DNA from: Pseudochryseolinea flava
GTDB taxonomy: Bacteria > Bacteroidota > Bacteroidia > Cytophagales > Cyclobacteriaceae
Direction of reading: 5' to 3'
DNA length: 64,000 bases
Assembly: GCF_003286915.1 (NCBI RefSeq)
Contig: NZ_QMFY01000003.1
Coordinates: forward strand, 186,001 to 250,000
Both the position numbers and the translations under genes were made by a program. Under the pieces are notes generated by a model, which made no database searches, had not been told where the DNA came from, and worked only from the letters and a program-made list of their open reading frames with translations. Numbering within the stretch: position 1 is the first letter of the stretch; every line of letters starts with the position of its first letter. Shown one piece after another: positions 1-64,000 of the stretch.

Positions 1-417
1 TGCTAAAAATGCGACTACTAGCGGTAGAATTCCTAATGCTATTCCTGGCATGGCAACGCCTAGGCGATAGGCTTTGATCGGTAGTGCTTCTGTGCAATGG
101 CAATAAGGCGTTAAGGCTTTCCAGATGAAGCCAAAGCGAATTGAATTTATGCCATTGGATGTAAACCGAGCCCACGTTAATCCATGGAGTAGTTCATGTG
201 CTATAATTCCGCCCAACAGTGAACCGAGAATGATCCAAGGCATCATGGCTTTCAGCCAATCTACATTTTCTTGCATGTACAATCTTACATTTGCCAGCGA
301 AAATTGATTGTGCCAGCACAAATAAAATAGCATGCCCATAACTGCTACTGTTGGAACGAACAGTAGTGCCATGTAAAGATTAATTTTCAGCGGATTAATG
401 ACAACTTCACGTTTCAA
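1..417 (-). CDS. DUF3267-family putative membrane zincin, 3' end outside window
   Basis: Partial gene reading off the left edge. The visible ~139 residues hold two hydrophobic segments and the motif HELLHG, a zinc-metalloprotease-like HExxH variant, followed by a Trp/Arg-rich stretch and a further hydrophobic segment. This pattern matches the DUF3267 putative zincin peptidase family of Bacteroidetes and Firmicutes. No substrate is known. The start is uncertain: a TGA lies in frame at the bioB terminator, so the choices are TTG at 417 or ATG at 372. I used TTG because the residues between them resemble the usual short polar N-terminus before the first membrane segment. It follows bioB on the same strand but lies behind a terminator, so it may be transcribed separately. 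Confidence 0.7.
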   Translation of the reverse strand, partial: MKREVVINPLKINLYMALLFVPTVAVMGMLFYLCWHNQFSLANVRLYMQENVDWLKAMMPWIILGSLLGGIIAHELLHGLTWARFTSNGINSIRFGFIWKALTPYCHCTEALPIKAYRLGVAMPGIALGILPLVVAFLA

Positions 418-446
418 ATTAGGTGTTGCTGAGTTAATTGTTTTAA

Positions 447-472
447 GAAAAAAAGCCAGCGATTGGCTGGCC
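447..472 (-). terminator. Intrinsic terminator after bioB
   Basis: On the minus strand a six-base stem GCCAGC/GCTGGC with a five-base loop is followed by seven T residues. It begins 9 bases after the bioB stop codon and separates bioB from the DUF3267 gene. Confidence 0.8.
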
Positions 473-480
473 TTTCATGA

Positions 481-1467
481 CTAATGTATCGTGTGAATAC
501 TAACTTCTTTCTTGTAAGCTTCGCGTGGTTTCAGTTGAAGCTGTTGAAACATCTCTTGATCTTTGATGTATCCTGGATTCGGTGTTGTTAACAGTTTATC
601 GCCTGCAAAAATACTGTTTGCACCAGCCATAAAACAAAGCGCTTGCTCTTCGAGGTTCATACGAACGCGTCCTGCAGAAAGTCTCACCATCGCTTTTGGC
701 ATGATGATCCTTGCTGTAGCAATCATGCGCACCATCTCCCACACCGATACTTTCGGTTGCTCCTCCAACGGTGTTCCTTCTACGGGTACCAATGCGTTTA
801 CAGGCACTGACTCAGGGTGTTCAGGCAACGTTGACAGTGTGAGCAACATGCCGATGCGGTCATCTTCTTTCTCGCCCATACCGATGATACCACCAGAGCA
901 AACAGAGATCTTTGCTTTCCGAACACTTTCGAGTGTCTCTAAACGATCATCGTACGTTCTTGTGGAGATTATATCGCCGTAAAATTCTTCGCTTGTATCG
1001 AGGTTATGATTGTAAGCATATAAGCCAGCGTCTTTCAGTTTTCGTGCTTGCTCATCGGTAAGCATCCCGAGTGTACAACAAACTTCCATACCCAAGCTGC
1101 TCACACCTTTCACCATTTCTAGTACGTTGTCGAAATCGCGGTTATCGCGAACTTCTCTCCATGCAGCGCCCATGCAAAAACGCGTGCTTCCACTTTCTTT
1201 GGCTTCAACAGCCTTCCCGATTACTTCCTGGACATCCAACAGCTTATGCACCTTCACATTGGTGTGATAGCGCGCAGCTTGTGGACAATACGCACAGTCT
1301 TCAGGACAGCCACCAGTTTTCACCGAAAGCAGCGTACACACCTGAACTTCTTGCGGATCGTGAAATTCGCGATGCACCGTAGCAGCCTCGTACATCAGTT
1401 CAAGAACAGGTTTGTTAAAGATCGCGGTGATCTCTTCACGTGTCCAATTATTGCGGATTTGTGTCAT
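481..1467 (-). CDS. bioB: Biotin synthase
   Basis: Radical SAM enzyme that inserts sulfur into dethiobiotin, the last step of biotin synthesis. The 328-residue protein shows the radical SAM cluster motif CPEDCAYC (C-x3-C-x2-C) near residue 60 and the family signature YNHNLDTS. The open frame extends upstream to 1566, but that part overlaps the end of sppA and has no family similarity, so I chose the ATG at 1467, which gives a normal BioB length. It lies 20 bases after sppA on the same strand and is closed by a hairpin terminator. No other bio gene is in the window; biotin is needed by the AccB protein encoded at 21.5 kb. Confidence 0.95.
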
Positions 1468-1487
1468 TGATATTGATAAATAAAATC

Positions 1488-3245
1488 TTAATGAATTTGA
1501 ATCTCGAATGGCATGCGCGCCTGCGCACCTTGATATGTTTTTACTTTTTGGAATTGTAAGTACCACGTGTAGTAGGCACCTAGCTTTGCGCGGACCGCAG
1601 CATCTTCTTGATCTTCGCCGATGGCGGTGATGATCTCTTCTAAGGGTGATAATTCTTGCTCAGGATAAAATCTCACTTTGTAGTCGCTCACGCCTGCTCT
1701 ATCCGCTGCAATTTGTACAGCATCATCAAAGCCACCAAGTACATCGACAAGTTTATGTTGTAAAGCTTGCTCACCGGTCCATACACGACCAGATGCAACG
1801 GCTTTGATTGAATCTTGTGTTACACCTCGACCATCAGCAGCCTTCGACGTAAAGGTTTCATAATGTGCATCGAGACTGCGTTGCCAAAAGTTCTTTTCTG
1901 CATCGGTTAGCGGTCGCGTTACGGTATACATTTCACCAAACTCGCCTGTCTTTACTTCATCGAAAGTAACACCGATCTTATCGCTCAGAAATCCGCTCAT
2001 ATCAAACATCACCCCAAAGATACCAATCGATCCTGTGATCGTATGTGGTTGCGCGACAATTGTATCCGCTGCCATCGCGATGTAATAACCACCGGACGCA
2101 GCATAATCTGACATCGACGCAATAACTGGTTTAACCTGAGATGCAAGTTGTACTTCACGCCAGATCATATCGGAAGCGCGAAACTCACCGCCAGGAGAAT
2201 TCACACGCATCACAATAGCTTTTACATCATCGTCCTCACGCGCTTTGCGAATTTGCTCTACAAAAGTTTCTCCGCCAATCAGCAGTTGTTTGCCATCTGA
2301 TTTGCCAGGCATAATTGTTCCATCGGCGACAATCACCGCGATCTTATTTTCGCTAGTAGATGTCGACATGAAACTTTTCTTATATTTTGTATAGGTAACA
2401 AGATTCACTTTTTTAGCATCAGTGTCTAATCTTGTTTTTAGTTCTTCCAAAAATTGATCGCTATAAAAAAGATCGTCTACAAGTCCGTACTCTTTTGCTT
2501 GTGCTGCATTGCGTACAAGCATACCATCGGAGATCTTTTTAAGTTGTGCTTTATCGATCTTTCTTGCTTCCGCGATTTTTGTCAGCATCACGTCATTGAG
2601 CGAATTCGATAGTTCCGTTAGCTGCGTTCTGTTTTCATCACTCATCTGTTCGAGGAAGAATGGCTCTACGGCGCTTTTAAATTTTCCAACGCGAAAAACT
2701 TGAGGTTTGATTTCAAGTTTGTCGAACAATCGTTTATAAAAAGCGATTTCGATAGAAAGGCCATTGAACTCTACCTCACCTTCGGGATAGAGATACACTT
2801 TGTCGGCAGCGGAAGCGAGATAATACGCACCTTCTGACATGGTTTCATTATAAGCGACAACCCATTTACCGCTTTCGCGAAAATGTAGAAGTGACTGACG
2901 AATTTCTTCGATCGTAGAGAACCCTGCCATTGGATGAGAAACATCCAGGTAAATACCTTTGATGTTATCATCCGTTTCGGCGTGGCGGATAGCCTCTTTG
3001 AGTTCTAATAACCCAATTTTTGGAACGTCGGAACCTGTTAAAGCATCGAGTGGATTTTTCACTTCGAGCTCGGTGATTTGTGCATCGAGTTTTAAATGAA
3101 GGACAGAATTTTTGCGCACCACCACTTGATTATTGGAAGAACTGGCCACAATCCCCACAATCATAAACACGAAGACTACCCCCAGGACGAAAATAGCCGC
3201 AAAAAAAGCCAGAAAAGAAGCAAAAAAGCTTTTACCGAAAGTCAT
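1488..3245 (-). CDS. sppA: Signal peptide peptidase SppA, 67K type
   Basis: Membrane-bound serine protease that degrades signal peptides left in the membrane. The 585-residue length fits the long, duplicated 67K form. An N-terminal membrane anchor covers residues ~7-33. The catalytic lysine lies in the first half in [10 protein letters not shown] (Lys190) and the nucleophile serine in the second half in ASGGYYIA (Ser384), as in the E. coli enzyme. It is followed by bioB after 20 bases. Upstream it is divergent from folK with a 63-base spacer. Nothing in the sequence looks truncated. Confidence 0.93.
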
Positions 3246-3296
3246 ATAATAGCATTTAAGGTTCGAAAATAAGCAATACCCATACGAATAAAAAAG

Positions 3297-3304
3297 TATG
3301 TTTG
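3297..3304 (+). promoter_or_regulatory. -7 box (TATGTTTG) of folK
   Basis: Matches the Bacteroidetes TAnnTTTG element. It ends only four bases before the GTG start of folK, so the transcript would have almost no 5' leader. No TTG is seen at the -33 position. Confidence 0.5.
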
Positions 3305-3308
3305 TAAG

Positions 3309-3812
3309 GTGAAGAATTACAAAAAAGCTGGGATTTTTCTTTCGTTAGGTTCTAACCAGGGTGACCGGTCTACCAACCTGCATGATGCGTGCATGAAAAT
3401 CCGGAAGCAAGTAGGAAAGATCGTGCGATCTTCTTCGATTTATAGCACTGCTGCCTGGGGTGTTACAGACCAGCCTGATTTTTTGAATCAAGTCATTGAA
3501 GTTGAAACAAACCTCACGCCCGGGGCGCTGTTAGAAAAAACGCATAGTATTGAAAAAAGCTTGGGCAGAATTCGCACGGGTAAATGGGGTGCGCGTATCA
3601 TCGACATTGATATCCTCCTCTATCGCGAGGTGGAACTAAAAACGGCACATTTGGTAATTCCACACCCTGAGCTTCCCAATCGCAAATTTGTACTCATTCC
3701 CTTTGCCGAAATCGCAGCCGATCATGTGCATCCAACAGCACATAAAAAAATCAGCGAGCTGCTCGACACATGTACCGATCAACTCGCTGTTACAAAATTT
3801 ATTGAAGATTAG
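3309..3812 (+). CDS. folK: 6-hydroxymethyl-7,8-dihydropterin pyrophosphokinase
   Basis: Transfers pyrophosphate from ATP to 6-hydroxymethyl-dihydropterin in folate synthesis. The 167-residue protein has the N-terminal LSLGSNQGDR motif, the WGVTDQPDFLNQ pterin loop, and RIIDIDILLY with the magnesium-binding DIDILL acids, followed by IPHPELPNRKFVLIPF. The start is GTG at 3309; there is no ATG before the first conserved motif. The gene is divergent from sppA and its last four bases overlap the end of fabD, which is on the opposite strand. The very short or absent leader suggests leaderless translation. Confidence 0.94.
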   Translation: MKNYKKAGIFLSLGSNQGDRSTNLHDACMKIRKQVGKIVRSSSIYSTAAWGVTDQPDFLNQVIEVETNLTPGALLEKTHSIEKSLGRIRTGKWGARIIDIDILLYREVELKTAHLVIPHPELPNRKFVLIPFAEIAADHVHPTAHKKISELLDTCTDQLAVTKFIED

Positions 3813-4681
3813 AGACTGGCTACTTCCGCTGCGGGTGCAATCTTCTTCACAAGTCCTTGCAATACTTTTCCTGGTCCACATTCTGTGAAGTGCGTCGCGC
3901 CATCTTTCACCATATTCTGAACAGATTGTGTCCAGCGTACTGGTGCGGTAAGTTGTGCGATGAGGTTTCCTTTAATGACCGCGATGTCTGTTGAAGGCAG
4001 TGCGTTTACGTTTTGATAGACTGGACAAATTGGTTTGTTGAAAGTCGTGGCTTCAATTGCTGCAGCGAGTTCTTCACGCGCCGGCTCCATGAGTGGTGAG
4101 TGAAATGCACCGCCAACCTGAAGTGGCAATGCACGTTTGGCACCTGCTGCTTTCAATTTTTCGCAAGCGATATCGATACCTTTCATCGATCCAGAAATAA
4201 CCAATTGACCTGGACAATTGTAGTTTGCCGCAACCACGACCTCATCGATTGATGCGCAGATCTCTTCAACTACTTTATCATCAAGACCAAGAATGGCCGC
4301 CATTGTTGACGGATTAATTTCACAGGCTTTTTGCATCGCCAGGGCGCGTTTAGAAACGAGACGCAGGGCATCTTCAAAAGAGAGCGTTTTATTGGCTACA
4401 AGCGAAGAGAATTCTCCAAGCGAATGCCCCGCCACCATATCGGGCGAAAAATTATCGCTAGAAAGCGCTACCGCTACCGAGTGCAAAAAAATAGCGGGCT
4501 GCGTTACTTTGGTTTGCTTTTGTTCGTCAACAGAACCATTGAACATAATGTCGGTTAGATTAAATCCCAAGATCTGATTGGCCGAATCGAACAACGCTTT
4601 GGTTTTGGGATTAGCCTCATAGAGGTCTTTTCCCATTCCTGTGAATTGTGCTCCTTGGCCAGGAAATACATAGGCTTTCAT
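3809..4681 (-). CDS. fabD: Malonyl-CoA:ACP transacylase
   Basis: Loads malonate onto acyl carrier protein for fatty acid elongation. The 290-residue protein begins with FPGQGAQ, carries the GHSLGE nucleophile elbow (Ser87) and the catalytic His194 in GGAFHSPLM. Length is typical. It is convergent with folK with a four-base overlap of the two ends. It is unlinked from the fabH-accBC block at 19.8-23.5 kb. A TACTTTTG -7 box lies 23 bases upstream of the ATG. Confidence 0.95.
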   Translation of the reverse strand: MKAYVFPGQGAQFTGMGKDLYEANPKTKALFDSANQILGFNLTDIMFNGSVDEQKQTKVTQPAIFLHSVAVALSSDNFSPDMVAGHSLGEFSSLVANKTLSFEDALRLVSKRALAMQKACEINPSTMAAILGLDDKVVEEICASIDEVVVAANYNCPGQLVISGSMKGIDIACEKLKAAGAKRALPLQVGGAFHSPLMEPAREELAAAIEATTFNKPICPVYQNVNALPSTDIAVIKGNLIAQLTAPVRWTQSVQNMVKDGATHFTECGPGKVLQGLVKKIAPAAEVASL

Positions 4682-4703
4682 AAAGTGAATTGTTTATCGG
4701 CGG

Positions 4704-4711
4704 CAAAAGTA
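4704..4711 (-). promoter_or_regulatory. -7 box (TACTTTTG) of fabD
   Basis: Exact TAnnTTTG match on the minus strand 23 bases before the fabD ATG. No clear -33 TTG is present. Confidence 0.5.
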
Positions 4712-4731
4712 ATGAAAAAAGAGCGTTTCCG

Positions 4732-5139
4732 TTATGCGAGGAAACGGGCCTTCGTAGCTGGTGTAGGAATCATGCATTGATCTTTTTTACCGAACCATGT
4801 GTACCGGTTGTTCGCGATAAGTGTGTACACAAAATCTCGAAGTGGACGGGGAACAAAGCGTGTCAAGCGAAAAAAACGCCAAGGGCCTTGGAGATGCTTA
4901 GCGATCATGATGGCTGCATCACTCTTCGTATATACTTTATCCTTCAATAGTACGGCTACACTATGAAGATGATCAGGGTTCGCGCCAGCTTCAGCGAGGC
5001 GCTCTTTCGCATACGTTGATTGCAGTGAGGCGAATTTAAAAATTCCATCGGGGTCTCGCTTGATGACGAATTGCACTGCACCGTTGCAAAGATTGCAAAC
5101 ACCATCAAACAAGACTACCGGATGATCATCAATTTGCAT
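4732..5139 (-). CDS. DCC-family thiol-disulfide oxidoreductase-like protein (DUF393)
   Basis: The 135-residue protein opens with VVLFDGVCNLCNGAVQF, the D-x-x-C-x-x-C signature that names the DCC family, and continues with FKFASLQS, a conserved block of the same family. DCC proteins are annotated as putative thiol-disulfide oxidoreductases; substrates are not established. The start codon lies inside the 3' end of the upstream cargo gene (11-base overlap), so the two are probably co-transcribed. Whether it helps form disulfides in the Cys-rich exported neighbour is only a guess, since no signal peptide is visible. Confidence 0.85.
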   Translation of the reverse strand: MQIDDHPVVLFDGVCNLCNGAVQFVIKRDPDGIFKFASLQSTYAKERLAEAGANPDHLHSVAVLLKDKVYTKSDAAIMIAKHLQGPWRFFRLTRFVPRPLRDFVYTLIANNRYTWFGKKDQCMIPTPATKARFLA

Positions 5140-8092
5140 TATAAATAACTTGCACCCAGCTTTTATATACCTTCAAACTTGCCGCTGGATCTGCTGTAAC
5201 AAATTTCACCTCAGCTGCATAATAATATACACCCGGTTCAACCATCTTTCCCGAGTTGTCTTTTCCATCCCAGTCGATATAGATCGTATTCTCTGGGCCT
5301 GTGTCTGATTGATATGTATAGACTTGTTGGCCCCAGCGGTTAAATACGGTGAATTTGACATCCTCCACAAATCTCGCGCAGTCTCTTCGAAGTTTCAAAG
5401 GCACATCACTGCAATCATCTTCATTACACAAATTGCGGATATTGAATGCGCTGAAGACATCATTCAATTCATCACCATTCGGCGTGAATACGTTTGGCAA
5501 TACATACATCGGACAGTTGTCGTTACACACTTCGTTGCTGAGCTCGCTCAAGTTTTTGGAATCATCCTCGGCTTGGATTCTGTAACAGCGTGCGAATGTT
5601 GGTGTATCTTCAGAGAATGTTGTTGTCGTGGCTGGCACCGTATAACGTTTGGTGTAGGTCCCACCTTTCGTGTTGGAAACCCAAATATGATATTTACGAA
5701 TATCATCACAATCTTCGCTTGTTGGCTTTTCCCAAGTGATTGTATTCGTGACGTTGTTAGCATTACACAATTGGCCACTTTCTATCAGAGCTTCGCAAGG
5801 TGCCAGCTCGACGGTTAACTCTGGAACGCACGGTGGAATTGAGTCACCCGGCTCCGTACAAATCATCTGCGAGAAATTCGGAAGCGGTGTCGGTAAATCA
5901 TCATTACCATAGCTACCAAAAGTTTCCACGCGATAACAGTAGTCTTTATTAGCCTCGAACGGACCATTATCAGAGAAGAACAGACCTGCAGCGGTTGGAT
6001 CAATCGTGGCGATCTCTACCAACTCATCATCCGTCGCACCTTCTACCCCGCGATAAATCTTGTGCATATAGGTGCCTGCACCATCATCGGAAATTGAGTT
6101 TGACCAAGGCACGGTAGCGGACCAGAACAAATTAATTTTTCCAAGTTCGGATTCATTGGTCAAGCGTACTGTTGACGCCGTTGGAGACCACCCTATTGGA
6201 TTTCCATCTTTGTATAAGGTTACCGAGTAGTTGTAAACTTTTTCTTCTGTATTCAAATTACTGTCGGTAATCGATTCTACGTCGTTCATACTCCCATCAA
6301 CAGTAGCCACCAACGTTGAATCGTTTCCACGGGTAAACCCTTCACTTCGATACACTTCGTATTTATAGGGCTGTGGCACTGTAGTATCCAGTGGTTTATG
6401 CCATTGCACATCGATAATGCCGTCTTCCAAATCAGTTTTTCTGATCGACACTTTTGTCATAATAGGGTCCTTCGTAACGAACGGTGCCAAGCAGGTGTCA
6501 GAAGAAACAATACTTTCTCCTCCACCTGATGACGAGGGAAATATCGCGACAAGACGGTAGCAATATTGTGCGCCTGGCGCTAATCCTTTGCCGCTATTGT
6601 TGTCGACATATGCTGATTGGTTAATTGGAACAGTCCCAATTAACTCGTACCCTAACCCTGGCGGCATTCCAGTTTCACAAACGCTTCCCGTATAGCCCAC
6701 GCTGTCGACGCGACGCCACACTTGCATGGTTTCTGCGTTTTGACAAACGTACGGATCCCATTTCAGCGTAGCCGTCCTGGTCGAAACATTCAGCGTCCGA
6801 TCATTGAATCTTGGTGGGGGACCTATAACGCGAATCCTCCACGTTTTGAAAGTAGCAAGTTGAGGATCTCCTTGATCGGTTACTTTAAAGTTGACATAAA
6901 AAGGTTGATCATGTACATCATCGCATTCCGTTTGCCAAGTAAATTCCATGGGATATCCGGGCTTCACCTTACCGGGTAGATAGTCTTCGTTTTGGTGATG
7001 CGGAATGGTCGTTGCACCGCGTAAAAACACTGGTGAATATGCCTTGATGTTAATGGGGTTAAGAATGCCCGGCAGCTTTGGTGGTTCTAGAAATTGGTCC
7101 CAATACCAAATTGTTTCTTTTAAAAGCGTACCGGCCACCACACACGTATCGGGGGGCACTTCTAAATCTGGACGGTTGTGGTCGCATCCATCTTCCACGA
7201 TGATTTGCATGTCGCGTCGGACGTATCCCATGCGATACCATACATTATCGACCTTTCGCCATTCGATAATATGAAATGCAATATTGTATTCCCCAGTATT
7301 TCCAGGCGCATCCCACGTTATAAGACCTGAACGTGGATCCATCACGAACGTAGGGAAACCGTCACGTTTTTCATTGGCTTTGCTATAATCAATTGAAGAA
7401 TAAAATTGTGACCGCTCAGGTGATGCATAGTTTCCAACAAGCGTTAGCGGTCCTGACTTTGGAATTTGGAGTTCGTAAGAAATGCTGTCCTTCAAGTCTA
7501 CCGCTCCTGGGGTATGAGTCCACATGATCCCTGAGCATGCTCTATCCACGGGAGGGACTTCAATCAACGCGGGTGTGCTACATCCTAAATAGCTATCCAA
7601 GGTAATTTTCGTTTCAATAAAGAAAGGTGTATCGACAGAGCGGCTCATGTTCAAGATACCCGCGTTACGATTGATCTCCGTGAAAGTGATCGTATAGACA
7701 TCGTTGCCCGGAAACTCATGAAAGTAAACAAATTCGACCCGCGCAATGTGACGATCGGCGTCGATAATTTCGAAGAACTGAGTGCCGTCACCGTTCGTGC
7801 TTTTTATTTCAGGAACCTGAATCATGAAGGCTTCATGCGACCTTCCGTAGATGGCCAGCACATCGCTTGTTGATCCGCCAAAGGGAACAGTGCTTTCCGT
7901 ATCGATGTAGGCGATGATCCGAATCTTATATCGGCGGTCACTGCAATCATTTGGGATAACCTTTTCTAGCAGGATATTACCAGCGCGCATGTGCGTTGCG
8001 AAAACGCCAAACGGTAAACTGCACAAGAAAAGCAAGAGAAGGCTTAACTGGCGAAGTAATTTTTGAAAGTAAAGAGACGCTTTCATAAGCAT
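5129..8092 (-). CDS. Large secreted protein with type B gliding-motility C-terminal domain
   Basis: A 987-residue exported protein. The N-terminus has a signal peptide (hydrophobic core ~12-30, start at 8092 or at the Met two codons later). The middle holds several fibronectin type III-like modules, with recurrent phrases such as YKYEVYRSEG and YCYRVETFG, and many cysteines. The last ~95 residues form the type B sorting domain: LPNVFTPNGDELNDVF, then FNRWGQQVY, then WDGKD and PGVYYYAAEV. Proteins with this domain are exported by the type IX system and usually attached to the cell surface. The specific function is unknown. It overlaps the DCC-family gene by 11 bases. Confidence 0.88.
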   Translation of the reverse strand: MLMKASLYFQKLLRQLSLLLLFLCSLPFGVFATHMRAGNILLEKVIPNDCSDRRYKIRIIAYIDTESTVPFGGSTSDVLAIYGRSHEAFMIQVPEIKSTNGDGTQFFEIIDADRHIARVEFVYFHEFPGNDVYTITFTEINRNAGILNMSRSVDTPFFIETKITLDSYLGCSTPALIEVPPVDRACSGIMWTHTPGAVDLKDSISYELQIPKSGPLTLVGNYASPERSQFYSSIDYSKANEKRDGFPTFVMDPRSGLITWDAPGNTGEYNIAFHIIEWRKVDNVWYRMGYVRRDMQIIVEDGCDHNRPDLEVPPDTCVVAGTLLKETIWYWDQFLEPPKLPGILNPINIKAYSPVFLRGATTIPHHQNEDYLPGKVKPGYPMEFTWQTECDDVHDQPFYVNFKVTDQGDPQLATFKTWRIRVIGPPPRFNDRTLNVSTRTATLKWDPYVCQNAETMQVWRRVDSVGYTGSVCETGMPPGLGYELIGTVPINQSAYVDNNSGKGLAPGAQYCYRLVAIFPSSSGGGESIVSSDTCLAPFVTKDPIMTKVSIRKTDLEDGIIDVQWHKPLDTTVPQPYKYEVYRSEGFTRGNDSTLVATVDGSMNDVESITDSNLNTEEKVYNYSVTLYKDGNPIGWSPTASTVRLTNESELGKINLFWSATVPWSNSISDDGAGTYMHKIYRGVEGATDDELVEIATIDPTAAGLFFSDNGPFEANKDYCYRVETFGSYGNDDLPTPLPNFSQMICTEPGDSIPPCVPELTVELAPCEALIESGQLCNANNVTNTITWEKPTSEDCDDIRKYHIWVSNTKGGTYTKRYTVPATTTTFSEDTPTFARCYRIQAEDDSKNLSELSNEVCNDNCPMYVLPNVFTPNGDELNDVFSAFNIRNLCNEDDCSDVPLKLRRDCARFVEDVKFTVFNRWGQQVYTYQSDTGPENTIYIDWDGKDNSGKMVEPGVYYYAAEVKFVTADPAASLKVYKSWVQVIYNAN

Positions 8093-8383
8093 AAAGTAAA
8101 GACCTACAAATCAACACCAAAGAAACGACATCAAGGGTACAATATATAACCTTCCGTAACAACCTGAAAGTTAAAATTATCTAACGCTACGATTTAGATT
8201 TTTATTCCGATCAGATACAACTTTCTTTAGTAAAGCTGTGTCTAACGATCTGATTAAATAGGCATGCCATTCAACAGCGGCAAGCGTTGAATGTATTTGA
8301 TCAAAATGATTGTTTTTTTCTGCTTTGATTCCACATTGTAAACTATCTTGCGGCACCAAATCCTAACCGCAGTTACCGTCACC

Positions 8384-8563
8384 ATGAAACCTGACTCCCA
8401 GGCCTTAAAAGCTTCATTACAAAAACGTGAGCTTGAACTCCAGAGACTGATTCGCCAAATGAAATTTGATCAGCTACATCAGAGTACGGTGTACAAAAAT
8501 CTCGAACTGGAACTTGACAGTGTCAAAACTCAGCTAAATCAGCACGTTGAAGATAAGCGGTAA
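8384..8563 (+). CDS. Small coiled-coil hypothetical protein
   Basis: Fifty-nine residues from ATG at 8384 (an upstream TTG at 8348 is less likely). The sequence is Leu-, Gln- and Lys-rich with heptad spacing over nearly its whole length, so it is predicted to be one or two amphipathic helices. I do not recognise a family. It lies about 290 bases from the divergent cargo gene and 41 bases before the next small gene on the same strand. The roughly 290-base stretch before it shows no other convincing gene. Confidence 0.5.
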   Translation: MKPDSQALKASLQKRELELQRLIRQMKFDQLHQSTVYKNLELELDSVKTQLNQHVEDKR

Positions 8564-8574
8564 TTCAGAACGGC

Positions 8575-8582
8575 TATCTTTG
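8575..8582 (+). promoter_or_regulatory. -7 box (TATCTTTG) before the 79-residue gene
   Basis: TAnnTTTG match 22 bases before the ATG at 8605. No -33 TTG is found at the usual distance. Confidence 0.45.
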
Positions 8583-8604
8583 CGCGATATCAAATCCTTA
8601 ACAC

Positions 8605-8844
8605 ATGCGTGTCGTCGGTGAAATTCCTCATCCAGCTTGCAAGATCACGATCTTTTCATGGAATAACCGTTACTTGATTAAAATCGAGAATGGCATGCTT
8701 GAACAAACCTTTAAGATCAATCAATTTGACGTAACGGGCGAGTCGGAAGTTATTCAGATGGTGGATGAGGCCTTCGTTCAAGAGGCCCTAAACCGATTCG
8801 ACGACATGTCTAAAAGCCTCCACCAGGCTGTTTCCAGAACGTAA
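8605..8844 (+). CDS. Hypothetical protein, 79 residues
   Basis: Starts at ATG 8605 behind a plausible -7 box. The sequence predicts beta strands in the first half (CKITIFSWNNRYLIKIENG) and a helix at the end (FVQEALNRFDDMSKSL). It has the look of a conserved small cytoplasmic Bacteroidetes protein, but I cannot assign a family. It stands 72 bases before the acyltransferase gene on the same strand. Confidence 0.6.
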   Translation: MRVVGEIPHPACKITIFSWNNRYLIKIENGMLEQTFKINQFDVTGESEVIQMVDEAFVQEALNRFDDMSKSLHQAVSRT

Positions 8845-8916
8845 AAGCCATACGATCGATCAACCTGGCACGAGAACTTAAACTTGTGCTGGAAATTGTA
8901 TTATTTTGCAGCCCCG

Positions 8917-10611
8917 ATGGAAGTCGTAGAAAAGAAAAATAAGAACAAGAAGTATAAGCCGATCTTGGAAGACATTCCTGATTGGCCGGTATACCAGTTG
9001 AGCAAGAACCGCAAAGAGTTCATTGAAGAAGTAGCAATGAAAGCTTTTCAGCGGATCAAAGAGGTTCGTCCAACCACTAAACACGTGATTGACGAACTCG
9101 AGGCTACCGTATACCGTGAACAGCAACGCATGAAACGCAACCGCTGGCGCGTTGACCCGGAAGATGAACCGCGTTTCTGGGCGGGCATCAAGGAAGAGCT
9201 GGTTGCACTGGCATCTAAAACGCCAGAAGAAACACAAGTGAAAGCCGATGAGTTGTTGCTTCGCATCGTATCGCGCTATGCCAATGAAATTGCCGGAAAT
9301 TTCAAACCTACTTCTTATCGCTTTACCCGCGAGATTGTTAAGTTTTGGTTCGGTCGTTTGCTGAATGGCGCACGTGTAAAAAAGTTCGGTGCAATCTTTA
9401 GAAATCGTTATACGCTTCGCGATAAAATTCACATCGTCGGAAAGGTGAAACACCTTCGAAAACTGGCCTCACAAGGCACGGTAATCATGGTGCCTACACA
9501 TTTCAGTAATCTTGATTCCATACTCATCGGATGGGTCATCCACTCCCTGGGATTGCCTGCATTTATCTACGGCGCAGGGCTCAATCTTTTTAACATCAAG
9601 ATCTTCGCCTACTTTATGAACAGCCTTGGCGCGTATAAAGTAGATCGTCGAAAGAAGAATGTACCATACCTGGAGACGCTCAAGCTCTACTCCACCTTAG
9701 CGATTCAAAAGGGTGCGCATAGCCTATTCTTCCCAGGTGGAACACGCTCACGATCGGGTATGATCGAAAAGCAGCTCAAGTTGGGATTGCTCAATTCAAC
9801 AATCGAAGCGCAGCGCAACCTGTACCTCGACGCTAAACCTGGCGAAGAGGTGCGCAAAATTTTCATCGTTCCTGTTTCGTTGAATTATCACTTCGTACTG
9901 GAAGCACCTGACCTGATCGACGAGTACCTCTCTGCGAAGGGGCAAGACCGTTATCTGCCGGAGCAAGACAAATACGGAAGCTGGCAGCTGCTGCAATTCC
10001 TATTCAAGTTTTTTACGAAAGGTTCAAATATTTCGGTCTCTATTGGTCGCGGACTGGACATCATGGGAAATTATGTTGACGATGATGGAAATAGCTTGGA
10101 TGCGCAAGGGCGTGTGATCGACACAAAAGATTATTTCCTGAGTAGCGGCGAGCTCTCCATAGACAAACAACGTGAGGACGAGTACACACGGATGTTGAGT
10201 CAAAAGATTGTCGCCGAGTATCATCGCATCAACCGCGTTTTTGCAAGTCACCTTGTCGCATTTGTCGCCTTTGAGATGTGGCAGAAAAAACATCCAAAGC
10301 TCGACCTGTTTGGATTGCTGCGTTTACCAGAGGAGGATCAGGTGTTGGATTATGAAGAATTCCGTGCAACTTGTAAGCGCGTTCGCAAGCAGATCTATCA
10401 ACTTAAAGATGAAGGCAAAGTTTATTATGCTACACATCTGAAGGGCAAGATCGATTTGGTAATTCGACACGGGTTAGAGAACGTGGGCATTTTCCATTTG
10501 AAACGTCCATTGTTGTTGAACAAAGAAGGCAACATTATCACGAAGGATTTTAACACATTGTATTACTACCACAACAGGCTAGTCGGCTATGAGCTTGAAA
10601 AGTTTATCTGA
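8917..10611 (+). CDS. PlsB-like glycerol-3-phosphate/1-acyl-G3P acyltransferase
   Basis: Membrane-associated acyltransferase for the first acylations of phospholipid synthesis. From ATG 8917 it has 564 residues (the frame is open to a TTG at 8884). The PlsC/PlsB domain lies near residues 185-290: HFSNLD gives the catalytic H-x4-D (His195, Asp200), and FPGGTRSRSG is the phosphate-binding motif. In most relatives that motif reads FPEGTR or FVEGGR, so a Gly stands in place of the usual Glu. The long N- and C-terminal regions resemble PlsB more than the short PlsC. Its 3' end overlaps gpsA by 23 bases, which couples synthesis and use of glycerol 3-phosphate. Confidence 0.85.
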   Translation: MEVVEKKNKNKKYKPILEDIPDWPVYQLSKNRKEFIEEVAMKAFQRIKEVRPTTKHVIDELEATVYREQQRMKRNRWRVDPEDEPRFWAGIKEELVALASKTPEETQVKADELLLRIVSRYANEIAGNFKPTSYRFTREIVKFWFGRLLNGARVKKFGAIFRNRYTLRDKIHIVGKVKHLRKLASQGTVIMVPTHFSNLDSILIGWVIHSLGLPAFIYGAGLNLFNIKIFAYFMNSLGAYKVDRRKKNVPYLETLKLYSTLAIQKGAHSLFFPGGTRSRSGMIEKQLKLGLLNSTIEAQRNLYLDAKPGEEVRKIFIVPVSLNYHFVLEAPDLIDEYLSAKGQDRYLPEQDKYGSWQLLQFLFKFFTKGSNISVSIGRGLDIMGNYVDDDGNSLDAQGRVIDTKDYFLSSGELSIDKQREDEYTRMLSQKIVAEYHRINRVFASHLVAFVAFEMWQKKHPKLDLFGLLRLPEEDQVLDYEEFRATCKRVRKQIYQLKDEGKVYYATHLKGKIDLVIRHGLENVGIFHLKRPLLLNKEGNIITKDFNTLYYYHNRLVGYELEKFI

Positions 10612-11647
10612 TGATAAGCCGGTTGGCGTAATCGGTGCTGGAAACTTCGGTAGTGCGGTAGCCAATTTGGTAGCGCAACATCGGAATGTACTCCTGTATG
10701 CCCGTGACGAAAAAGTGATTCGTCGCATTTTGGAAACGAAAGAAAATCGTGGCCATACGATGCACGCCAATATAACACCCACCACTGATCTTGGTCGCGT
10801 GGCGGAGCAATGTGAGGTGATTTTCCCAATCGTTCCATCGGCGCATTTTCGCACAATGATGAAACAGTTATCGCCGTTCCTCCACCCTTATCATATTTTG
10901 ATTCATGGGACAAAAGGTTTTGACATCACTTTGCCACCAGATCAGACACTCGAGTCTGTAGATAAACTCACCCGTGATCATGTTAAAACGATCAGCGAGG
11001 TGATCATGGAAGAGAGCGTTGTCGTTCGTGTAGGTTGCCTGGCAGGACCGAATCTCTCGAAAGAACTTGCTGCAGGACAGCCCGCGGCGACCGTTGTTGC
11101 CAGTCACTTTAACGAGGTGATCAGCTTAGGTAAAAAATTACTTCGTAACGATCGCTTCCAAGTTTACGGCAATAACGACTTGACCGGCGTTGAACTCGCA
11201 GGTGTCTTGAAGAACATCATCGCCATTGCCGCAGGTGCCTTAAAAGGCTTAGGATACGGGGAGAATGCGAAAGGCCTTTTGATTAGTCGCGGGATGGTGG
11301 AGATGGTTTATCTCGGTCGTGCATTGGGCGGTAATACCACTGCGTTTCTTGGCATCGCCGGTGTTGGGGATTTGGTAACCACTTGCAATAGTTCGTTGAG
11401 TCGGAATTTCACCGTCGGCTACAACCTTGCACAAGGCATGAAACTCGATCAAATCCTTGCTAATACTGATGAAGTTGCGGAAGGTATCAACACGATTAAG
11501 ATTGCAAAAAAATGTTCTGACTATTACGGGGTGAGAGCTCCCATTACGAATACCTTGTATCGCGTACTCTTCGAGGATTTGCCGATGAGTCGCGCGTTAA
11601 GTTACCTGATGCGCTACCCGCTAAATGTAGACATCGATTTTCTATAG
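10589..11647 (+). CDS. gpsA: Glycerol-3-phosphate dehydrogenase [NAD(P)+]
   Basis: Reduces dihydroxyacetone phosphate to sn-glycerol 3-phosphate, the backbone of phospholipids. The 352-residue protein has the N-terminal Rossmann motif GVIGAGNFGSAVA, the GTKGFD segment, the AGPNLSKEL stretch, the catalytic lysine region ELAGVLKNIIAIAAG, and GVGDLVTTC. Length is normal for the family. The ATG lies inside the acyltransferase gene in another frame, a strong sign of translational coupling. The next gene is on the other strand. Confidence 0.96.
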   Translation: MSLKSLSDDKPVGVIGAGNFGSAVANLVAQHRNVLLYARDEKVIRRILETKENRGHTMHANITPTTDLGRVAEQCEVIFPIVPSAHFRTMMKQLSPFLHPYHILIHGTKGFDITLPPDQTLESVDKLTRDHVKTISEVIMEESVVVRVGCLAGPNLSKELAAGQPAATVVASHFNEVISLGKKLLRNDRFQVYGNNDLTGVELAGVLKNIIAIAAGALKGLGYGENAKGLLISRGMVEMVYLGRALGGNTTAFLGIAGVGDLVTTCNSSLSRNFTVGYNLAQGMKLDQILANTDEVAEGINTIKIAKKCSDYYGVRAPITNTLYRVLFEDLPMSRALSYLMRYPLNVDIDFL

Positions 11648-11692
11648 TCCGTTCCGATTGATCTGTCAACCTTGAACAAACATAAACGACCG

Positions 11693-11920
11693 CTATCGCA
11701 GTTTATAGTAATTATATAAGTACGCACACGCTTCACTTTCCGAGGAAAAAGTTTTCACGTTATTGCGCTCACCTTCTTGGTCGACGTATAGAACAATCCA
11801 TTCTTTAAAGTCATAGAAGAGAATCATGCGATCAGGGCTAAGCGTTCCATCCAGCGAATATGCATCAGACGACACTTCAAGCTCATCGAGCTTTTGCTTG
11901 AGTTGACAAGTATCCATCAT
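11693..11920 (-). CDS. Small hypothetical protein, immunity-protein-like fold possible
   Basis: The frame is open from 12034, but I prefer the double-Met start at 11920, giving 75 residues (MMDTCQLKQK...). The second part has the order YSLDG, an acidic-basic pair, a strand ending in W-I-V-L-Y, then E-R and FSSESEACAYLY. This layout resembles small proteins often labelled as putative immunity proteins or DUFs, but the resemblance is weak and no toxin gene is adjacent. It ends 46 bases from gpsA (convergent). Confidence 0.5.
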   Translation of the reverse strand: MMDTCQLKQKLDELEVSSDAYSLDGTLSPDRMILFYDFKEWIVLYVDQEGERNNVKTFSSESEACAYLYNYYKLR

Positions 11921-12076
11921 TGAACACAACTTTTTTATTACAACGATTAAGTTAAGTCTTAAACCTTCTAGCAAGTTTACGGTAATGCCGGCAACGATCA
12001 ACAATGTAAATGTAACATCGTTGGTAACGTTCATGCAACGATGAACAGGTTAATGTCAGGAAATCCGGACGAGTTT

Positions 12077-12475
12077 CTATTTTTTTAGTTTAGCGACAAT
12101 CTGGTCAGCTACCAATTTTAATTGTTCCTGGGTGGGATGCAGTTTTGCACGGGTAAAATTAACATCATCCGCGCTATTCATAGGCACCAAATGCACATGT
12201 GTATGGGGTACTTCAAGACCGATTACCGACACACCAATTCGTTTACAAGGTATAGCCGCTTGTATTGCATGCGCCACAGGTTTTGCAAACAACATTAGAC
12301 CTGCGAGTTTCTCATCTTGCAGGTCAAAAATATAATCGACTTCTTTTTTAGGCACGATAAGCGTGTGGCCCATCACCAAAGGCGTAATATCTAAAAAGGC
12401 GATATAGTGATCGTCTTCAGCGATAATATGGCCTGGAATTTCTCTGTTTATGATGCGTGTAAAAATAGAAGCCAT
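12077..12475 (-). CDS. HIT family protein (histidine triad nucleotide hydrolase)
   Basis: Hydrolyses nucleoside phosphoramidates or similar nucleotide conjugates. The 132-residue protein has the C-terminal triad HTHVHLVP, with the family form H-x-H-x-H, and the upstream block GHTLIVPKKEVDYIFDL. It starts 21 bases after greA on the same strand, and the two probably form an operon. The natural substrate in bacteria is not known. Confidence 0.93.
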   Translation of the reverse strand: MASIFTRIINREIPGHIIAEDDHYIAFLDITPLVMGHTLIVPKKEVDYIFDLQDEKLAGLMLFAKPVAHAIQAAIPCKRIGVSVIGLEVPHTHVHLVPMNSADDVNFTRAKLHPTQEQLKLVADQIVAKLKK

Positions 12476-12496
12476 CGGTATTGAATCTGAAATTAA

Positions 12497-12973
12497 CTAT
12501 TGACCAATATTTACAATCTCGAATTCCATCTCACCTGCCGGTGTTTTGATCATGGCGGTCTCGCCCTTCTTTTTACCAAGCAGACCTTTACCGATCGGTG
12601 ACATAGTCGAGATTTTGCCAGCTTTAAGATCAGCTTCTTCTTCAGACACGAGTGTATACGTTACTGAAGCGCCATTCTTCTTGTTCTTAATGGTCACCTT
12701 TGAAAGAATAGAGACTTTCGAAGTATCAATATTGGTTTCATCTAATAAACGAGCATTAGACACAAGGTCTTCCAGCTGCGCGATCTTTGCTTCCAAATGA
12801 CCTTGCGCATCTTTCGCAGCATCATACTCGGCGTTCTCACTAAGGTCACCTTTGTCACGTGCCTCCGCAATTTGACGAGCGATATCTGCACGGCCTTTTG
12901 ACTTTAACTCTGCCAATTCACCTTTCAGTTTTTCCAACCCATCTTTCGTGTAGTATGAAATTTTCTTACTCAT
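12497..12973 (-). CDS. greA: Transcription elongation factor GreA
   Basis: Rescues backtracked RNA polymerase by promoting transcript cleavage. From ATG 12973 it is 158 residues, the standard length, with an N-terminal coiled coil holding DLSENAEYDAAKDAQ (the acidic tip residues D and E) and a C-terminal FKBP-like half with SPIGKGLLGKKKGE. The open frame runs on to 13072, but that part covers a hairpin terminator and is not GreA-like. A good promoter lies at 13060-13089 and the hairpin lies between it and the gene, so the leader may be attenuated. Confidence 0.95.
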   Translation of the reverse strand: MSKKISYYTKDGLEKLKGELAELKSKGRADIARQIAEARDKGDLSENAEYDAAKDAQGHLEAKIAQLEDLVSNARLLDETNIDTSKVSILSKVTIKNKKNGASVTYTLVSEEEADLKAGKISTMSPIGKGLLGKKKGETAMIKTPAGEMEFEIVNIGQ

Positions 12974-13013
12974 GTTTTCAATGTTTCGTTTTGATGCCGA
13001 TGTTATTCGGGCA

Positions 13014-13052
13014 ATAAAAAAAAGAACAACGGCCTCGTTCCCGAAGCCGTTG
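13014..13052 (-). terminator. Intrinsic terminator or attenuator before greA
   Basis: On the minus strand CAACGGC/GCCGTTG form a seven-base stem with a 12-base loop, followed by a long T tract. It is 55 bases downstream of the pentapeptide gene. It also lies right after the putative greA promoter, so it could act on both transcripts. Confidence 0.75.
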
Positions 13053-13059
13053 CTAATGG

Positions 13060-13089
13060 CAAAGGTAATCATTTATTTTTTCCACGCAA
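13060..13089 (-). promoter_or_regulatory. Promoter of greA-HIT (TTG-N19-TACCTTTG)
   Basis: On the minus strand a TTG (13087-13089) is spaced exactly 19 bases from TACCTTTG (13060-13067), matching the Bacteroidetes -33/-7 consensus. The start of transcription would be near 13053, just where the terminator-like hairpin begins. Confidence 0.6.
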
Positions 13090-13106
13090 GCCAGCGCGGA
13101 ACCCGA

Positions 13107-13952
13107 TCAAACACCGACCAATTCCGGAAGCGCGGTTCTAATTTGCTCGAGGATCTCATCGTCGAATTTCGCTAGATAAAGGGTCTTTACTTTCGACAGT
13201 TGTTCAACGGTCAATCCTTTCGCTCCACGAAGATCTGCTTTGTAAAGACTCGCGTTTTCAAAGTCTGCACCCATCAGATAACAATTCTGCAGATTGGCCT
13301 CCATTAAAAATGCATTGCTAAAATTCGCTTTGATCAAAAAGGCATTCTCAAATTGTGCTTTGATCAAGAATGCATCTTTAAAATTCGCACCACTCGCATA
13401 CGCACTTTGCAAGTTTGCTTGATTCAAATTAGAATTTTCAAAGTTGGTTTGATTAAGTCGCGCGTTCTCAAGGTTTGACTCGATCAACGACGATTGTGAA
13501 ATATTAGCAGAATTCATATTCGACGCCGCTAAGTTCACATAGTTCAAGTTTGTTCTTGGGAGATAACAATTCACCAAATTGATCTCATGAATTTTATGTC
13601 GGTTGAGACGCTTAATATTACCCACCGTACGAAAGGCCGCTTCTTCTGATTCCCATAATCTAAAGTCGTCGATCTCATCTTTATAGGTCCGAATGCGCTG
13701 ACGGGTCTCTCCGTTTTTATTAAGCCAGAATATAAGAATACCAATCACAGCAATATCGAAGATCATACCGTGAGCTTCCGCGAGAATTTGCTGAATAAAC
13801 GTATCGAAATCGCGGAGGTAATATTTGAAACTTAGTCCCAACACAAGGACCGTAACAAGCATGAGCACAAGCGTCGATGTGAGCAAAGGTTTTTCTATAA
13901 TAGAATTAAAAACCTCTCCAATTTTTTTAGCACGCTTGTCGAAAAAGCCCAT
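13107..13952 (-). CDS. Pentapeptide-repeat membrane protein
   Basis: A 281-residue protein. Two membrane segments lie near residues 24-45 and 63-80. They are followed by a charged linker (ETRQRIRTYKDEIDDFRLW), then roughly twenty pentapeptide units of A(N/D)LxX type from ~125 to 240 (examples: ANLQSAYASGANF, KANFSNAFLMEAN). Such repeats fold as a right-handed quadrilateral beta helix. The two-membrane-plus-repeat layout is common but its role is not known. It is a single gene with its own terminator at 13014-13052; the dehydrogenase upstream ends 49 bases away. Confidence 0.88.
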   Translation of the reverse strand: MGFFDKRAKKIGEVFNSIIEKPLLTSTLVLMLVTVLVLGLSFKYYLRDFDTFIQQILAEAHGMIFDIAVIGILIFWLNKNGETRQRIRTYKDEIDDFRLWESEEAAFRTVGNIKRLNRHKIHEINLVNCYLPRTNLNYVNLAASNMNSANISQSSLIESNLENARLNQTNFENSNLNQANLQSAYASGANFKDAFLIKAQFENAFLIKANFSNAFLMEANLQNCYLMGADFENASLYKADLRGAKGLTVEQLSKVKTLYLAKFDDEILEQIRTALPELVGV

Positions 13953-14001
13953 GAGGTGAAATCCAGTTAACTACAAACTACTTTAAATTAGCATTTTCAA
14001 A

Positions 14002-14937
14002 TTAAAGCGCCAGCGAAAGAGCTTTGATTTTATCCACCAAAGCTACATTAATTTTTACGTGCGACTCAAACGTCCACCCAGCAATGTGTGGGGTTAATAT
14101 TACATTAGATTTTTGTTTGAGAACATAAAAAGCTTGCGCCTGTTGTTCCGATAGTGTATGTAGTTTTTCATTTTCGAGCACATCCAACACGGCTGCGCGC
14201 ACCTTCTTGGATTCTACTGCCGATGCAATTTCATGTAACGGTAAAATTTCACCCCGTGCTGTGTTGATCAATATGATAGATTTCTGAAATCGGTTCAAAA
14301 ATGAAGTGTTAACCATCCCACGTGTCTCAGCGGTAAGCGGGATATGGAGACTCAAAACATCACTTTCACGAAAGAGATCGTCCATCGACGCGGCCTTGCA
14401 AAATGCATCTGCGTAATCGGTTTTGTACTTATCGTAAGCCAAAACATTACATCCAAATCCTGACAGTCTCCGCGCAAACGATGAGCCCATGTTCCCATAA
14501 CCAATGATGCCCACAGTCTTTCCCATAATCTCCTCACCCCTATTTTCTTCGCGCAGCCAAACTTTCTCCCTCACTTCGGCATTCGCACGCGGTATGTGCC
14601 GCATCACACTAAGCAGTGCGCCTAATGCATACTCAGCTACAGCATCACGGTTGCCTTCTGATGCATGCAGGATGGCAATTCGTTTTTCTTGGAGATAAGA
14701 AACATCAAGATTGTCAATACCAGCGCCTGCCCTGGCGATAAACTTAAACGTTGGATTCTCACCAAGAAGATCACGATCAACATGGGTCTTACTTCGAATG
14801 ATCAAACCATCGTAGCCACGGTGTATCGTTTTTATCTCGTCTCGCGTTATTGTTGGTTGATAATCATACTCCCATTGAATTTCTTGTAGTAGCGAGAATA
14901 TACTCTCGTGCATTGTATCGACAATCAGACAGCGCAT
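14002..14937 (-). CDS. D-isomer-specific 2-hydroxyacid dehydrogenase (SerA-like)
   Basis: NAD-dependent oxidoreductase of the D-3-phosphoglycerate dehydrogenase/hydroxypyruvate reductase superfamily. The 311-residue protein has GIIGYGNMGSSFA for NAD binding, an Arg in NTARGEI, a Glu in DVLENEKL and a His in TPHIAGWT, the usual catalytic Arg-Glu-His set. It lacks the C-terminal ACT domain of long SerA forms, so it is the short type. The exact substrate cannot be told from sequence; 3-phosphoglycerate, glyoxylate and lactate remain possible. The ATG is four bases after mgtE, suggesting an operon rsmA-mgtE-dehydrogenase. Confidence 0.88.
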   Translation of the reverse strand: MRCLIVDTMHESIFSLLQEIQWEYDYQPTITRDEIKTIHRGYDGLIIRSKTHVDRDLLGENPTFKFIARAGAGIDNLDVSYLQEKRIAILHASEGNRDAVAEYALGALLSVMRHIPRANAEVREKVWLREENRGEEIMGKTVGIIGYGNMGSSFARRLSGFGCNVLAYDKYKTDYADAFCKAASMDDLFRESDVLSLHIPLTAETRGMVNTSFLNRFQKSIILINTARGEILPLHEIASAVESKKVRAAVLDVLENEKLHTLSEQQAQAFYVLKQKSNVILTPHIAGWTFESHVKINVALVDKIKALSLAL

Positions 14938-14941
14938 GACA

Positions 14942-16297
14942 TTAAAGCATCAAATGAATGGTGAAGAAATATAGGGTTAATCCCAATAGGTCGTTTATGG
15001 TTGTAATGAATGGACCTGCGGCTAACGCGGGATTAAATCCATAACGGTTCAATACCAAAGGCGTGATCGTGCCAATAAATGAAGCGAACACGACAACACT
15101 GAACAGCGCTAATGATACCACCGTTGAAAGCTCATACTCTTTGAACAAAAATACATTGGCCACAAAAACCAACACGGAGAGGAATAATCCATTAAGAATG
15201 GCTACAAAAAAAACTTTTACCAAACGCTTCCATAATCCATCATCGACGAAGTCGGGATTTGCTAAGCTCTGTACGATCAATGACGACGATTGTATTCCTA
15301 CATTTCCGCCTGTTGCTTGAATGAGCGGTGTAAAAAATGCAATCGCTGTGACACGTGCTAATTCATTTTCAAAAAGCCCCATGAACTTTGCATTCATAAG
15401 CCCGCCCGCAATACCGATCAACAACCACGGAAGACGCGCACGTGTATTTCGCCAAACGCTATCGTCTTCTTCTACGTTCTCTGTAATACCCGCCATCATC
15501 TGACGTTCTTCATCGGCTTGTTCCGTGATCACATCAACAACGTCATCGATGGTAATGCGCCCCACAAGTTGTCCATGTACATTCACGACGGGAACAGATT
15601 CGAGATCGTATTTTTTCATCACCTCGGCTACCTCCCAATCTTCCATGTACGTTTCAACACTGACGATATCTTTCTCGTAAATATCGGCTACAATTTTCTT
15701 CGCATCTGAAATAATGAGATCTTGTAACGCAACTTTACCCAGAAGCATGTCTGTCGCATCAACTACGTATACTTGGTAAAACTTCGACACATTCTCGGCC
15801 TGCTTTCTAATTTCCTCCACACATTCAACGACAGTCCAATTGATTCTCGCTTTAATCAATTCCTTCGCCATCAACCCACCTGCAACATTCTCTTCGTAAC
15901 GTAAAAGTTCGGTTACTTGAATGCGTAATTCTTGCTCGAGTCCGCCCAGTACGATCTCGCGATCTTTTACGGGAAGCTCGTGTAAAATGTCTGCCGCATC
16001 ATCAGATGCAAGTTGATTGAGCAACTGCACAACCTCCGGCAATTGATATATTTTGATATTCCGCTTGCGCGTATCAGGATCAAGATCTCGAATTACTTCA
16101 GATTGCACTTCAATGGGAAGCAAGTCCATGACATACTTCGATTCTACTGCGTTGAACTCATATAAGAGACTCGTGATATCCGCAGGCTTTACATCGATGA
16201 GCGACTGCTGAATGAAATTCTGGTCACGTTCATCCAGGGCTTGCTGGAAGCGATCGCGGAATTCTTTCGTCAACTCAAATTCAACCAATTGCTCCAC
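14942..16297 (-). CDS. mgtE: Magnesium transporter MgtE
   Basis: Inner-membrane Mg2+ channel. The 451-residue protein follows the family order: an N-terminal MgtE superhelical domain (residues ~20-135), paired CBS domains (~140-260, with VPVVNVHGQLVGRITIDDVVDV), then five membrane segments from ~285, including the pore signature TPLIQATGGNVGIQSS and FNPALAAGPFITTINDLLGL. The start is GTG at 16297, which lies within rsmA (17-base overlap), so translation is probably coupled. Confidence 0.95.
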   Translation of the reverse strand: MEQLVEFELTKEFRDRFQQALDERDQNFIQQSLIDVKPADITSLLYEFNAVESKYVMDLLPIEVQSEVIRDLDPDTRKRNIKIYQLPEVVQLLNQLASDDAADILHELPVKDREIVLGGLEQELRIQVTELLRYEENVAGGLMAKELIKARINWTVVECVEEIRKQAENVSKFYQVYVVDATDMLLGKVALQDLIISDAKKIVADIYEKDIVSVETYMEDWEVAEVMKKYDLESVPVVNVHGQLVGRITIDDVVDVITEQADEERQMMAGITENVEEDDSVWRNTRARLPWLLIGIAGGLMNAKFMGLFENELARVTAIAFFTPLIQATGGNVGIQSSSLIVQSLANPDFVDDGLWKRLVKVFFVAILNGLFLSVLVFVANVFLFKEYELSTVVSLALFSVVVFASFIGTITPLVLNRYGFNPALAAGPFITTINDLLGLTLYFFTIHLML

Positions 16298-17087
16298 GAC
16301 TGTCTTCTATTTTTTGGGTAAGGAAAATGAAGTCATCAACGCTGAGTTGCTCCGCACGTTTATCCAGTAGCGGCAGCGATGTGACTACGGTAGCCAAATT
16401 TAGATTTTTTAGTGCGTTGCGCAAGGTCTTGCGACGGTTATTGAACCCTTGCTTCACTACCTGAACAAAAAGTATTTCATCGCAAGGAAGTGACTGTACG
16501 TTATTTCTTCTCAATCGTATCACCGCCGACATTACTTTTGGTGGTGGCGTAAATACCCCTGGCGATACTTTGAAAAGCATGTCGATGTGATAGTATGCCT
16601 GGAGAAGCACGCTTAAAATGCCATACGTTTTATTGCCATGCTTCGCTGCGATACGGTCTGCTACTTCTTTCTGCAGCATGCATACAACTTGATCTACCTG
16701 ATGACGATGATCGAGTACGCGAAAGAAAATCTGCGAAGAAATATTGTAGGGAAAATTTCCGATCACCGAAAAATGACCACCAAATACGGTGGTGAGGTCG
16801 AGCTTCAAAAAATCGCCCTCGATAATACGTTCGCGCAGTAAAGGATAATGTTGCTTTAAATAGACTACCGATTCACGGTCAATTTCAATCAACTTCAAAT
16901 CAACATCATTCGCCTCCGCCAAAAATTTCGTGAGTACCCCCATCCCTGGACCTATTTCTAAGACTTCATTACTCCCCTCCGCCAATTGTAGTCCGTCAAC
17001 AATTTTTTTTGCAATACTCTGATCGTGCAAAAAGTGTTGTCCGAGGAACTTCTTAGGCCTTACTTTATCCGATTTTTCTACGCGCAT
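16281..17087 (-). CDS. rsmA: 16S rRNA dimethyladenosine transferase
   Basis: Dimethylates two adjacent adenosines in helix 45 of 16S rRNA during 30S maturation. The 268-residue protein has KKFLGQHFLHDQ at the N-terminus, SAM motif VLEIGPGMGVLT, and the catalytic NFPYNISSQIF. The ATG at 17087 fits the family; the frame is open further but would run through a repeat arm. It overlaps mgtE by 17 bases and is divergent from pdxA. A -7 box is directly upstream. Confidence 0.96.
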   Translation of the reverse strand: MRVEKSDKVRPKKFLGQHFLHDQSIAKKIVDGLQLAEGSNEVLEIGPGMGVLTKFLAEANDVDLKLIEIDRESVVYLKQHYPLLRERIIEGDFLKLDLTTVFGGHFSVIGNFPYNISSQIFFRVLDHRHQVDQVVCMLQKEVADRIAAKHGNKTYGILSVLLQAYYHIDMLFKVSPGVFTPPPKVMSAVIRLRRNNVQSLPCDEILFVQVVKQGFNNRRKTLRNALKNLNLATVVTSLPLLDKRAEQLSVDDFIFLTQKIEDSRGAIG

Positions 17088-17092
17088 AAATG

Positions 17093-17100
17093 CAAAAGTA
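17093..17100 (-). promoter_or_regulatory. -7 box (TACTTTTG) of rsmA-mgtE
   Basis: Exact TAnnTTTG match on the minus strand, five bases before the rsmA ATG. It abuts the left arm of the inverted element at 17101. A transcript from here would have little or no leader. Confidence 0.5.
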
Positions 17101-17176
17101 GTCTGAAAGTCCGGAGTCCGAAAATCGAACAATACGAAAGACGTTCAAAAGGCTGCCTCACTTTGGACTTTCAGTC
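17101..17176. repeat. Imperfect inverted element between rsmA and pdxA
   Basis: The left arm GTCTGAAAGTCCGGAG (17101-17116) is repeated in inverted form by the right arm at 17161-17176 with 13 of 16 positions matching; the words AGTCC/GGACT recur inside. The arms could form one long hairpin. It lies in a divergent promoter region, unlike most others in this window. Confidence 0.55.
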
Positions 17177-17244
17177 AATCCGTGGAGAGTGCTTGCATCT
17201 TACTTCCGTGTTCGTTAACTCGCAGAGTATTGTAACCATGAAGC

Positions 17245-18264
17245 ATGAATCATCCGAATAAACCAAGGATAGGCATTACCCTAGGAGATCCAAACGGAGT
17301 AGGTCCTGAAGTCGTTATTAAAACGCTTGCCGACAATCGTATATTGAACTTGATCACGCCTGTGATCTATGGATCAGCGAAAGCGATTTCATTCTACAAG
17401 AAGCAGCTTAACATCGAAGAATTCAATTACACGCAGGTACGCACCAAGGGGCAACTGGCGGCAAAGAGTGTGAACGTCGTGAATTGCTGGGAGGAAAATA
17501 TGGAGATCACGCCGGGTAAAGCGTCACGCGACGCCGGAAAAGCTGCCCTTATTGCACTCAAACAAGCCAGTACAGATTTAAAAGAAGGATTGCTCGACGC
17601 ACTGGTAACAGCACCGATCGATAAGCAAACTATCCATAGTGACGAGTTCCCTTTCAAAGGACACACTGAGTTCTTAACTGATTTCTTTGGTGAAAAAGAC
17701 AGCTTGATGTTTATGGTTAGCGACAAACTTCGCGTTGCGCTAGTGACAGAACATATTGCCGTAAAAGATATCGCCGGTACGATCACGAAAGAGAAGATAG
17801 AATCGAAGTTAAAGTTGATGGAGCATTCGCTTCGGAAAGACTTTGGCGTTGTTAAACCACGCATCGCTATTCTTGGATTAAATCCGCATGCTGGCGACAA
17901 CGGATTACTCGGCACCGAGGAGGAACAGATCATTAAGCCTTTGATTGCCGAGCAGAAAAACAAAGGCAAGCTCGTTTATGGTCCTTTTCCGGCAGATGGA
18001 TTTTTTGGTACAGGTAGTTATGCAAAATACGATGGCGTGCTCGCCATGTATCACGATCAGGGGCTCGTACCGTTCAAAGCAATTGCTTTCGAAAACGGCG
18101 TTAATTTTACAGCTGGTCTTCCGATCGTTAGAACATCACCGGATCATGGCACTGGCTATGGCTTAGCTGGGAAAAATCAGGCTGACGAGACCTCGACACG
18201 GGAGGCCGTTTACAGGGCAATGGAGATTTTCCGCTACCGGACCGAACAGTCTACAGAAAAATAA
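17245..18264 (+). CDS. pdxA: 4-hydroxythreonine-4-phosphate dehydrogenase
   Basis: Oxidises 4-phosphohydroxy-L-threonine on the DXP-dependent route to pyridoxal phosphate. The 339-residue protein begins RIGITLGDPNGVGPEV, has the metal-binding histidines in FKGHTEFL and AMYHDQGLVPFK, and ends with VRTSPDHGTGYGLAG. Length and motifs are complete. The partner gene pdxJ is not in the window. It is divergent from rsmA with a repeat element in the spacer, and is followed after 105 bases by a TerB-like gene with its own -7 box. Confidence 0.95.
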   Translation: MNHPNKPRIGITLGDPNGVGPEVVIKTLADNRILNLITPVIYGSAKAISFYKKQLNIEEFNYTQVRTKGQLAAKSVNVVNCWEENMEITPGKASRDAGKAALIALKQASTDLKEGLLDALVTAPIDKQTIHSDEFPFKGHTEFLTDFFGEKDSLMFMVSDKLRVALVTEHIAVKDIAGTITKEKIESKLKLMEHSLRKDFGVVKPRIAILGLNPHAGDNGLLGTEEEQIIKPLIAEQKNKGKLVYGPFPADGFFGTGSYAKYDGVLAMYHDQGLVPFKAIAFENGVNFTAGLPIVRTSPDHGTGYGLAGKNQADETSTREAVYRAMEIFRYRTEQSTEK

Positions 18265-18328
18265 CCTTCGTTAAGGAGGTCAATTCTGCCGTTCAACCCG
18301 AGTTCTGGCTGAGAAAATGTTTAATCAT

Positions 18329-18336
18329 TATATTTG
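18329..18336 (+). promoter_or_regulatory. -7 box (TATATTTG) before the TerB-like gene
   Basis: TAnnTTTG match 33 bases before the ATG at 18370; no clear -33 element. Confidence 0.4.
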
Positions 18337-18369
18337 CCATTCTTTTCCCTTTTTCAAGCAACGGTTGCA

Positions 18370-18756
18370 ATGGATATTGTTACGAAGAAACAACTGAATA
18401 TACTTATACAGTTAGCGGAGGCAGATAAGCACTTTGCCAAGATCGAGAGAGAGCTCATTTTCAAAATTGCGCGCGAACGGAAATTTCCAGAAGCTGATGT
18501 GATGGAGTTAATCCGAAACCCAGAGCCAATCGACTCGTTGGGTGCATTGTCGGCAGACCAGAAATTTGACTACTTGATGTCAACCATGGAATTGGTGTTT
18601 ATCGACCAAAATGTATTCGAGAGTGAAATCATCTTTAGCAAGAACATTGCGATCAAGTTGGGCTTTAAGAAGAGCGTAATTGACTATTTCATAGAAAATT
18701 ACGAGAAAAAATCCCGCGCCGAAATCCGTGAAATTGTCCTCAAAGAGTTTGTTTAA
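18370..18756 (+). CDS. TerB-like all-helical protein
   Basis: From ATG 18370 the product is 128 residues, almost entirely helical, with the order AEADKHFAKIERELI, then LMSTMELVFIDQNVFESEI, then FSKNIAIKLGFKK. This two-times repeated acidic helix pattern is that of the TerB/DjlA-type tellurite resistance fold, where acidic residues may bind metal. Function in Bacteroidetes is not known. It is a single gene between pdxA and the DUF177 block. Confidence 0.65.
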   Translation: MDIVTKKQLNILIQLAEADKHFAKIERELIFKIARERKFPEADVMELIRNPEPIDSLGALSADQKFDYLMSTMELVFIDQNVFESEIIFSKNIAIKLGFKKSVIDYFIENYEKKSRAEIREIVLKEFV

Positions 18757-18856
18757 AGGGCATTAGAGCCTTATTTCAATCGACTAACCTAACAGATGAT
18801 AGTGTTCTCACGGGCAAATTCTGCGCTGATCAGGTGCAAAATCTCATTAATTATCA

Positions 18857-18864
18857 TAAATTTG
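18857..18864 (+). promoter_or_regulatory. -7 box (TAAATTTG) of the DUF177-rpmF block
   Basis: TAnnTTTG match 43 bases before the DUF177 start. No good -33 TTG is visible. Confidence 0.45.
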
Positions 18865-18907
18865 CCGACTAATTTTAAAACGCCTCGATTCGGGGCATTT
18901 TGATATT

Positions 18908-19432
18908 GTGGGGGCTTACGGTGTAAATATCATCGCACTGGCGAACAAAGAACATCAGTTCGAATTCGAATTGGAAGAGAAGTTTTTTCGTCAGTTTGGG
19001 TCTGAAGTACTTTCGAAAGGAAGCTTTGTGGCCAATGTTATACTCGACAAGCATGAAACGTTCATTGAAGCTGATTTTGATATTAAGGGCACCGCACATT
19101 TAACGTGCGACCGCAGTTTGGAAGAATTCGAGCATCCGGTTGAAGATCGCCATAAGGTGGTTTTTAAGTTTGGAGATGTAGACCAAGAGTTAAGCGACGA
19201 GATTGTCATGATCAATCGCGATACGGCGGTGTTGGAGTTAGGACAATACATGTATGAATTTATTGTGCTGGCGCTGCCCATGAAGAGATTACATCCAAAA
19301 TTTCAACAGGAAAGTGAAGATGAGGATGAGCACGAGGAAGGCAAGATTGTTTACACCTCGGAAGATCCGAATCAAGAAAAGAAAGAAGAAGAAATAGATC
19401 CTCGTTGGAATATTTTGAAAAAATTAAAATAA
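18908..19432 (+). CDS. YceD/DUF177 protein
   Basis: Small cytoplasmic protein that almost always precedes rpmF; E. coli YceD is linked to 23S rRNA accumulation in published genetic work on plants and bacteria, but the mechanism is unclear. The 174-residue product has the conserved HQFEFELEEKFF start, the HLTCDRSLEEFEHPV block (a CxRC variant with one Cys) and an acidic tail ending in DPRWNILKKLK. The start is GTG at 18908; no ATG lies before the first conserved block. rpmF follows after 13 bases. Confidence 0.85.
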   Translation: MGAYGVNIIALANKEHQFEFELEEKFFRQFGSEVLSKGSFVANVILDKHETFIEADFDIKGTAHLTCDRSLEEFEHPVEDRHKVVFKFGDVDQELSDEIVMINRDTAVLELGQYMYEFIVLALPMKRLHPKFQQESEDEDEHEEGKIVYTSEDPNQEKKEEEIDPRWNILKKLK

Positions 19433-19445
19433 ACTGTTTTAGACT

Positions 19446-19637
19446 ATGCCAAATCCGAAGCGAAAAACCTCGAAAACCCGGAGAGATAAAAGAAGAACAC
19501 ACTATAAGGCTTCTGCCAAACAATTAACTGTGTGTCCAACAACCGGAGAACATCACTTGCCACACCGCGCTTTCTGGCACGAAGGCAAACTTTACTTCAA
19601 TGGTAAAGTTGTGATGGAAAAAGAAGTTCTGGCTTAA
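19446..19637 (+). CDS. rpmF: 50S ribosomal protein L32
   Basis: Structural protein of the large ribosomal subunit. The 63-residue product has the standard N-terminus [20 protein letters not shown] and a later [14 protein letters not shown]. Only one cysteine of the zinc-binding set (Cys, position 31) remains, so it is the zinc-independent form. It lies 13 bases behind the DUF177 gene, the usual order. Confidence 0.96.
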
Positions 19638-19641
19638 TTGC

Positions 19642-19836
19642 ATGCTAAACATCATTCCTGGATATTTTCAGTTCGCACTGAACATGACTTTCGCAGCCAT
19701 GACCAGAATGATAGCACCAAAGAAAGCACGCCTCTGTAACGGAGGAATGAATTTTCAATCAATGCTCGATGTTAAGTCGGGCTTTTTCTTTTTAAAGGTA
19801 GCCGTAAAAAAGGTTCAACCCTATAATCTTGTATGA
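19642..19836 (+). CDS. Doubtful small ORF in the place usually held by plsX
   Basis: Sixty-four codons from ATG 19642, four bases after rpmF and overlapping the fabH start by four bases, which is operon-like spacing. The peptide is hydrophobic at the N-terminus and basic later, without a recognised family. In many bacteria plsX stands here; the peptide shows no PlsX motif, so it is not an obvious remnant. A GGAGG upstream of an internal ATG at 19746 is also seen. It may be untranslated leader for fabH. Confidence 0.25.
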
Positions 19837-20831
19837 CGCAAATTAGAGCAGCTATTACCGGCGTTGGCGGATATGTTCCGGACTATGTTCTCACCAATCA
19901 AGAATTGGAGACCATGGTCGAAACCAGCGATGAGTGGATTACCTCGCGAACCGGTATCAAAGAAAGACGAATTCTGAAAGGCGAAAATCAAGGCGTGTCT
20001 GTTCTCGGTATTGCTGCCGTAAAAGACATGCTGGCAAAAACTAAAACAGATCCTAAAGAAATTGATCTTTTGATCTTCGCTACGGTAACAGCCGACATGA
20101 CGTTTCCGGCTACTGCCAACATCGTAGCCACAGCAGTGGGCGCTACCAATGCTTTTAGCTTCGACATGGCCGCAGCATGTTCAGGTTTTATTTATGCCCT
20201 TGCAACAGGCGCGAGCTTCGTACAATCGGGTATGTATAAAAAAGTGGTCGTAATCGGTGGCGATAAAATGTCTGCTATCATGGACTACACCGACAGAACC
20301 ACCTGCATCATTTTTGGTGATGGTGCCGGATGCGTGCTCCTTGAACCAACAACTGAAAATGTTGGCGTGATTGACTCGGTGTTGAAAAGTGATGGCGCGG
20401 GTGAGCAGTATCTACACATGAAAGCAGGCGGAAGTCGTTTCCCTGCATCTCATGAATCGATTGACAAGCGCATGCACTTTGTGTACCAAGAGGGTTCTGC
20501 AGTATTCAAGTTTGCCGTTACAAATATGGCCGATGTTGCAGGACAAATTGCACAGCGAAACAACCTCAACGCCGATAACATTTCATGGCTCGTACCGCAC
20601 CAAGCGAATAAGCGCATCATCGATGCTACTGCGCAACGTGTTGGTATCACTGAAAACAAAGTGATGATGAATATCGAGCGTTATGGAAATACTACGGCCG
20701 GCACAATTCCCCTCCTACTCTGGGATTACGAAAAGCAACTCAAGAAAGGCGACAACCTTTTACTTGCCGCTTTCGGTGGCGGTTTCACCTGGGGAGCGAT
20801 GTACATCAAATGGGCATACGACAGCAAGTAG
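19833..20831 (+). CDS. fabH: 3-oxoacyl-ACP synthase III
   Basis: Condenses acetyl-CoA (or branched acyl-CoA) with malonyl-ACP to start fatty acid synthesis. The 332-residue protein has the thiolase-fold catalytic triad: Cys116 in DMAAACSGF, His256 in VPHQANKRI and Asn286 in [10 protein letters not shown]. It is part of the run rpmF-fabH-efp-accB-accC. A repeat hairpin lies between its stop codon and efp. Confidence 0.96.
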
Positions 20832-20832
20832 C

Positions 20833-20910
20833 GTTGAGTTCACGGTTGAGCAGATCACAGTTCACAGTAAATGCTTTTACCGTCATCCGTGAACAGTCAA
20901 ACAGTGAACC
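20833..20910. repeat. Solo inverted word-repeat element between fabH and efp
   Basis: The left arm contains GTTCACGG and CAGTTCACAG; the right arm, 20880-20910, contains CCGTCATCCGTGAAC and CAGTGAACC. The right arm matches 29 of 31 bases of the right arm of the gene-carrying element at 24039-24069, so this looks like the same element without the gene. It begins two bases after the fabH stop codon. Confidence 0.7.
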
Positions 20911-20963
20911 TCGGCAGACTTGCATTTAAAATATTGATTTGTAACTTAATGACTTGATTTTAT

Positions 20964-21530
20964 ATGGCAACAGTATCTGATCTCAGTAAAGGAAACTACG
21001 TTCGCTACAACGGAGAGATAGCGCAGGTAGAAGAAATTCAGCACCGGACACCGGGTAACCTTCGTGCATTTTACCAAATCAAAATGCGTAACGTACGCAA
21101 TGGTAAAGTAGCCGAGAACCGTTTCCGTCCAGGTGAAGAAATCGAGATCCTTCGTGTTGAGACAAAAGAATACCAGTACCTGTATTCTGATGGCGACAGT
21201 CTAGTGGTAATGGATAATGAGACTTTCGATCAAGTCTATGTTGACAAAAAACTCTTGGGAGAGTCTGTTAACTACATCAAAGAAGGTGTAACGTTATTGA
21301 TCGCTTTCGAAAATGGTAATAATCCTATCACTGCCGATCCTCCGAACAACGTAGTGATGGAAGTTCAGTATACTGAGCCCGGCTTAGCAGGCGATACTGC
21401 TACACGTACATTAAAACCAGCAACACTTGAGAATGGTGCTGAAGTTCGTGTTCCACTTTTCGTAAACACTGGTGACAAAATTAAAATCGATGCACGTACA
21501 GGTGAATACATCGAACGTGCAAAAGAATAA
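20964..21530 (+). CDS. efp: Elongation factor P
   Basis: Binds ribosomes stalled at polyproline stretches and helps peptide bond formation. The 188-residue protein has the three-domain EF-P length, the domain I loop FRPGEEIEILRVETKE further on, and the N-terminal modification loop where E. coli has Lys34: here EIQHRTPGNLRAFYQ, with Arg in or near the tip (HRTPGNLR). An Arg at the tip would imply rhamnosylation by EarP rather than lysylation, but that needs an alignment. It precedes accB by eight bases. Confidence 0.94.
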   Translation: MATVSDLSKGNYVRYNGEIAQVEEIQHRTPGNLRAFYQIKMRNVRNGKVAENRFRPGEEIEILRVETKEYQYLYSDGDSLVVMDNETFDQVYVDKKLLGESVNYIKEGVTLLIAFENGNNPITADPPNNVVMEVQYTEPGLAGDTATRTLKPATLENGAEVRVPLFVNTGDKIKIDARTGEYIERAKE

Positions 21531-21538
21531 ACTGAATC

Positions 21539-22120
21539 ATGAGTAAAACACGCCCATCCAAATCTGTAGTGAAGAAGGAAGCAAAACCTTCAAAGGAGTT
21601 TAATGATTCCGGATCAACTAACCCATCTGAAATGAAAACATCAGAAATCAGAGACCTTATCGATTTTATCTCGAAGTCTGGACTGAATGAGGTAAACATC
21701 GAAACAAAAGAGCTTAAACTTTCCGTGAAGCGTGAACCGGATCAGAAAGTATTTAAATCAACACCCGTAGTTGCACCGGTAGCAACGCAAGCGATTGCCG
21801 CACAACCTGTAGCCGCTACCCAAAATGCACCAGCTGCTAAAGTTGAAAAAGCTGCCGCTGAAGTTTCTTCAGGTAAAAAGACTGTAGAAATTAAGTCACC
21901 AATGATCGGAACGTTCTACCGCTCTTCTAATCCGGATACGCCTCCGTTCGTATCTGTTGGCGATAAAATTTCTAAAGGACAAACTGTGTGTATCATCGAA
22001 GCGATGAAGTTGTTCAACGAGATCGAATCAGAATTCTCTGGAACAATCGTAAAAGCACCAGTTGAAAATGCAACGCCTGTGGAGTACGATCAAGTGCTCT
22101 TCGTGGTAGAACTTGACTAA
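21539..22120 (+). CDS. accB: Biotin carboxyl carrier protein of acetyl-CoA carboxylase
   Basis: Carries the biotin that shuttles carboxylate between AccC and the carboxyltransferase in the first step of fatty acid synthesis. The 193-residue product has an N-terminal helical region, an Ala/Pro/Gln-rich flexible linker (~residues 75-115), and the biotinyl domain with [11 protein letters not shown], whose Lys in AMK takes the biotin. It is 82 bases upstream of accC, and a strong hairpin lies between them. Confidence 0.95.
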
Positions 22121-22138
22121 GACTTTTTAATCTTCATA

Positions 22139-22181
22139 AACCTTCCGACTACAGCATACGCTCACATCGGAAGGTTCAGTT
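22139..22181 (+). terminator. Hairpin with T tract between accB and accC
   Basis: A perfect ten-base stem AACCTTCCGA/TCGGAAGGTT with an 18-base loop is followed by CAGTTTTTC. It looks like an intrinsic terminator or attenuator inside the accBC unit and would lower accC relative to accB. Confidence 0.65.
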
Positions 22182-22202
22182 TTTCTGATTTAAACGAATA
22201 CT

Positions 22203-23552
22203 ATGTTTAAAAAAATATTGATTGCTAACCGCGGTGAAATCGCCTTGCGTGTTATCCGTACCTGCAAAGAGATGGATATCAAAACTGTCGCGGTATACTC
22301 GACAGCCGATCGCGAAAGTCTTCACGTACGTTTCGCTGACGAAGCAGTATGTATTGGCGATGCCCCTAGCAAAGATTCTTATCTCAATATTCCGCGCATT
22401 ATTTCAGCAGCAGAAATCACAAACGCGGATGCCATCCATCCTGGCTATGGCTTCCTTTCTGAACGCGCTGAATTTTCTGCTATCTGTCACGAATACGGTA
22501 TTAAATTCATCGGCCCTACACCTGCCATGATCAACGCTATGGGCGATAAGTCCACAGCAAAGGATACCATGAAAAAAGCGGGTGTACCGACCATTCCCGG
22601 TTCTGATGGTTTGCTCGACTCTATTGAGCAAGGATTAGAGCTCGCCAGAGAGATTGGTTACCCTGTAATTGTGAAAGCTACTGCCGGTGGTGGTGGAAAA
22701 GGTATGCGCATCATCAACGAAGAAGGCGAATTCAAAAAAGCTTGGGATGATGCTAAACGCGAAGCTGGTGCATCTTTCGGAAACGACGGATTGTATCTTG
22801 AGAAATTTGTAGAAGAGCCACGTCACATTGAAATACAAGTGATGGGTGATCAATACGGCAAAGTATGCCATCTTTCCGAACGTGATTGCTCAGTACAACG
22901 TCGCCACCAGAAGTTGGTAGAAGAAACACCATCTCCGATCGTAAGCCAAGAGCTTCGAGAGAAAATGGGTGAAGCTGCTATCAAAGGTGCTAAGGCAATC
23001 AACTACGAAGGTGCAGGAACGATCGAGTTCCTTGTCGATAAACACGGCAAGTTCTATTTCATGGAAATGAATACGCGTATCCAAGTAGAGCACCCTATCA
23101 CGGAAGAAGTAACAGACTACGATTTGATCAAAGAACAAATCAAAGTTGCTGCCGGTGTACCGATTTCTGGAACAAACTATTTCCCAAATCTCTACGCGAT
23201 GGAGTGTCGTATTAACGCCGAGGATCCTGCGAACGGCTTCCGTCCTTCACCAGGAAAAATCCTCAACCTTCATTTACCAGGTGGTCACGGCGTACGTGTC
23301 GACAGCCACGTCTATGCAGGTTATACAATTCCACCAAACTACGATTCAATGATCGCTAAGCTTATTGTGAGCGGTCAATCTCGCGAAGAAGTTATTACGC
23401 GGATGAAACGTGCTTTAAGTGAGTTTGTAATCGAAGGTGTGAAGACCACAATTCCTTTCCACTTGAAGTTGATGGACAACGCCATCTTCCGCTCTGGAAA
23501 ATTCACGACGAAATTCCTCGAGACATCATTTGATTTTTCGCAGTTGAAATAA
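22203..23552 (+). CDS. accC: Biotin carboxylase subunit of acetyl-CoA carboxylase
   Basis: ATP-dependent carboxylation of biotin on AccB. The 449-residue length and order are standard: [19 protein letters not shown] at the N-terminus, ATP-grasp glycine loop [13 protein letters not shown], the metal and active-site block ATP-binding [21 protein letters not shown], and RINAEDP later. The TAA is followed immediately by the arm of the four-helix-bundle element. Confidence 0.97.
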
Positions 23553-24075
23553 GTTCACGGTTCACGGTTCACCGTTCACAGCAAAAGTGCGGATGGTGTA
23601 TCGTGAACCTATCTCAAGCTTTTCCTCAGTGATTGAATCTTGATAATCATTGTTTCCACCTGCTGATAAAAGAGACTGAATACATTTTCGTCTATGAAAC
23701 CCTTCGTCCGCGCCAGGTAAAGACATCCAATCACTTCAATTCCAGACCTTACAGCATACCCCAAAAATCTCCCGAATTCAACTTTGGTTTGGCCTGTAGA
23801 ACCTTCTGCGATATTCAAACTAACTGAATCGCTTGCTCGCCTGATCTGCGAGGTTAATCCATAAATTTCTTCCTTGGGAAATCCCTTTGTTAAATCGTAA
23901 ATACTTCCGGAATTATTAACCGAAAGCTTCCAGACTTCAAGTCTTTCGAAATTGAATGCCATAAAACAAATTGGTTTAAACTTTAACACAACGTTTTTGA
24001 TATACACAACAGGGCGCTAACACCCCACAATTTTTCATCCGTCATCCGTGAACCGTCAAACCGTGAACCGTGAAC
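23553..24075. mobile_element. Four-helix-bundle gene flanked by word-repeat inverted arms (element 1)
   Basis: The ends GTTCACGGTTCACGGTT (23553-23569) and AACCGTGAACCGTGAAC (24059-24075) are perfect 17-base inverted repeats; both arms continue with degenerate copies of GTTCAC or GTGAAC. Between them lies a single S23/IVP-type gene on the minus strand. The left end starts at the first base after the accC stop codon; the right end is four bases from the DUF3109 stop codon. The structure resembles a 23S rRNA intervening sequence, in which an ORF lies within a stem. No transposase is present. Confidence 0.5.
23609..23962 (-). CDS. Four-helix bundle protein, S23/IVP family
   Basis: A 117-residue protein (from ATG 23962; the frame opens further upstream). 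The opening LEVWKLSVNNSGSIYDL, then FPKEEIYGLTSQIRRASDS and NIAEGS, is the signature of the family first described as proteins encoded in 23S rRNA intervening sequences (TIGR02436). Avd, the accessory protein of diversity-generating retroelements, belongs to the same fold. Such proteins form pentameric barrels and bind nucleic acid; the general function is unsettled. It lies alone between inverted arms, opposite in strand to accC. A related copy is at 54775-55128. Confidence 0.9.
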   Translation of the reverse strand: MAFNFERLEVWKLSVNNSGSIYDLTKGFPKEEIYGLTSQIRRASDSVSLNIAEGSTGQTKVEFGRFLGYAVRSGIEVIGCLYLARTKGFIDENVFSLFYQQVETMIIKIQSLRKSLR

Positions 24076-24079
24076 AAAC

Positions 24080-24670
24080 TCAACGTTTCGTCTTCTTCTC
24101 CTTCGGCGGCATCGACTCAATCGTACTCACCAATTCGCCGTACCACGCTTCGCCATATTTTCTGATCAGCGGATCCTTTAGGAATTTATAAACAGGCACT
24201 TGAAGTTCTTTACCCAACGCACAGGCTGGTGAACAAATGTGCCACTTGTGGTAATTGAGTGCTTCAAAATTTTTCTTCGATGTAACCCGAATTGGATACA
24301 AATGACATGAGATCGGCTTCTTCCAGGAAATCTTTCCATCGAGGTATGCTTGTTCGATCCCACACTTCAAAACGTTTTGTTTGTCGTAAATCGCATACGC
24401 ACACTCACGACCATCTATAATTGGCGTACAAAGTTCTCCATCATCGTCGGTAGTATGCTTGCCTTGTTTTTCAATGGCGGCAATACCTTCTTTCGTGAGA
24501 TACGGTTTGACAGTAGGATAGATTTCTTCCAAGATGGCGAGTTCGCTTTCTTCGAGGGGCGCGCCAAAGTCGCCTTCTACACAGCAAGCACCCTTACATT
24601 TCTCAAGGTTGCAAACAAACTCTTTGTCTTTGATGTCGTCAGAGACAAGAACCTCTCCTACTTTGATCAT
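24080..24670 (-). CDS. DUF3109 family Cys-rich protein
   Basis: A 196-residue cytoplasmic protein typical of Bacteroidetes. It has [19 protein letters not shown] near residue 20, followed by CTP, ECAY, CGIEQ, CHLYP and [10 protein letters not shown], about ten cysteines in all. This suggests a metal or Fe-S site similar to YkgJ-type CxxxCxxCC proteins, but no activity is known. It has its own -7 box just upstream and its stop codon is next to the arm of element 1. Transcription runs towards accC. Confidence 0.88.
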
Positions 24671-24685
24671 GGATTATTATTTTTT

Positions 24686-24693
24686 CAAAGGTA
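24686..24693 (-). promoter_or_regulatory. -7 box (TACCTTTG) of the DUF3109 gene
   Basis: TAnnTTTG match on the minus strand 16 bases before the ATG. A TTTG lies only 14 bases further up, shorter than the usual spacing. The box lies in the short gap (24671-24696) just 3 bases after the TcmP stop codon. Confidence 0.45.
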
Positions 24694-24696
24694 CGA

Positions 24697-25524
24697 TTAA
24701 AAAAGCTCAAACTGCGCGAATTCGCTTCCCTGCACTTCTTGCTGTACTGCCTTCGCAGAAATTTGCGCAGAGAAGAATCCCATGCTGTACGCAGGTAGCT
24801 CCATCCACTGCGATTTTATTTTTTGGGCAGAAATGGCGCTGTTCATGCCCATTACCAACATGTTATTTTCATATATCTGAACCAGCTGCTGATAAAAATT
24901 TCCGTTGTTTTCTACGGATGACAGTTTGTTCGCCCCAGATACGCCCACATACCTTTGCAACTTATCGCGACCTTCCGTCTGATAGAAAGCATGATTCATA
25001 CGAACATTGAGTGGAAAAGTGAACGGCATCAATAGATTCCATCCCGCACGACCGAACTTCTCGATTGTCGAAAATGGAATATCAATTGAACATGGATCAA
25101 TCAAGCAAAACACAGCTGCTTTTCTGCGCGGTTTTCCCTGCGGAACTATATCTGTAAATTTCGCGGGAAGCGTTTCAATCGGTTGATCAAATACGGTGAC
25201 GGGGTGACGCGGAAAAAACTTGCTGACCCGAGCCTTTAGCGCCTTTACTTGCTCCTGATCGTGCTCGCAAAAAATGTAACGCGTAATCGGCAATCCCGAC
25301 AGCAACGCTTGAAAAGATGAGCCTGGAAAGATCTCTTTCTGGTGGCCCACAGTATATAATCCGTTTCCGGAGAAAAGGTCGATAAAAATAATTTCATCAG
25401 CACGGCCGGCGACCTGACCGACAAACGCCTCAAGGTAACGCGTGTTCGCTTGAACCTTTACTTTAAACCAAGGTTCAGACGCTGTGACTGTCAACTCATC
25501 GGAGAAATTATATTGAACTTGCAA
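24697..25524 (-). CDS. Three-Cys-motif partner protein TcmP-like
   Basis: A 275-residue protein with the TcmP order: EPWFKVKVQANTRYLEAFVG, then the Rossmann-like IFIDLFSGNGLY, FCEHDQEQVKALKAR and FCLIDPCSIDIPFSTI. TcmP proteins are predicted SAM-dependent methyltransferase-like enzymes usually paired with a small three-Cys zinc protein, often in phage-defence or mobile contexts. No three-Cys partner is next to it here. The start is TTG at 25524, since a TAA is in frame just upstream. It is divergent from the uvrD gene. Confidence 0.8.
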   Translation of the reverse strand: MQVQYNFSDELTVTASEPWFKVKVQANTRYLEAFVGQVAGRADEIIFIDLFSGNGLYTVGHQKEIFPGSSFQALLSGLPITRYIFCEHDQEQVKALKARVSKFFPRHPVTVFDQPIETLPAKFTDIVPQGKPRRKAAVFCLIDPCSIDIPFSTIEKFGRAGWNLLMPFTFPLNVRMNHAFYQTEGRDKLQRYVGVSGANKLSSVENNGNFYQQLVQIYENNMLVMGMNSAISAQKIKSQWMELPAYSMGFFSAQISAKAVQQEVQGSEFAQFELF

Positions 25525-25557
25525 GGCTTATTACGGGTTCAGTAGGAGATAATTTTT

Positions 25558-25565
25558 CAAAAGTA
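25558..25565 (-). promoter_or_regulatory. -7 box (TACTTTTG) of the TcmP gene
   Basis: TAnnTTTG match on the minus strand 33 bases before the TTG start. Confidence 0.45.
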
Positions 25566-25622
25566 ATCAAGGTAAAATTCCTTTGAAAGGATATACGCCT
25601 TAATGTTAATTTGCGCCCTGAT

Positions 25623-27884
25623 ATGAGCGACTACTTAGACACCTTAAATGAGCCTCAACGCGAAGGCGTAGTAAATACCGATGGACCTTGTATGTTGATT
25701 GCCGGCGCTGGGTCGGGCAAGACACGCGTACTCACGTTCAGAATTGCCGAATTGATGCGCAAAGGCGTGGACCCTTTCAGCATCATGGCTTTGACGTTTA
25801 CCAATAAAGCATCCAAAGAAATGCGTGAACGGATCGAACACGTTGTCGGTCATGATGCACGAAACTTATGGATGGGTACCTTTCACTCGGTTTTCTCCAA
25901 AATTCTCCGTGTAGAAGCCCAACACTTGGGTTATCCCAACAACTTTACGATCTACGATACGGATGATGCCAAATCGCTCATCAGAACCATCGTTAAAGAA
26001 ATGGGATTGGATGACACCGTTTACAAACAAAACGTAGTCTACAACAGAATCTCAGCTGCAAAGAACAGATTGATCAGCTGGGAAGACTATGCGCGTAACC
26101 CGGAACTGATGGCCGATGACGCTGCAAACCTTCGCCCTGAGATGGCACGCATCTACAAAGTGTATGCGCAACGTTGCTTTAAGTCGGGCGCCATGGACTT
26201 CGACGACCTACTCTTCAACACCGACAAACTTTTCAAAGAGCATCTTGAAGTGCTCAACAAATATCAACATCGAATTCGTTATGTATTGGTAGATGAGTTT
26301 CAGGATACTAACCTTTGTCAATATTACATCATTCGCAAGCTCGTTTCCGTGACACGAAACATTTGCGTAGTGGGCGATGATGCACAGAGTATTTATGCGT
26401 TCCGTGGAGCAGACATCAGTAACATTCTAAACTTCGAGCGCGACTACCCCGAGTTGAAGGTAATCAAGCTGGAACAGAACTATCGCTCTACACAAAACAT
26501 TGTACAGGCCGCTAACTCGGTCATCAAGAGAAATAAAGCGCAGATACCGAAAAACGTTTGGACGTCAAATGAAGATGGTGGTTTGATTGAACTGATCAAA
26601 GCGGTATCCGATAATGAAGAAGGAAGACTCGTGGCGACATCTATCTTTCAAGAGAAGATGCAACACCAATTGAAGTTCAGTGACTTCGTTGTATTATATC
26701 GAACCAACAGTCAGTCGCGTGCCATTGAAGAGTCGCTTCGTCGTAACAATATCAAGTATAAAATCATCGGAGGTCTCTCCTTCTATCAGCGAAAAGAGAT
26801 TAAAGATCTTTTGGCTTACCTGCGATTCACGCTCAATCAACAAGATGAAGCTTCGTTCCGGAGAATTATCAACTTGCCGAAGCGTGGTATCGGTGATTCT
26901 ACAGTAGATAAAATTGTAGTCGCAGCAAACGATCACGGAACTTCCATTTGGGAGATTTTGCAAAACTCCACGCCGTTTGTTGGTGGCCGTTCTGCAGGTC
27001 CTATTGATGATTTTGTATCAATGATCAAACGGTTTTCCGTTGAGATCCAGAATAAAGATGCGTATGAAGCATCGTTCGAAATCGCAAAAGGCTCCGGTCT
27101 TCTTAAAGAACTGTACGAAGACAAAACGGTCGAGGGATTGAGTCGTTACGAGAACGTTCAGGAATTATTGAACGCCATCAAAGAATTTGTCGATGATCCT
27201 GAGCGTGAAGACAAGACCTTAAACGCGTTCTTACAAGAAGCGGCATTGGTAGGCGGTCAAGATGAAGACAAGGACAAGGATCCCGATAAGGTAACGTTGA
27301 TGACCATTCACATGGCAAAGGGATTGGAGTTCCAATATGTGTACATGGTCGGGATGGAAGAAGATCTTTTCCCATCGCAGATGATGTTGAGTAGTCGGGC
27401 GGATCTTGAAGAAGAACGTCGTTTGTTCTACGTGGCGATCACGCGGGCTAAAAAACGCCTCTTCCTCTCCTACGCGCTGACACGATATCGTTTTGGCCGC
27501 CTTAAAAATTGTGAGCCGAGCCGCTTCATCGACGACATCGATCAGAGCTTCATGAAAGTAAGTTCGAAGTTTTCGGGACTGGAGTCCTCGCCGCCGCCAA
27601 CGGACTATGCGAAGAAACTCGTGTCGGGTATCAAAAAGACAGTGGCTTCTACACCGATAAAAAAACCAGCGGCATCAACTGCGTACAAGGCTCCGGCCGA
27701 CTTCAAGCCAAGTGATACGTCTGGTCTACAGGAAGGCATGCAGGTAGAGCATCCAAAATTTGGTTTTGGAACCGTGGTAAAGATGGACTTCAGCGGCGCC
27801 GACCGTAAGGCTAAAATTGAATTTAAAGAGGCAGGCGAAAAGACACTCCTTTTAAGTTTTGCTAAGCTTCGGATCGTGCAGTAA
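25623..27884 (+). CDS. UvrD/PcrA-type 3'-5' DNA helicase
   Basis: Superfamily 1A helicase acting in nucleotide excision repair, mismatch repair and replication restart. From ATG 25623 it has 753 residues. It shows LNEPQREGV (Q motif), Walker A AGAGSGKTRVLTFRIA, motif II VDEFQDTNLCQ, GDDAQSIYAFRGAD, LEQNYRST, and VTLMTIHMAKGLEFQYVYMVG, ending with motif VI AITRAKKRL. The C-terminal end GMQVEHPKFGFGTVVKM is the Tudor-like domain of PcrA/UvrD that binds RNA polymerase. UvrD or PcrA naming cannot be decided from sequence. A near-consensus TTAATTTG lies upstream. Confidence 0.95.
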   Translation: MSDYLDTLNEPQREGVVNTDGPCMLIAGAGSGKTRVLTFRIAELMRKGVDPFSIMALTFTNKASKEMRERIEHVVGHDARNLWMGTFHSVFSKILRVEAQHLGYPNNFTIYDTDDAKSLIRTIVKEMGLDDTVYKQNVVYNRISAAKNRLISWEDYARNPELMADDAANLRPEMARIYKVYAQRCFKSGAMDFDDLLFNTDKLFKEHLEVLNKYQHRIRYVLVDEFQDTNLCQYYIIRKLVSVTRNICVVGDDAQSIYAFRGADISNILNFERDYPELKVIKLEQNYRSTQNIVQAANSVIKRNKAQIPKNVWTSNEDGGLIELIKAVSDNEEGRLVATSIFQEKMQHQLKFSDFVVLYRTNSQSRAIEESLRRNNIKYKIIGGLSFYQRKEIKDLLAYLRFTLNQQDEASFRRIINLPKRGIGDSTVDKIVVAANDHGTSIWEILQNSTPFVGGRSAGPIDDFVSMIKRFSVEIQNKDAYEASFEIAKGSGLLKELYEDKTVEGLSRYENVQELLNAIKEFVDDPEREDKTLNAFLQEAALVGGQDEDKDKDPDKVTLMTIHMAKGLEFQYVYMVGMEEDLFPSQMMLSSRADLEEERRLFYVAITRAKKRLFLSYALTRYRFGRLKNCEPSRFIDDIDQSFMKVSSKFSGLESSPPPTDYAKKLVSGIKKTVASTPIKKPAASTAYKAPADFKPSDTSGLQEGMQVEHPKFGFGTVVKMDFSGADRKAKIEFKEAGEKTLLLSFAKLRIVQ

Positions 27885-27905
27885 CGGCGCACGATCCCGC
27901 TTTGT
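27871..27905 (+). terminator. Hairpin overlapping the uvrD stop codon
   Basis: A perfect nine-base stem GGATCGTGC/GCACGATCC has the TAA of the helicase gene in its loop, followed by a T-rich stretch. It looks like an intrinsic terminator placed across the stop codon. Confidence 0.5.
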
Positions 27906-27931
27906 TTGGTGTTGTCTTTTGATTAGATTTG
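27902..27931 (+). promoter_or_regulatory. Promoter of DUF4290-murA (TTG-N19-TAGATTTG)
   Basis: TTG at 27902-27904 and TAGATTTG at 27924-27931 are exactly 19 bases apart, a full match to the Bacteroidetes consensus. The DUF4290 start is 130 bases downstream, so the leader is fairly long. Confidence 0.6.
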
Positions 27932-28060
27932 CCTATTAACGTACTAAGAATCATTGATCACTGGTCAGTTTATTGGTAAGAAGCACTTTTTCTTGAAAGC
28001 CCAATCCCAAAGATCAACTTCAACTGCGATTCAAACTCTAATGGCTAATTTCACTACTCT

Positions 28061-28753
28061 ATGATCGGAGAATACAACACCGACCGTCCGCACATCATTT
28101 TGAAAGAATACGGACGTAACGTTCAGAAATTGATTGAATACATCAGAAACGTGCCTAGCAAGGAGAAGCGTACTGAACTTTCGTATACCTTGATTGAACT
28201 TATCAAGCAGTTAACACCCACCATTAAAGAGCAAGGAGACGATCCACAACGTTTGTGGGACGATCTTTACATCATTGCTGATTTTAATTTAGATGTTAAC
28301 AACCCTTTCCCAGTTCCAGAGCGCGACATCTTGTTTAAGAAACCTGATCGCATGGAATATCCACAGAGCGATGTACGCTTCAAGCACTACGGAAAAAACA
28401 TCGAGAAGCTTGTGAAGGAAGCCTTAAAGCTTGAAGACCCACAAGAGCGTCAAGAGGCGATCATTTATCTCGGAAAGTTGATGAAGACTTTCTACGGGAA
28501 TTGGAACAAAGAAACGCTGGATGATTCTGTGATCTTAAAAGATATCCAATTGATGTCAGGTGGCGCATTGAAGATGACCATCGACAAAGTTCGAGAGGAT
28601 AATCTATTCGAAAAATTATACAAAGAGCGTAAGAAGGCTCGCCCGCAAGGCAATGGCGACAATCATCAGCGTCGTCAGCAAGGAGGAGGCGGTGGTCACC
28701 GTCCGTTCAACAAGAACAAAGGAAACAATTTCCGTCGTCGTCGCGATGGATAA
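28061..28753 (+). CDS. DUF4290 protein
   Basis: A 230-residue protein found widely in Bacteroidetes, usually directly before murA. The first ~180 residues are helical, with YGRNVQKLIEYI and VRFKHYGKNIEKLVKEAL. The tail is a Gly/Arg/Asn/Gln-rich basic stretch (HQRRQQGGGGGHRPF and FRRRR), typical of RNA- or ribosome-associated disordered tails. I know no assigned function. murA follows after 60 bases. Confidence 0.85.
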   Translation: MIGEYNTDRPHIILKEYGRNVQKLIEYIRNVPSKEKRTELSYTLIELIKQLTPTIKEQGDDPQRLWDDLYIIADFNLDVNNPFPVPERDILFKKPDRMEYPQSDVRFKHYGKNIEKLVKEALKLEDPQERQEAIIYLGKLMKTFYGNWNKETLDDSVILKDIQLMSGGALKMTIDKVREDNLFEKLYKERKKARPQGNGDNHQRRQQGGGGGHRPFNKNKGNNFRRRRDG

Positions 28754-28813
28754 TCGCGTTGTTTGAAGGCATGAGTTTTTGTTCCAGTTATTTGTCAACC
28801 GTCAATTTTTTAA

Positions 28814-30121
28814 ATGAGCGTTTTCAAGATTAAAGGCGGAAAGAAGCTGAAAGGCGAAATTATTCCGCAAGGTGCAAAGAATGAGGCATTGCAAATTGTT
28901 AGTGCAGTACTGCTCTCATCAGAACCCATTACCATTCACAATCTTCCCAACATCGTTGATGTTAATAAACTGATCGAATTGGTTGGCGATCTTGGTTGTA
29001 AAGTTGAAAAACTTGGTCCTGAGTCTTATCGATTCACGGCATCGAATATCAATATGGCTTTTCTCGAGTCTGAAGAATATCGCAAAAAAGCGGCCGCTTT
29101 ACGTGGCTCTGTGATGCTACTCGGGCCAATCCTTGCACGTTTTGGCAAGGCGAGTTTGCCTAAACCAGGCGGTGATAAGATCGGACGTCGACGACTTGAC
29201 ACGCACTTCTTGGGCTTTCAAAAGCTTGGCGCAAAGTTTAACTTCGATGCTAGCGAACATCTTTTTCACATCGATGCAACATCGCTCACCGGATGCTACA
29301 TGCTTCTCGATGAGGCATCGGTTACAGGAACAGCAAACATCATCATGGCTGCTGTCTTGGCAAAAGGAAAGACTACCATCTACAATGCGGCCTGCGAACC
29401 TTATCTCCAGCAGCTTTGTATGATGTTGAACCGTATGGGTGCTAAGATCACCGGTGTTGGCTCCAACCTGATCACCATCGAAGGCGTTGAAAAACTTGGT
29501 GGCACGGAACACACCTTGTTACCCGACATGATCGAGATCGGAAGTTTTATCGGTCTCGCAGCAATGACGCAATCGGAAATCACGATTAAGAATTGTCGCA
29601 TCGATATGTTGGGAATCATTCCTGAAATCTTCAAACGACTCGGTATTAAACTTGAGTTTCGTGGCGACGATATTCATATCCCATCACAAGAGCGTTATGA
29701 GATTGAAACGTTTATCGACGGATCTATTCTCACAATTGCCGATGCCCCCTGGCCTGGATTCACACCAGACTTGCTGAGTATTGTGCTCGTCGTGGCAACA
29801 CAGGCGAAAGGGACCGTTCTCATCCATCAAAAAATGTTCGAGAGCCGTTTGTTCTTCGTTGATAAACTAATCGACATGGGCGCACAGATTATTCTTTGTG
29901 ATCCACATCGGGCTACCGTGATTGGTCTTGAACGTAAGCAATCACTTCGCGGTATCAAAATGTCATCACCCGATATCAGAGCTGGTGTGTCGTTGCTAAT
30001 CGCAGCCTTATCCGCTAAAGGAACGAGTGAGATTTCAAACATCGAACAGATCGATCGTGGCTACCAAAACATTGAAGCGCGCTTGAAGGCTGTCGGTGCA
30101 GATATTGAGCGTGTAGGATAA
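28814..30121 (+). CDS. murA: UDP-N-acetylglucosamine 1-carboxyvinyltransferase
   Basis: First committed step of peptidoglycan synthesis: transfers enolpyruvyl from PEP to UDP-GlcNAc. The 435-residue protein has GAKNEALQI (Lys22), and the flexible-loop active site reads KPGGDKIGRRRLDTHF, where E. coli has Cys115 in a PGGCAIG setting. Asp (residue 121) thus replaces the Cys, the change known to give fosfomycin resistance in Mycobacterium and others. The rest of the fold is intact, including LPDMIEIGSFIGLAAMT and SSPDIRAGVSLLIAAL. Confidence 0.95.
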   Translation: MSVFKIKGGKKLKGEIIPQGAKNEALQIVSAVLLSSEPITIHNLPNIVDVNKLIELVGDLGCKVEKLGPESYRFTASNINMAFLESEEYRKKAAALRGSVMLLGPILARFGKASLPKPGGDKIGRRRLDTHFLGFQKLGAKFNFDASEHLFHIDATSLTGCYMLLDEASVTGTANIIMAAVLAKGKTTIYNAACEPYLQQLCMMLNRMGAKITGVGSNLITIEGVEKLGGTEHTLLPDMIEIGSFIGLAAMTQSEITIKNCRIDMLGIIPEIFKRLGIKLEFRGDDIHIPSQERYEIETFIDGSILTIADAPWPGFTPDLLSIVLVVATQAKGTVLIHQKMFESRLFFVDKLIDMGAQIILCDPHRATVIGLERKQSLRGIKMSSPDIRAGVSLLIAALSAKGTSEISNIEQIDRGYQNIEARLKAVGADIERVG

Positions 30122-30151
30122 ACACCGGTTTTGTTATAGTAAAATCTGAAT

Positions 30152-30181
30152 CGAGGTCATTGCCTACAGGTGGTGACCTCG
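30152..30181 (+). other. Hairpin after murA
   Basis: CGAGGTCA/TGACCTCG make a perfect eight-base stem with a 14-base loop. There is no T tract, so it is not a classic terminator; it may protect the 3' end or be processed. Confidence 0.4.
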
Positions 30182-30311
30182 AACGTTTCAGCGGTCTAAC
30201 TAAATTTATGGCAGCAACTCACTCGGGTAACACGTAAATGTTGCCATTCGTGGCATAAACGTTGTAGCTGTAGATACAACTTCTATCTAATTTTCTGTGT
30301 TTTATTCTAAA

Positions 30312-30929
30312 ATGATACGAATGAAATATACGATTATCATCATGGGCTTGCTTATGACGACCCTCGTCGCGGCGCAAGAACAAATTGAGCCTACCTTTTC
30401 AATGCCCCGCGCTACTGTTAAAATGGCCCCAATGAAATTTTTCGAGCGGAATTTTGAATTGGGTGTTGAACTCTTCGACAAAAGTTACAAGCGAAGTTTG
30501 AACCTTGACGTAGGCTTTAAAAGCGGCGATGAAGATTTTGATGAAGCCCGTGGATACAATGTTGAACTGGGATTCCGGCGCTATGCTCCTTTTATGAAGT
30601 TTCACCAAAAAGGCGATCGCAGTTTCTATCGCGGAATTTATTATAGTCTAAGCGTTCGTGCGCAGTACTTCAAGGGAAAAGAAATAGATGCCAACGATTA
30701 CTATCGCGAACAGAAGACAACGTCCATCGCGCCTGCCTTTACACTCGGGTGGCAGCGAACGCTTTGGGAAGCATTGGTACTCGACATCTATGTTGGTGGC
30801 GCTGTACGATTTGCTGAAAATGAATACCCTTATGGTGAGATCGACCAACACCAAGACGTGAGCATATTCAATCCACGGTATGAAGGCATTATGCCTAAGA
30901 TCGGCGTGAAGATCGGGATAGGACTTTAA
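30312..30929 (+). CDS. Outer-membrane beta-barrel-like protein
   Basis: A 205-residue exported protein (start ATG 30312 or 30321). It has a signal peptide ending VAAQE and then alternating aromatic/hydrophobic strands, with a closing strand IMPKIGVKIGIGL typical of beta-barrel C-termini. It resembles DUF3575-type small porin-like proteins of Bacteroidetes but I cannot fix the family. It is monocistronic; murA lies 190 bases upstream and the next unit downstream is convergent. Confidence 0.7.
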   Translation: MIRMKYTIIIMGLLMTTLVAAQEQIEPTFSMPRATVKMAPMKFFERNFELGVELFDKSYKRSLNLDVGFKSGDEDFDEARGYNVELGFRRYAPFMKFHQKGDRSFYRGIYYSLSVRAQYFKGKEIDANDYYREQKTTSIAPAFTLGWQRTLWEALVLDIYVGGAVRFAENEYPYGEIDQHQDVSIFNPRYEGIMPKIGVKIGIGL

Positions 30930-30930
30930 T

Positions 30931-31016
30931 GCTAAACGCCTCAAGCTACAGGCCTCAAGTTTCAAGAAGTTCAAAAATAGAGGCTTGCAGCTTGTGACTT
31001 GAGGCCAATGCACTCT
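30931..31016. repeat. Inverted word-repeat element after the barrel gene (CTCAAG type)
   Basis: Ten perfect bases, GGCCTCAAGT (30951-30960) and ACTTGAGGCC (30997-31006), are embedded in further words such as CCTCAAGCT and GAGGCTTG. It starts right after the stop codon at 30929 and ends with CTCTTTTT, so it probably works as a terminator for both converging genes. Confidence 0.7.
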
Positions 31017-31026
31017 TTTTAAGTAA

Positions 31027-31803
31027 TTAGATCTCGATTGATAAGCCCACCGGACAATGATCGGAACCATGATACTCATTGTAGATCATGGCATCTTTCA
31101 CTTTCGGTAGTAGCGACTGCGACACTAAGAAATAATCGATACGCCATCCCACATTCTTTGCGCGGGCATTGGTTACGTAATTCCAATAACTATACTTCAC
31201 CTCTTGCGGATAAAAATGTCTGAAGGTATCGACATAACCAGCTTCCAACAATCTGGTAAATCCATCGATCTCCCGTTGCGTGTAACCGGCTGATTTGTTG
31301 TAGTTCGATTTAGGATTCGCGATATCGATCGGTTGATGCGCTACGTTTAAATCGCCACATACGATCACAGGCTTTCTTCGATTCAACCAGGTGAGATATT
31401 CTGTAAATTCTTTATCCCATCGTTCACGATAGTCGAGGCGTGCGAGTCCTTCACCAGAGTTTGGCGTGTATACAGTAACGAGGAAGTACGTAGGAAATTC
31501 AGCCGTCATCACGCGACCTTCCTGATCGTGTTCCTCGAAGCCCATATCGCACGTGATATTCAACGGCTCAATTTTCGAGAGTATCGCTGTTCCAGAATAT
31601 CCTTTTCTTGCTTTCGAGCAGTTCACCTGAGTTTTATATTCGGGAAGAAGCTCCAATGCAGAACGTACTTCTTCATAGCCACCTTTTGTTTCTTGTAAAC
31701 AAAGGATATCCGGGTTCATCTGACGGACATTCTCAATGAATTCTTTCTTAATAATGGCACGAATACCGTTGACGTTCCAGTTTACAAAATGCAGTGCTGA
31801 CAT
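31027..31803 (-). CDS. xth: Exodeoxyribonuclease III
   Basis: AP endonuclease/3'-5' exonuclease of base excision repair. The 258-residue product has the family blocks LHFVNWNVNGIRA, ILCLQETKGG (catalytic Glu), VTVYTPNSGEG, VVCGDLNVAHQPIDI and the final GSDHCPVGLSIEI (catalytic Asp-His). It is complete. It is preceded by a terminator and a small basic protein on the same strand. Confidence 0.95.
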   Translation of the reverse strand: MSALHFVNWNVNGIRAIIKKEFIENVRQMNPDILCLQETKGGYEEVRSALELLPEYKTQVNCSKARKGYSGTAILSKIEPLNITCDMGFEEHDQEGRVMTAEFPTYFLVTVYTPNSGEGLARLDYRERWDKEFTEYLTWLNRRKPVIVCGDLNVAHQPIDIANPKSNYNKSAGYTQREIDGFTRLLEAGYVDTFRHFYPQEVKYSYWNYVTNARAKNVGWRIDYFLVSQSLLPKVKDAMIYNEYHGSDHCPVGLSIEI

Positions 31804-31891
31804 TGAAACAGAGTTTGATTTAACCTTTGCGAATTAGCAGGAAACGTTGAAACAAAAAAGTGATACGGGATAGGCGTACAAAAAAGGCAAT

Positions 31892-31924
31892 AAAAAAGCC
31901 CTATGTGATCATCATAGGGCTTTT
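31892..31924 (-). terminator. Intrinsic terminator of the 53-residue basic gene
   Basis: Perfect stem GCCCTATG/CATAGGGC flanked by A and T tracts on both strands, seven-base loop. It lies 18 bases downstream of the small gene at 31942 and could stop transcription in both directions. Confidence 0.8.
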
Positions 31925-31941
31925 ATATGAAGTTTTAGAGA

Positions 31942-32103
31942 TTAAGCTTTCTTCGAAGCCTTAGCTTTGAATTCTTCTTTAATCGCTTCGATGTCAACGT
32001 TTTTCACGACAGGCTTAAAATTCTGGATCTTAAGCGTTTGACGTCTTACCGCTGCTACCGCCTTATCCTTGCGGTTTTTTCTTTTAAGTCTGGTTACTGC
32101 CAT
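31942..32103 (-). CDS. Small basic conserved protein, 53 residues
   Basis: Starts MAVTRLKRKNRKDKAVAA and is rich in Lys and Arg, with VVKNVD and AIKEEFKAKA later. Small proteins with this start are widespread in Cytophagales and other Bacteroidetes and look like ribosome- or RNA-associated factors, but I know no tested function. It has a clean ATG, TAA and a strong terminator, which argues for a real gene. Confidence 0.75.
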   Translation of the reverse strand: MAVTRLKRKNRKDKAVAAVRRQTLKIQNFKPVVKNVDIEAIKEEFKAKASKKA

Positions 32104-32200
32104 GGCTCAATTCTTTTAAAAGGAGTGCAAAAATAAGCCTGAAAATGGATTAAACAAAGAGAAGCTGGAAATTCTTGGGAGATTCGCGGTTCAAATACAA

Positions 32201-32291
32201 CTCCGGTTGCCAGATTCCGGTCATTTGATTTAATTATCGAATACTTTTTTCATCAATAAACTGGCGACTGGAAACCGGCATCCGGTAACCG
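32201..32291. repeat. Inverted word-repeat element upstream of hisS (CCGGT type)
   Basis: Left arm words CTCCGGTTGCCAGATTCCGG (32201-32220) face right arm words CTGGCGACTGG and CCGGCATCCGGTAACC (32261-32290). The arms can pair imperfectly. It lies between two divergent genes. Confidence 0.55.
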
Positions 32292-32299
32292 TTTTTAAT

Positions 32300-32307
32300 T
32301 ACTTTTG
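32300..32307 (+). promoter_or_regulatory. -7 box (TACTTTTG) of hisS
   Basis: TAnnTTTG match ten bases before the hisS ATG, directly after the repeat element. No -33 TTG at the right distance. Confidence 0.45.
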
Positions 32308-32316
32308 CGGCGAATT

Positions 32317-33684
32317 ATGGAAAAACCTACTCTACCGAAAGGTACCCGCGACTTTGGTCCTGCCGTGATGGCAAAGCGACAGTTCATTTTTGATACGATA
32401 CGAAAGGTATTTCAGACGTATGGCTTTATGCCGCTAGAAACACCCTCAATGGAGAACCTGTCTACGCTAACAGGAAAGTATGGCGAGGAGGGTGATCAGT
32501 TATTGTTTAAAATCCTTAATTCCGGCGACTTTCTGAAAGATGTTCCAAAAGACAAACTCACGTCTACAAACGCCAAGCAACTTTCTTTCCAGATCTGCGA
32601 AAAAGGGCTACGCTACGATCTAACGGTACCTTTTGCACGATACGTTGTAATGAACCGTCATGAGATTGCATTTCCGTTTAAGCGCTATCAAATTCAGCCC
32701 GTGTGGCGCGGTGACCGTCCTGCTAAGGCCCGCTATCGCGAGTTTTACCAATGCGATGCCGATGTAGTAGGCACCGACTCACTCATCTGCGAAGCCGAAA
32801 TCATCCTCATGATCAAAGATGTTTTTCAACGTCTTGCCATCACTGACTATACCATCAAAATCAATCACCGAGGTGTACTCGCAGGTCTTGCCGAATTGAT
32901 TGAAGCACAAGGAAAAGAGACATCTTTGTTCGTTGCCATCGACAAGCTCGATAAGATCGGTGAAGAAGGCGTTCGTAAGGAACTCGTTGAAAAAGGATTC
33001 AGCAATAGCAGTCTCGATAAGCTATTTGCGATCCTCAATGTAAAACGCTCCAATGCAAGTCAATCTGCGTTACTCACTACGAAGTTCGAAAGTAGTGACG
33101 CTGGAAAAAAAGGATTGATGGACCTCAAAGAAGTATTCATTCTCCTCGAAAGTTATGGCTCCGATGACACCAACGTAGAATTTGACGTTGCGCTTGCTCG
33201 CGGCCTTAGCTACTACACAGGATGTATTTTCGAAGTAAAAATCAACAATGTATCCATTGGTAGTGTAAGCGGTGGTGGTCGCTACGACAACCTCACACAA
33301 GCTTTTGGTGATAAAGAAAAATTATCAGGCGTAGGATTCTCCTTTGGCGTTGATCGCATTTTCGACGCGATGGAAGAATTGAACCTATTTCCAAAAAACG
33401 CGCAAGTCTCCTCGAAAATATTAATCTGTCATTTCGACGATGAAAGTTTCCGTTATGGTTTGGGCATACTGAATCAATTGCGTGGCGCAGGTATTGCGTG
33501 TGAAATTTATCCTGATCATACCAAACTTAAAAAACAGTTGGACTACGCGAACAAGAAGATGGTTCCATTTACACTTGTGCTAGGATCAGACGAGGTGAAG
33601 AGTGGGCAACTCACCTTCAAAGACATGAACAAGGGCGAACAGGAAAAACTTACGATCGATCAGATAATTGAAAAATTAAATTGA
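32317..33684 (+). CDS. hisS: Histidyl-tRNA synthetase
   Basis: Class II synthetase charging tRNA-His. From ATG 32317 it is 455 residues. Motif 1 PLETPSMENL, motif 2 QIQPVWRGDRPAKARYREFYQCDAD, the histidine-specific ARGLSYYTGCIFE and GGGRYDNL, and motif 3 GVGFSFGVDRIFD are present, then a C-terminal anticodon-binding domain. Histidine ammonia-lyase follows after 24 bases; whether they are co-transcribed is unknown. Confidence 0.96.
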   Translation: MEKPTLPKGTRDFGPAVMAKRQFIFDTIRKVFQTYGFMPLETPSMENLSTLTGKYGEEGDQLLFKILNSGDFLKDVPKDKLTSTNAKQLSFQICEKGLRYDLTVPFARYVVMNRHEIAFPFKRYQIQPVWRGDRPAKARYREFYQCDADVVGTDSLICEAEIILMIKDVFQRLAITDYTIKINHRGVLAGLAELIEAQGKETSLFVAIDKLDKIGEEGVRKELVEKGFSNSSLDKLFAILNVKRSNASQSALLTTKFESSDAGKKGLMDLKEVFILLESYGSDDTNVEFDVALARGLSYYTGCIFEVKINNVSIGSVSGGGRYDNLTQAFGDKEKLSGVGFSFGVDRIFDAMEELNLFPKNAQVSSKILICHFDDESFRYGLGILNQLRGAGIACEIYPDHTKLKKQLDYANKKMVPFTLVLGSDEVKSGQLTFKDMNKGEQEKLTIDQIIEKLN

Positions 33685-33708
33685 TCTTTAACGCTCATTA
33701 ACCCATAC

Positions 33709-35208
33709 ATGAGCCATCACGCCGTTCATTATATCGCCGATGTCCCGCTAACGCTGCAAGATTTAATTCGCATTCAAACGGATGCCATCACGATCGAGCT
33801 TCCGCCGTCTACGCTCGATAAAATCGCGCGCTGCAGAACCTATCTCGATCAAAAAATTTCGACTACGCGGCAACCTATTTACGGTATCAACACCGGATTT
33901 GGCTCATTGTATAATCGCTATATTTCACACGACCAACTCGAAAAGCTGCAAGAGAATTTAGTGAAGTCACACGCATGTGGAACAGGCCCAGAAGTACCGC
34001 ATGAAATTGTACGTTGGATGCTTTTCCTAAAAGTGCAATCACTCGCCTACGGCTATTCAGGTGTACAAGTCGATACGGTAACGCGACTCGCGCAGATGTT
34101 CAATCATAATGTGCTTCCACAGATTTTTGAAATGGGATCGCTTGGTGCTTCAGGAGATCTAGCACCCCTCGCCCATCTTTGCTTACCCCTTATCGGACTT
34201 GGTGAAGTTTTTCACGACGGTGCATCTTTTTCGGCGCATGCAATCAATGAAAAGTTTTCGTGGCAGCCAATTCATTTAGCTGCGAAAGAAGGACTTGCAC
34301 TTTTGAACGGCACACAGTTCATGAGTGCTTACGGTGTTTGGAGTATCGTACACGCGCATCGACTGTTGAAATTGTCTACCATGATCAGTGCGCTCTCGCT
34401 TGATGCCTTTGATGGTAGAATAGAACCGTTTCTTCCTGAAGTGCATGCGATTCGTCCGCACACAGGACAAACAAATATTGCTGCCGCCGTAAAATCTCTT
34501 TTGACAGGTAGTGAGTTGATCGCGCAAGAGAAGAAGCATGTTCAAGATCCCTACTCGTTCCGCTGTATTCCGCAAGTGCATGGCGCGAGTGCAGACACGA
34601 TTGAATACGTGACGAAAATATTCCTCACCGAGGTTAATAGTGTCACCGACAATCCCAATGTATTTCCGGATGAAGACATGATCATTTCTGCGGGAAACTT
34701 TCATGGACAACCACTCGCTTTAGGCTTGGATTTTCTTTCCATTGCTTTGGCTGAACTTGGCAATATAAGCGAAAGAAGGACCTATCAGCTTATTTCAGGC
34801 GCTCGCGATTTACCCAATTACCTTGTCGCTAATCCGGGTATTAATTCAGGATTAATGATTCCACAGTATACAGCAGCATCGCTGGTAAGTCAAAATAAAC
34901 AACTTTGCACTCCTGCATCGGTTGATTCTATAGTTTCCTCGAATGGACAAGAGGATCATGTGAGCATGGGCGCGAATGCGGCGACAAAAACATATCGTAT
35001 CGTGAATAATCTTTATTCAATATTAGCGATTGAGTTACTTACGGCTGCCCAGGCACTTACTTTTAGGCGTCCGCTGAAAACATCGCCGGCTTTGGAACAT
35101 TGGGTACATAATTTCAGAACACATGTGTCGTTTATAGAAGAAGACAGGATGCTTCATGAAGACATCAAAAAAGCCGAATCATTTCTGAAGAACGTGAGTA
35201 TCGATTAA
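33709..35208 (+). CDS. hutH: Histidine ammonia-lyase
   Basis: Converts histidine to urocanate. The 499-residue protein has the MIO prosthetic-group triad Ala-Ser-Gly in GSLGASGDLAPLAHL, plus NGTQFMSAYG, the active-site QDPYSFRCIPQVHGAS region, and SVSSNGQEDHVSMGANAA. No other hut gene is near, so it may act alone or with unlinked genes. Its TAA is directly followed by the ATG of a secreted protein gene. Confidence 0.95.
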   Translation: MSHHAVHYIADVPLTLQDLIRIQTDAITIELPPSTLDKIARCRTYLDQKISTTRQPIYGINTGFGSLYNRYISHDQLEKLQENLVKSHACGTGPEVPHEIVRWMLFLKVQSLAYGYSGVQVDTVTRLAQMFNHNVLPQIFEMGSLGASGDLAPLAHLCLPLIGLGEVFHDGASFSAHAINEKFSWQPIHLAAKEGLALLNGTQFMSAYGVWSIVHAHRLLKLSTMISALSLDAFDGRIEPFLPEVHAIRPHTGQTNIAAAVKSLLTGSELIAQEKKHVQDPYSFRCIPQVHGASADTIEYVTKIFLTEVNSVTDNPNVFPDEDMIISAGNFHGQPLALGLDFLSIALAELGNISERRTYQLISGARDLPNYLVANPGINSGLMIPQYTAASLVSQNKQLCTPASVDSIVSSNGQEDHVSMGANAATKTYRIVNNLYSILAIELLTAAQALTFRRPLKTSPALEHWVHNFRTHVSFIEEDRMLHEDIKKAESFLKNVSID

Positions 35209-37101
35209 ATGCGTCGAAGGTTTCATATCATCCTCATCCTTTTAAATTGCTTCTTCCTGACGGCAGCGTATGCGCAACCGTACATGGGTAATAACAACCT
35301 GATGGAGGTCGATCAAATCAAAGGATGTGCACCTTTTGAATTCACAGTAAAGCATCCTGCCTGTGGCGCTGGAAATTGTACAGCGCTATTTTTGGATCCA
35401 ACCAACCCATCGATCGTACTGGGCACGAAGCAGCCCTTCTTCGACGGCGACTTGCTCACGCGCGCTGATGCTGGAGGATTCATTCTTCAAATCGTCACGG
35501 CATCGAGCACGACCAACGACGATTTGTTAATGGAGGTCATCCCGAACGTAACGCCCACATTTAACGTATATGCTTGTCAAAATGGAAGCGTACAAGTGGA
35601 TATTACAGATGCGCAATTTGATCATTATAAAATTGCCGGCGCAGGCCCCGAGGTAACACGCGATCAAGGCGATCCGCCTTTCGTGTATAATTTCCCGATG
35701 CCGTACCCTGCCGACGCCGTAATCCGCGTACGTGGTGTTGATGATAACATGGCCGACAATTGCGATGAAAGCTCTAAAACTGTTCCGATCGCGACAATCC
35801 CTCCTATTGCCATCCGCTCAGTTTCAGTTCCAGACGCCAACATCGTTGAGCTTACGCACGACGCAAACCCGGCCATACAATATCGCTTGATGATTGCAAC
35901 CGATAATGAAACCACGTTTACGCCCGATAAAACAATTTACGACCCGCCAACCAATATTGAAACACTCGGATCGCTATCACCCGACAATCATTACTATTGT
36001 TTAAGACTCGACATCATAAGTCCGTGCAACAATGCTGTGATGGGCAATTCGAATGTGGTGTGTAGCATCAACTTCGATGCTACTGCGCTTAACAATGTGA
36101 ATGAATTGACTTGGACAACCGGCGCATCAACCACCGGTTTGACGTTACATAAAGACAACACCCCAATACCTGTGGCTTCATCACCATACATGGACAACAG
36201 TGTTGTTTGCAACACGCCGTATATCTATCAACTCACCGCCAATTTTGGTGCAGCTACCAGTACGTCGCTTACCAAAACGATCCGTGCGACCTCAACGAAC
36301 ATACCCGATAAGGTCGCCAATATTTCAACTGCCGTCGAGGGAACACAAGTAACGCTAGACTGGCAGCAACCCTCTGGCTATACCGCAAGCGCTTATACCA
36401 TTCGAAAAACAGTCGGTCAAAACACTGGCCCCATCGCCAATGTCGCGGCCCTCACTTTTACAGACAATGCATATGTACCTGAGGCTTGTTACACGATTCA
36501 ATACAAAGACTTCTGTGGCAACACCAGTATCATAAGTGATCCGGCTTGTCCTATCGTGCTGTCGCATGTTTTGCGTGCTGATAATACGATCGATTTGAAT
36601 TGGACAAACTATGTTGGGTGGGCACAAGGCGTCGACGTGTATGAAGTTTATCAAGATGGAACATTGTTGACAACAACATCGGGCACTACCCACACCGTTC
36701 CGAATGACGCGGTACAACAAGTTCACGTCTATGAAATCGTCGCGATTCCCCGAGAGATCACAGTTCCCCCGGTTATCGTCTCATCTTCGAACTTACTGGA
36801 GACGATTAAAGCTCCGAATCTTTTTTATCCAACGGCCTTCGTTCCAGAAAGTCCAATTGCTGAGAACAAAGCCTTTAAAGTTTTCGGACAATTCATCCAG
36901 CACCTTGAATTCAAGATTTTCAATCGCTGGGGAGAGTTAATGTACTACACGACAGAGCTTAGTTCAGCGGGATGGGACGGCACCTACAAGGGGAACATGA
37001 TGCCGGAGGGAACATACGTTTTCACCGCCAAGTTAACGGACTTCGCAGGGCGTACATTCGAGCGATCAGGAACAATTGTGTTGCTGAGGAAAAATCGGTA
37101 G
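35209..37101 (+). CDS. Secreted protein with type B gliding-motility C-terminal domain
   Basis: A 630-residue exported protein. Signal peptide MRRRFHIILILLNCFFLTAA then a cleavage site near AYAQP. The body consists of tandem Ig/fibronectin-like modules with regularly spaced Cys. The last ~75 residues carry the sorting domain: LFYPTAFVPESP, FKIFNRWGELMYY, GWDGTYKG, MPEGTYVFTAKL. This is exported by the type IX secretion system. Its ATG adjoins the hutH stop with no spacer. Role unknown. Confidence 0.88.
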   Translation: MRRRFHIILILLNCFFLTAAYAQPYMGNNNLMEVDQIKGCAPFEFTVKHPACGAGNCTALFLDPTNPSIVLGTKQPFFDGDLLTRADAGGFILQIVTASSTTNDDLLMEVIPNVTPTFNVYACQNGSVQVDITDAQFDHYKIAGAGPEVTRDQGDPPFVYNFPMPYPADAVIRVRGVDDNMADNCDESSKTVPIATIPPIAIRSVSVPDANIVELTHDANPAIQYRLMIATDNETTFTPDKTIYDPPTNIETLGSLSPDNHYYCLRLDIISPCNNAVMGNSNVVCSINFDATALNNVNELTWTTGASTTGLTLHKDNTPIPVASSPYMDNSVVCNTPYIYQLTANFGAATSTSLTKTIRATSTNIPDKVANISTAVEGTQVTLDWQQPSGYTASAYTIRKTVGQNTGPIANVAALTFTDNAYVPEACYTIQYKDFCGNTSIISDPACPIVLSHVLRADNTIDLNWTNYVGWAQGVDVYEVYQDGTLLTTTSGTTHTVPNDAVQQVHVYEIVAIPREITVPPVIVSSSNLLETIKAPNLFYPTAFVPESPIAENKAFKVFGQFIQHLEFKIFNRWGELMYYTTELSSAGWDGTYKGNMMPEGTYVFTAKLTDFAGRTFERSGTIVLLRKNR

Positions 37102-37193
37102 TCAGGAGACAGGAGTCAGGAGTAAGAAGTAAGTATATCTGTGATTCCAGCTTTAAACTTTCTACTTTCTACTTTAAACTTTAAACTTTCTAC
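37101..37193. repeat. Word-repeat element after the secreted-protein gene
   Basis: Left part GTCAGGAGACAGGAGTCAGG then AGTAAGAAGTAAGTA; right part copies of CTTTAAACTTTCTAC. The two sides are only partly complementary (AAGAAGTA against TACTTTCT). It begins on the last base of the stop codon at 37101. Confidence 0.5.
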
Positions 37194-37201
37194 AGAACCA
37201 C

Positions 37202-37209
37202 TACCTTTG
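37202..37209 (+). promoter_or_regulatory. -7 box (TACCTTTG) of ybaB
   Basis: TAnnTTTG match 22 bases before the ybaB ATG, just after the repeat element. Confidence 0.45.
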
Positions 37210-37231
37210 ATATTAGAAAAATACTACCACT

Positions 37232-37567
37232 ATGTTTGACATGATGAAGATGATGGGCAAGATGAAGGAAGTTCAGGCCCGCATAAAAGAAGCGCAAGAC
37301 AACCTCGTCAATGTAAAAGCACATGGGGAGTCGGGAGCTGGAATGGTTAAAGCTACCGTGAACGGTAAAAAGCAGTTGATTTCGGTAGAGATCGACCCAA
37401 CGTTAATGAAGGTTGAAGATAAAATCATCTTACAAGATTTGATCGTTGCTGCCGTGAACAAAGCAAGTGAGGAAGCCGAAATTGTAGCCAAAGAAGAACT
37501 TCGTAAAAGCACCGACGGACTGATCCCGAATATTCCCGGGATGGACCTAAGCAACTTCATGGGATGA
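37232..37567 (+). CDS. YbaB/EbfC family nucleoid-associated protein
   Basis: A 111-residue DNA-binding protein that forms a tweezer-like dimer. MFDMMKMMGKMKEVQARIKE opens the first helix, then VKATVNGKKQLISVEIDP and a final DGLIPNIPGMDLSNFMG, as in the family. Its stop overlaps the start of the glycosyltransferase by four bases (ATGA), suggesting coupled translation. In many bacteria ybaB is next to recR or dnaX, not here. Confidence 0.92.
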   Translation: MFDMMKMMGKMKEVQARIKEAQDNLVNVKAHGESGAGMVKATVNGKKQLISVEIDPTLMKVEDKIILQDLIVAAVNKASEEAEIVAKEELRKSTDGLIPNIPGMDLSNFMG

Positions 37568-38589
37568 GTCGCACCGCCGTTGTAATCTTGAACTACAATG
37601 GTGAGAAGCTGATGCGACAGTTTCTTCCCTCCGTTACACAATACTCATCGAATGCAGAAGTGATCGTTGCTGACAATGGCTCAACGGACGGATCGTTGGC
37701 TATGCTTCAGCAAGAATTCCCCCAGGTTAGAACAATTTGTTTACCGAAAAACTACGGCTTCTGTGGCGGCTACAATGCGTCTCTTAAGCAAGTTGACGCC
37801 GATTACTATGTCCTCCTGAACTCTGACGTAGCAGTAACACCGGGATGGCTTCAACCAATGATTGACCTATTGGATGCAGACCCGAACGTCGCCGCAGTGC
37901 AACCCAAAATACTCTCCTACCATAACCAAAATCTTTTTGAGTATGCTGGCGCGGGCGGTGGTTTCATCGATGCTTTTGGATACCCCTTTTGCAGAGGACG
38001 AATCTTCGATACCGTGGAGGAAGATCACGGTCAATACAATGACAGCCGTAGTATTTTTTGGGCAACCGGAGCTTGTATGGTGATTCGGGCTGAGGTTTAC
38101 CATGAATTCGGTGGATTAGACGAAGACTTTTTCGCTCACATGGAAGAGATTGATCTTTGCTGGAAGATTCACCGTACAGGAAAAAAGATCTTTTATGTTG
38201 GCGCCAGTACCGTGTATCACGTTGGTGCAGGCACGTTAGGGTATGACAGCCCGCGAAAGACTTACCTAAACTTTAGAAACAACTTAGCCTTACTGCTAAA
38301 GCACTTGAATCCTGGAGAAATCATTTGGAAGTTGCCGATGCGTTTTTTGTTGGATTGGCTTGCCGCCATGGTGTTTGTCTTGAAAGGTAAACACAAAAAT
38401 GGATGGGCGATCATCGAGGCCCAGGGCTACTTTTTGAGCCATTTGGCAGTCAACCTCGAAAAACGTAAGGCGCTCCGTGACAAATATCCGCGCTATGACC
38501 GGCGAACGATTTATAAAGGATTACTGATAAAGACTTATCACCTGGGGGCGAAAAAGACTTTTACACAACTTGAGCCAGGCAATTTTTAA
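37564..38589 (+). CDS. Family 2 glycosyltransferase
   Basis: A 341-residue GT-A-fold enzyme. TAVVILNYNGEKL, EVIVADNGSTDGSL and DADYYVLLNSDVAVTPGWL (the DxD-like donor site) are in the N-terminal half; GLDEDFFAHMEEIDLCWKI is typical of rhamnosyltransferase-like GT2 proteins. The C-terminal part has one amphipathic or membrane-near segment (FLLDWLAAMVFVL). The acceptor is unknown. It overlaps ybaB by four bases. Confidence 0.9.
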   Translation: MSRTAVVILNYNGEKLMRQFLPSVTQYSSNAEVIVADNGSTDGSLAMLQQEFPQVRTICLPKNYGFCGGYNASLKQVDADYYVLLNSDVAVTPGWLQPMIDLLDADPNVAAVQPKILSYHNQNLFEYAGAGGGFIDAFGYPFCRGRIFDTVEEDHGQYNDSRSIFWATGACMVIRAEVYHEFGGLDEDFFAHMEEIDLCWKIHRTGKKIFYVGASTVYHVGAGTLGYDSPRKTYLNFRNNLALLLKHLNPGEIIWKLPMRFLLDWLAAMVFVLKGKHKNGWAIIEAQGYFLSHLAVNLEKRKALRDKYPRYDRRTIYKGLLIKTYHLGAKKTFTQLEPGNF

Positions 38590-38596
38590 GCGCGAA

Positions 38597-38824
38597 TTAG
38601 TAGTCCCACACGGGCTTTCTTTTCCTCAGATGCTTGCGCATGTTCATGACGAATGCGATGGACAGGTAAATGATTACCGGGGATCCCACCGTCAAAAACG
38701 ACGCATAGATGAAGAAGAGGCGTATGCTAGAGGTAGCAATACCTAGCTTTTCGCCGAGGTGTGTACACACGCCAAAAGCGTAGCTTTCAAAAAATTGCAG
38801 GATTTTATCGGTCAAATGGTTCAT
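38597..38824 (-). CDS. PspC-domain membrane protein
   Basis: A 75-residue protein with the PspC pattern: FGVCTHLGEKLGIATSSIRLFF then a membrane segment LTVGSPVIIYLSIAFVM and a basic tail. PspC is a phage-shock regulator in enterobacteria; in Bacteroidetes such stand-alone PspC domains are of unknown role. It is convergent with the glycosyltransferase gene. Confidence 0.88.
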   Translation of the reverse strand: MNHLTDKILQFFESYAFGVCTHLGEKLGIATSSIRLFFIYASFLTVGSPVIIYLSIAFVMNMRKHLRKRKPVWDY

Positions 38825-38950
38825 ACTGTCTTCACGTTATAACTTTCAACTTGTCAAAAAGTTGATTTGTCGAGCAAAAATCCGGCTTACAAATATAAGG
38901 TGCGACGACCTTTATAAGGAGCCATGCTGATCTTAATTTTTTGACTATAA

Positions 38951-38981
38951 TTGCAAAAAAATACACATAAGTATAGTTTTG
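38951..38981 (+). promoter_or_regulatory. Promoter of the lipoprotein gene (TTG-N20-TAGTTTTG)
   Basis: TTG at 38951-38953 and TAGTTTTG at 38974-38981 with a 20-base spacer and A-rich sequence between them; 35-base leader to the ATG. Confidence 0.6.
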
Positions 38982-39016
38982 CAACCTGTTAAACTCAACA
39001 AATAAACCAAAATCCA

Positions 39017-40792
39017 ATGAGAAAAGTAGTTTACTCATTTTTGATCTTCGGTGCATTGACCCTCGCGGGCTGTACGTTGCCCAAGATGGTGAAAATGGCA
39101 AAAGAACAACAGCTTACAGTTACACCAAATCCGCTGGAAGTTCACAAAGACACGGTAGCGTTTGATCTAGCTGCCTCCCTCCCCGTAAAAATGTTGAAAA
39201 AGGGAACCGTTTACACGGTGAACACTTTCTACAAGTACGGAGAGAACGAATTGGCCCTCGAGCCTATTACGTTCAAGGCAGAAGATTATCCAAATGCCAG
39301 CACTGAACAGCCTCGCGTTACAAAAAGCTTCTTCTTCCCTTACCAACCAGCTCACAAAACTGGTACCGTAGAAGTTGAAGGCGTAGCGTCTAAAGGCAGC
39401 AAAAGCAAGGCTTCTCCAAGAATGCCAATTGCTAAAGGAGTAATCACTACTTCTAAACTTGTTAAACCTGTATACTTCGCCGCTTATGCTGGCCACGGTT
39501 ATAACAACCAAGAAGAACTTGTTCCGGTAGTTATCCCTGATTTCATCTTCGAACAAGGAAGATCAGTACTCAGAACAACTGAAATCAAGAGCCCTAAAGG
39601 TAAACAACTTGACGCTTTCATCGCCTCTAAGAATGCTACCCGTACGGTAACGATCACTGGTACTCACTCACCTGAAGGTGCTGAGCGTATCAACAGCAAA
39701 CTTTCTCCAGATCGTGCTGCTGCTATCGAGAAGTTCTACCGCGCACAAATGAAGAAGTACGATTACAAAGGCAAAGCTGATTCTATTCAGTTCATCTTGA
39801 AGCCTGTAATCCAAGACTGGAATGAATTCAAAAACGCTCTTTCTGCTTACGAAGGTATTTCTTCTGAAGAGAAAGCTGAGTACTTGAACATCATCAATGC
39901 TGGTGGTTCATTTGAAGATGTTGAAAAACAATTCAAGAAACTTAAGACTTACAAGAAAGTTTTCAAAGATGTATATCCTAAGTTGAGAACTGCTAAGACT
40001 GAGATCCTCACTGTAAAAGACAAGAAAACTGATGCAGAGATCGCAGTACTTGCAAAGCAAATCACACAGAACTCTGTTAGCGCTGACACACTTTCTACAG
40101 AAGAATTGTTGTACGCTGCTACGCTTACACCTTCATTAGAAGAGAAAGCTGCTATCTACGAAGCTGCTACTAAAAAAGGTACAAGCTGGGTAGCGCACAA
40201 TAACCTTGGCGCGGTTTACATCGCTCAAGCTATTGAAAACGCATCAAACGCTGCAGCACTTGCTGACAAAGCTCAAGCACAACTTGACATCGCAGTGAAA
40301 TTGAACGAAGCTCCAGAAGTTCACGCTAACTTGGCTTCTGTTCAAGCGATCAAAGGAAATGCATACGCTGCTTACAGCCACGCGAGCAAAGCTCTTGGCG
40401 CTGGTCTTACTGGCGACAATGCTGCTGGTGCAAACGGTGTGAAAGGATATGCTGAGATCGTTAAAGCTGACTACGCTTCTGCGGTTAGCTCTGAGTCAAA
40501 CGCAACTGACAATGCTGATAACTTGTTCAACAAAGGTCTTGCACAATTGTTAAGCAAAGATTACGCAAATGCATTGACATCATTCAACGATGCGATAAGC
40601 AAAAATGCTAACCTCGCTGTAGCGCACTACGGTGCTGCGGTTGCATCTGCTCGTCAAAGCAACGCTGAGGGTGTGGTTTCAAACCTCATCAACGCAGTTA
40701 AAGTTGATCCATCATTGAAAGAAGCAGCGCTTAGCGACCTCGAGTTCGAGAAATACGCAGCGACTGAACCTTTCAGAAATGCATTGAAATAA
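39017..40792 (+). CDS. Lipoprotein with OmpA-like and TPR domains
   Basis: A 591-residue envelope protein. Signal and lipobox TLAGC give a lipidated Cys19. Residues ~170-280 carry an OmpA-like peptidoglycan-binding motif (VTITGTHSPEGAERINSKLSPDRAAAIEKF). The C-terminal third (~370-580) has TPR-like helical repeats (NNLGAVYIAQA, GLAQLLSKDYANALTSFNDAI). The region is rich in Ala and in a few preferred codons (GCT, CTT, AAC), consistent with high expression. It has a strong promoter upstream and a strong terminator downstream, so it is a monocistronic gene. Similar proteins are linked to the gliding or type IX machinery in some lineages, but this one is not assigned. Confidence 0.85.
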   Translation: MRKVVYSFLIFGALTLAGCTLPKMVKMAKEQQLTVTPNPLEVHKDTVAFDLAASLPVKMLKKGTVYTVNTFYKYGENELALEPITFKAEDYPNASTEQPRVTKSFFFPYQPAHKTGTVEVEGVASKGSKSKASPRMPIAKGVITTSKLVKPVYFAAYAGHGYNNQEELVPVVIPDFIFEQGRSVLRTTEIKSPKGKQLDAFIASKNATRTVTITGTHSPEGAERINSKLSPDRAAAIEKFYRAQMKKYDYKGKADSIQFILKPVIQDWNEFKNALSAYEGISSEEKAEYLNIINAGGSFEDVEKQFKKLKTYKKVFKDVYPKLRTAKTEILTVKDKKTDAEIAVLAKQITQNSVSADTLSTEELLYAATLTPSLEEKAAIYEAATKKGTSWVAHNNLGAVYIAQAIENASNAAALADKAQAQLDIAVKLNEAPEVHANLASVQAIKGNAYAAYSHASKALGAGLTGDNAAGANGVKGYAEIVKADYASAVSSESNATDNADNLFNKGLAQLLSKDYANALTSFNDAISKNANLAVAHYGAAVASARQSNAEGVVSNLINAVKVDPSLKEAALSDLEFEKYAATEPFRNALK

Positions 40793-40825
40793 TATTTTTT
40801 ATTCTCATTGATTTTAACAGCTAAT

Positions 40826-40857
40826 AAAAAGCCCATCCTGTCCGGATGGGCTTTTTT
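40826..40857 (+). terminator. Intrinsic terminator of the lipoprotein gene
   Basis: Perfect eight-base stem GCCCATCC/GGATGGGC, extended by A:T pairs, with a five-base loop and a T6 run, 34 bases after the stop codon. Confidence 0.85.
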
Positions 40858-40881
40858 AGTTATTGGTTATCGGTAGCTAGA

Positions 40882-41012
40882 AGTCCCAAGCCCCAAGCCC
40901 CAAGCCCCACGTCCCAAGCCCCAAGTCCCAAGCCCCACGGCCCCAGCCCCAAGTCCCAAGTCCCAAGCCCCAAGCTCCAAGCCCCAAGTCCCAAAACCCA
41001 AGGCCCACAAGC
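40882..41012. repeat. One-armed CCCAAG word array upstream of pdhB
   Basis: About 130 bases made of variants of CCCCAAG and TCCCAAG, with occasional CCACG. No complementary GGGG-rich arm is present. It lies between a terminator and pdhB. The minus strand reads as a Gly-Leu-Trp repeat frame, which I consider an artefact. Confidence 0.75.
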
Positions 41013-41096
41013 CAGCCATTCCTCCCAAACATGTGTGTGTTTTTTTTGGCCAATCCCCTGTTGGATGCTATTTTTACGCGCTTTCCAAATATAACT

Positions 41097-42077
41097 ATGA
41101 GAGAAATCCAGTTTAGAGAGGCCCTCCGTGAGGCCATGAATGAAGAAATGAGACGGGATCAGAGCATTATCCTGATGGGCGAAGAAGTAGCTCAATACAA
41201 CGGTGCTTACAAAGTAAGCCAAGGTATGCTCGATGAATTTGGCCCGGATCGCGTCCTGGATACTCCTATTGCAGAACTTGGATTTGCAGGTGTCGGCGTC
41301 GGTGCTGCTATGAACGGCCTCCGCCCGATCATTGAATTCATGACTTTTAACTTTTCCTTGGTTGCTATCGACCAGGTAATCAACGCTTCCGCAAAGATTC
41401 TTTCTATGTCTGGCGGACAATACAGCAACCCTATCGTATTCCGCGGTCCTACTGGTAACGCCGGACAATTAGGCGCGCAGCACTCTCAAAACTTTGAGAA
41501 TTGGTATGCTAATACACCTGGTTTGAAAGTCGTGGTACCTTCTAACCCATACGACGCAAAAGGTCTGTTAAAAACTTCTATCCGCGATAACGACCCGGTA
41601 ATCTTCATGGAATCGGAGTTGATGTATGGCGATAAAGGCGAAGTTCCTGTTGAAGAATATCTTATTCCGATCGGTGTCGCTGACGTTAAACGACAAGGAA
41701 CGGATGTGACGATAGTCTCTTTCGGTAAGATTATGAAAGTGGCATTGGCCGCGGCAGAAGAATTAGCGAAGGAAGGAATCTCTGTTGAAGTAGTTGACTT
41801 ACGCTCTGTAAGACCTATTGACTACGCAACAGTTGTTGAATCTGTAAAGAAGACGAACAGACTTGTGGTTGTTGAAGAAGCTTGGCCATTGTCGTCTATC
41901 GCAACGGAAATCACTTACCACGTGCAGCGTCACGCATTCGATTACCTTGATGCCCCTGTATACCGCGTCAACAGCTTCGACGTGCCACTACCGTACGCAC
42001 CTACATTGATCCAAGCAATCTTACCTAACGTTGAGAAAACCGTGAAGGCAGTGAAAGCTGTAATGTATCGCGATTAA
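41097..42077 (+). CDS. pdhB: Pyruvate dehydrogenase E1 component subunit beta
   Basis: Beta subunit of the alpha2beta2 E1 of the pyruvate (or related 2-oxoacid) dehydrogenase complex. From ATG 41097 it has 326 residues and the standard order REIQFREALREAMNEEM, ILMGEEVAQYNGAYK, DTPIAELGFAGVGVGAAM, NASAKILSMSGGQ, and SNPYDAKGLLKTSI, ending with VPLPYAPTL. The alpha subunit is not adjacent, which is common in Bacteroidetes. The open frame extends upstream to 41031 without similarity. A -7 box is not obvious. Confidence 0.93.
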   Translation: MREIQFREALREAMNEEMRRDQSIILMGEEVAQYNGAYKVSQGMLDEFGPDRVLDTPIAELGFAGVGVGAAMNGLRPIIEFMTFNFSLVAIDQVINASAKILSMSGGQYSNPIVFRGPTGNAGQLGAQHSQNFENWYANTPGLKVVVPSNPYDAKGLLKTSIRDNDPVIFMESELMYGDKGEVPVEEYLIPIGVADVKRQGTDVTIVSFGKIMKVALAAAEELAKEGISVEVVDLRSVRPIDYATVVESVKKTNRLVVVEEAWPLSSIATEITYHVQRHAFDYLDAPVYRVNSFDVPLPYAPTLIQAILPNVEKTVKAVKAVMYRD

Positions 42078-42250
42078 AGGGAGTAAGAATCAAGAAGTAA
42101 GAAGTAAGAAGTAAATTCTCTCACTGTAAATACAAAAGCCTCAATACCCTTGAGGCTTTTTTCATTCACAAGATTTGCCTTAATTCTTACTACTTACTCC
42201 TCATTTCTGACTTCTGAATCCTGATTTCTGAACTCCTTACTTCTTCCTCT
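42078..42250. repeat. Inverted word-repeat element between pdhB and the rhomboid gene
   Basis: Left arm GGGAGTAAGAATCAAGAAG plus AAGTAAGAAGTAAGAAGT; right arm TTAATTCTTACTACTTACTCC and CTCCTTACTTCTTCC among CTGAATCCTGATTTCTGAA words. The complementary units are GGAGTAAGAA and TTCTTACTCC. The arms run from the pdhB stop codon to the stop codon of the rhomboid gene, and a terminator sits in the loop. Confidence 0.7.
42134..42162. terminator. Bidirectional terminator in the loop of the inverted element
   Basis: Stem AAAAGCCTCAA/TTGAGGCTTTT with a five-base loop and T6 run; the flanking A tract makes it work on either strand. It serves the converging pdhB and rhomboid genes. Confidence 0.85.
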
Positions 42251-44172
42251 CAAAACTCCACCTCAACCGACGTCTTCGAAGTTACCTTCTGCGATCCTCT
42301 GTTCAACGCGGGACGCCACTTCGGGCCTTCTCTCACTAAACGCAGTGCTTCCTTATCGCACTCCTCACAAAGGCTTTTGGAGATCACAAAATCTTTCAGC
42401 GTCCCGTCATAGTTCACCGTAAAATTTACGCGAACCACACCCTCCTTCAGGCGCAACGTTGGCCTCCGTAGATTACTCCTCAAATAATGTTTGTATTGTT
42501 CTACACCCTCGACGGGATAAGGAAAAAAGCTCGTGTGATCATACACATACCGATTGCCCTTTCTATCCACGGACTTCCCTTGCATTAATTTATTGTCACG
42601 ATAATACTCTTCAAAGAAAGGTTGTCCATCTGCATAATATCCTTTCCATAAGCCTTGCCTCCACCCATCAGCAATCTCCCCCTCCTCTTCAATTTGTCCG
42701 TTTGGATAATAACTGATCTCTCGTCCAAAACCATTTTTCACTTGAACGTTTCCTGCTGTGTCATATACGTTTCTGATGAATACCCGATTGGCGTACACAA
42801 TTTCGCGATGCAGTTTTCCATTGGGATGGTAGTATTCCCATTTACCAACAAGTTCATCGCGATCATAGCGTCCTGCGGATTCATACTTTTGATCGTGAGA
42901 ATAATAAATGAAGATGCCGTGATCTAAACTGTTCATGTATGCGCCCTTCATTTGTATCCTCCCATCACCGTAGTAATCACGTACTTTCCCCTGCCAACGA
43001 TTTTGATCATCGTGCTGCCCATGTCGGTAATAGACGGCGTTGTAAGGCTCTGTCTCACGCCAGTTACTATCGTAATACACAATAACAGGATGGGTCGGAG
43101 ATATTGCTGATGATGAATCTTGCTCAATAACAGGTTGCTCAATCTTTGACAACTGAAAGCTCAAATAATAATGCAGTGGTGGAATGCTATCCAAATGCTG
43201 ACGCGCGATTTCGATACTATCTTCATATACATAGGACTCTTTGTCAATCTCAAGCACTTGGTATGTCGCCAAATCCTCCCGGAGTTTTGCATAGCGCGAC
43301 ACGATCGTTGTATCATGCTGAAGGTCATCATCAACAAAGTATAGTGCTTGTAACGCCGATTGAACATCATGCCAATCGCCAATGAGCAGACGTAAACTGT
43401 CAGCGTACTGTTCATCGGTTAGTCGCACGCCGACTAATTTATTTTGACGATCTTCAGCGGCAACGACAGCTTGAAATACATTGTAGTAGTTTAGCTGATG
43501 CTTCGGCAGAATCAATACAATGCCGGATACACAGATTAATGTCAGTAGCAGCGAGAAACGACGCAGCCTGACAATCGACACAATGGAAGCAACCAACGCG
43601 CCACTTGCTAAACCACCAATGTGTCCAGCGGTATCGAGAATCATTTGCATGGGACCGCTTGAGAAGAAAATAGCGACGATATAATTCAGCGCGACGAACG
43701 CCACGAAATTTATGGTCAGTGAAATGAGGGCATCACGATCGCGGTAACGTAAGAAAATCTCGCGTACTACGCTATAACCAAATACACCGAATATTGCGCC
43801 CGACGCACCTACACTTCTCGCGAATAAATTGAATTCGACACTAGCCAGTCCCGCGGCAATACCGGTGATGAAGTAAATCAAAATAAAATTGACGTGCCCG
43901 TCATCCATTTCTAACGATCGTCCAATCATAAAAAGGGCGACCATATTCATCGCGATATGAAAGATGTTACCATGAAGAAACATTGATGTGACAAGTCTCC
44001 AAGGCTCACCATCAACAACAAAGGGATTGAAATTTGCGCCCGCATGCAGAAGTGCAATCTGGTCAGCCGCCCGATCAAACATCACCGTTTGCTGCATCCA
44101 TGCAAGAATGCAGAAGACGATCACATTAATGGTGATTAATAACCAGGTAACAAAAGGTGAACGATTCATCAT
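42250..44172 (-). CDS. Rhomboid protease fused to MORN-like repeats and a TonB C-terminal domain
   Basis: A 640-residue membrane protein with an unusual domain order. Residues ~1-215 form a rhomboid: the WR region GEPWRLVTSMFLHGNIFH, catalytic Ser124 in GASGAIFG and catalytic His184 in AGHIGG. A linker follows (215-395). Residues ~395-545 contain MORN_2/YwqK-like repeats (e.g. KWEYYHPNGKLHREI, ISYYPNGQIEEEGE, GLWKGYYADGQPFFEEYY). Residues ~555-640 match a TonB C-terminal domain (GVVRVNFTVNYDGTLKDFVI ... KWRPALNRG). Both catalytic residues are intact. It is 4 bases downstream of the M48 protease gene, so both are likely one unit. Substrate unknown. Confidence 0.85.
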   Translation of the reverse strand: MMNRSPFVTWLLITINVIVFCILAWMQQTVMFDRAADQIALLHAGANFNPFVVDGEPWRLVTSMFLHGNIFHIAMNMVALFMIGRSLEMDDGHVNFILIYFITGIAAGLASVEFNLFARSVGASGAIFGVFGYSVVREIFLRYRDRDALISLTINFVAFVALNYIVAIFFSSGPMQMILDTAGHIGGLASGALVASIVSIVRLRRFSLLLTLICVSGIVLILPKHQLNYYNVFQAVVAAEDRQNKLVGVRLTDEQYADSLRLLIGDWHDVQSALQALYFVDDDLQHDTTIVSRYAKLREDLATYQVLEIDKESYVYEDSIEIARQHLDSIPPLHYYLSFQLSKIEQPVIEQDSSSAISPTHPVIVYYDSNWRETEPYNAVYYRHGQHDDQNRWQGKVRDYYGDGRIQMKGAYMNSLDHGIFIYYSHDQKYESAGRYDRDELVGKWEYYHPNGKLHREIVYANRVFIRNVYDTAGNVQVKNGFGREISYYPNGQIEEEGEIADGWRQGLWKGYYADGQPFFEEYYRDNKLMQGKSVDRKGNRYVYDHTSFFPYPVEGVEQYKHYLRSNLRRPTLRLKEGVVRVNFTVNYDGTLKDFVISKSLCEECDKEALRLVREGPKWRPALNRGSQKVTSKTSVEVEF

Positions 44173-44176
44173 AACC

Positions 44177-45409
44177 TCACGCTTCCATCGCTTGAAGTCG
44201 TTTCAACAATGGCGGATGTGAATAGTGAAAAAACACATACAGCGGGTGCGGATAAAGATCACTCAGGTTATCAACCGACAACTTCTTTAACGCATGCACT
44301 AGCGGTGCGGCTGCATAATTCTCCTTGGCGTAGGCGTCAGCTTCATACTCATTCTTTCTACTAAAAATATTCATGAGTAGACTTGTTATGCCTGAGATTG
44401 GTGAAAACAAAACCGCAAATGCGATGAGGTTCAACGGAATCGACAATTGTTCTCCGCCAAGGGCAAGTGACACATCTTGATTAAAAATCATCAACGACAG
44501 AATGAATAACGTAAACACGATTTGAATAATCGACAACAGAAAGGTCCAGACTATATGTTTTTTCCTGAAGTGACCGACTTCGTGTGCTAATACAGCCACG
44601 AGTTCTTCAGTCGTATGATTATTGATTAGCGTATCGTATAAGACAATTTTCTTTTTTCTGCCGATACCAGAGAAGTAAGCATTTGATTTGCTGGAACGTT
44701 TTGATCCATCGATCACAAAAATGTTATCCAGTGGAAATGCTACTTTCTTAGCAAACGCCTCAATGGCCTCTTTCAATTCGCCATCAGGAAGCGGTGTTAA
44801 TTTGTTAAACATGGGAACGATCAGCGATGCATAAAACATATTCATCAAAAACACGAATGTGCAAGCAACCACAGCAAACCAGATCCAAAACGTATCACCA
44901 ATATTAACCACCAAGTAAATCATCGACGACAGCAACAGCCCTCCTATTATTCCCCCAAGAAGATATCCCTTTAGTTTATCCAGGAAAAATAACTTCACCG
45001 TTGATTTATTGAACCCATATTTTTCTTCGATGACAAAGACGTTATACAACTGAAATGGGATCATGATCACATCAGAAATAATGGCAATGATTCCGAAAAA
45101 CGCTAGCGCGTGGAAGATTTGGTGTTGAATGTATGGCCGCAGGAATGCATCGAGCCAGCCATATCCTCCCCACCATAACATACCAATGGAGATCAGAAAA
45201 CTAACACCTGCGGTAAGGAATCCAAATTTAGTTTTCTCACGATGATAGCCTATCGACGTTTGATATTTCTGGCGATCATAAAAGATGGCTACATCGTCAG
45301 GAATATCATTCGGTTGCGCCCTGAGATTGATGTAATCCAGCAGCTGATCGAAGATGTATCCAATAACTGTAATGGCGAGGATAGTGTATAGAATTTGTTG
45401 TGGTTGCAT
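44177..45409 (-). CDS. M48 family membrane metalloprotease (Ste24-like)
   Basis: A 410-residue integral membrane zinc protease. Five or more hydrophobic segments, the motif LAHEVGHFRKKH (HExxH, with Glu catalytic), and NEYEADAYAKENY, the third zinc ligand, as in the CAAX prenyl protease/HtpX group. The extensive N-terminal domain and length fit the Ste24 subtype. It may take part in membrane protein quality control; Bacteroidetes lack prenyl CAAX signalling of the yeast type, so the substrate is unknown. Coupled with the rhomboid fusion. Confidence 0.9.
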   Translation of the reverse strand: MQPQQILYTILAITVIGYIFDQLLDYINLRAQPNDIPDDVAIFYDRQKYQTSIGYHREKTKFGFLTAGVSFLISIGMLWWGGYGWLDAFLRPYIQHQIFHALAFFGIIAIISDVIMIPFQLYNVFVIEEKYGFNKSTVKLFFLDKLKGYLLGGIIGGLLLSSMIYLVVNIGDTFWIWFAVVACTFVFLMNMFYASLIVPMFNKLTPLPDGELKEAIEAFAKKVAFPLDNIFVIDGSKRSSKSNAYFSGIGRKKKIVLYDTLINNHTTEELVAVLAHEVGHFRKKHIVWTFLLSIIQIVFTLFILSLMIFNQDVSLALGGEQLSIPLNLIAFAVLFSPISGITSLLMNIFSRKNEYEADAYAKENYAAAPLVHALKKLSVDNLSDLYPHPLYVFFHYSHPPLLKRLQAMEA

Positions 45410-45461
45410 AGAATACGATTCCAGTTCTGCAAAGAAAGCAGAATTGCTGAAATTGGTTCCA

Positions 45462-46187
45462 CTAGCGTTTAAAAAGGTGGCTTCCCATGATGCGGTGAAG
45501 AACCTCGTCGCGTAACGACCGACTTATAGGTATTCTGCTGCTTTCAATGATCAATTCGTTTCCCTCGATGGCGCGGACGTGCTCAAGCCCCACGATAAAC
45601 GATTTGTGAACCTTTAAAAACTTCTTTTCAGGAAGTTTCGCCTCTACGCCAGACAACGTAATGTAAGTGATGAATTTCCGGCCAGCTGTATAGATAACGG
45701 CATAGTTTTGTAAAGCCTCAACATACCGTACTTCGTGAAAGAAAATCTTTTCAAACTTCCCATCGCATTTCACAAAGAAATACGACTCAACGCTATCGGG
45801 TTGTGAGCTGGCCTTCATTCGCAGCTGCTGAAAGTCGTATGCCTTTTGACAGGCTTTTTTAAACCGCTCGAAAGGAATGGGTTTAACTAAATAATCAATG
45901 ACATCAAGCGAAAAGCCCTCTACCGCGTGCTCCGAATATGCCGTGGTTAGGATTGTTATCGGCGGATTGGATAGTTCTTTGAGAAAAGCCAATCCAGATT
46001 GATGCGGCATTTGAATATCCAGAAACATCAGGTCTACCGAATGTATTCGAAGTAGCTCAGCTGCTTTGAAAGTATTCTCGCCAGTGCCCCTTAACGACAA
46101 GAACTCCAACGCCTCAATATATTCTTGCAGCCCTTTTCTTGCAACAGGCTCATCATCGATAATAATGCAGTTCAATTTTGCCGTCAT
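45462..46187 (-). CDS. LytTR-type response regulator
   Basis: A 241-residue transcription factor. Receiver domain (residues ~5-120) with CIIIDDEPVARKGLQE (acidic pocket), the phosphoacceptor Asp in LMFLDIQMPHQSG, and the Lys in DYLVKPIPFERF. LytTR DNA-binding domain (~145-235) with YFFVKCDGKFEKIFFHEVRYVEA and FLKVHKSFIVGLEHVRAIEGNELII. It overlaps the histidine kinase gene by four bases. Target genes are not evident. Confidence 0.93.
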   Translation of the reverse strand: MTAKLNCIIIDDEPVARKGLQEYIEALEFLSLRGTGENTFKAAELLRIHSVDLMFLDIQMPHQSGLAFLKELSNPPITILTTAYSEHAVEGFSLDVIDYLVKPIPFERFKKACQKAYDFQQLRMKASSQPDSVESYFFVKCDGKFEKIFFHEVRYVEALQNYAVIYTAGRKFITYITLSGVEAKLPEKKFLKVHKSFIVGLEHVRAIEGNELIIESSRIPISRSLRDEVLHRIMGSHLFKR

Positions 46188-47203
46188 ACATCGATCTTTA
46201 ATTCTAACAACACCCTAAAAGTTTTATCCTGATCCTGAAAATCTAATATGTGCCTTTGCGGATACAGTAGCGTGAGTCGGCGCTGTACGTTTTTTAAGCC
46301 TATCCCTTCGTGCTTACGACTATCTATTATTTGATCCTTTGTATTAAAAACCGCCAAACAAAATCGGTCGCCGCGGCGCGTGAGTTCTATATTAATTTCA
46401 TTCCGATCAGGGTAATGTGAAACATGTTTAAAAGCATTTTCCACAAATGGAATGATAATTAAAGGCGCGATTGAAAAACCCGTCAACGAAGAATCTGCAC
46501 GAAATGAAATTTGATATTGCTCATCACGCCGCAATTTTTGAAGTGAGACATAGTTCTTTAAATAGGCGACCTCCTTTTCGATTTCGATCTGATCACCATT
46601 ACATTCATACAACTGATACCGTAGCAATTCCGAGAACACAGAAAGCGTTTCGCGCGCCGTCGTATTCTCCTTGTCTATCTGAAAGTAAATGGTGTTGATC
46701 GAATTGAATACAAAATGAGGATTGATTTGCGCTTTCAAATAGTCAAGTTCGGCAGTAAGTTTTTCAAGTGCAATGCGCCGAAGTTGCTCCCGTTGAAAAT
46801 ACCATTGCTTGCTTAAATGAAGAGCTATGCTAAACGTGAGATAAAATATGGCAATGGAAAAATTGTAATACGAATATTGAAAGAAATTCTGATTTGGACG
46901 CTGCAAAATATAACCGTGCAAATACTGATCATGTAGGTTTTTAAATAATATATAGCCTACGATAGAAATCAACAATGCTGCAACATAAGATGTGATTCTT
47001 TTCGTAACGAGTAATCTCGGAATTAATAACAGTAGATTCGCATAAATCATAATTGCGAGCAATCCATTGCGAATGATAATCTCCAAGAAGAATTGCTCAA
47101 TTCCAGCTTCCGCAATCAGGGATGATCGCGTGAACATGTGAAACACCACGGTGGCAGTCCAGAAAATGACATGATCAATGTTGTATTTCCAGAAACGATG
47201 CAT
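46184..47203 (-). CDS. LytS/YehU-like sensor histidine kinase
   Basis: A 339-residue protein (ATG 47203; the open frame starts further up at a TTG). Four to five membrane segments occupy residues ~1-145. The dimerisation and phospho-acceptor region LKAQINPHFVFNSINTIYFQ holds the conserved His in NPHF, then the ATPase part with IAPLIIIPFVENAFKHV (N box) and GIGLKNVQRRLTLLYP (G box). It lacks a large periplasmic sensor domain, so a membrane-intrinsic signal is likely. It pairs with the LytTR regulator by overlap. Confidence 0.92.
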   Translation of the reverse strand: MHRFWKYNIDHVIFWTATVVFHMFTRSSLIAEAGIEQFFLEIIIRNGLLAIMIYANLLLLIPRLLVTKRITSYVAALLISIVGYILFKNLHDQYLHGYILQRPNQNFFQYSYYNFSIAIFYLTFSIALHLSKQWYFQREQLRRIALEKLTAELDYLKAQINPHFVFNSINTIYFQIDKENTTARETLSVFSELLRYQLYECNGDQIEIEKEVAYLKNYVSLQKLRRDEQYQISFRADSSLTGFSIAPLIIIPFVENAFKHVSHYPDRNEINIELTRRGDRFCLAVFNTKDQIIDSRKHEGIGLKNVQRRLTLLYPQRHILDFQDQDKTFRVLLELKIDV

Positions 47204-47337
47204 ACCCCAAATTAATGTATTGCCGGGGCATTGGCTAGCAATCGCCAGACAGATCGTCAAGAAATGAATGCAGGTTGTCAGATAAAATGGAAACGTATCC
47301 TTTCGATGCCGTATTTGGTATCAAAACAATATCTCCC

Positions 47338-47976
47338 ATGAAGAATTTCATCACTACTAGCCTTCTCGTCACCGCGATGATTTCCATGTCATGTGCGCAA
47401 ACCAATCGAAAAGAATCCGCGACCGACAAAGTAGTCGGCGGCGACTGTGAAGGCTGTGAAGCTGCTTTAGAATACGACGATGAAACATTGAATGCCGTCG
47501 ATACGCTTCCCGACTTTAATGACATCGGTCCAAAGATTTTAGTGACGGGAACAATCTTCCACCGCGATGGCAAGACGCCAGCAAAAGATGTAATCCTCTA
47601 CATCTATCATACAAATCAACAGGGTATCTATCCACCAACAGGCAACGCGAAAGGATGGGCGAAAAGACATGGTTACATTCGTGGATGGATAAAAACCGGT
47701 GATGATGGAAAATATCGATTTTACACCCTTCAACCTGCATCGTATCCAGAAGGAAAAAACCCTGCGCATATCCATCCCGTTGTTAAAGAACCCGGACTTG
47801 TGCCTTACTGGATTGATGAATACTTATTTGAAGGTGACCCTTTTTTGACACCCCAAGAAATCGGCCACCAACAAAAGCGCGGCGGCAATGGCATTGTTAA
47901 AGTCTTCGCCGGAAAGGATGGAATTGGCGTGATGCAGAGAGATATCGTCCTAGGAATGAATATACCCGGATACTAA
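47338..47976 (+). CDS. Intradiol ring-cleavage dioxygenase-like lipoprotein
   Basis: A 212-residue exported protein with a lipobox at SMSCAQ. The non-heme iron ligands of intradiol dioxygenases seem kept: a Tyr near HGYIRGW, Tyr in ASYPEG, and the two His in AHIHPVVKEPG. Similar lipidated or exported forms occur in Bacteroidetes and are annotated as protocatechuate 3,4-dioxygenase-like; the real substrate is uncertain. The ATG at 47338 gives a clean signal peptide. It is divergent from the histidine kinase gene. Confidence 0.82.
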   Translation: MKNFITTSLLVTAMISMSCAQTNRKESATDKVVGGDCEGCEAALEYDDETLNAVDTLPDFNDIGPKILVTGTIFHRDGKTPAKDVILYIYHTNQQGIYPPTGNAKGWAKRHGYIRGWIKTGDDGKYRFYTLQPASYPEGKNPAHIHPVVKEPGLVPYWIDEYLFEGDPFLTPQEIGHQQKRGGNGIVKVFAGKDGIGVMQRDIVLGMNIPGY

Positions 47977-47995
47977 ATCGCAGGTGTGTTACTAC

Positions 47996-48030
47996 CGATA
48001 ACGAATAAAAGATAACCGATAACTAACCCA
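47996..48030. repeat. Short one-armed GATAACC word repeat
   Basis: CTACCGATAACGAATAAAAG and GATAACCGATAACTAACC. The inverted form TTAGTTATTGGTTATCGGT occurs at 40855-40875 near another array, so the words recur across loci. Confidence 0.45.
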
Positions 48031-48036
48031 AAAGGC

Positions 48037-48065
48037 AGAACTCCTTTCATCACGAAAGAAGTTCT
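48037..48065. terminator. Hairpin between convergent genes
   Basis: AGAACT-C-CTTTC and GAAAG-A-AGTTCT make a stem with a single mismatch and a five-base loop. There is no T run; it may be a weak terminator between the dioxygenase gene and the barrel gene. Confidence 0.35.
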
Positions 48066-48150
48066 ATACCAGGGAGCGTGAGGTACCTCGGCAAACAAAA
48101 AACCTTACCTCGACGTATCGTTGATGTTTGTTACGAAAGACAAGTGTAGA

Positions 48151-48786
48151 TTAGAATTTACCGAATTTCAACGTCAGGTTGTAGCTCATGTCGCTAAGTT
48201 TAGCGTCAGACAAACCAAGGCCATCGCTACCGGAAGCGATGCGATAAGAAACACCCGGACTAAAGCGCATCCAACGCGTGATGTTAACTTCTACCTGAAC
48301 ACCAGGTTCGGCAACGAAGAACCAATTTTCGTCATGATGTGAATCATCATCGTCATCATGCCATTCCCACTCATCGCCATAGCCTTCGCGGTCATATTGT
48401 ACGGTGAATCCTGCGCCTGTAAATAAGTTGAATGCGAAGTGTACGGCCTTATTAGAACCCAGCACATATTCAGTAACGAGTCCGACTTGACCGAACTCAT
48501 AGCTCATCGGAATATCTGGGTTGACACTATATTTTTGAGGTACTCGAATATCATTCGTGACTGCAGCAGCACTGACACCTACCAGAAATTTGTGATTGAT
48601 ATACCAACCGCCATAGATACCGCACATATTGGCAAACTCACCATTGATCGTTGTGAACTTATTGGTGATTGCTCCGTAGCCGCCGTGTCCCGTACCGTTG
48701 TTTCGAAAAATGGTTTGTATTTCCTGCGAATAAGCGGAGGTCGCGCCAATCAGTAGAAATAAGATAGTAATGATATTGCGTTTCAT
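48151..48786 (-). CDS. Outer-membrane beta-barrel protein
   Basis: A 211-residue exported protein (ATG 48786). Signal peptide NIITILFLLIGATSAYSQE, then eight or more alternating strands, an Asp/His-rich loop DDDDDSHHDENW that could bind metal, and a closing strand YNLTLKFGKF with terminal Phe as in barrel proteins. Family cannot be fixed. It precedes no obvious partner. Confidence 0.7.
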   Translation of the reverse strand: MKRNIITILFLLIGATSAYSQEIQTIFRNNGTGHGGYGAITNKFTTINGEFANMCGIYGGWYINHKFLVGVSAAAVTNDIRVPQKYSVNPDIPMSYEFGQVGLVTEYVLGSNKAVHFAFNLFTGAGFTVQYDREGYGDEWEWHDDDDDSHHDENWFFVAEPGVQVEVNITRWMRFSPGVSYRIASGSDGLGLSDAKLSDMSYNLTLKFGKF

Positions 48787-48850
48787 AAGTGAGTTGTTTT
48801 GCCCTTTAAGACAACCCACTTTTACACTACCCCTATTCGAGTTGAAAAAA

Positions 48851-50185
48851 TTATTCCTTTAGGAGATCCGCGAACGCTGCTTTGTAATGATCAAAACCAA
48901 AAGTGGCAATGGTTTCACGCATTCCGGCCGACACCTGAGAAAGCTGAAGATTACCAATACTTCCCTCGTGCGTGTGATTCACTTGAGTATCCGGGTTGTA
49001 TTGATTTGCTTCAATATCTAATCCTACTTTTTTATAAGCATCACGGAACGGCATACCCCCCAGTACAAGCTTGTTAACCTCCTCGACACTAAAGAGGAAT
49101 TTATACTTATCGTCATCGAGAATATTTTCCTTCACGCGAATATTACTCAACATCAGATGGATCATCCGGATACAATCCTTCAAGTGGCTGATAGCGGGAA
49201 AAAGTTGTTCCTTCAGCAATTGCATATCGCGGTGATACCCTGAAGGCAAGTTTGCCGTCGACAGTGCAATATCATTTGGCAGCGCTACGATTTGGTTGCA
49301 ACGTGCGCGTACCAATTCAAATACGTCAGGATTTTTCTTATGCGGCATGATGCTGGACCCCGTTGTAAGCTCATCTGGAAAACTAATGAACCCAAAATTT
49401 TGGTTCATGAACAACACAGCATCCATCGATAACTTACTAAGCGTGGCCGCGACGTTAGCAATGGCCGAAGCAACAATACGTTCACTTTTACCGCGACCCA
49501 TTTGCGCATAAACCACATTATGATTCAATGATTCGAAACCCAATAACTTTGTTGTCATTGTTCGATTCAACGGAAACGATGACCCATATCCGGCCGCCGA
49601 CCCAAGTGGATTTTTATTCACCACTTTATAGGCAGCGTGCAAAGTAATTACATCATCCCACAAGCTTTCAGCATACGCACCGAACCACAATCCAAAAGAA
49701 GATGGCATCGCGAGCTGAAGATGTGTATATCCGGGAAGGAGATGATGCTTGAATTTGTCGCTTTGTGATTGTAGCAATTCGAAAAGGTTATTCACTTCCA
49801 TCACGATGTGCTCAATTTCAGATCGCAGATAAAGTTTGACATCAACCAAAACCTGATCGTTCCGCGAGCGGCCACTGTGAATTTTCTTTCCTACGTCGCC
49901 CAATGTGCGCGTTAATTCAAGCTCAACTTGTGAATGAATATCTTCAACGCCTTCTTCCACTTTGAAATCACCTTTCTCAATGCGCTTGTAAATTTTCTTA
50001 AGTTCCGCAGTTAGCACGCGCAAATCTTCTTTGCTCAACAGGTTGATCGTCTCAAGCATCGTGATGTGTGCAAGCGATCCTAACACATCGTAAGGCGCTA
50101 GCATCATGTCCATTTCTTGATCTCGACCAATCGTAAATCGTTCAACCTCTTTGAGCGATGCCTTTTCTTTTTGCCAGAGTTTCAT
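48851..50185 (-). CDS. argH: Argininosuccinate lyase
   Basis: Cleaves argininosuccinate to arginine and fumarate, the last step. The 444-residue product has SGRSRNDQV region (KIHSGRSRNDQVLVDV), YTHLQLAMPSSFG and the signature TTGSSIMPHKKNPDVFEL with the catalytic Ser loop. It is the final gene of the long minus-strand arginine operon. Confidence 0.96.
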   Translation of the reverse strand: MKLWQKEKASLKEVERFTIGRDQEMDMMLAPYDVLGSLAHITMLETINLLSKEDLRVLTAELKKIYKRIEKGDFKVEEGVEDIHSQVELELTRTLGDVGKKIHSGRSRNDQVLVDVKLYLRSEIEHIVMEVNNLFELLQSQSDKFKHHLLPGYTHLQLAMPSSFGLWFGAYAESLWDDVITLHAAYKVVNKNPLGSAAGYGSSFPLNRTMTTKLLGFESLNHNVVYAQMGRGKSERIVASAIANVAATLSKLSMDAVLFMNQNFGFISFPDELTTGSSIMPHKKNPDVFELVRARCNQIVALPNDIALSTANLPSGYHRDMQLLKEQLFPAISHLKDCIRMIHLMLSNIRVKENILDDDKYKFLFSVEEVNKLVLGGMPFRDAYKKVGLDIEANQYNPDTQVNHTHEGSIGNLQLSQVSAGMRETIATFGFDHYKAAFADLLKE

Positions 50186-50209
50186 CTCGTTTGCTTTATG
50201 CTTACTGAA

Positions 50210-50761
50210 CTAATATGCTTTTAAAATATCGATGGTACTGCTGATCGCAGCATACTCATCTTTAAGATTTGCCAATGAAATACTATGCATGAGCGCTGAT
50301 GGATACACGGTTCCATCCAATCCTACTTTATCAAAACATGCACAAGCATCGGACACGACCGTAGTTTTAAAACCAAAATCACCCGCGTTACGGGCTGTCG
50401 CCTCAACAGAATTGTTGGTCACAAATCCAGCGATGACTAACGATGTAATTTTCTCTTTTGCCAAATGTTGATGCAAGAACGTTCCGATGAAGGCATTGGC
50501 GGTCGATTTTTCAAACACACGTTCATGCTGTTGCGGAACTATAAACGACATAAAATTATTGCCGATCTTACCCGGAAAGAAAGGTGATCGTGTATCCACA
50601 GAACAATGCTGAACAATGAGAACAGGAAATTTCTTCATTCGCCAATGCGACAGTAGCTTTTGAATATTTTCTTCTGCCTCAGGATTATTTCTGTTACCAC
50701 CCCAATGCGATGTTTCATCAATACCTTTTTGCACATCGATTAAGAGTAATGCCGGGTTCAT
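50210..50761 (-). CDS. Isochorismatase/cysteine-hydrolase family protein with the Cys lost
   Basis: A 183-residue alpha/beta protein of the isochorismatase superfamily: ALLLIDVQKG (Asp9) and FEKSTANAF (Lys) are present. Where amidohydrolase members have Cys in a GxxTNxCV block, this one reads GFVTNNSVEATARNA, with Ser in place of Cys. It may be inactive as an amidase or use another mechanism, as the true isochorismatase (EntB, no Cys) does. It sits between argE and argH with gaps of one and 24 bases, so it is co-transcribed with arginine genes. Confidence 0.8.
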   Translation of the reverse strand: MNPALLLIDVQKGIDETSHWGGNRNNPEAEENIQKLLSHWRMKKFPVLIVQHCSVDTRSPFFPGKIGNNFMSFIVPQQHERVFEKSTANAFIGTFLHQHLAKEKITSLVIAGFVTNNSVEATARNAGDFGFKTTVVSDACACFDKVGLDGTVYPSALMHSISLANLKDEYAAISSTIDILKAY

Positions 50762-50762
50762 G

Positions 50763-51818
50763 TTAGAGAATGACTTCGTTTAGGACTTTAATATACGTGT
50801 CAATACCTTGTTTGATTTCATGGGCGAAGATGAATTCATCAGCGGAATGTGAACGTGCTGAATCTCCAGGTCCCATTTTAATCGATGGCGTAGGGATCAG
50901 CGCTTGATCAGATGTTGTTGGTGATCCATAACGATGAATACCAAGTTTGACAGCAGCCTTCACCAAATCATGATTGTCGTCAATTCCCGATGGACGCATG
51001 CGAAGGGAACGTGGCGTTACCTCACTTTTTACATTCTTCTTTATTGTTTCGAGAAGCTCTTCTAAGGTATACTTATCCGTTACGCGAACATCCACTGTGT
51101 AATGACATTCTGCAGGAACCACGTTGTGTTGCTTACCAGCATTGATGATGGTGACCGTCATTTTAATCGGGCCAAGCGTGTCGGACACCAACGGAAACTT
51201 ATGTGTCCTAAACCATTCAATATCGGCAAGTGCTTCATAGATCGCATTGATACCTTCCTCGCGTGCAGCATGACCTGCTTTACCGCGCGCTATGCAATCA
51301 ATGACCATGAGACCTTTCTCTGCTGTTGCCATTTGGCATAACGTAGGCTCTCCAACAATTGCAAAATCAATGGTTGGAAGCGACGTCCAAATACTTTCAA
51401 TGCCACCGGTTCCAGAAATTTCTTCCTCGGCAGTGGCAGCCATCACTACATTATACTTCAAGTTCTGCTGCGGATAGTAATGCAGAAATGTTGCGATCAA
51501 CGATACGAGTGGTCCACCGGCATCATTGCTACCCAGGCCATAGAGTTTTCCGTCTATGATCTCTGGCTTAAAAGGATCCCGTGTATACTGAGGGTTGGGT
51601 TTTACAGTATCATGATGAGAGTTCAGCAGCACCGTGGGTTTCGCGGGATCAAAATATTTATTTTTCACCCAAACATTGTTCCCCTTGCGGTAAGAGTGCA
51701 CTTGCTGCTTTTCAAAGAACTCTTCCAAGACAGAAGCTACCTCATCTTCCTCCTTGCTAAAAGAGGGAATAGCAATGAGTTTCAGTAGAAGATCGGTCGC
51801 TTTTTCGTGTAATTCCAT
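50763..51818 (-). CDS. argE: M20 family N-acetyl(succinyl)ornithine deacylase
   Basis: Zinc-dependent deacylase that frees the amino group of the acylated intermediate. From ATG 51818 it has 351 residues. LLNSHHDTVKPN (metal His), GLGSNDAGGPL (bridging Asp), ATAEEEISG (catalytic Glu) and IVGEPT are present, followed by the dimerisation domain. The position in the operon fixes the role as ArgE; since the transcarbamylase may take acylated ornithine, the true substrate could be N-acyl-citrulline. Confidence 0.9.
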   Translation of the reverse strand: MELHEKATDLLLKLIAIPSFSKEEDEVASVLEEFFEKQQVHSYRKGNNVWVKNKYFDPAKPTVLLNSHHDTVKPNPQYTRDPFKPEIIDGKLYGLGSNDAGGPLVSLIATFLHYYPQQNLKYNVVMAATAEEEISGTGGIESIWTSLPTIDFAIVGEPTLCQMATAEKGLMVIDCIARGKAGHAAREEGINAIYEALADIEWFRTHKFPLVSDTLGPIKMTVTIINAGKQHNVVPAECHYTVDVRVTDKYTLEELLETIKKNVKSEVTPRSLRMRPSGIDDNHDLVKAAVKLGIHRYGSPTTSDQALIPTPSIKMGPGDSARSHSADEFIFAHEIKQGIDTYIKVLNEVIL

Positions 51819-51855
51819 AAATAAAATTTTGGCCACCGTGGCCGAAGTGCGCGAA

Positions 51856-52641
51856 CTAAAGTGTAATCAACGTACCCTCAGTTTTTGCACCTGTATTTTT
51901 CAAAAGATCGGTAGCTTCACCGATCAATACTTCTTTCACACCTGAATGAATCGCATCATACGCATTCTCAAGCTTCGGCAGAATACCATCTGCAAATACC
52001 GATTTGGTAAGCAGATCGTCATACAAATTCTTAGGCAAGTGCGTGATCACCGAATCAGCCTGATTCACATCCATCAACACACCGCGTTTTTCGAAACAAT
52101 AAATTAGTCGTACTTCAAAAATCTTACTCATCGCCACTGCTAACACAGAAGCGATTGTATCTGCGTTGGTGTTCAATATTGATCCGTCAGCATGTGTTAG
52201 TGGTGCGAATACCGGCACCACGTTCTGGTTCAGCAATGCATGAAGGAACACCGTATTAACACCATCAGCTTTCACATCGCCTACAAATCCATAGTCAATA
52301 TCTTTTACTGGACGCTTTGTAGCTTTGATTAAATTACCGTCTGCCCCCGTCAACCCTATAGCATTGCAATTCAATGTCTGAAGAGCCGCAACGATTTGCT
52401 TGTTCACCAAACCACCATATACCATGGTTACAACATCAATGGTTTGTGCATCGGTAATGCGGCGACCATTCACGTATTTGGATTCGATACCAAGCTGATC
52501 ACCAATTTTCGTGGCGATCTTCCCGCCACCATGAATAAGGATCTTTGGTTCTTTGATTTGAGCAAAGTCTGACAAGAAACGCTTTAATGCTTCAGGATTA
52601 TCCAAAACATTTCCGCCGATCTTGATGATAAAAAGTTTCAT
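51856..52641 (-). CDS. argB: Acetyl(succinyl)glutamate kinase
   Basis: Phosphorylates N-acylglutamate. From ATG 52641 it has 261 residues. IIKIGGNVLD and ILIHGGGKIATKI are the two glycine-rich nucleotide and substrate loops; GLTGADGNLIKA and NADTIASVLAVAM follow. The length is that of the arginine-insensitive or classical form without the long N-terminal helix, so strong feedback inhibition by arginine is not expected from the structure. It starts 14 bases after argF'. Confidence 0.94.
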   Translation of the reverse strand: MKLFIIKIGGNVLDNPEALKRFLSDFAQIKEPKILIHGGGKIATKIGDQLGIESKYVNGRRITDAQTIDVVTMVYGGLVNKQIVAALQTLNCNAIGLTGADGNLIKATKRPVKDIDYGFVGDVKADGVNTVFLHALLNQNVVPVFAPLTHADGSILNTNADTIASVLAVAMSKIFEVRLIYCFEKRGVLMDVNQADSVITHLPKNLYDDLLTKSVFADGILPKLENAYDAIHSGVKEVLIGEATDLLKNTGAKTEGTLITL

Positions 52642-52655
52642 AATCAAAGCAGGTA

Positions 52656-53615
52656 TTATCCTTTGGTATTTTTTAGAAGTTCACTCAACACCGCTTGTGC
52701 TGCCCAAACTCTATTGGAAGCTTGTTGTGTTACAATACTGTTTGCGCCGTCAAGAATTTCATCGCTAAGCTCTACGTTTCTTCTAACAGGAAGGCAATGC
52801 ATTACTTTCGCATGATTCGTTTTCAGCAGCTTCTCATTGGTAAGCATCCATGCCGGATCATTGCAATAGATTCTGCCGTAGTCATTATAAGTGCTCCAGT
52901 TCTTGACGTATACAAAGTCTGCATCACGTAACGCATAGTCCTGATCATGTGTGATCGAGGCACCTTGCGTAAATTGCTTGTCGAGTTCGTAATCCTCCGG
53001 ATGCGTAATCACAAAATCAGCTTCGCCCCAAGCGTTCACCCACTGCGAAAAACTATTACCAACGCACTGTGGCAGCGCTTTCACATGCGGCGCCCAGGTC
53101 AACACAATTTTGGGTCGGCGCTTCTCTTTGAAATGCTCTTGGATCGTGAGTATGTCGGTTAGACTCTGCAATGGATGTAACGTTGCACTCTCTAAACTTA
53201 ACACGGGAATGCCAGCGTATTTGATGAATTGCTTAATGTATAACTCGCTGTAGTCATCGGCTTTATTTTGAAGCGATGGGAATGTGCGAATCGCCAAGAT
53301 GTCGAAATAGTTTCCTAAAATCGGTGCCGCGTCTTTCACGTGCTCCACCGTGTTTCCACTCATGATGGCCTCTTCTTCAAACTCGAGCGTCCATCCATCT
53401 TGACCAACGTTGAAGACGATTGCCTCCATACCAAGGTTGGCCGCGGCAACTTGTGTACTCAAACGCGTACGCATACTTGGATTCAAAAAGATCAAACCGA
53501 TGCGTTTACCTGCGCCGGCTTGTTTATTCTTCAAGGGATCTGCTTTGAAATCAAGTGCCTTTCTTACAAGGCCATTGATATCTTGTACGTCTTCTACGGA
53601 AATAAAATTTCTCAT
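52656..53615 (-). CDS. argF': N-acyl-ornithine carbamoyltransferase (AOTCase/SOTCase type)
   Basis: Transfers carbamoyl phosphate to acylated ornithine. The 319-residue product has the carbamoyl-phosphate loop NPSMRTR (residues 45-51), an HPLQSLTD segment and MHCLPVRRN. It has features of the acetyl/succinyl-ornithine group: an insertion with FNVGQDGWTLEFEEEAIMSGNTVEH. By recall, the residue before EH (here Val90) separates the acetyl type (Glu) from the succinyl type (Pro, or Val/Ser in mutants). Thus a succinyl-ornithine substrate is possible. It overlaps argD by four bases. Confidence 0.85.
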   Translation of the reverse strand: MRNFISVEDVQDINGLVRKALDFKADPLKNKQAGAGKRIGLIFLNPSMRTRLSTQVAAANLGMEAIVFNVGQDGWTLEFEEEAIMSGNTVEHVKDAAPILGNYFDILAIRTFPSLQNKADDYSELYIKQFIKYAGIPVLSLESATLHPLQSLTDILTIQEHFKEKRRPKIVLTWAPHVKALPQCVGNSFSQWVNAWGEADFVITHPEDYELDKQFTQGASITHDQDYALRDADFVYVKNWSTYNDYGRIYCNDPAWMLTNEKLLKTNHAKVMHCLPVRRNVELSDEILDGANSIVTQQASNRVWAAQAVLSELLKNTKG

Positions 53616-54733
53616 GCTAATTCTTCTTTCAATGCGTTCAACAAAAGGTCAGCTTCCTTACGTGTCATTGCCAACGAAGGCAACAGTCGAATAGTATTCG
53701 GCTTGGCTTCGCCGGTAAAAATGTGATGCTTGAACAAAAGATCATTGCGAACACTTTTCTTTTCTTCAGGCAAATCAAATCCGATCATCAGGCCTTCGCC
53801 TCTAACATCCGTGATTGATTTAATTTTCTTCAGCTCGGCGATCAAATACGAACCTATCGTTGCAGCGTTATTCAACAGCTGTTCATTTTCCATCACTTCA
53901 AGTACTGCCAAACCCGCTGCAGCAGCAAGATAGTTACCACCGAAAGTAGTTCCTAACATTCCACTCCATGGTTTGATGCTGCCTTCAATGAGTACGCCAC
54001 CGATCGGGAAGCCATTACCCATACCTTTAGCCATCGTGATCAAATCAGGTTTCACGCCCGAAAATTGATGCGCAAAGAACTTACCGGTTCTACCGTAGCC
54101 ACTTTGAATTTCATCGAGTATCAATAGCGCACCGAATGCTTTACATGTTTTCTCCAAATGCTGCAGAAACGCGTTGGTTGGCAATTGTATTCCACCTACG
54201 CCTTGGATCCCCTCGATGATCACCGCTGCCACTTGATTGTCCATCACAGCATCGAACGCTGCTTCGTCATTCATGGGAACGAACACGATCTGGTGTCCTG
54301 CATTAAAAGGCGCCACGATCTTTGGATTATCCGTGGCGGCAACAGCGCCGGATGTTCTTCCGTGAAATGCTTTCTTGAAGGCAACGATTTTCTTTCTACC
54401 TGTTACAAACGATGCGAGCTTCAGTGCATTCTCATTTGCCTCCGCACCACTGTTACAAAGAAAAAGTTGGTAATCCGGGTAGCCCGACAACTGACCAAGC
54501 TTCTCAGCAAGTTTTTCTTGCAATGGATTTTTTACACTATTTGAATAGAATGCAATATTGCTGAGCTGCTGATTCAGCGTCTTCACATAATGTGGATGAG
54601 AATGACCAATCGAAATAACCGCGTGGCCACCGTAGAGGTCTAAATATTTTTGCCCTTTGTCATCCCAAAGCCACGAAGCTTCTGCTTTTACAGGAGTAAT
54701 GTCGAAGAGGGGGTATACGTCGAACAACTTCAT
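53612..54733 (-). CDS. argD: Acetylornithine/succinylornithine aminotransferase
   Basis: PLP enzyme making N-acylornithine. From ATG 54733 the product is 373 residues. YGGHAVISIGHSHP, CNSGAEANENALKLA, LILDEIQSGYGRTGKFFAH and LITMAKGMGNGFPIGG (Schiff-base Lys in MAKGMG) are present. The frame begins at a TTG further up inside a repeat arm; the ATG is preferred. It follows argC in pathway order but an IVP-type element separates them. Confidence 0.95.
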   Translation of the reverse strand: MKLFDVYPLFDITPVKAEASWLWDDKGQKYLDLYGGHAVISIGHSHPHYVKTLNQQLSNIAFYSNSVKNPLQEKLAEKLGQLSGYPDYQLFLCNSGAEANENALKLASFVTGRKKIVAFKKAFHGRTSGAVAATDNPKIVAPFNAGHQIVFVPMNDEAAFDAVMDNQVAAVIIEGIQGVGGIQLPTNAFLQHLEKTCKAFGALLILDEIQSGYGRTGKFFAHQFSGVKPDLITMAKGMGNGFPIGGVLIEGSIKPWSGMLGTTFGGNYLAAAAGLAVLEVMENEQLLNNAATIGSYLIAELKKIKSITDVRGEGLMIGFDLPEEKKSVRNDLLFKHHIFTGEAKPNTIRLLPSLAMTRKEADLLLNALKEELA

Positions 54734-54740
54734 TTTTATA

Positions 54741-55197
54741 GAGTTCAAAGTTGAAAGTTAAAAGTTTAAAGTTTTTAGTTTCTTAATTTTTGAATCAAGG
54801 AGATCAGCATCGCTTTGACTGCACCGATATCTTGAGACACAATTTTATATTTCTTATCATCCACATATTCTAGTTCACGCGACAGAAAACAGAGGTATTC
54901 AGTCTCCTGAGTTGAACCCAATGCAACTTGCAAATAATTAGCAAAGTCTGATTGAGTATACTTTCCACACCCCTCGACAATATTTGTCGGAATAGATGTC
55001 GTTGATCGTCTTACTTGTGATGTCAGGTTAAATCGCTCCTCCTTTGGGAAGGAGCGCGTTATCTGATAGATGAGCAATACCAATTTGTGAGCTTTCTGCC
55101 ACACAACGAGTTTTCGATAATCTTGCATAATACAACGGTTTTAAAATCACAATGAAATATCACTTAACCTCAACTTTAAACTTTCAACTTTCAACTC
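54741..55197. mobile_element. Four-helix-bundle gene flanked by inverted arms inside the arginine operon (element 2)
   Basis: The left arm GAGTTCAAAGTTGAAAGTT (54741-54759) and the right arm at 55179-55197 (AACTTTCAACTTTCAACTC) match 18 of 19 positions as inverted repeats. Both arms extend as degenerate AAAGTT/AACTTT words. The only gene inside is S23/IVP-like and runs with the operon. The arms fill the spacer from 8 bases before the argD ATG to near the argC stop. Words differ from element 1, yet the layout is the same. Confidence 0.5.
54775..55128 (-). CDS. Four-helix bundle protein, S23/IVP family
   Basis: A 117-residue protein with the family order LVVWQKAHKLVLLIYQI, FPKEERFNLTSQVRRSTTS, NIVEGCGKYTQSDFANYL and ETEYLCFLSREL. 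It is a homologue of the protein at 23609-23962. Its TAA lies within the left arm. It is on the same strand as the arginine genes, so it would be translated from the operon mRNA. A role in arginine synthesis is not expected; it looks like a passenger. Confidence 0.9.
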   Translation of the reverse strand: MQDYRKLVVWQKAHKLVLLIYQITRSFPKEERFNLTSQVRRSTTSIPTNIVEGCGKYTQSDFANYLQVALGSTQETEYLCFLSRELEYVDDKKYKIVSQDIGAVKAMLISLIQKLRN

Positions 55198-55232
55198 TAA
55201 CCTATGCAATACCTTGCTTTCTGCTTTAAGCT

Positions 55233-56210
55233 CTAGAAGACAATACTCTTAAGCCTTACCCCCGTCGTCTCCTCCAACCCGAACATCAAATTCATATTCT
55301 GTACTGCTTGCCCCGATGCGCCTTTCAAAAGATTATCGATCGCTGTGTGAACGACTACTTTATCGCCTTCCTTCTCTAAACCTATTAGACACTTGTTTGT
55401 ATTGACTACCTGTTTCAAGTCTACTGTACCGTCGGTGACAACAGCAAAAGGATGTCCCGCATAGAAATCTTGATATAGTTTTTTAAGTTCTTCCAATGAG
55501 CGATCGGTTGTAATGACGCTACTCACAAAAATTCCGCGCGTAAAATCTCCTCTCCATGGGATGAAATTAATGGGCGCTGCAAACGCAGGCTGAAGTTGTT
55601 TCAACGATCTGTTGATCTCTTTCAGGTGCTGATGTGTAAGTGTTTTGTATGCTGAGATATTATTCGCTCTCCAGGTAAAGTGTGTTGTATCTTGAAGTTT
55701 CTGACCCGCTCCTGTCGAACCGGTAATACCCGTTGCAAATACTTCTTTCAATGCATTCGACTTTGCGAGTGGAAGAAGCCCCAACTGAATCGCGGTAGCA
55801 AAGCACCCTGGATTCGCCACGTTCTTCGATTTCTTGATCGCTTCTCGGTTGAGTTCAGGCAAGCCGTATACAAATTCACGACCGGGAAGGGATTCTCCCA
55901 AACGAAAATCTTGGCTTAGATCGATCACGCTTATAGACGCATCGATCGGGTTGTCTTGCAGAAATTTTTTACTCTCACCATGACCTAAGCAAAGGAAGAT
56001 CACATCCACCTTGTGTTGTAATGAGTCTGTGAACTTCAGATCTGTGTCACCTTCAAGATCAGGGTGCGCTTCATATAGTGGATTACCCGCATTGCTGCGA
56101 CTGTGAACGAATACAAGCTCGACCTGTGGGTGATTGATAAGAAGTCTGATCGTTTCACCACCGGTGTATCCTGCACCGCCGATAATACCTACTTTAATTT
56201 TATTGGACAT
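55233..56210 (-). CDS. argC: N-acetyl(succinyl)-gamma-glutamyl-phosphate reductase
   Basis: NADPH-dependent reduction to the semialdehyde. The 325-residue product has KVGIIGGAGYTGGETIRLL (NADP binding), the catalytic Cys in VANPGCFATAIQLGLLPL, and the C-terminal part with the His in PINFIPWRGDF (INFIP in place of NxxPH). Complete. It lies between argG and the four-helix-bundle element. Confidence 0.95.
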   Translation of the reverse strand: MSNKIKVGIIGGAGYTGGETIRLLINHPQVELVFVHSRSNAGNPLYEAHPDLEGDTDLKFTDSLQHKVDVIFLCLGHGESKKFLQDNPIDASISVIDLSQDFRLGESLPGREFVYGLPELNREAIKKSKNVANPGCFATAIQLGLLPLAKSNALKEVFATGITGSTGAGQKLQDTTHFTWRANNISAYKTLTHQHLKEINRSLKQLQPAFAAPINFIPWRGDFTRGIFVSSVITTDRSLEELKKLYQDFYAGHPFAVVTDGTVDLKQVVNTNKCLIGLEKEGDKVVVHTAIDNLLKGASGQAVQNMNLMFGLEETTGVRLKSIVF

Positions 56211-56292
56211 GATAAGAATGAGAAATGGTAAAGGCGGAACTACTGCATTCCGCAGTCACTTGTAATAAATAGTAAATGGTTTCGCGTGTCGG

Positions 56293-57495
56293 TTATCCTT
56301 TCTTCGCGCTTTCAGTCACTTGATGATAGATCACCGTTTGGTTACCGAAAATCTTCGTGAACCCTTTTACATCGTCGCCAGTCCAGCCAAGGTTCATCTC
56401 TCCGTACTTACCGAATTTCGAAGACATTAAATCAAACTCGCTGTGAATTCCCATCACCTGGAAACGATAAGGAAACAATTGAACGTGCACATCGCCGGTG
56501 ACATTATCTTGTGATTTTGTTAGGAATGCTTCCATATCGCGCATCACAGGATCGAGGTATTGACCTTCGTGCAACCAGTTTCCATAAAACTGCGACAATT
56601 GATCTTTCCAGCTCAGTTGCCATTTGGTGAGCACATGCTTTTCGAGTGCATGGTGCGCTTTGATGATCACCATTGGTGCTGCCGCTTCAAAACCAACGCG
56701 CCCCTTGATACCGATGATCGTATCGCCGACGTGAATGTCTCTTCCAATACCGTAAGGTCCGGCGAGCGATTGCAGATGTTGAATCGCTTCCGTCGGATGC
56801 GCAAATGCTTTATCGTTGATCTTCGTGAGTTCACCTTTCACGAAAGTAAGTTTCACTTCTTCAGAATCCTTCTTCGTCACTTGCGTAGGCCACGCTTCTT
56901 CAGGCAGCATTCCAAGCGACTTCAATGTTTCTTTTCCGCCGACAGATGTACCCCAAATACCTTTATTTACAGAATACATCGCCTTCTCAAAGTTCATGTC
57001 AACACCTTTTGATTTGAGGTAGCTGATTTCTTCTTCGCGAGAAAGTTTGAGTTCACGGATGGGCGTAATAATTTCAACACCAGGTGCGAGGATGTTCAAG
57101 ATCATGTCGAAACGCACTTGATCATTTCCTGCTCCTGTACTTCCGTGCGCTACAGCATCGGCTTTAATTTCACGCGCATAGATCGCCGTCGCTAATGCTT
57201 GCGACATACGTTCTGCACTTACGCTCAAGGGATATGTATTATTTTTTAGAATATTACCGTAGATGAGGTAGCGGATTACCTTATCATAGTAATTCTTGGT
57301 TTCATCGACAGTCTTGTGAGAAGCGACGCCGAGATTTTTTGCACGCTTCTCGATTTCAGCAATCTCTTGCGCATCGAAGCCACCCGTATTAATCGTAATG
57401 GTATGGACTTCATAGCCCTTTTCTTCGCCAAGATATTTAACACAATACGAGGTGTCGAGTCCTCCGCTGAATGCCAGTAATACTTTCTTTTTCAT
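56293..57495 (-). CDS. argG: Argininosuccinate synthase
   Basis: ATP-dependent condensation of citrulline and aspartate. The 400-residue protein has the ATP-PP loop AFSGGLDTSYC, GSTGAGNDQVRFD, and GPYGIGRDIHVGDT. Standard length. It is the second gene after the GNAT in the operon; the gaps are 77 and 82 bases. Confidence 0.96.
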   Translation of the reverse strand: MKKKVLLAFSGGLDTSYCVKYLGEEKGYEVHTITINTGGFDAQEIAEIEKRAKNLGVASHKTVDETKNYYDKVIRYLIYGNILKNNTYPLSVSAERMSQALATAIYAREIKADAVAHGSTGAGNDQVRFDMILNILAPGVEIITPIRELKLSREEEISYLKSKGVDMNFEKAMYSVNKGIWGTSVGGKETLKSLGMLPEEAWPTQVTKKDSEEVKLTFVKGELTKINDKAFAHPTEAIQHLQSLAGPYGIGRDIHVGDTIIGIKGRVGFEAAAPMVIIKAHHALEKHVLTKWQLSWKDQLSQFYGNWLHEGQYLDPVMRDMEAFLTKSQDNVTGDVHVQLFPYRFQVMGIHSEFDLMSSKFGKYGEMNLGWTGDDVKGFTKIFGNQTVIYHQVTESAKKG

Positions 57496-57572
57496 GATTG
57501 TTGTTTACATGCTTCGCCCCTGCCCTTTTCAGGGAATTTCTTTTTCGCATTGAAAAAGGGCAAGGCCTTAGC

Positions 57573-58370
57573 TTACCAGAAGAATATGCTTAATAATGAT
57601 TTTTTCTTTTCAGACTGATCGCTTCCATCATCTTTTTTGCGGGATTTCAGGAGCACGAATTGTTTGAAGCGAACCCAACGTTCGAACAAACCAAAGTTGT
57701 TTTTAAACTCACGATGGCGGTGCGACGTAACAAGTTCACCTTCTGGCGTAACAACGGTTTCATTTTTCGCCGGCTGAAGTTTGGCAGCAGCAGCTTCGCG
57801 CTCCTGAGCAGCCTTCAGTTTCGCTTCAGCCTCTACAGGGTCGAACAACATACCTGTGCACATGCAGTTTTTGCGCTGCTTGCTCATGAGTATTTCGTAG
57901 TTCACACAGCTTTGACAGCCTTTCCAGAATTCGTCATCACTGGTAAGTTCCGAATATGTTACAGGTTCATAGCCGAGATCAGAATTGATCTTCATTACGG
58001 CCAAGCCCGTCGTTAGTCCAAATATTTTAGCGTGCGGATATTTCTCGCGTGAAAGCGCAAAAGTTTTTCTTTTGATTTCCGTAGCAACACCCGTCTTGCG
58101 AAAAGCTGGTGACACGATAAGACCAGAATTCGCCACATATTTTTCGTGCTGCCACGCTTCGATGTAACAGAATCCTACCCAAGTACCGTCAGCGGTAACG
58201 GCAATAATCGCCTTGCCCTCCTCCATTTTTTTGACAATGTAGTCAGGAGAACGCTTGGCGATACCAGTGCCACGCGCTTTTGCTGATTCAGCCATCTCTG
58301 TAACGATGGTTTCAGCGTAATGTGAATCGTCGACTGTTGCCAGTCTGACAATGAGGTTATGATTTTCCAA
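57573..58370 (-). CDS. GNAT acetyltransferase with a Cys cluster, likely the N-acylglutamate synthase of the operon
   Basis: A 265-residue protein with an N-terminal GNAT fold (residues ~8-140; the CoA loop region SGLIVSPAFRKTGVATEIKR). After it come four cysteines, C-x2-C-x13-C-x-C (residues 152, 155, 169, 171), and a long charged tail (180-265) ending in a hydrophobic SIFFW. Placement as first gene of an arginine operon with no argA or argJ suggests it makes N-acetyl- or N-succinylglutamate; this is inference. Start is TTG at 58370. A structured leader with its own promoter precedes it. Confidence 0.8.
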   Translation of the reverse strand: MENHNLIVRLATVDDSHYAETIVTEMAESAKARGTGIAKRSPDYIVKKMEEGKAIIAVTADGTWVGFCYIEAWQHEKYVANSGLIVSPAFRKTGVATEIKRKTFALSREKYPHAKIFGLTTGLAVMKINSDLGYEPVTYSELTSDDEFWKGCQSCVNYEILMSKQRKNCMCTGMLFDPVEAEAKLKAAQEREAAAAKLQPAKNETVVTPEGELVTSHRHREFKNNFGLFERWVRFKQFVLLKSRKKDDGSDQSEKKKSLLSIFFW

Positions 58371-58671
58371 TGTTTAAGTCAGAATATATTGTTGATTATT
58401 GAAAACACCTGTGCCAAAAAGCACAAAGACGCAATGTCCTAGACATCACGTTAGCAACAACATGGTTGTGATGTGGGTATCAGATACGCGCGAAGCGTAC
58501 GGGTCGGGGTCGCCTGGTCACCGGACAGGCCATGAAGAAGAACTGAGCAGTTCTGCTGGAGTGGAAAGCAGCCTTAGCTACTTGGAATATGGTGAACAAT
58601 GTTTTCAATTTCTTTCTTAGTGTTTAAGGTAAAACGTTAGATGAAACCCATTCAGTTTTTAGTTTATTTTT
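58371..58671 (-). ncRNA. Candidate structured leader of the arginine operon
   Basis: Between a TAnnTTTG promoter and the TTG of the GNAT gene lie about 300 bases of leader. The GC-rich part, 58441-58580, has several hairpins on the minus strand: AGAACTG/CAGTTCT, GCCTG/CAGGC, TACGC/GCGTA, ACATCAC/GTGATGT, ATGTC/GACAT and TGTGC/GCACA. The fourth and fifth use the same bases and exclude each other, a hallmark of switch-like leaders. It also holds an Arg-rich short ORF. I recognise no known riboswitch class. Confidence 0.5.
58480..58533 (-). CDS. Candidate arginine leader peptide (17 residues, five Arg)
   Basis: ATG at 58533, TGA at 58480-58482, product MACPVTRRPRPVRFARI. Arg codons are AGG, CGA, CGA, CGC and CGT. 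It lies in the structured leader, 109 bases before the first arginine gene. The ORF can also be read from a TTG at 58608 as a longer peptide. A leader peptide rich in the end product is what ribosome-mediated attenuation requires. No clear downstream U-tract terminator is seen, so control could be on translation or Rho. It may be chance in a GC-rich region. Confidence 0.35.
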   Translation of the reverse strand: MACPVTRRPRPVRFARI

Positions 58672-58677
58672 ATAATG

Positions 58678-58710
58678 CAAAATTAAACGATAAAGTTTGG
58701 TAAAAGGCAA
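58678..58710 (-). promoter_or_regulatory. Promoter of the arginine operon (TTG-N22-TAATTTTG)
   Basis: Minus strand: TTG at 58710-58708, 22 bases, TAATTTTG at 58685-58678. Spacing is at the upper end of the range. Transcription would begin near 58671, giving a ~300-base leader. Confidence 0.5.
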
Positions 58711-58771
58711 ACTTTGCAGGCAAGAAGTTAAAAATATTTTTTCCACTACTAACTTTCGTTAGTTGTCAAGC

Positions 58772-58961
58772 ACAGTTCACAGATGACAGTTCACAGATGA
58801 AGTTTCCCAGTTGACAGTTCACAGATGACAGTTCACAGATGACAGTTCACAGATGACAGTTCACAGTTGACAGTTAACAGATAACCTTGAACCGTGAACA
58901 GTTAACCGTGAACAGTTAACCGTGAACCGTTAACCGTTAACCGTAAACCATGAACCGTGAA
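58772..58961. repeat. Long inverted word-repeat element after porP
   Basis: The left arm is five or more tandem copies of ACAGTTCACAGATG; the right arm is copies of AACCGTGAAC and CAGTTAACCGTGAAC. TTCAC/GTGAA units are complementary. It ends at the stop codon of porP and is the longest of these arrays (about 190 bases). Confidence 0.8.
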
Positions 58962-60017
58962 CTAAAAGTCAGGACAAGGAATAACCAATTTATCCTTCGG
59001 TGGTTTGCGCGGGTTGCGCATAGGCCAAGTGTAAACAAGACTAAACTCGTGGGCGCCGCCACTACCGATGCCCAACTTCGAGATGGTGTAGTCAAAACTA
59101 TAACCAATATTGATGGCGTCTTTCGCGCCAAGTTGCGTGAAGCCTAACAGCAACACAATCGATTCGTTGTTTCCGATTCCCTCGAGACTTTTAAAGGGCA
59201 CCCCGCGATACCATGTACCCAATACGATGGGCTCAAATGTGAAGTACAACCCGAGATCTAGCTGGTCAAATTTCCCTTGGTGGCGAAATTGAAACGCTGG
59301 CGAGATACTACGTTCTGAATTACGCATCTGTCCGGCTTGCCCTTTTACACCGGGCTTCATCTTGAATTTAAATCCGCCGTGCAATGAATATTTAATCGGA
59401 AGTGGGCTGTCTTCGCCGATAAGACTCTGATTTGGCCGCGTGAGATGCCATGCTGAAACACCGAGCCATGCATTCCTCGTGAAGAGCACGCCGCCAAAAG
59501 AAAGGTCAACAAAAGTTTTGGCCGAGGTCGTATTAAAACTCTCTGCAGTTCGTGTATCAATCAATTCGCCAGTTTGTTGGTCAAACTGATCCCCAAAAGT
59601 AAGCTTGCCAAAATTGATGTCGCGATTAAAAATTGCTACTTGTACTCCGGGCCGAAAGCCCAGGTAATCATTGATCTGAAGTTCATAGGAATATTGAAGG
59701 CCAAGGCTCAAAGAGCGCAAGCCTGCAAGCCCTTCTGAGTCATTGGTGATGATCGCACCGATACCGCTGTTTTTATCCTCAATAAAATAATCGAAGTAAG
59801 CTGAGAATGTACGGAAGTTTGCATCGATAGCCGGCCATTGATTTCGATAATTCAACCCAGCACGCGCCTGTCCTGTTGCACCTGTCAGCGCAGGATTCAG
59901 ATACAATGGTGCCGCGTAAAATTGAGAAAATTGAGGGTCCTGGGCAGTTACCGCACCTTCCACCAACAGCATTAATAAGAACAGTACCAGTAAAAATTTC
60001 TGCTTCACGTTATACAT
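58962..60017 (-). CDS. PorP/SprF family type IX secretion system membrane protein
   Basis: A 351-residue outer-membrane barrel-like protein (ATG 60017). Signal peptide ends near VTAQDPQ; QFSQFYAAPLYLNPALTGA and NYRNQWPAI are the family signature (YNQFSQFYxxPLxLNPAxxG). In gliding relatives SprF is needed to secrete the adhesin SprB; other PorP proteins sit beside giant type B cargo proteins. Here it is divergent from such a protein with a 203-base spacer. Confidence 0.92.
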   Translation of the reverse strand: MYNVKQKFLLVLFLLMLLVEGAVTAQDPQFSQFYAAPLYLNPALTGATGQARAGLNYRNQWPAIDANFRTFSAYFDYFIEDKNSGIGAIITNDSEGLAGLRSLSLGLQYSYELQINDYLGFRPGVQVAIFNRDINFGKLTFGDQFDQQTGELIDTRTAESFNTTSAKTFVDLSFGGVLFTRNAWLGVSAWHLTRPNQSLIGEDSPLPIKYSLHGGFKFKMKPGVKGQAGQMRNSERSISPAFQFRHQGKFDQLDLGLYFTFEPIVLGTWYRGVPFKSLEGIGNNESIVLLLGFTQLGAKDAINIGYSFDYTISKLGIGSGGAHEFSLVYTWPMRNPRKPPKDKLVIPCPDF

Positions 60018-60220
60018 TGAATTAAGCAATCAGGGCAAATTAATAAAAAGTTATTCGTTATCTGGCAATTCATCCGCATAAAAAGCGAAGCAGACGATGA
60101 CAGGTGACGTTATACGATTAACGTAATTTTATGCCAAATTGTATACTTTAGGGGTCCTTGAGCGTTTTACAATTGAAGGTTTTAGTACGAGCAAGTAAGT
60201 TGATACAGATTAAGTCCACT

Positions 60221-63200
60221 ATGTTCAAAAAATTTACGGTCAATACGTTTCGCATTTCTTTGTTGATGGCATCCATGGCAATCTTGATTCCAACAGGTTT
60301 GTTGGCACAAGGCTATTTCAACCATCAATGGTATTTCGGCACCGCCCAGCGCGATCTGCGTTTCCATCTTGCAGATCAATCGGCCAGTGTGGTAACGAAT
60401 CAAAACCCTACCTTCGGACAAGGTGGTAGTGGTGTGGCAACAGATCCGCTCAATGGAACGTTGCTGTTCTATACTGACGGCGATAATATCTACGACGCCA
60501 CCCATCAGCCCATGCCAGGCGGTTCACCCAACGGAACCCCTACTGAAAATCAACCCGTCGCTCTTTGTAAAGTACCAGGGCAACCCTTTCAATATTATGT
60601 ATTCACCCGCAACCCGGGCACGCGACTTTTGGAAGTGACCACTGTTGACATGGATCAGTTTGGTAACGCAGTAGCGCCCGCCCCAAAGCTAGGTAACGTA
60701 ACCTCCGCGAACCAACCTGTTGCAGGATCACCTGCGCTTTCGGAAGCCATGATTATCATACCGCATTCGAATAACACTAATTTCTGGCTCATCGCACATC
60801 AGCAGGGCACATCCCAGTACCTCGTCATGGAAATCACGGCCACCGGTTTCGTTTTAAATACCGTAACTGCCGACGATCCATCGACACCTTTAGTCGAAGG
60901 CCTCATTCAAAATGCAGCAAACTTCTCTTACTACGCACCAACAAAAAAAATTGCCGTAGCACCAAAAGAAGCAAACCGTAATGTAGAGGTGTTAACATTC
61001 ACCGAAACGGCGCCTTTCTTAACCTCTCAAATAATTCCGAATTCATCTGTAAGCAGCGCTACAACAGAAGCAATCTTCGATACTGAATTCAGCAATTCTG
61101 GAAAATATCTTTACGTATCATATCATGGACAAACTGCCCCTGCCGTAACTGCGGATATTGTCCGGTTCGATATCAAAGTTCCCACAAACCCATCAACATC
61201 GGTGATTACCAATGCCCCCGCAAGAAGTTATGGTTTGCAGATGGCACCCGACAGCGTGATTTATCATCTATACCAACAGACTGTGGGCGGCCCTTTCTTA
61301 CTCGGCGCATTAACTGGTTTTGATGATGTTACAAATCCGCAGACGTACGATGCATCCGCTTTTCCTGGTGACTTTGGTGGTAGACAATTTCCAAATTTCG
61401 CGTTGTCAGACCAATTCGTCATCACAGGATCTTTCACATCAAGTGGTACATGCGCAAATGCACCAACTACGTTCACACCTGCAAACGTTACACCCGATGC
61501 TGATAGTCTTGTCTGGAATTTTGGTGACAACTCCGCGCCTCTTGCCAGTTGGAATCCGATTTACACCTACACAGACGCGGGCACTTTCACACCAACAATG
61601 ACTGTACACGTCGGAACGCAGTCACAGACCTTCCCTGGCACGCCAATAACGATTACAGACAATCAACTTCAGATTAACGACATTCCGAGCGACACCACAG
61701 CTTGTTCGTGCGAACTTCCGCTCTCAAAACAATTTGATCCGCCGGCGCCACCACCCGCACCATGCTCTCCTCAATTTCAACTGATTCCGGAATTTAGCCA
61801 AGAACCTACACGGTGGACATGGTATGGCCCAAACGGACAAGTATCGACAGGTTCAGGGTCGTCTGCAGTGTTGGCTCCTCAGATTGCCGGCTACTATTAC
61901 ATCATCGCCGAGCTGAATGGATGCGAAGTGTATCGCGGTGTCAATATTAAAGAATATGAAATTCCAGATCCGAGGGCGAACATGTGGTACTTCGGAGACA
62001 ACGCTGGACTTGATTTTAATCCACGTCCACCGAACCCAGTATTGCCAATATCCAATCCCGTCATGGATGCTCCCGAAGGAACTGCAACGGTATCGGATCG
62101 CAACGGTAAAGTGGTAATCTTCACCGACGGACAAAAACTGTGGGGACCTGGTCCTGCATTCCAAGAAATAACCACCACGGCAGGTACTCCTGTAGACCTT
62201 GGTGGAGATCCCGGCTCATCACAGTCAGCATTGATTGTTCCCGTGCGCGGAGATGAAACCCTTTACTACATCTTTACAACACGGCAAGTTTACGACGTTA
62301 CAGGTGCTTACGAATTGCGATATGCATTGTTCGATCGTAAGAAAGGCACCATCGGCCAGGTTGTATCCCAAGGTGTTCTTTTCCGTCGCAGCACAGAGCG
62401 TATTACTGCCTCTGCATCGGGCTGGCTAATTGCGCACGAATTTGGAAACAATGCATTCCGTGCTTATCCGATCTCAACACAAGGTATCGGAAATCCCGTA
62501 ACCTCTGGCATCGGTTCCGATCACACTACAGCAGTGGCACAAGCAGGTCAAGGCTACATGAAGTTATCACCGAACAATATTTTAGCGGTAGCACTTTCTA
62601 CGCCACCAACGCATCACATCGAGATGTTTGACTTCGCGGACAGCACAGGTATTATTAGCAACTTCCGTCAGGTAGCACTCAAGAATGAAATGAATGCGCA
62701 AGTATATGGCATCGAGTTCGCCGGTGATCGCATGTTCGCGTCGTTGAGTTCGACAGCGCCCGGAACACCTTCGTTTCTGTATGAGTTTGCGATCGATGCA
62801 ACAACCAGAATAGCAACGGAAGTTGTTCCTGTTGTTCCTCCTGCACCCAATACAGATAAACAATCCGACAAGCCTTTAAATGGCGTCAAACTTGGCGCGC
62901 TGCAAGTCGGTCCCAATGGACAAATATATGTCGCCTATGAAACACCTGGTACACCCAACGGCTTCGTGGGTACCATTCAATTGAGTGGAGACATCAGAGT
63001 GATATCGACATTGAACCTGAATGGTCAGCCATTGGCTGGGGGAACATTCAGTAAACTAGGACTCCCTAATTTTGTACAGAACCTGATGGATCAGCCATCT
63101 ACACCATCGATGAATGTTGCCGGATTCTGTTTCGGCGAAGAAACTATTTTCACAGGAACCGGTGGAGATAATATCGATGAGCTAGAATGGTTCATCGACG

Positions 63201-64000
63201 GTGTCGTCTACGGAACTAAGAGTTCTAGAAATACAGAAATCAGGCGGGAACTTTCTCTCGGCCCACATACTGTGCGCTTGGAAATTACCAATCGTTGTAA
63301 AGGCGTTGTTGCTGTATTCACACAAAACTTCACGATCGTAGAACCACCACAAGCGCCTACTACGCCACAGACCCTGTGTACACCACCGCTGGTGTTGAAT
63401 GCCAATCCTCGACCTGAACCTGGTCTCACATATCTATGGTCAACAGGGCAAACCACAAGTTTACTTTCTGTAAGCCGCATTGGTAGGTACTCAGTAAATA
63501 TTACCAGTACCATTACAGGGTGTAGCACCAATGCAGAAATTGAAGTATTACCCGGAACCCGCCAGGTTGATTTTGGGCCCGATGTAACGACATGTTCAGG
63601 AACAGTAAACACAACATTAAATACATTCTACGCTCCTTCCGTATCACACCAATGGTATGTCAACGGAGGCATTACGGCAAACACGTCGCCAACACAAAAT
63701 GTGGATATCAGTTCTCCAGGAACGAATACCTACATCGTAGTCATCAATGAACCAAATTCCGGATGTACGACTTCAGATACAATATCGTATACCGTTAACA
63801 GAACGCCACAAGCGGTGTTAACCACTCCAGGACCAATCGCGTGTCTTTCTAATGCCGGACAAATTGACTTGAGTATTACACCGCCTCCAGCCGGCACGTC
63901 GACTTTGCAATACATCATCACCGATGGTACCGGCGCCATTGTTGGAAGCGGCACGAACGTTACTGTACCGCCGGTGTTCAACACATCCGTCACTGGTCTC
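60221..64000 (+). CDS. Giant secreted PKD/adhesin-like protein, 3' end outside window
   Basis: The frame is open for 1260 codons to the window end. Signal peptide: MFKKFTVNTFRISLLMASMA then cleavage near LLAQG. Two related modules, each starting WYFG and going on to a FYTDG or IFTDG phrase, lie at residues ~37-95 and ~589-650, so the head is a duplicated beta-propeller-like or sugar-binding unit. A PKD-like domain (VWNFGDNSAPLASWNPIYTY) lies near residue 430-460. Later Ig-like segments contain paired cysteines and phrases such as YLWSTGQTT. By kind and by the divergent porP gene it should be a type IX cargo protein; the sorting domain would be beyond the end. Confidence 0.85.
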   Translation, partial: MFKKFTVNTFRISLLMASMAILIPTGLLAQGYFNHQWYFGTAQRDLRFHLADQSASVVTNQNPTFGQGGSGVATDPLNGTLLFYTDGDNIYDATHQPMPGGSPNGTPTENQPVALCKVPGQPFQYYVFTRNPGTRLLEVTTVDMDQFGNAVAPAPKLGNVTSANQPVAGSPALSEAMIIIPHSNNTNFWLIAHQQGTSQYLVMEITATGFVLNTVTADDPSTPLVEGLIQNAANFSYYAPTKKIAVAPKEANRNVEVLTFTETAPFLTSQIIPNSSVSSATTEAIFDTEFSNSGKYLYVSYHGQTAPAVTADIVRFDIKVPTNPSTSVITNAPARSYGLQMAPDSVIYHLYQQTVGGPFLLGALTGFDDVTNPQTYDASAFPGDFGGRQFPNFALSDQFVITGSFTSSGTCANAPTTFTPANVTPDADSLVWNFGDNSAPLASWNPIYTYTDAGTFTPTMTVHVGTQSQTFPGTPITITDNQLQINDIPSDTTACSCELPLSKQFDPPAPPPAPCSPQFQLIPEFSQEPTRWTWYGPNGQVSTGSGSSAVLAPQIAGYYYIIAELNGCEVYRGVNIKEYEIPDPRANMWYFGDNAGLDFNPRPPNPVLPISNPVMDAPEGTATVSDRNGKVVIFTDGQKLWGPGPAFQEITTTAGTPVDLGGDPGSSQSALIVPVRGDETLYYIFTTRQVYDVTGAYELRYALFDRKKGTIGQVVSQGVLFRRSTERITASASGWLIAHEFGNNAFRAYPISTQGIGNPVTSGIGSDHTTAVAQAGQGYMKLSPNNILAVALSTPPTHHIEMFDFADSTGIISNFRQVALKNEMNAQVYGIEFAGDRMFASLSSTAPGTPSFLYEFAIDATTRIATEVVPVVPPAPNTDKQSDKPLNGVKLGALQVGPNGQIYVAYETPGTPNGFVGTIQLSGDIRVISTLNLNGQPLAGGTFSKLGLPNFVQNLMDQPSTPSMNVAGFCFGEETIFTGTGGDNIDELEWFIDGVVYGTKSSRNTEIRRELSLGPHTVRLEITNRCKGVVAVFTQNFTIVEPPQAPTTPQTLCTPPLVLNANPRPEPGLTYLWSTGQTTSLLSVSRIGRYSVNITSTITGCSTNAEIEVLPGTRQVDFGPDVTTCSGTVNTTLNTFYAPSVSHQWYVNGGITANTSPTQNVDISSPGTNTYIVVINEPNSGCTTSDTISYTVNRTPQAVLTTPGPIACLSNAGQIDLSITPPPAGTSTLQYIITDGTGAIVGSGTNVTVPPVFNTSVTGL

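Follow-up and report, generated by a model that had tools for sequence, protein, structure and literature searches.

An S23/IVP gene between inverted heptamer arrays in the arginine operon of Pseudochryseolinea flava: a possible mobile spacer cassette

The S23/IVP gene described here is encoded in Pseudochryseolinea flava (assembly GCF_003286915.1, contig NZ_QMFY01000003.1). The window, meaning the whole stretch of DNA that was analysed, is 64,000 nt long (contig positions 186,001-250,000, forward strand), and coordinates are those of the window. The gene (54775-55128, minus strand) is an ORF of 117 aa located between argC (ORF at 55233-56210, minus strand), the cistron upstream, which served as the query for relatives, and argD (53612-54733, minus strand), the cistron downstream. 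The argD ORF spans 53612-54748, and the ATG at 54733 was chosen by eye as its likely start. The S23 protein has the conserved domains PF05635 (E-value: 9.5e-36, 122.7 bits against a curated cut-off of 33.8) and TIGR02436 (E-value: 3.3e-35, 120.6 bits against a cut-off of 24). Its AlphaFold model (pLDDT 97.3) consists of four helices (residues 8-26, 29-54, 59-85 and 91-116) and matches the crystal structure 2gsc, a four-helix bundle, with a TM-score of 0.95. The solved relatives 2gsc and 2rld contain five chains each, and their titles describe proteins that are hypothetical or of unknown function. Eight S23 genes are found in this genome.

The gene is flanked by two arms, which are not plain inverted repeats: each is built from repeats of a 7-nt word (AAAGTTG with its variants on one side, inverted as AACTTTNA on the other). 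In the sense of the gene, the 5' arm is a heptamer array of the AAAGTTG type (55172-55203, minus strand) and the 3' arm is an inverted heptamer array of the AACTTTNA type (54739-54773, minus strand). The inverted segments are 54739-54766 and 55172-55199 (93% over 28 nt) or, with an alternative extent, 54742-54773 and 55172-55203 (88% over 32 nt); in the best alignment, 26 positions match and 2 differ. The window's other S23 gene (23609-23962, minus strand) has a 3' arm at 23552-23579 (minus strand; GTTCACG words on the plus strand) and a 5' arm at 24048-24075 (minus strand; CGTGAAC words on the plus strand), whose alignment shows 25 matching bases, 2 mismatches and a gap of one base. When periods from 4 to 20 were scanned in the window, only period 7 (with 14) gave arrays that pass a strict cut. 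No ORF of at least 60 aa other than S23 lies between the arms of the argC-argD copy, so no transposase is carried inside. The region 54500-55500 has no Rfam match up to an E-value of 1, and the locus is an operon spacer outside the 23S rRNA gene, where 23S intervening sequences lie. The first-pass annotation had placed an S23 gene, oriented with the operon, between argC and argD, within inverted arms matching at 18 of 19 core bases and with no transposase in sight. The gene order and the single strand of all three genes are as described, the arms match at 26 of 28 bases and are somewhat longer than claimed, and the absence of a transposase holds for the space between them. Its further statement that the copy at 23.6 kb has the same design with another word is also correct, the word being GTTCACG, and its view of the element as a discrete unit in an operon spacer is supported.

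The motif AAACCGTTGTATT lies directly 5' of the S23 start (55129-55141, minus strand), and similar motifs precede other S23 copies of the genome. A motif near AAACCGTTGTGTT is seen at or near the start codons of S23 genes at 55129-55141 and 23985-23997 (minus strand) and at loci L002, L003, L006 and L007, and is common to several S23 copies of this genome despite their differing arm words. The window contains five matches to the AAACCGTTGTGTT-type motif at up to two mismatches (2.45 expected).

S23/IVP is a common family, with a match in 116 of 148 genomes of the phylum; none was found in the other 32, nor in 12 of 59 relatives. The anatomy of the cassette recurs across phyla. S23 flanks were collected from 117 loci, 37 from the order and 80 from named genomes of many phyla; the latter are the best matches to the window S23 protein, which makes the set a non-random one. 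Six loci were dropped before the counts over 111 loci, four because of a broken frame or a fragment (L017, L075, L135, L145) and two because of a short flank (L027, L095). With an array defined by 18 matches of 28 within 150 nt of the gene on at least one side, a period-7 array accompanies S23 at 93 of 111 loci, compared with 39 of 4800 random 150-nt windows, the latter taken from 16 genomes of this order while the S23 loci span other phyla. The same cut at periods 5, 6 and 8 yields 2, 4 and 10 of the 111 loci, and 18 of the 111 have no period-7 array in either flank. The match rate at lag 7 within 120 nt of S23 is 0.386 on the 5' side and 0.364 on the 3' side, versus 0.259 in distal sequence; lags 14 and 21 are raised too and other lags are flat. 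Arms are mutually inverted above the 95th percentile of cross-locus pairing at 84 of 111 S23 loci versus 16 of 344 other genes, so inverted arms at S23 genes are more than chance. The insertion idea of the first-pass annotation was to fall if the arms were not conserved as inverted pairs elsewhere; they recur as such at S23 genes across phyla. Co-orientation with the operon, also noted there, is real: both neighbours are on the S23 strand at 80 of 98 loci, compared with 148 of 257 control triplets (P 2e-5; 13 of the 111 loci were dropped, eight with distant neighbours and five at an edge).

S23 genes are found on plasmids as well (33 records matched). Four cyanobacterial plasmid regions were examined (L248-L251), and all four copies have heptamer arrays, two on both sides and two clearly on one. 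Two plasmids of Calothrix brevissima NIES-22 share 3.6 kb at 97.5% identity, a stretch that holds an integrase gene, an S23 cassette and two further genes. Ten S23 loci were found on viral contigs.

Several other arrangements were seen. A divergent S23 gene at L008 (G000:C1:1363-1674) lies between tRNA-Arg and tRNA-Ser genes on the same strand; it has a long branch in the S23 tree, and its inverted arms are not above the null. At four Flavobacterium loci (L088, L100, L101, L258), S23 seems by eye to lie between two complete word hairpins, not single arms. At L244 and L245, S23 genes of different clades occupy successive operon spacers, before fadA and an acyl-CoA dehydrogenase gene. By coordinates alone, genomes G007, G084, G112, G157 and G179 have two S23 genes 1.6-1.7 kb apart.

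The words of the arrays obey a common grammar, whose conserved core is AGY in the sense of the 5' arm. Each array was folded to seven positions and one common matrix was learned. In the sense of the 3' arm the grammar reads [AG]-C-[TC]-N-A-N-A, with C at 92-95%, and in the sense of the 5' arm NTNTNAG, with G at 95%. The grammar score is 2.24 for 61 arrays and 2.48 for 78 arrays, versus maxima of 1.58 and 1.78 with permuted word positions. Conservation inside the arrays depends on position: agreement between the units of an array in 5' arms at positions 0 to 6 is 0.84, 0.96, 0.75, 0.66, 0.73, 0.43 and 0.52, from 0.96 at the core C to 0.43 at the freest position. The permuted control, with its best set at position 1, gives 0.56, 0.99, 0.70, 0.70, 0.70, 0.58 and 0.62. 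Since slippage should treat all positions alike, these values suggest that selection keeps the AGY core of the 5' arm at a fixed pitch. Published heptamers can be compared with the grammar, the comparison being our own and drawing on the available portions of the papers. TAACTGA of Beggiatoaceae (PMC4679880), read as ACTGATA, fits the 3'-arm rule, and the Coxiella heptamer GACAGAT (PMC4990558), read as ATGACAG, fits the 5'-arm rule.

Words are inherited with S23 lineages. Word similarity follows S23 identity over 93 loci (Mantel r 0.41, 0 of 1000 shuffles) and does so between phyla, which were assigned by hand from record titles (Mantel r 0.39, 0 of 2000); the latter result holds with shuffling within phyla or with GC difference removed. 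At 51 held-out loci the correlation is again found (Mantel r 0.27, 0 of 5000 shuffles), and prediction from the nearest training protein recovers 3.94 of the 7 letters of a held-out word versus an average of 3.35 (P 0.003). S23 copies of one genome have no terminal sequence in common, and their word sharing (2.90 of 7 letters, 21 pairs) is no higher than that of copies from different genomes (3.06, 475 pairs). Taken with the Mantel results, this indicates that the word belongs to the S23 lineage and not to the genome. The earlier suggestion that the arms are not simply copied with the gene therefore fails as worded: same-genome copies do differ, but words track the S23 lineage. The co-variation of word and protein may reflect co-inheritance or recognition.

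A residue code, in which residues 2 and 59 would specify word position 0, was strong in the first 70 non-redundant loci and failed in held-out loci. The frozen rule was right at 16 of 54 held-out loci (13.5 expected by shuffling; 21 redundant loci dropped) and at 23 of all 75 (18.5 expected). Words without C at position 1 were dropped from the residue tests (three held-out, one training). In the held-out loci, residue 2 keeps a weaker link to the word (z 3.8, rank 20 of 805), and none is left for residue 59 (z -0.8). A looser trend, picked after seeing the data, pairs R or K at residue 2 with G or C (12 of 14) and H with A or T (10 of 11). It is inseparable from descent, the independent contrasts being few (three on starred branches among those listed), and is not relied on here.

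When the argC-argD spacer is folded in silico as RNA, 38 arm bases are paired, 32 of them with the opposite arm (duplex -37.8 kcal/mol). Half or more of the arm is predicted to pair with its counterpart at 54 of 84 loci. Selection on pairing would predict an excess of G-U over A-C mismatches and arms that are alike in register. No excess of G-U is found among arm mismatches at 84 loci (86 versus 111, P 0.087), and identity between arms at 46 loci is no higher than that between registers of one arm (0.773 versus 0.756; register-specific test, P 0.13 for positions 3-6). Both tests being negative, they give no sign of selection on pairing as such. The two arms have the appearance of arrays of a single site running in opposed orientations.

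The cassette is present at some sites and absent from the same sites in relatives. The argD gene adjoins argC at 19 of 30 argC loci of relatives (15 by motif script, four by eye). An intact S23 cassette is found in three of these 19 spacers, namely in this genome, in G023 of the same family and in G053 of another family, and the words differ among the three. One of seven species of the genus has S23 at this site. By eye, the spacer of G011 has a truncated S23 with arms, that of G051 an inverted word pair without a gene, and those of G001 and G005 heptamers without a gene; several other relatives have a tight spacer. The first-pass annotation had asked whether relatives always have the gene here with unrelated flanks, which would have told against insertion, and most lack the gene. 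Measured against the other named sites only, S23 proteins form groups by site in the S23 tree: argD (including a fourth copy, in G137; support 90), groEL (12 proteins; support 93) and lpd (five proteins; support 91). The fadA and acyl-CoA dehydrogenase sites require four changes each on this tree.

The groES-groEL spacer was followed in Flavobacterium, where S23 lies in four of the best 30 GroES loci from 81 genomes, one of them broken. The 26 spacers lacking S23 have words that differ from those of S23 carriers; at least two AG at pitch 7 are found in 23 of them and at least three in 14, versus two AG at pitches 5, 6, 8 and 9 in 4, 5, 5 and 2 spacers and three in none. AC..AC pairs in S23-less groES-groEL spacers (L252-L281) show one peak at distance 7 (37) and a second at distance 9 (25). 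A groEL tree was built from 38 rows, 12 of them with S23, and on it the presence of the S23 gene requires 10 changes versus a shuffled mean of 10.5. Eight of the rows were chosen because they bear S23, so S23-bearing species are over-represented; L083 was dropped. The strongly supported branches force at least three changes. The sisters L262 (with S23) and L263 (without) have groEL genes 97.8% identical over 850 bases, while their spacers, words included, are wholly different apart from the last dozen bases; the spacer was thus exchanged as a unit, and S23 was present or absent with it. No clean insertion, and no empty site with a target duplication, was found among the loci compared. Such a spacer swap could come from homologous exchange between strains. 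The median dN/dS of the groES-groEL S23 genes is 0.058 (38 finite values of 55 pairs, 11 genes), an estimate that points to strong purifying selection on S23 in this set.

Arrays without a gene also occur, as tandem 7-nt units in intergenic DNA. The window has two-word arrays at 37092-37196 (AGTCAGG and ACTTTAA types), which match the arms of L003 and L001 of the same genome, an AAGCCCC array at 40872-41008, which matches the arms of L006 of the same genome, inverted arrays round a terminator-like hairpin at 42077-42250, which have no special match to resident arms, and inverted arrays at 58772-58965 (ACAGTTC/ACAGATG, then AACCGTG), which match the arms of L001 and L005; none of these is assigned to a strand. 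Using seven of the eight S23 copies of the genome and equal-sized arm sets, five of seven gene-free window arrays fit resident S23 arms more closely than they fit any of the 60 sets drawn from other genomes of the order. One of these five also finds a match in 7 of 60 sets drawn from other phyla, and the remaining two arrays fail the comparison. In G023, none of three gene-free arrays matches the resident arms (six of eight S23 copies used). Under a single cut, seven array hits lie in the 64-kb window (S23 arms included) versus none in 100 kb elsewhere in the genome. Ten S23-bearing genomes have nine arrays in 1.0 Mb, found in 4 of 50 stretches with five in one stretch, and six S23-less genomes have none in 0.6 Mb (30 stretches); the arrays and the stretches are few.

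The proposed model, to which we give about an even chance, is that the unit is a mobile spacer cassette and that a pentameric S23 protein binds the arrays of its own cassette. The arms look like arrays of one site in opposed orientation, and such arrays make plausible ends for a DNA unit, which favours a mobile cassette; they would be better placed as DNA ends than as sites on single-stranded RNA. The cassette, a single S23 gene enclosed by inverted arrays of the same 7-nt word, would be seated in operon spacers. S23, which has five chains in its solved relatives, would bind arrays of its own word with roughly one subunit per word, and the two inverted arrays would act as the ends of the mobile unit, as do the multi-site terminal repeats of other elements. 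Movement or copying of the unit would depend on an enzyme supplied by the cell, as none is encoded inside. Gene-free arrays would be derivatives or relics of the cassette, and its operon orientation and foldable arms may allow it to be transcribed at low cost. In favour of this model are the period-7 arrays at 93 of 111 loci, the common grammar, the position-dependent conservation, the words that track S23 lineage but not genome, the low dN/dS, the scattered presence at groES-groEL with its spacer swap between sisters, the grouping of the groEL-site proteins, the five gene-free arrays that match resident arms, the plasmid arrays and the two negative pairing tests. Against it stand the failed residue rule, a co-variation of word and protein that co-inheritance could produce, the absence of a clean insertion among the loci compared, the imperfect site groups at fadA and acyl-CoA dehydrogenase, the gene-free arrays of G023 and the 18 loci without an array.

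The main rival is an RNA-level reading, that of the first-pass annotation, in which the unit is the counterpart, in an mRNA spacer, of a 23S intervening sequence. The arms would pair, RNase III would cut the stem, the S23 message would be released and the argC and argD messages separated, with the protein a passenger. The predicted folds agree with this, both at argC-argD (32 of 38 paired arm bases) and at 54 of 84 loci, as do the 80 of 98 loci with both neighbours on the S23 strand and the Coxiella 23S intervening sequence, which, in the part of the paper available, combines a terminal stem, an S23 ORF, heptamers and an RNase III cut (PMC4990558). We nevertheless consider it unlikely, as there is no G-U excess (86 versus 111, P 0.087), identity between arms is not above that within an arm, a stem requires neither a phase-locked 7-nt core nor words that follow the protein, and strong purifying selection on S23 is unexpected for a passenger. 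A quite improbable reading is that S23 is an array-binding operon regulator that serves the cell, spacer arrays being its control sites and S23 lying beside a target. The argD, groEL and lpd copies each forming one group versus other named sites, the dN/dS of 0.058, the 23 of 26 S23-less groES-groEL spacers in which two or more AG at pitch 7 are kept, and the fad operons with S23 in two successive spacers (L244, L245) would all suit a regulator. Such a role sits poorly with an S23 presence at groES-groEL that is scattered like random labels, with the lack of S23 matches in 32 of 148 phylum genomes and 12 of 59 relatives, and with the unrelated words of same-genome copies.

Two further readings carry very little weight. 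In one, S23 would partner a reverse transcriptase encoded in trans, in the manner of Avd from diversity-generating retroelements (DGRs), and the arrays would be the products. The protein does resemble Avd (DivGenRetAVD E-value: 7.2e-9; 8ube and 4dwl, TM about 0.8) and the genome has two RVT_1 matches, but these are on contigs C45 and C14, neither of which bears any of the eight S23 genes, and the cut-off of the Avd model is missed (35.9 versus 80 bits), which leaves this reading highly improbable. That the arrays are ordinary slippage microsatellites, gathered by chance around a tolerated small gene, is disfavoured and barely credible. Heptamer repeats are over-represented in bacteria according to the available part of PMC4692102, and heptamer copy number varies between Coxiella strains according to that of PMC4990558, but slippage does not explain the inverted orientation, the grammar shared across phyla, the position-dependent conservation or the 93 of 111 loci versus 39 of 4800 windows. 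Returning to the mobile cassette, a wider proposal, made tentatively and at somewhat below even chances, is that S23/IVP genes and bacterial heptamer arrays form one phylum-spanning class of minimal mobile elements. In this class a ring-shaped protein would read an AGY core every 7 nt, with a word for each lineage, gene-free arrays would be derived forms, and 23S intervening sequences would be a branch settled in rRNA.

MITEs and transposons with multi-site terminal repeats have inverted ends and occur in gene-bearing and gene-free forms. Unlike these, the S23 unit has no transposase, its copies share no common end sequence, and no target duplication was seen. If the wider proposal is true, it would bring in a further kind of element, one that exchanges operon spacers (among them groES-groEL and argC-argD) and lacks its own transposase.

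Heptamer arrays are a class of repeats that has been described but not explained. The available portions of two papers report TAACTGA heptamers in Beggiatoaceae, Cyanobacteria and Bacteroidetes (PMC4679880) and the repeats GGGAATC in Xanthomonas and GGGGA(T/C)T in Nostoc, with 70 and 75 convergent heptamer pairs in two Xanthomonas genomes (PMC4692102). As far as these portions describe them, the published repeats are like the S23 arrays in their 7-nt period and mostly intergenic position and, in Xanthomonas, in their inverted pairs. The accessible text of PMC4679880 contains neither "S23" nor "four helix", and that of both papers neither "four helix bundle" nor "intervening sequence". No literature tying S23 genes in general to heptamer arrays was found in a search whose coverage leaves out most subscription journals. 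If S23 and the arrays belong together, the arrays are a likely ligand of the S23 protein.

The window S23 protein has the same fold as Avd of DGRs (TM about 0.8) and belongs to a related family; the available text of a DGR paper remarks on the likeness of PF05635 and Avd (PMC10053308). Unlike Avd, it falls below the Avd equivalog cut-off and has arginine genes in place of an adjoining reverse transcriptase.

The closest known relative in design is the 23S intervening sequence, which like the window unit has an S23-family ORF between terminal inverted repeats. In the accessible portion of PMC4990558, that of Coxiella is closed by a terminal stem of 28 bp, contains an S23 ORF preceded by tandem GACAGAT heptamers, and is cut by RNase III in vitro. 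The same portion also names Leptospira for 23S intervening sequences that encode S23p, describes the S23/IVP family without a known function and describes the Coxiella ORF as undergoing reductive evolution (PMC4990558). The window unit differs from the Coxiella sequence in lying in an mRNA spacer and in having arrays on both sides, and the estimated strong purifying selection on the groES-groEL S23 genes contrasts with the reductive evolution described there for the Coxiella ORF. The wider proposal, if true, would explain why S23 ORFs lie between stems in 23S rRNA.
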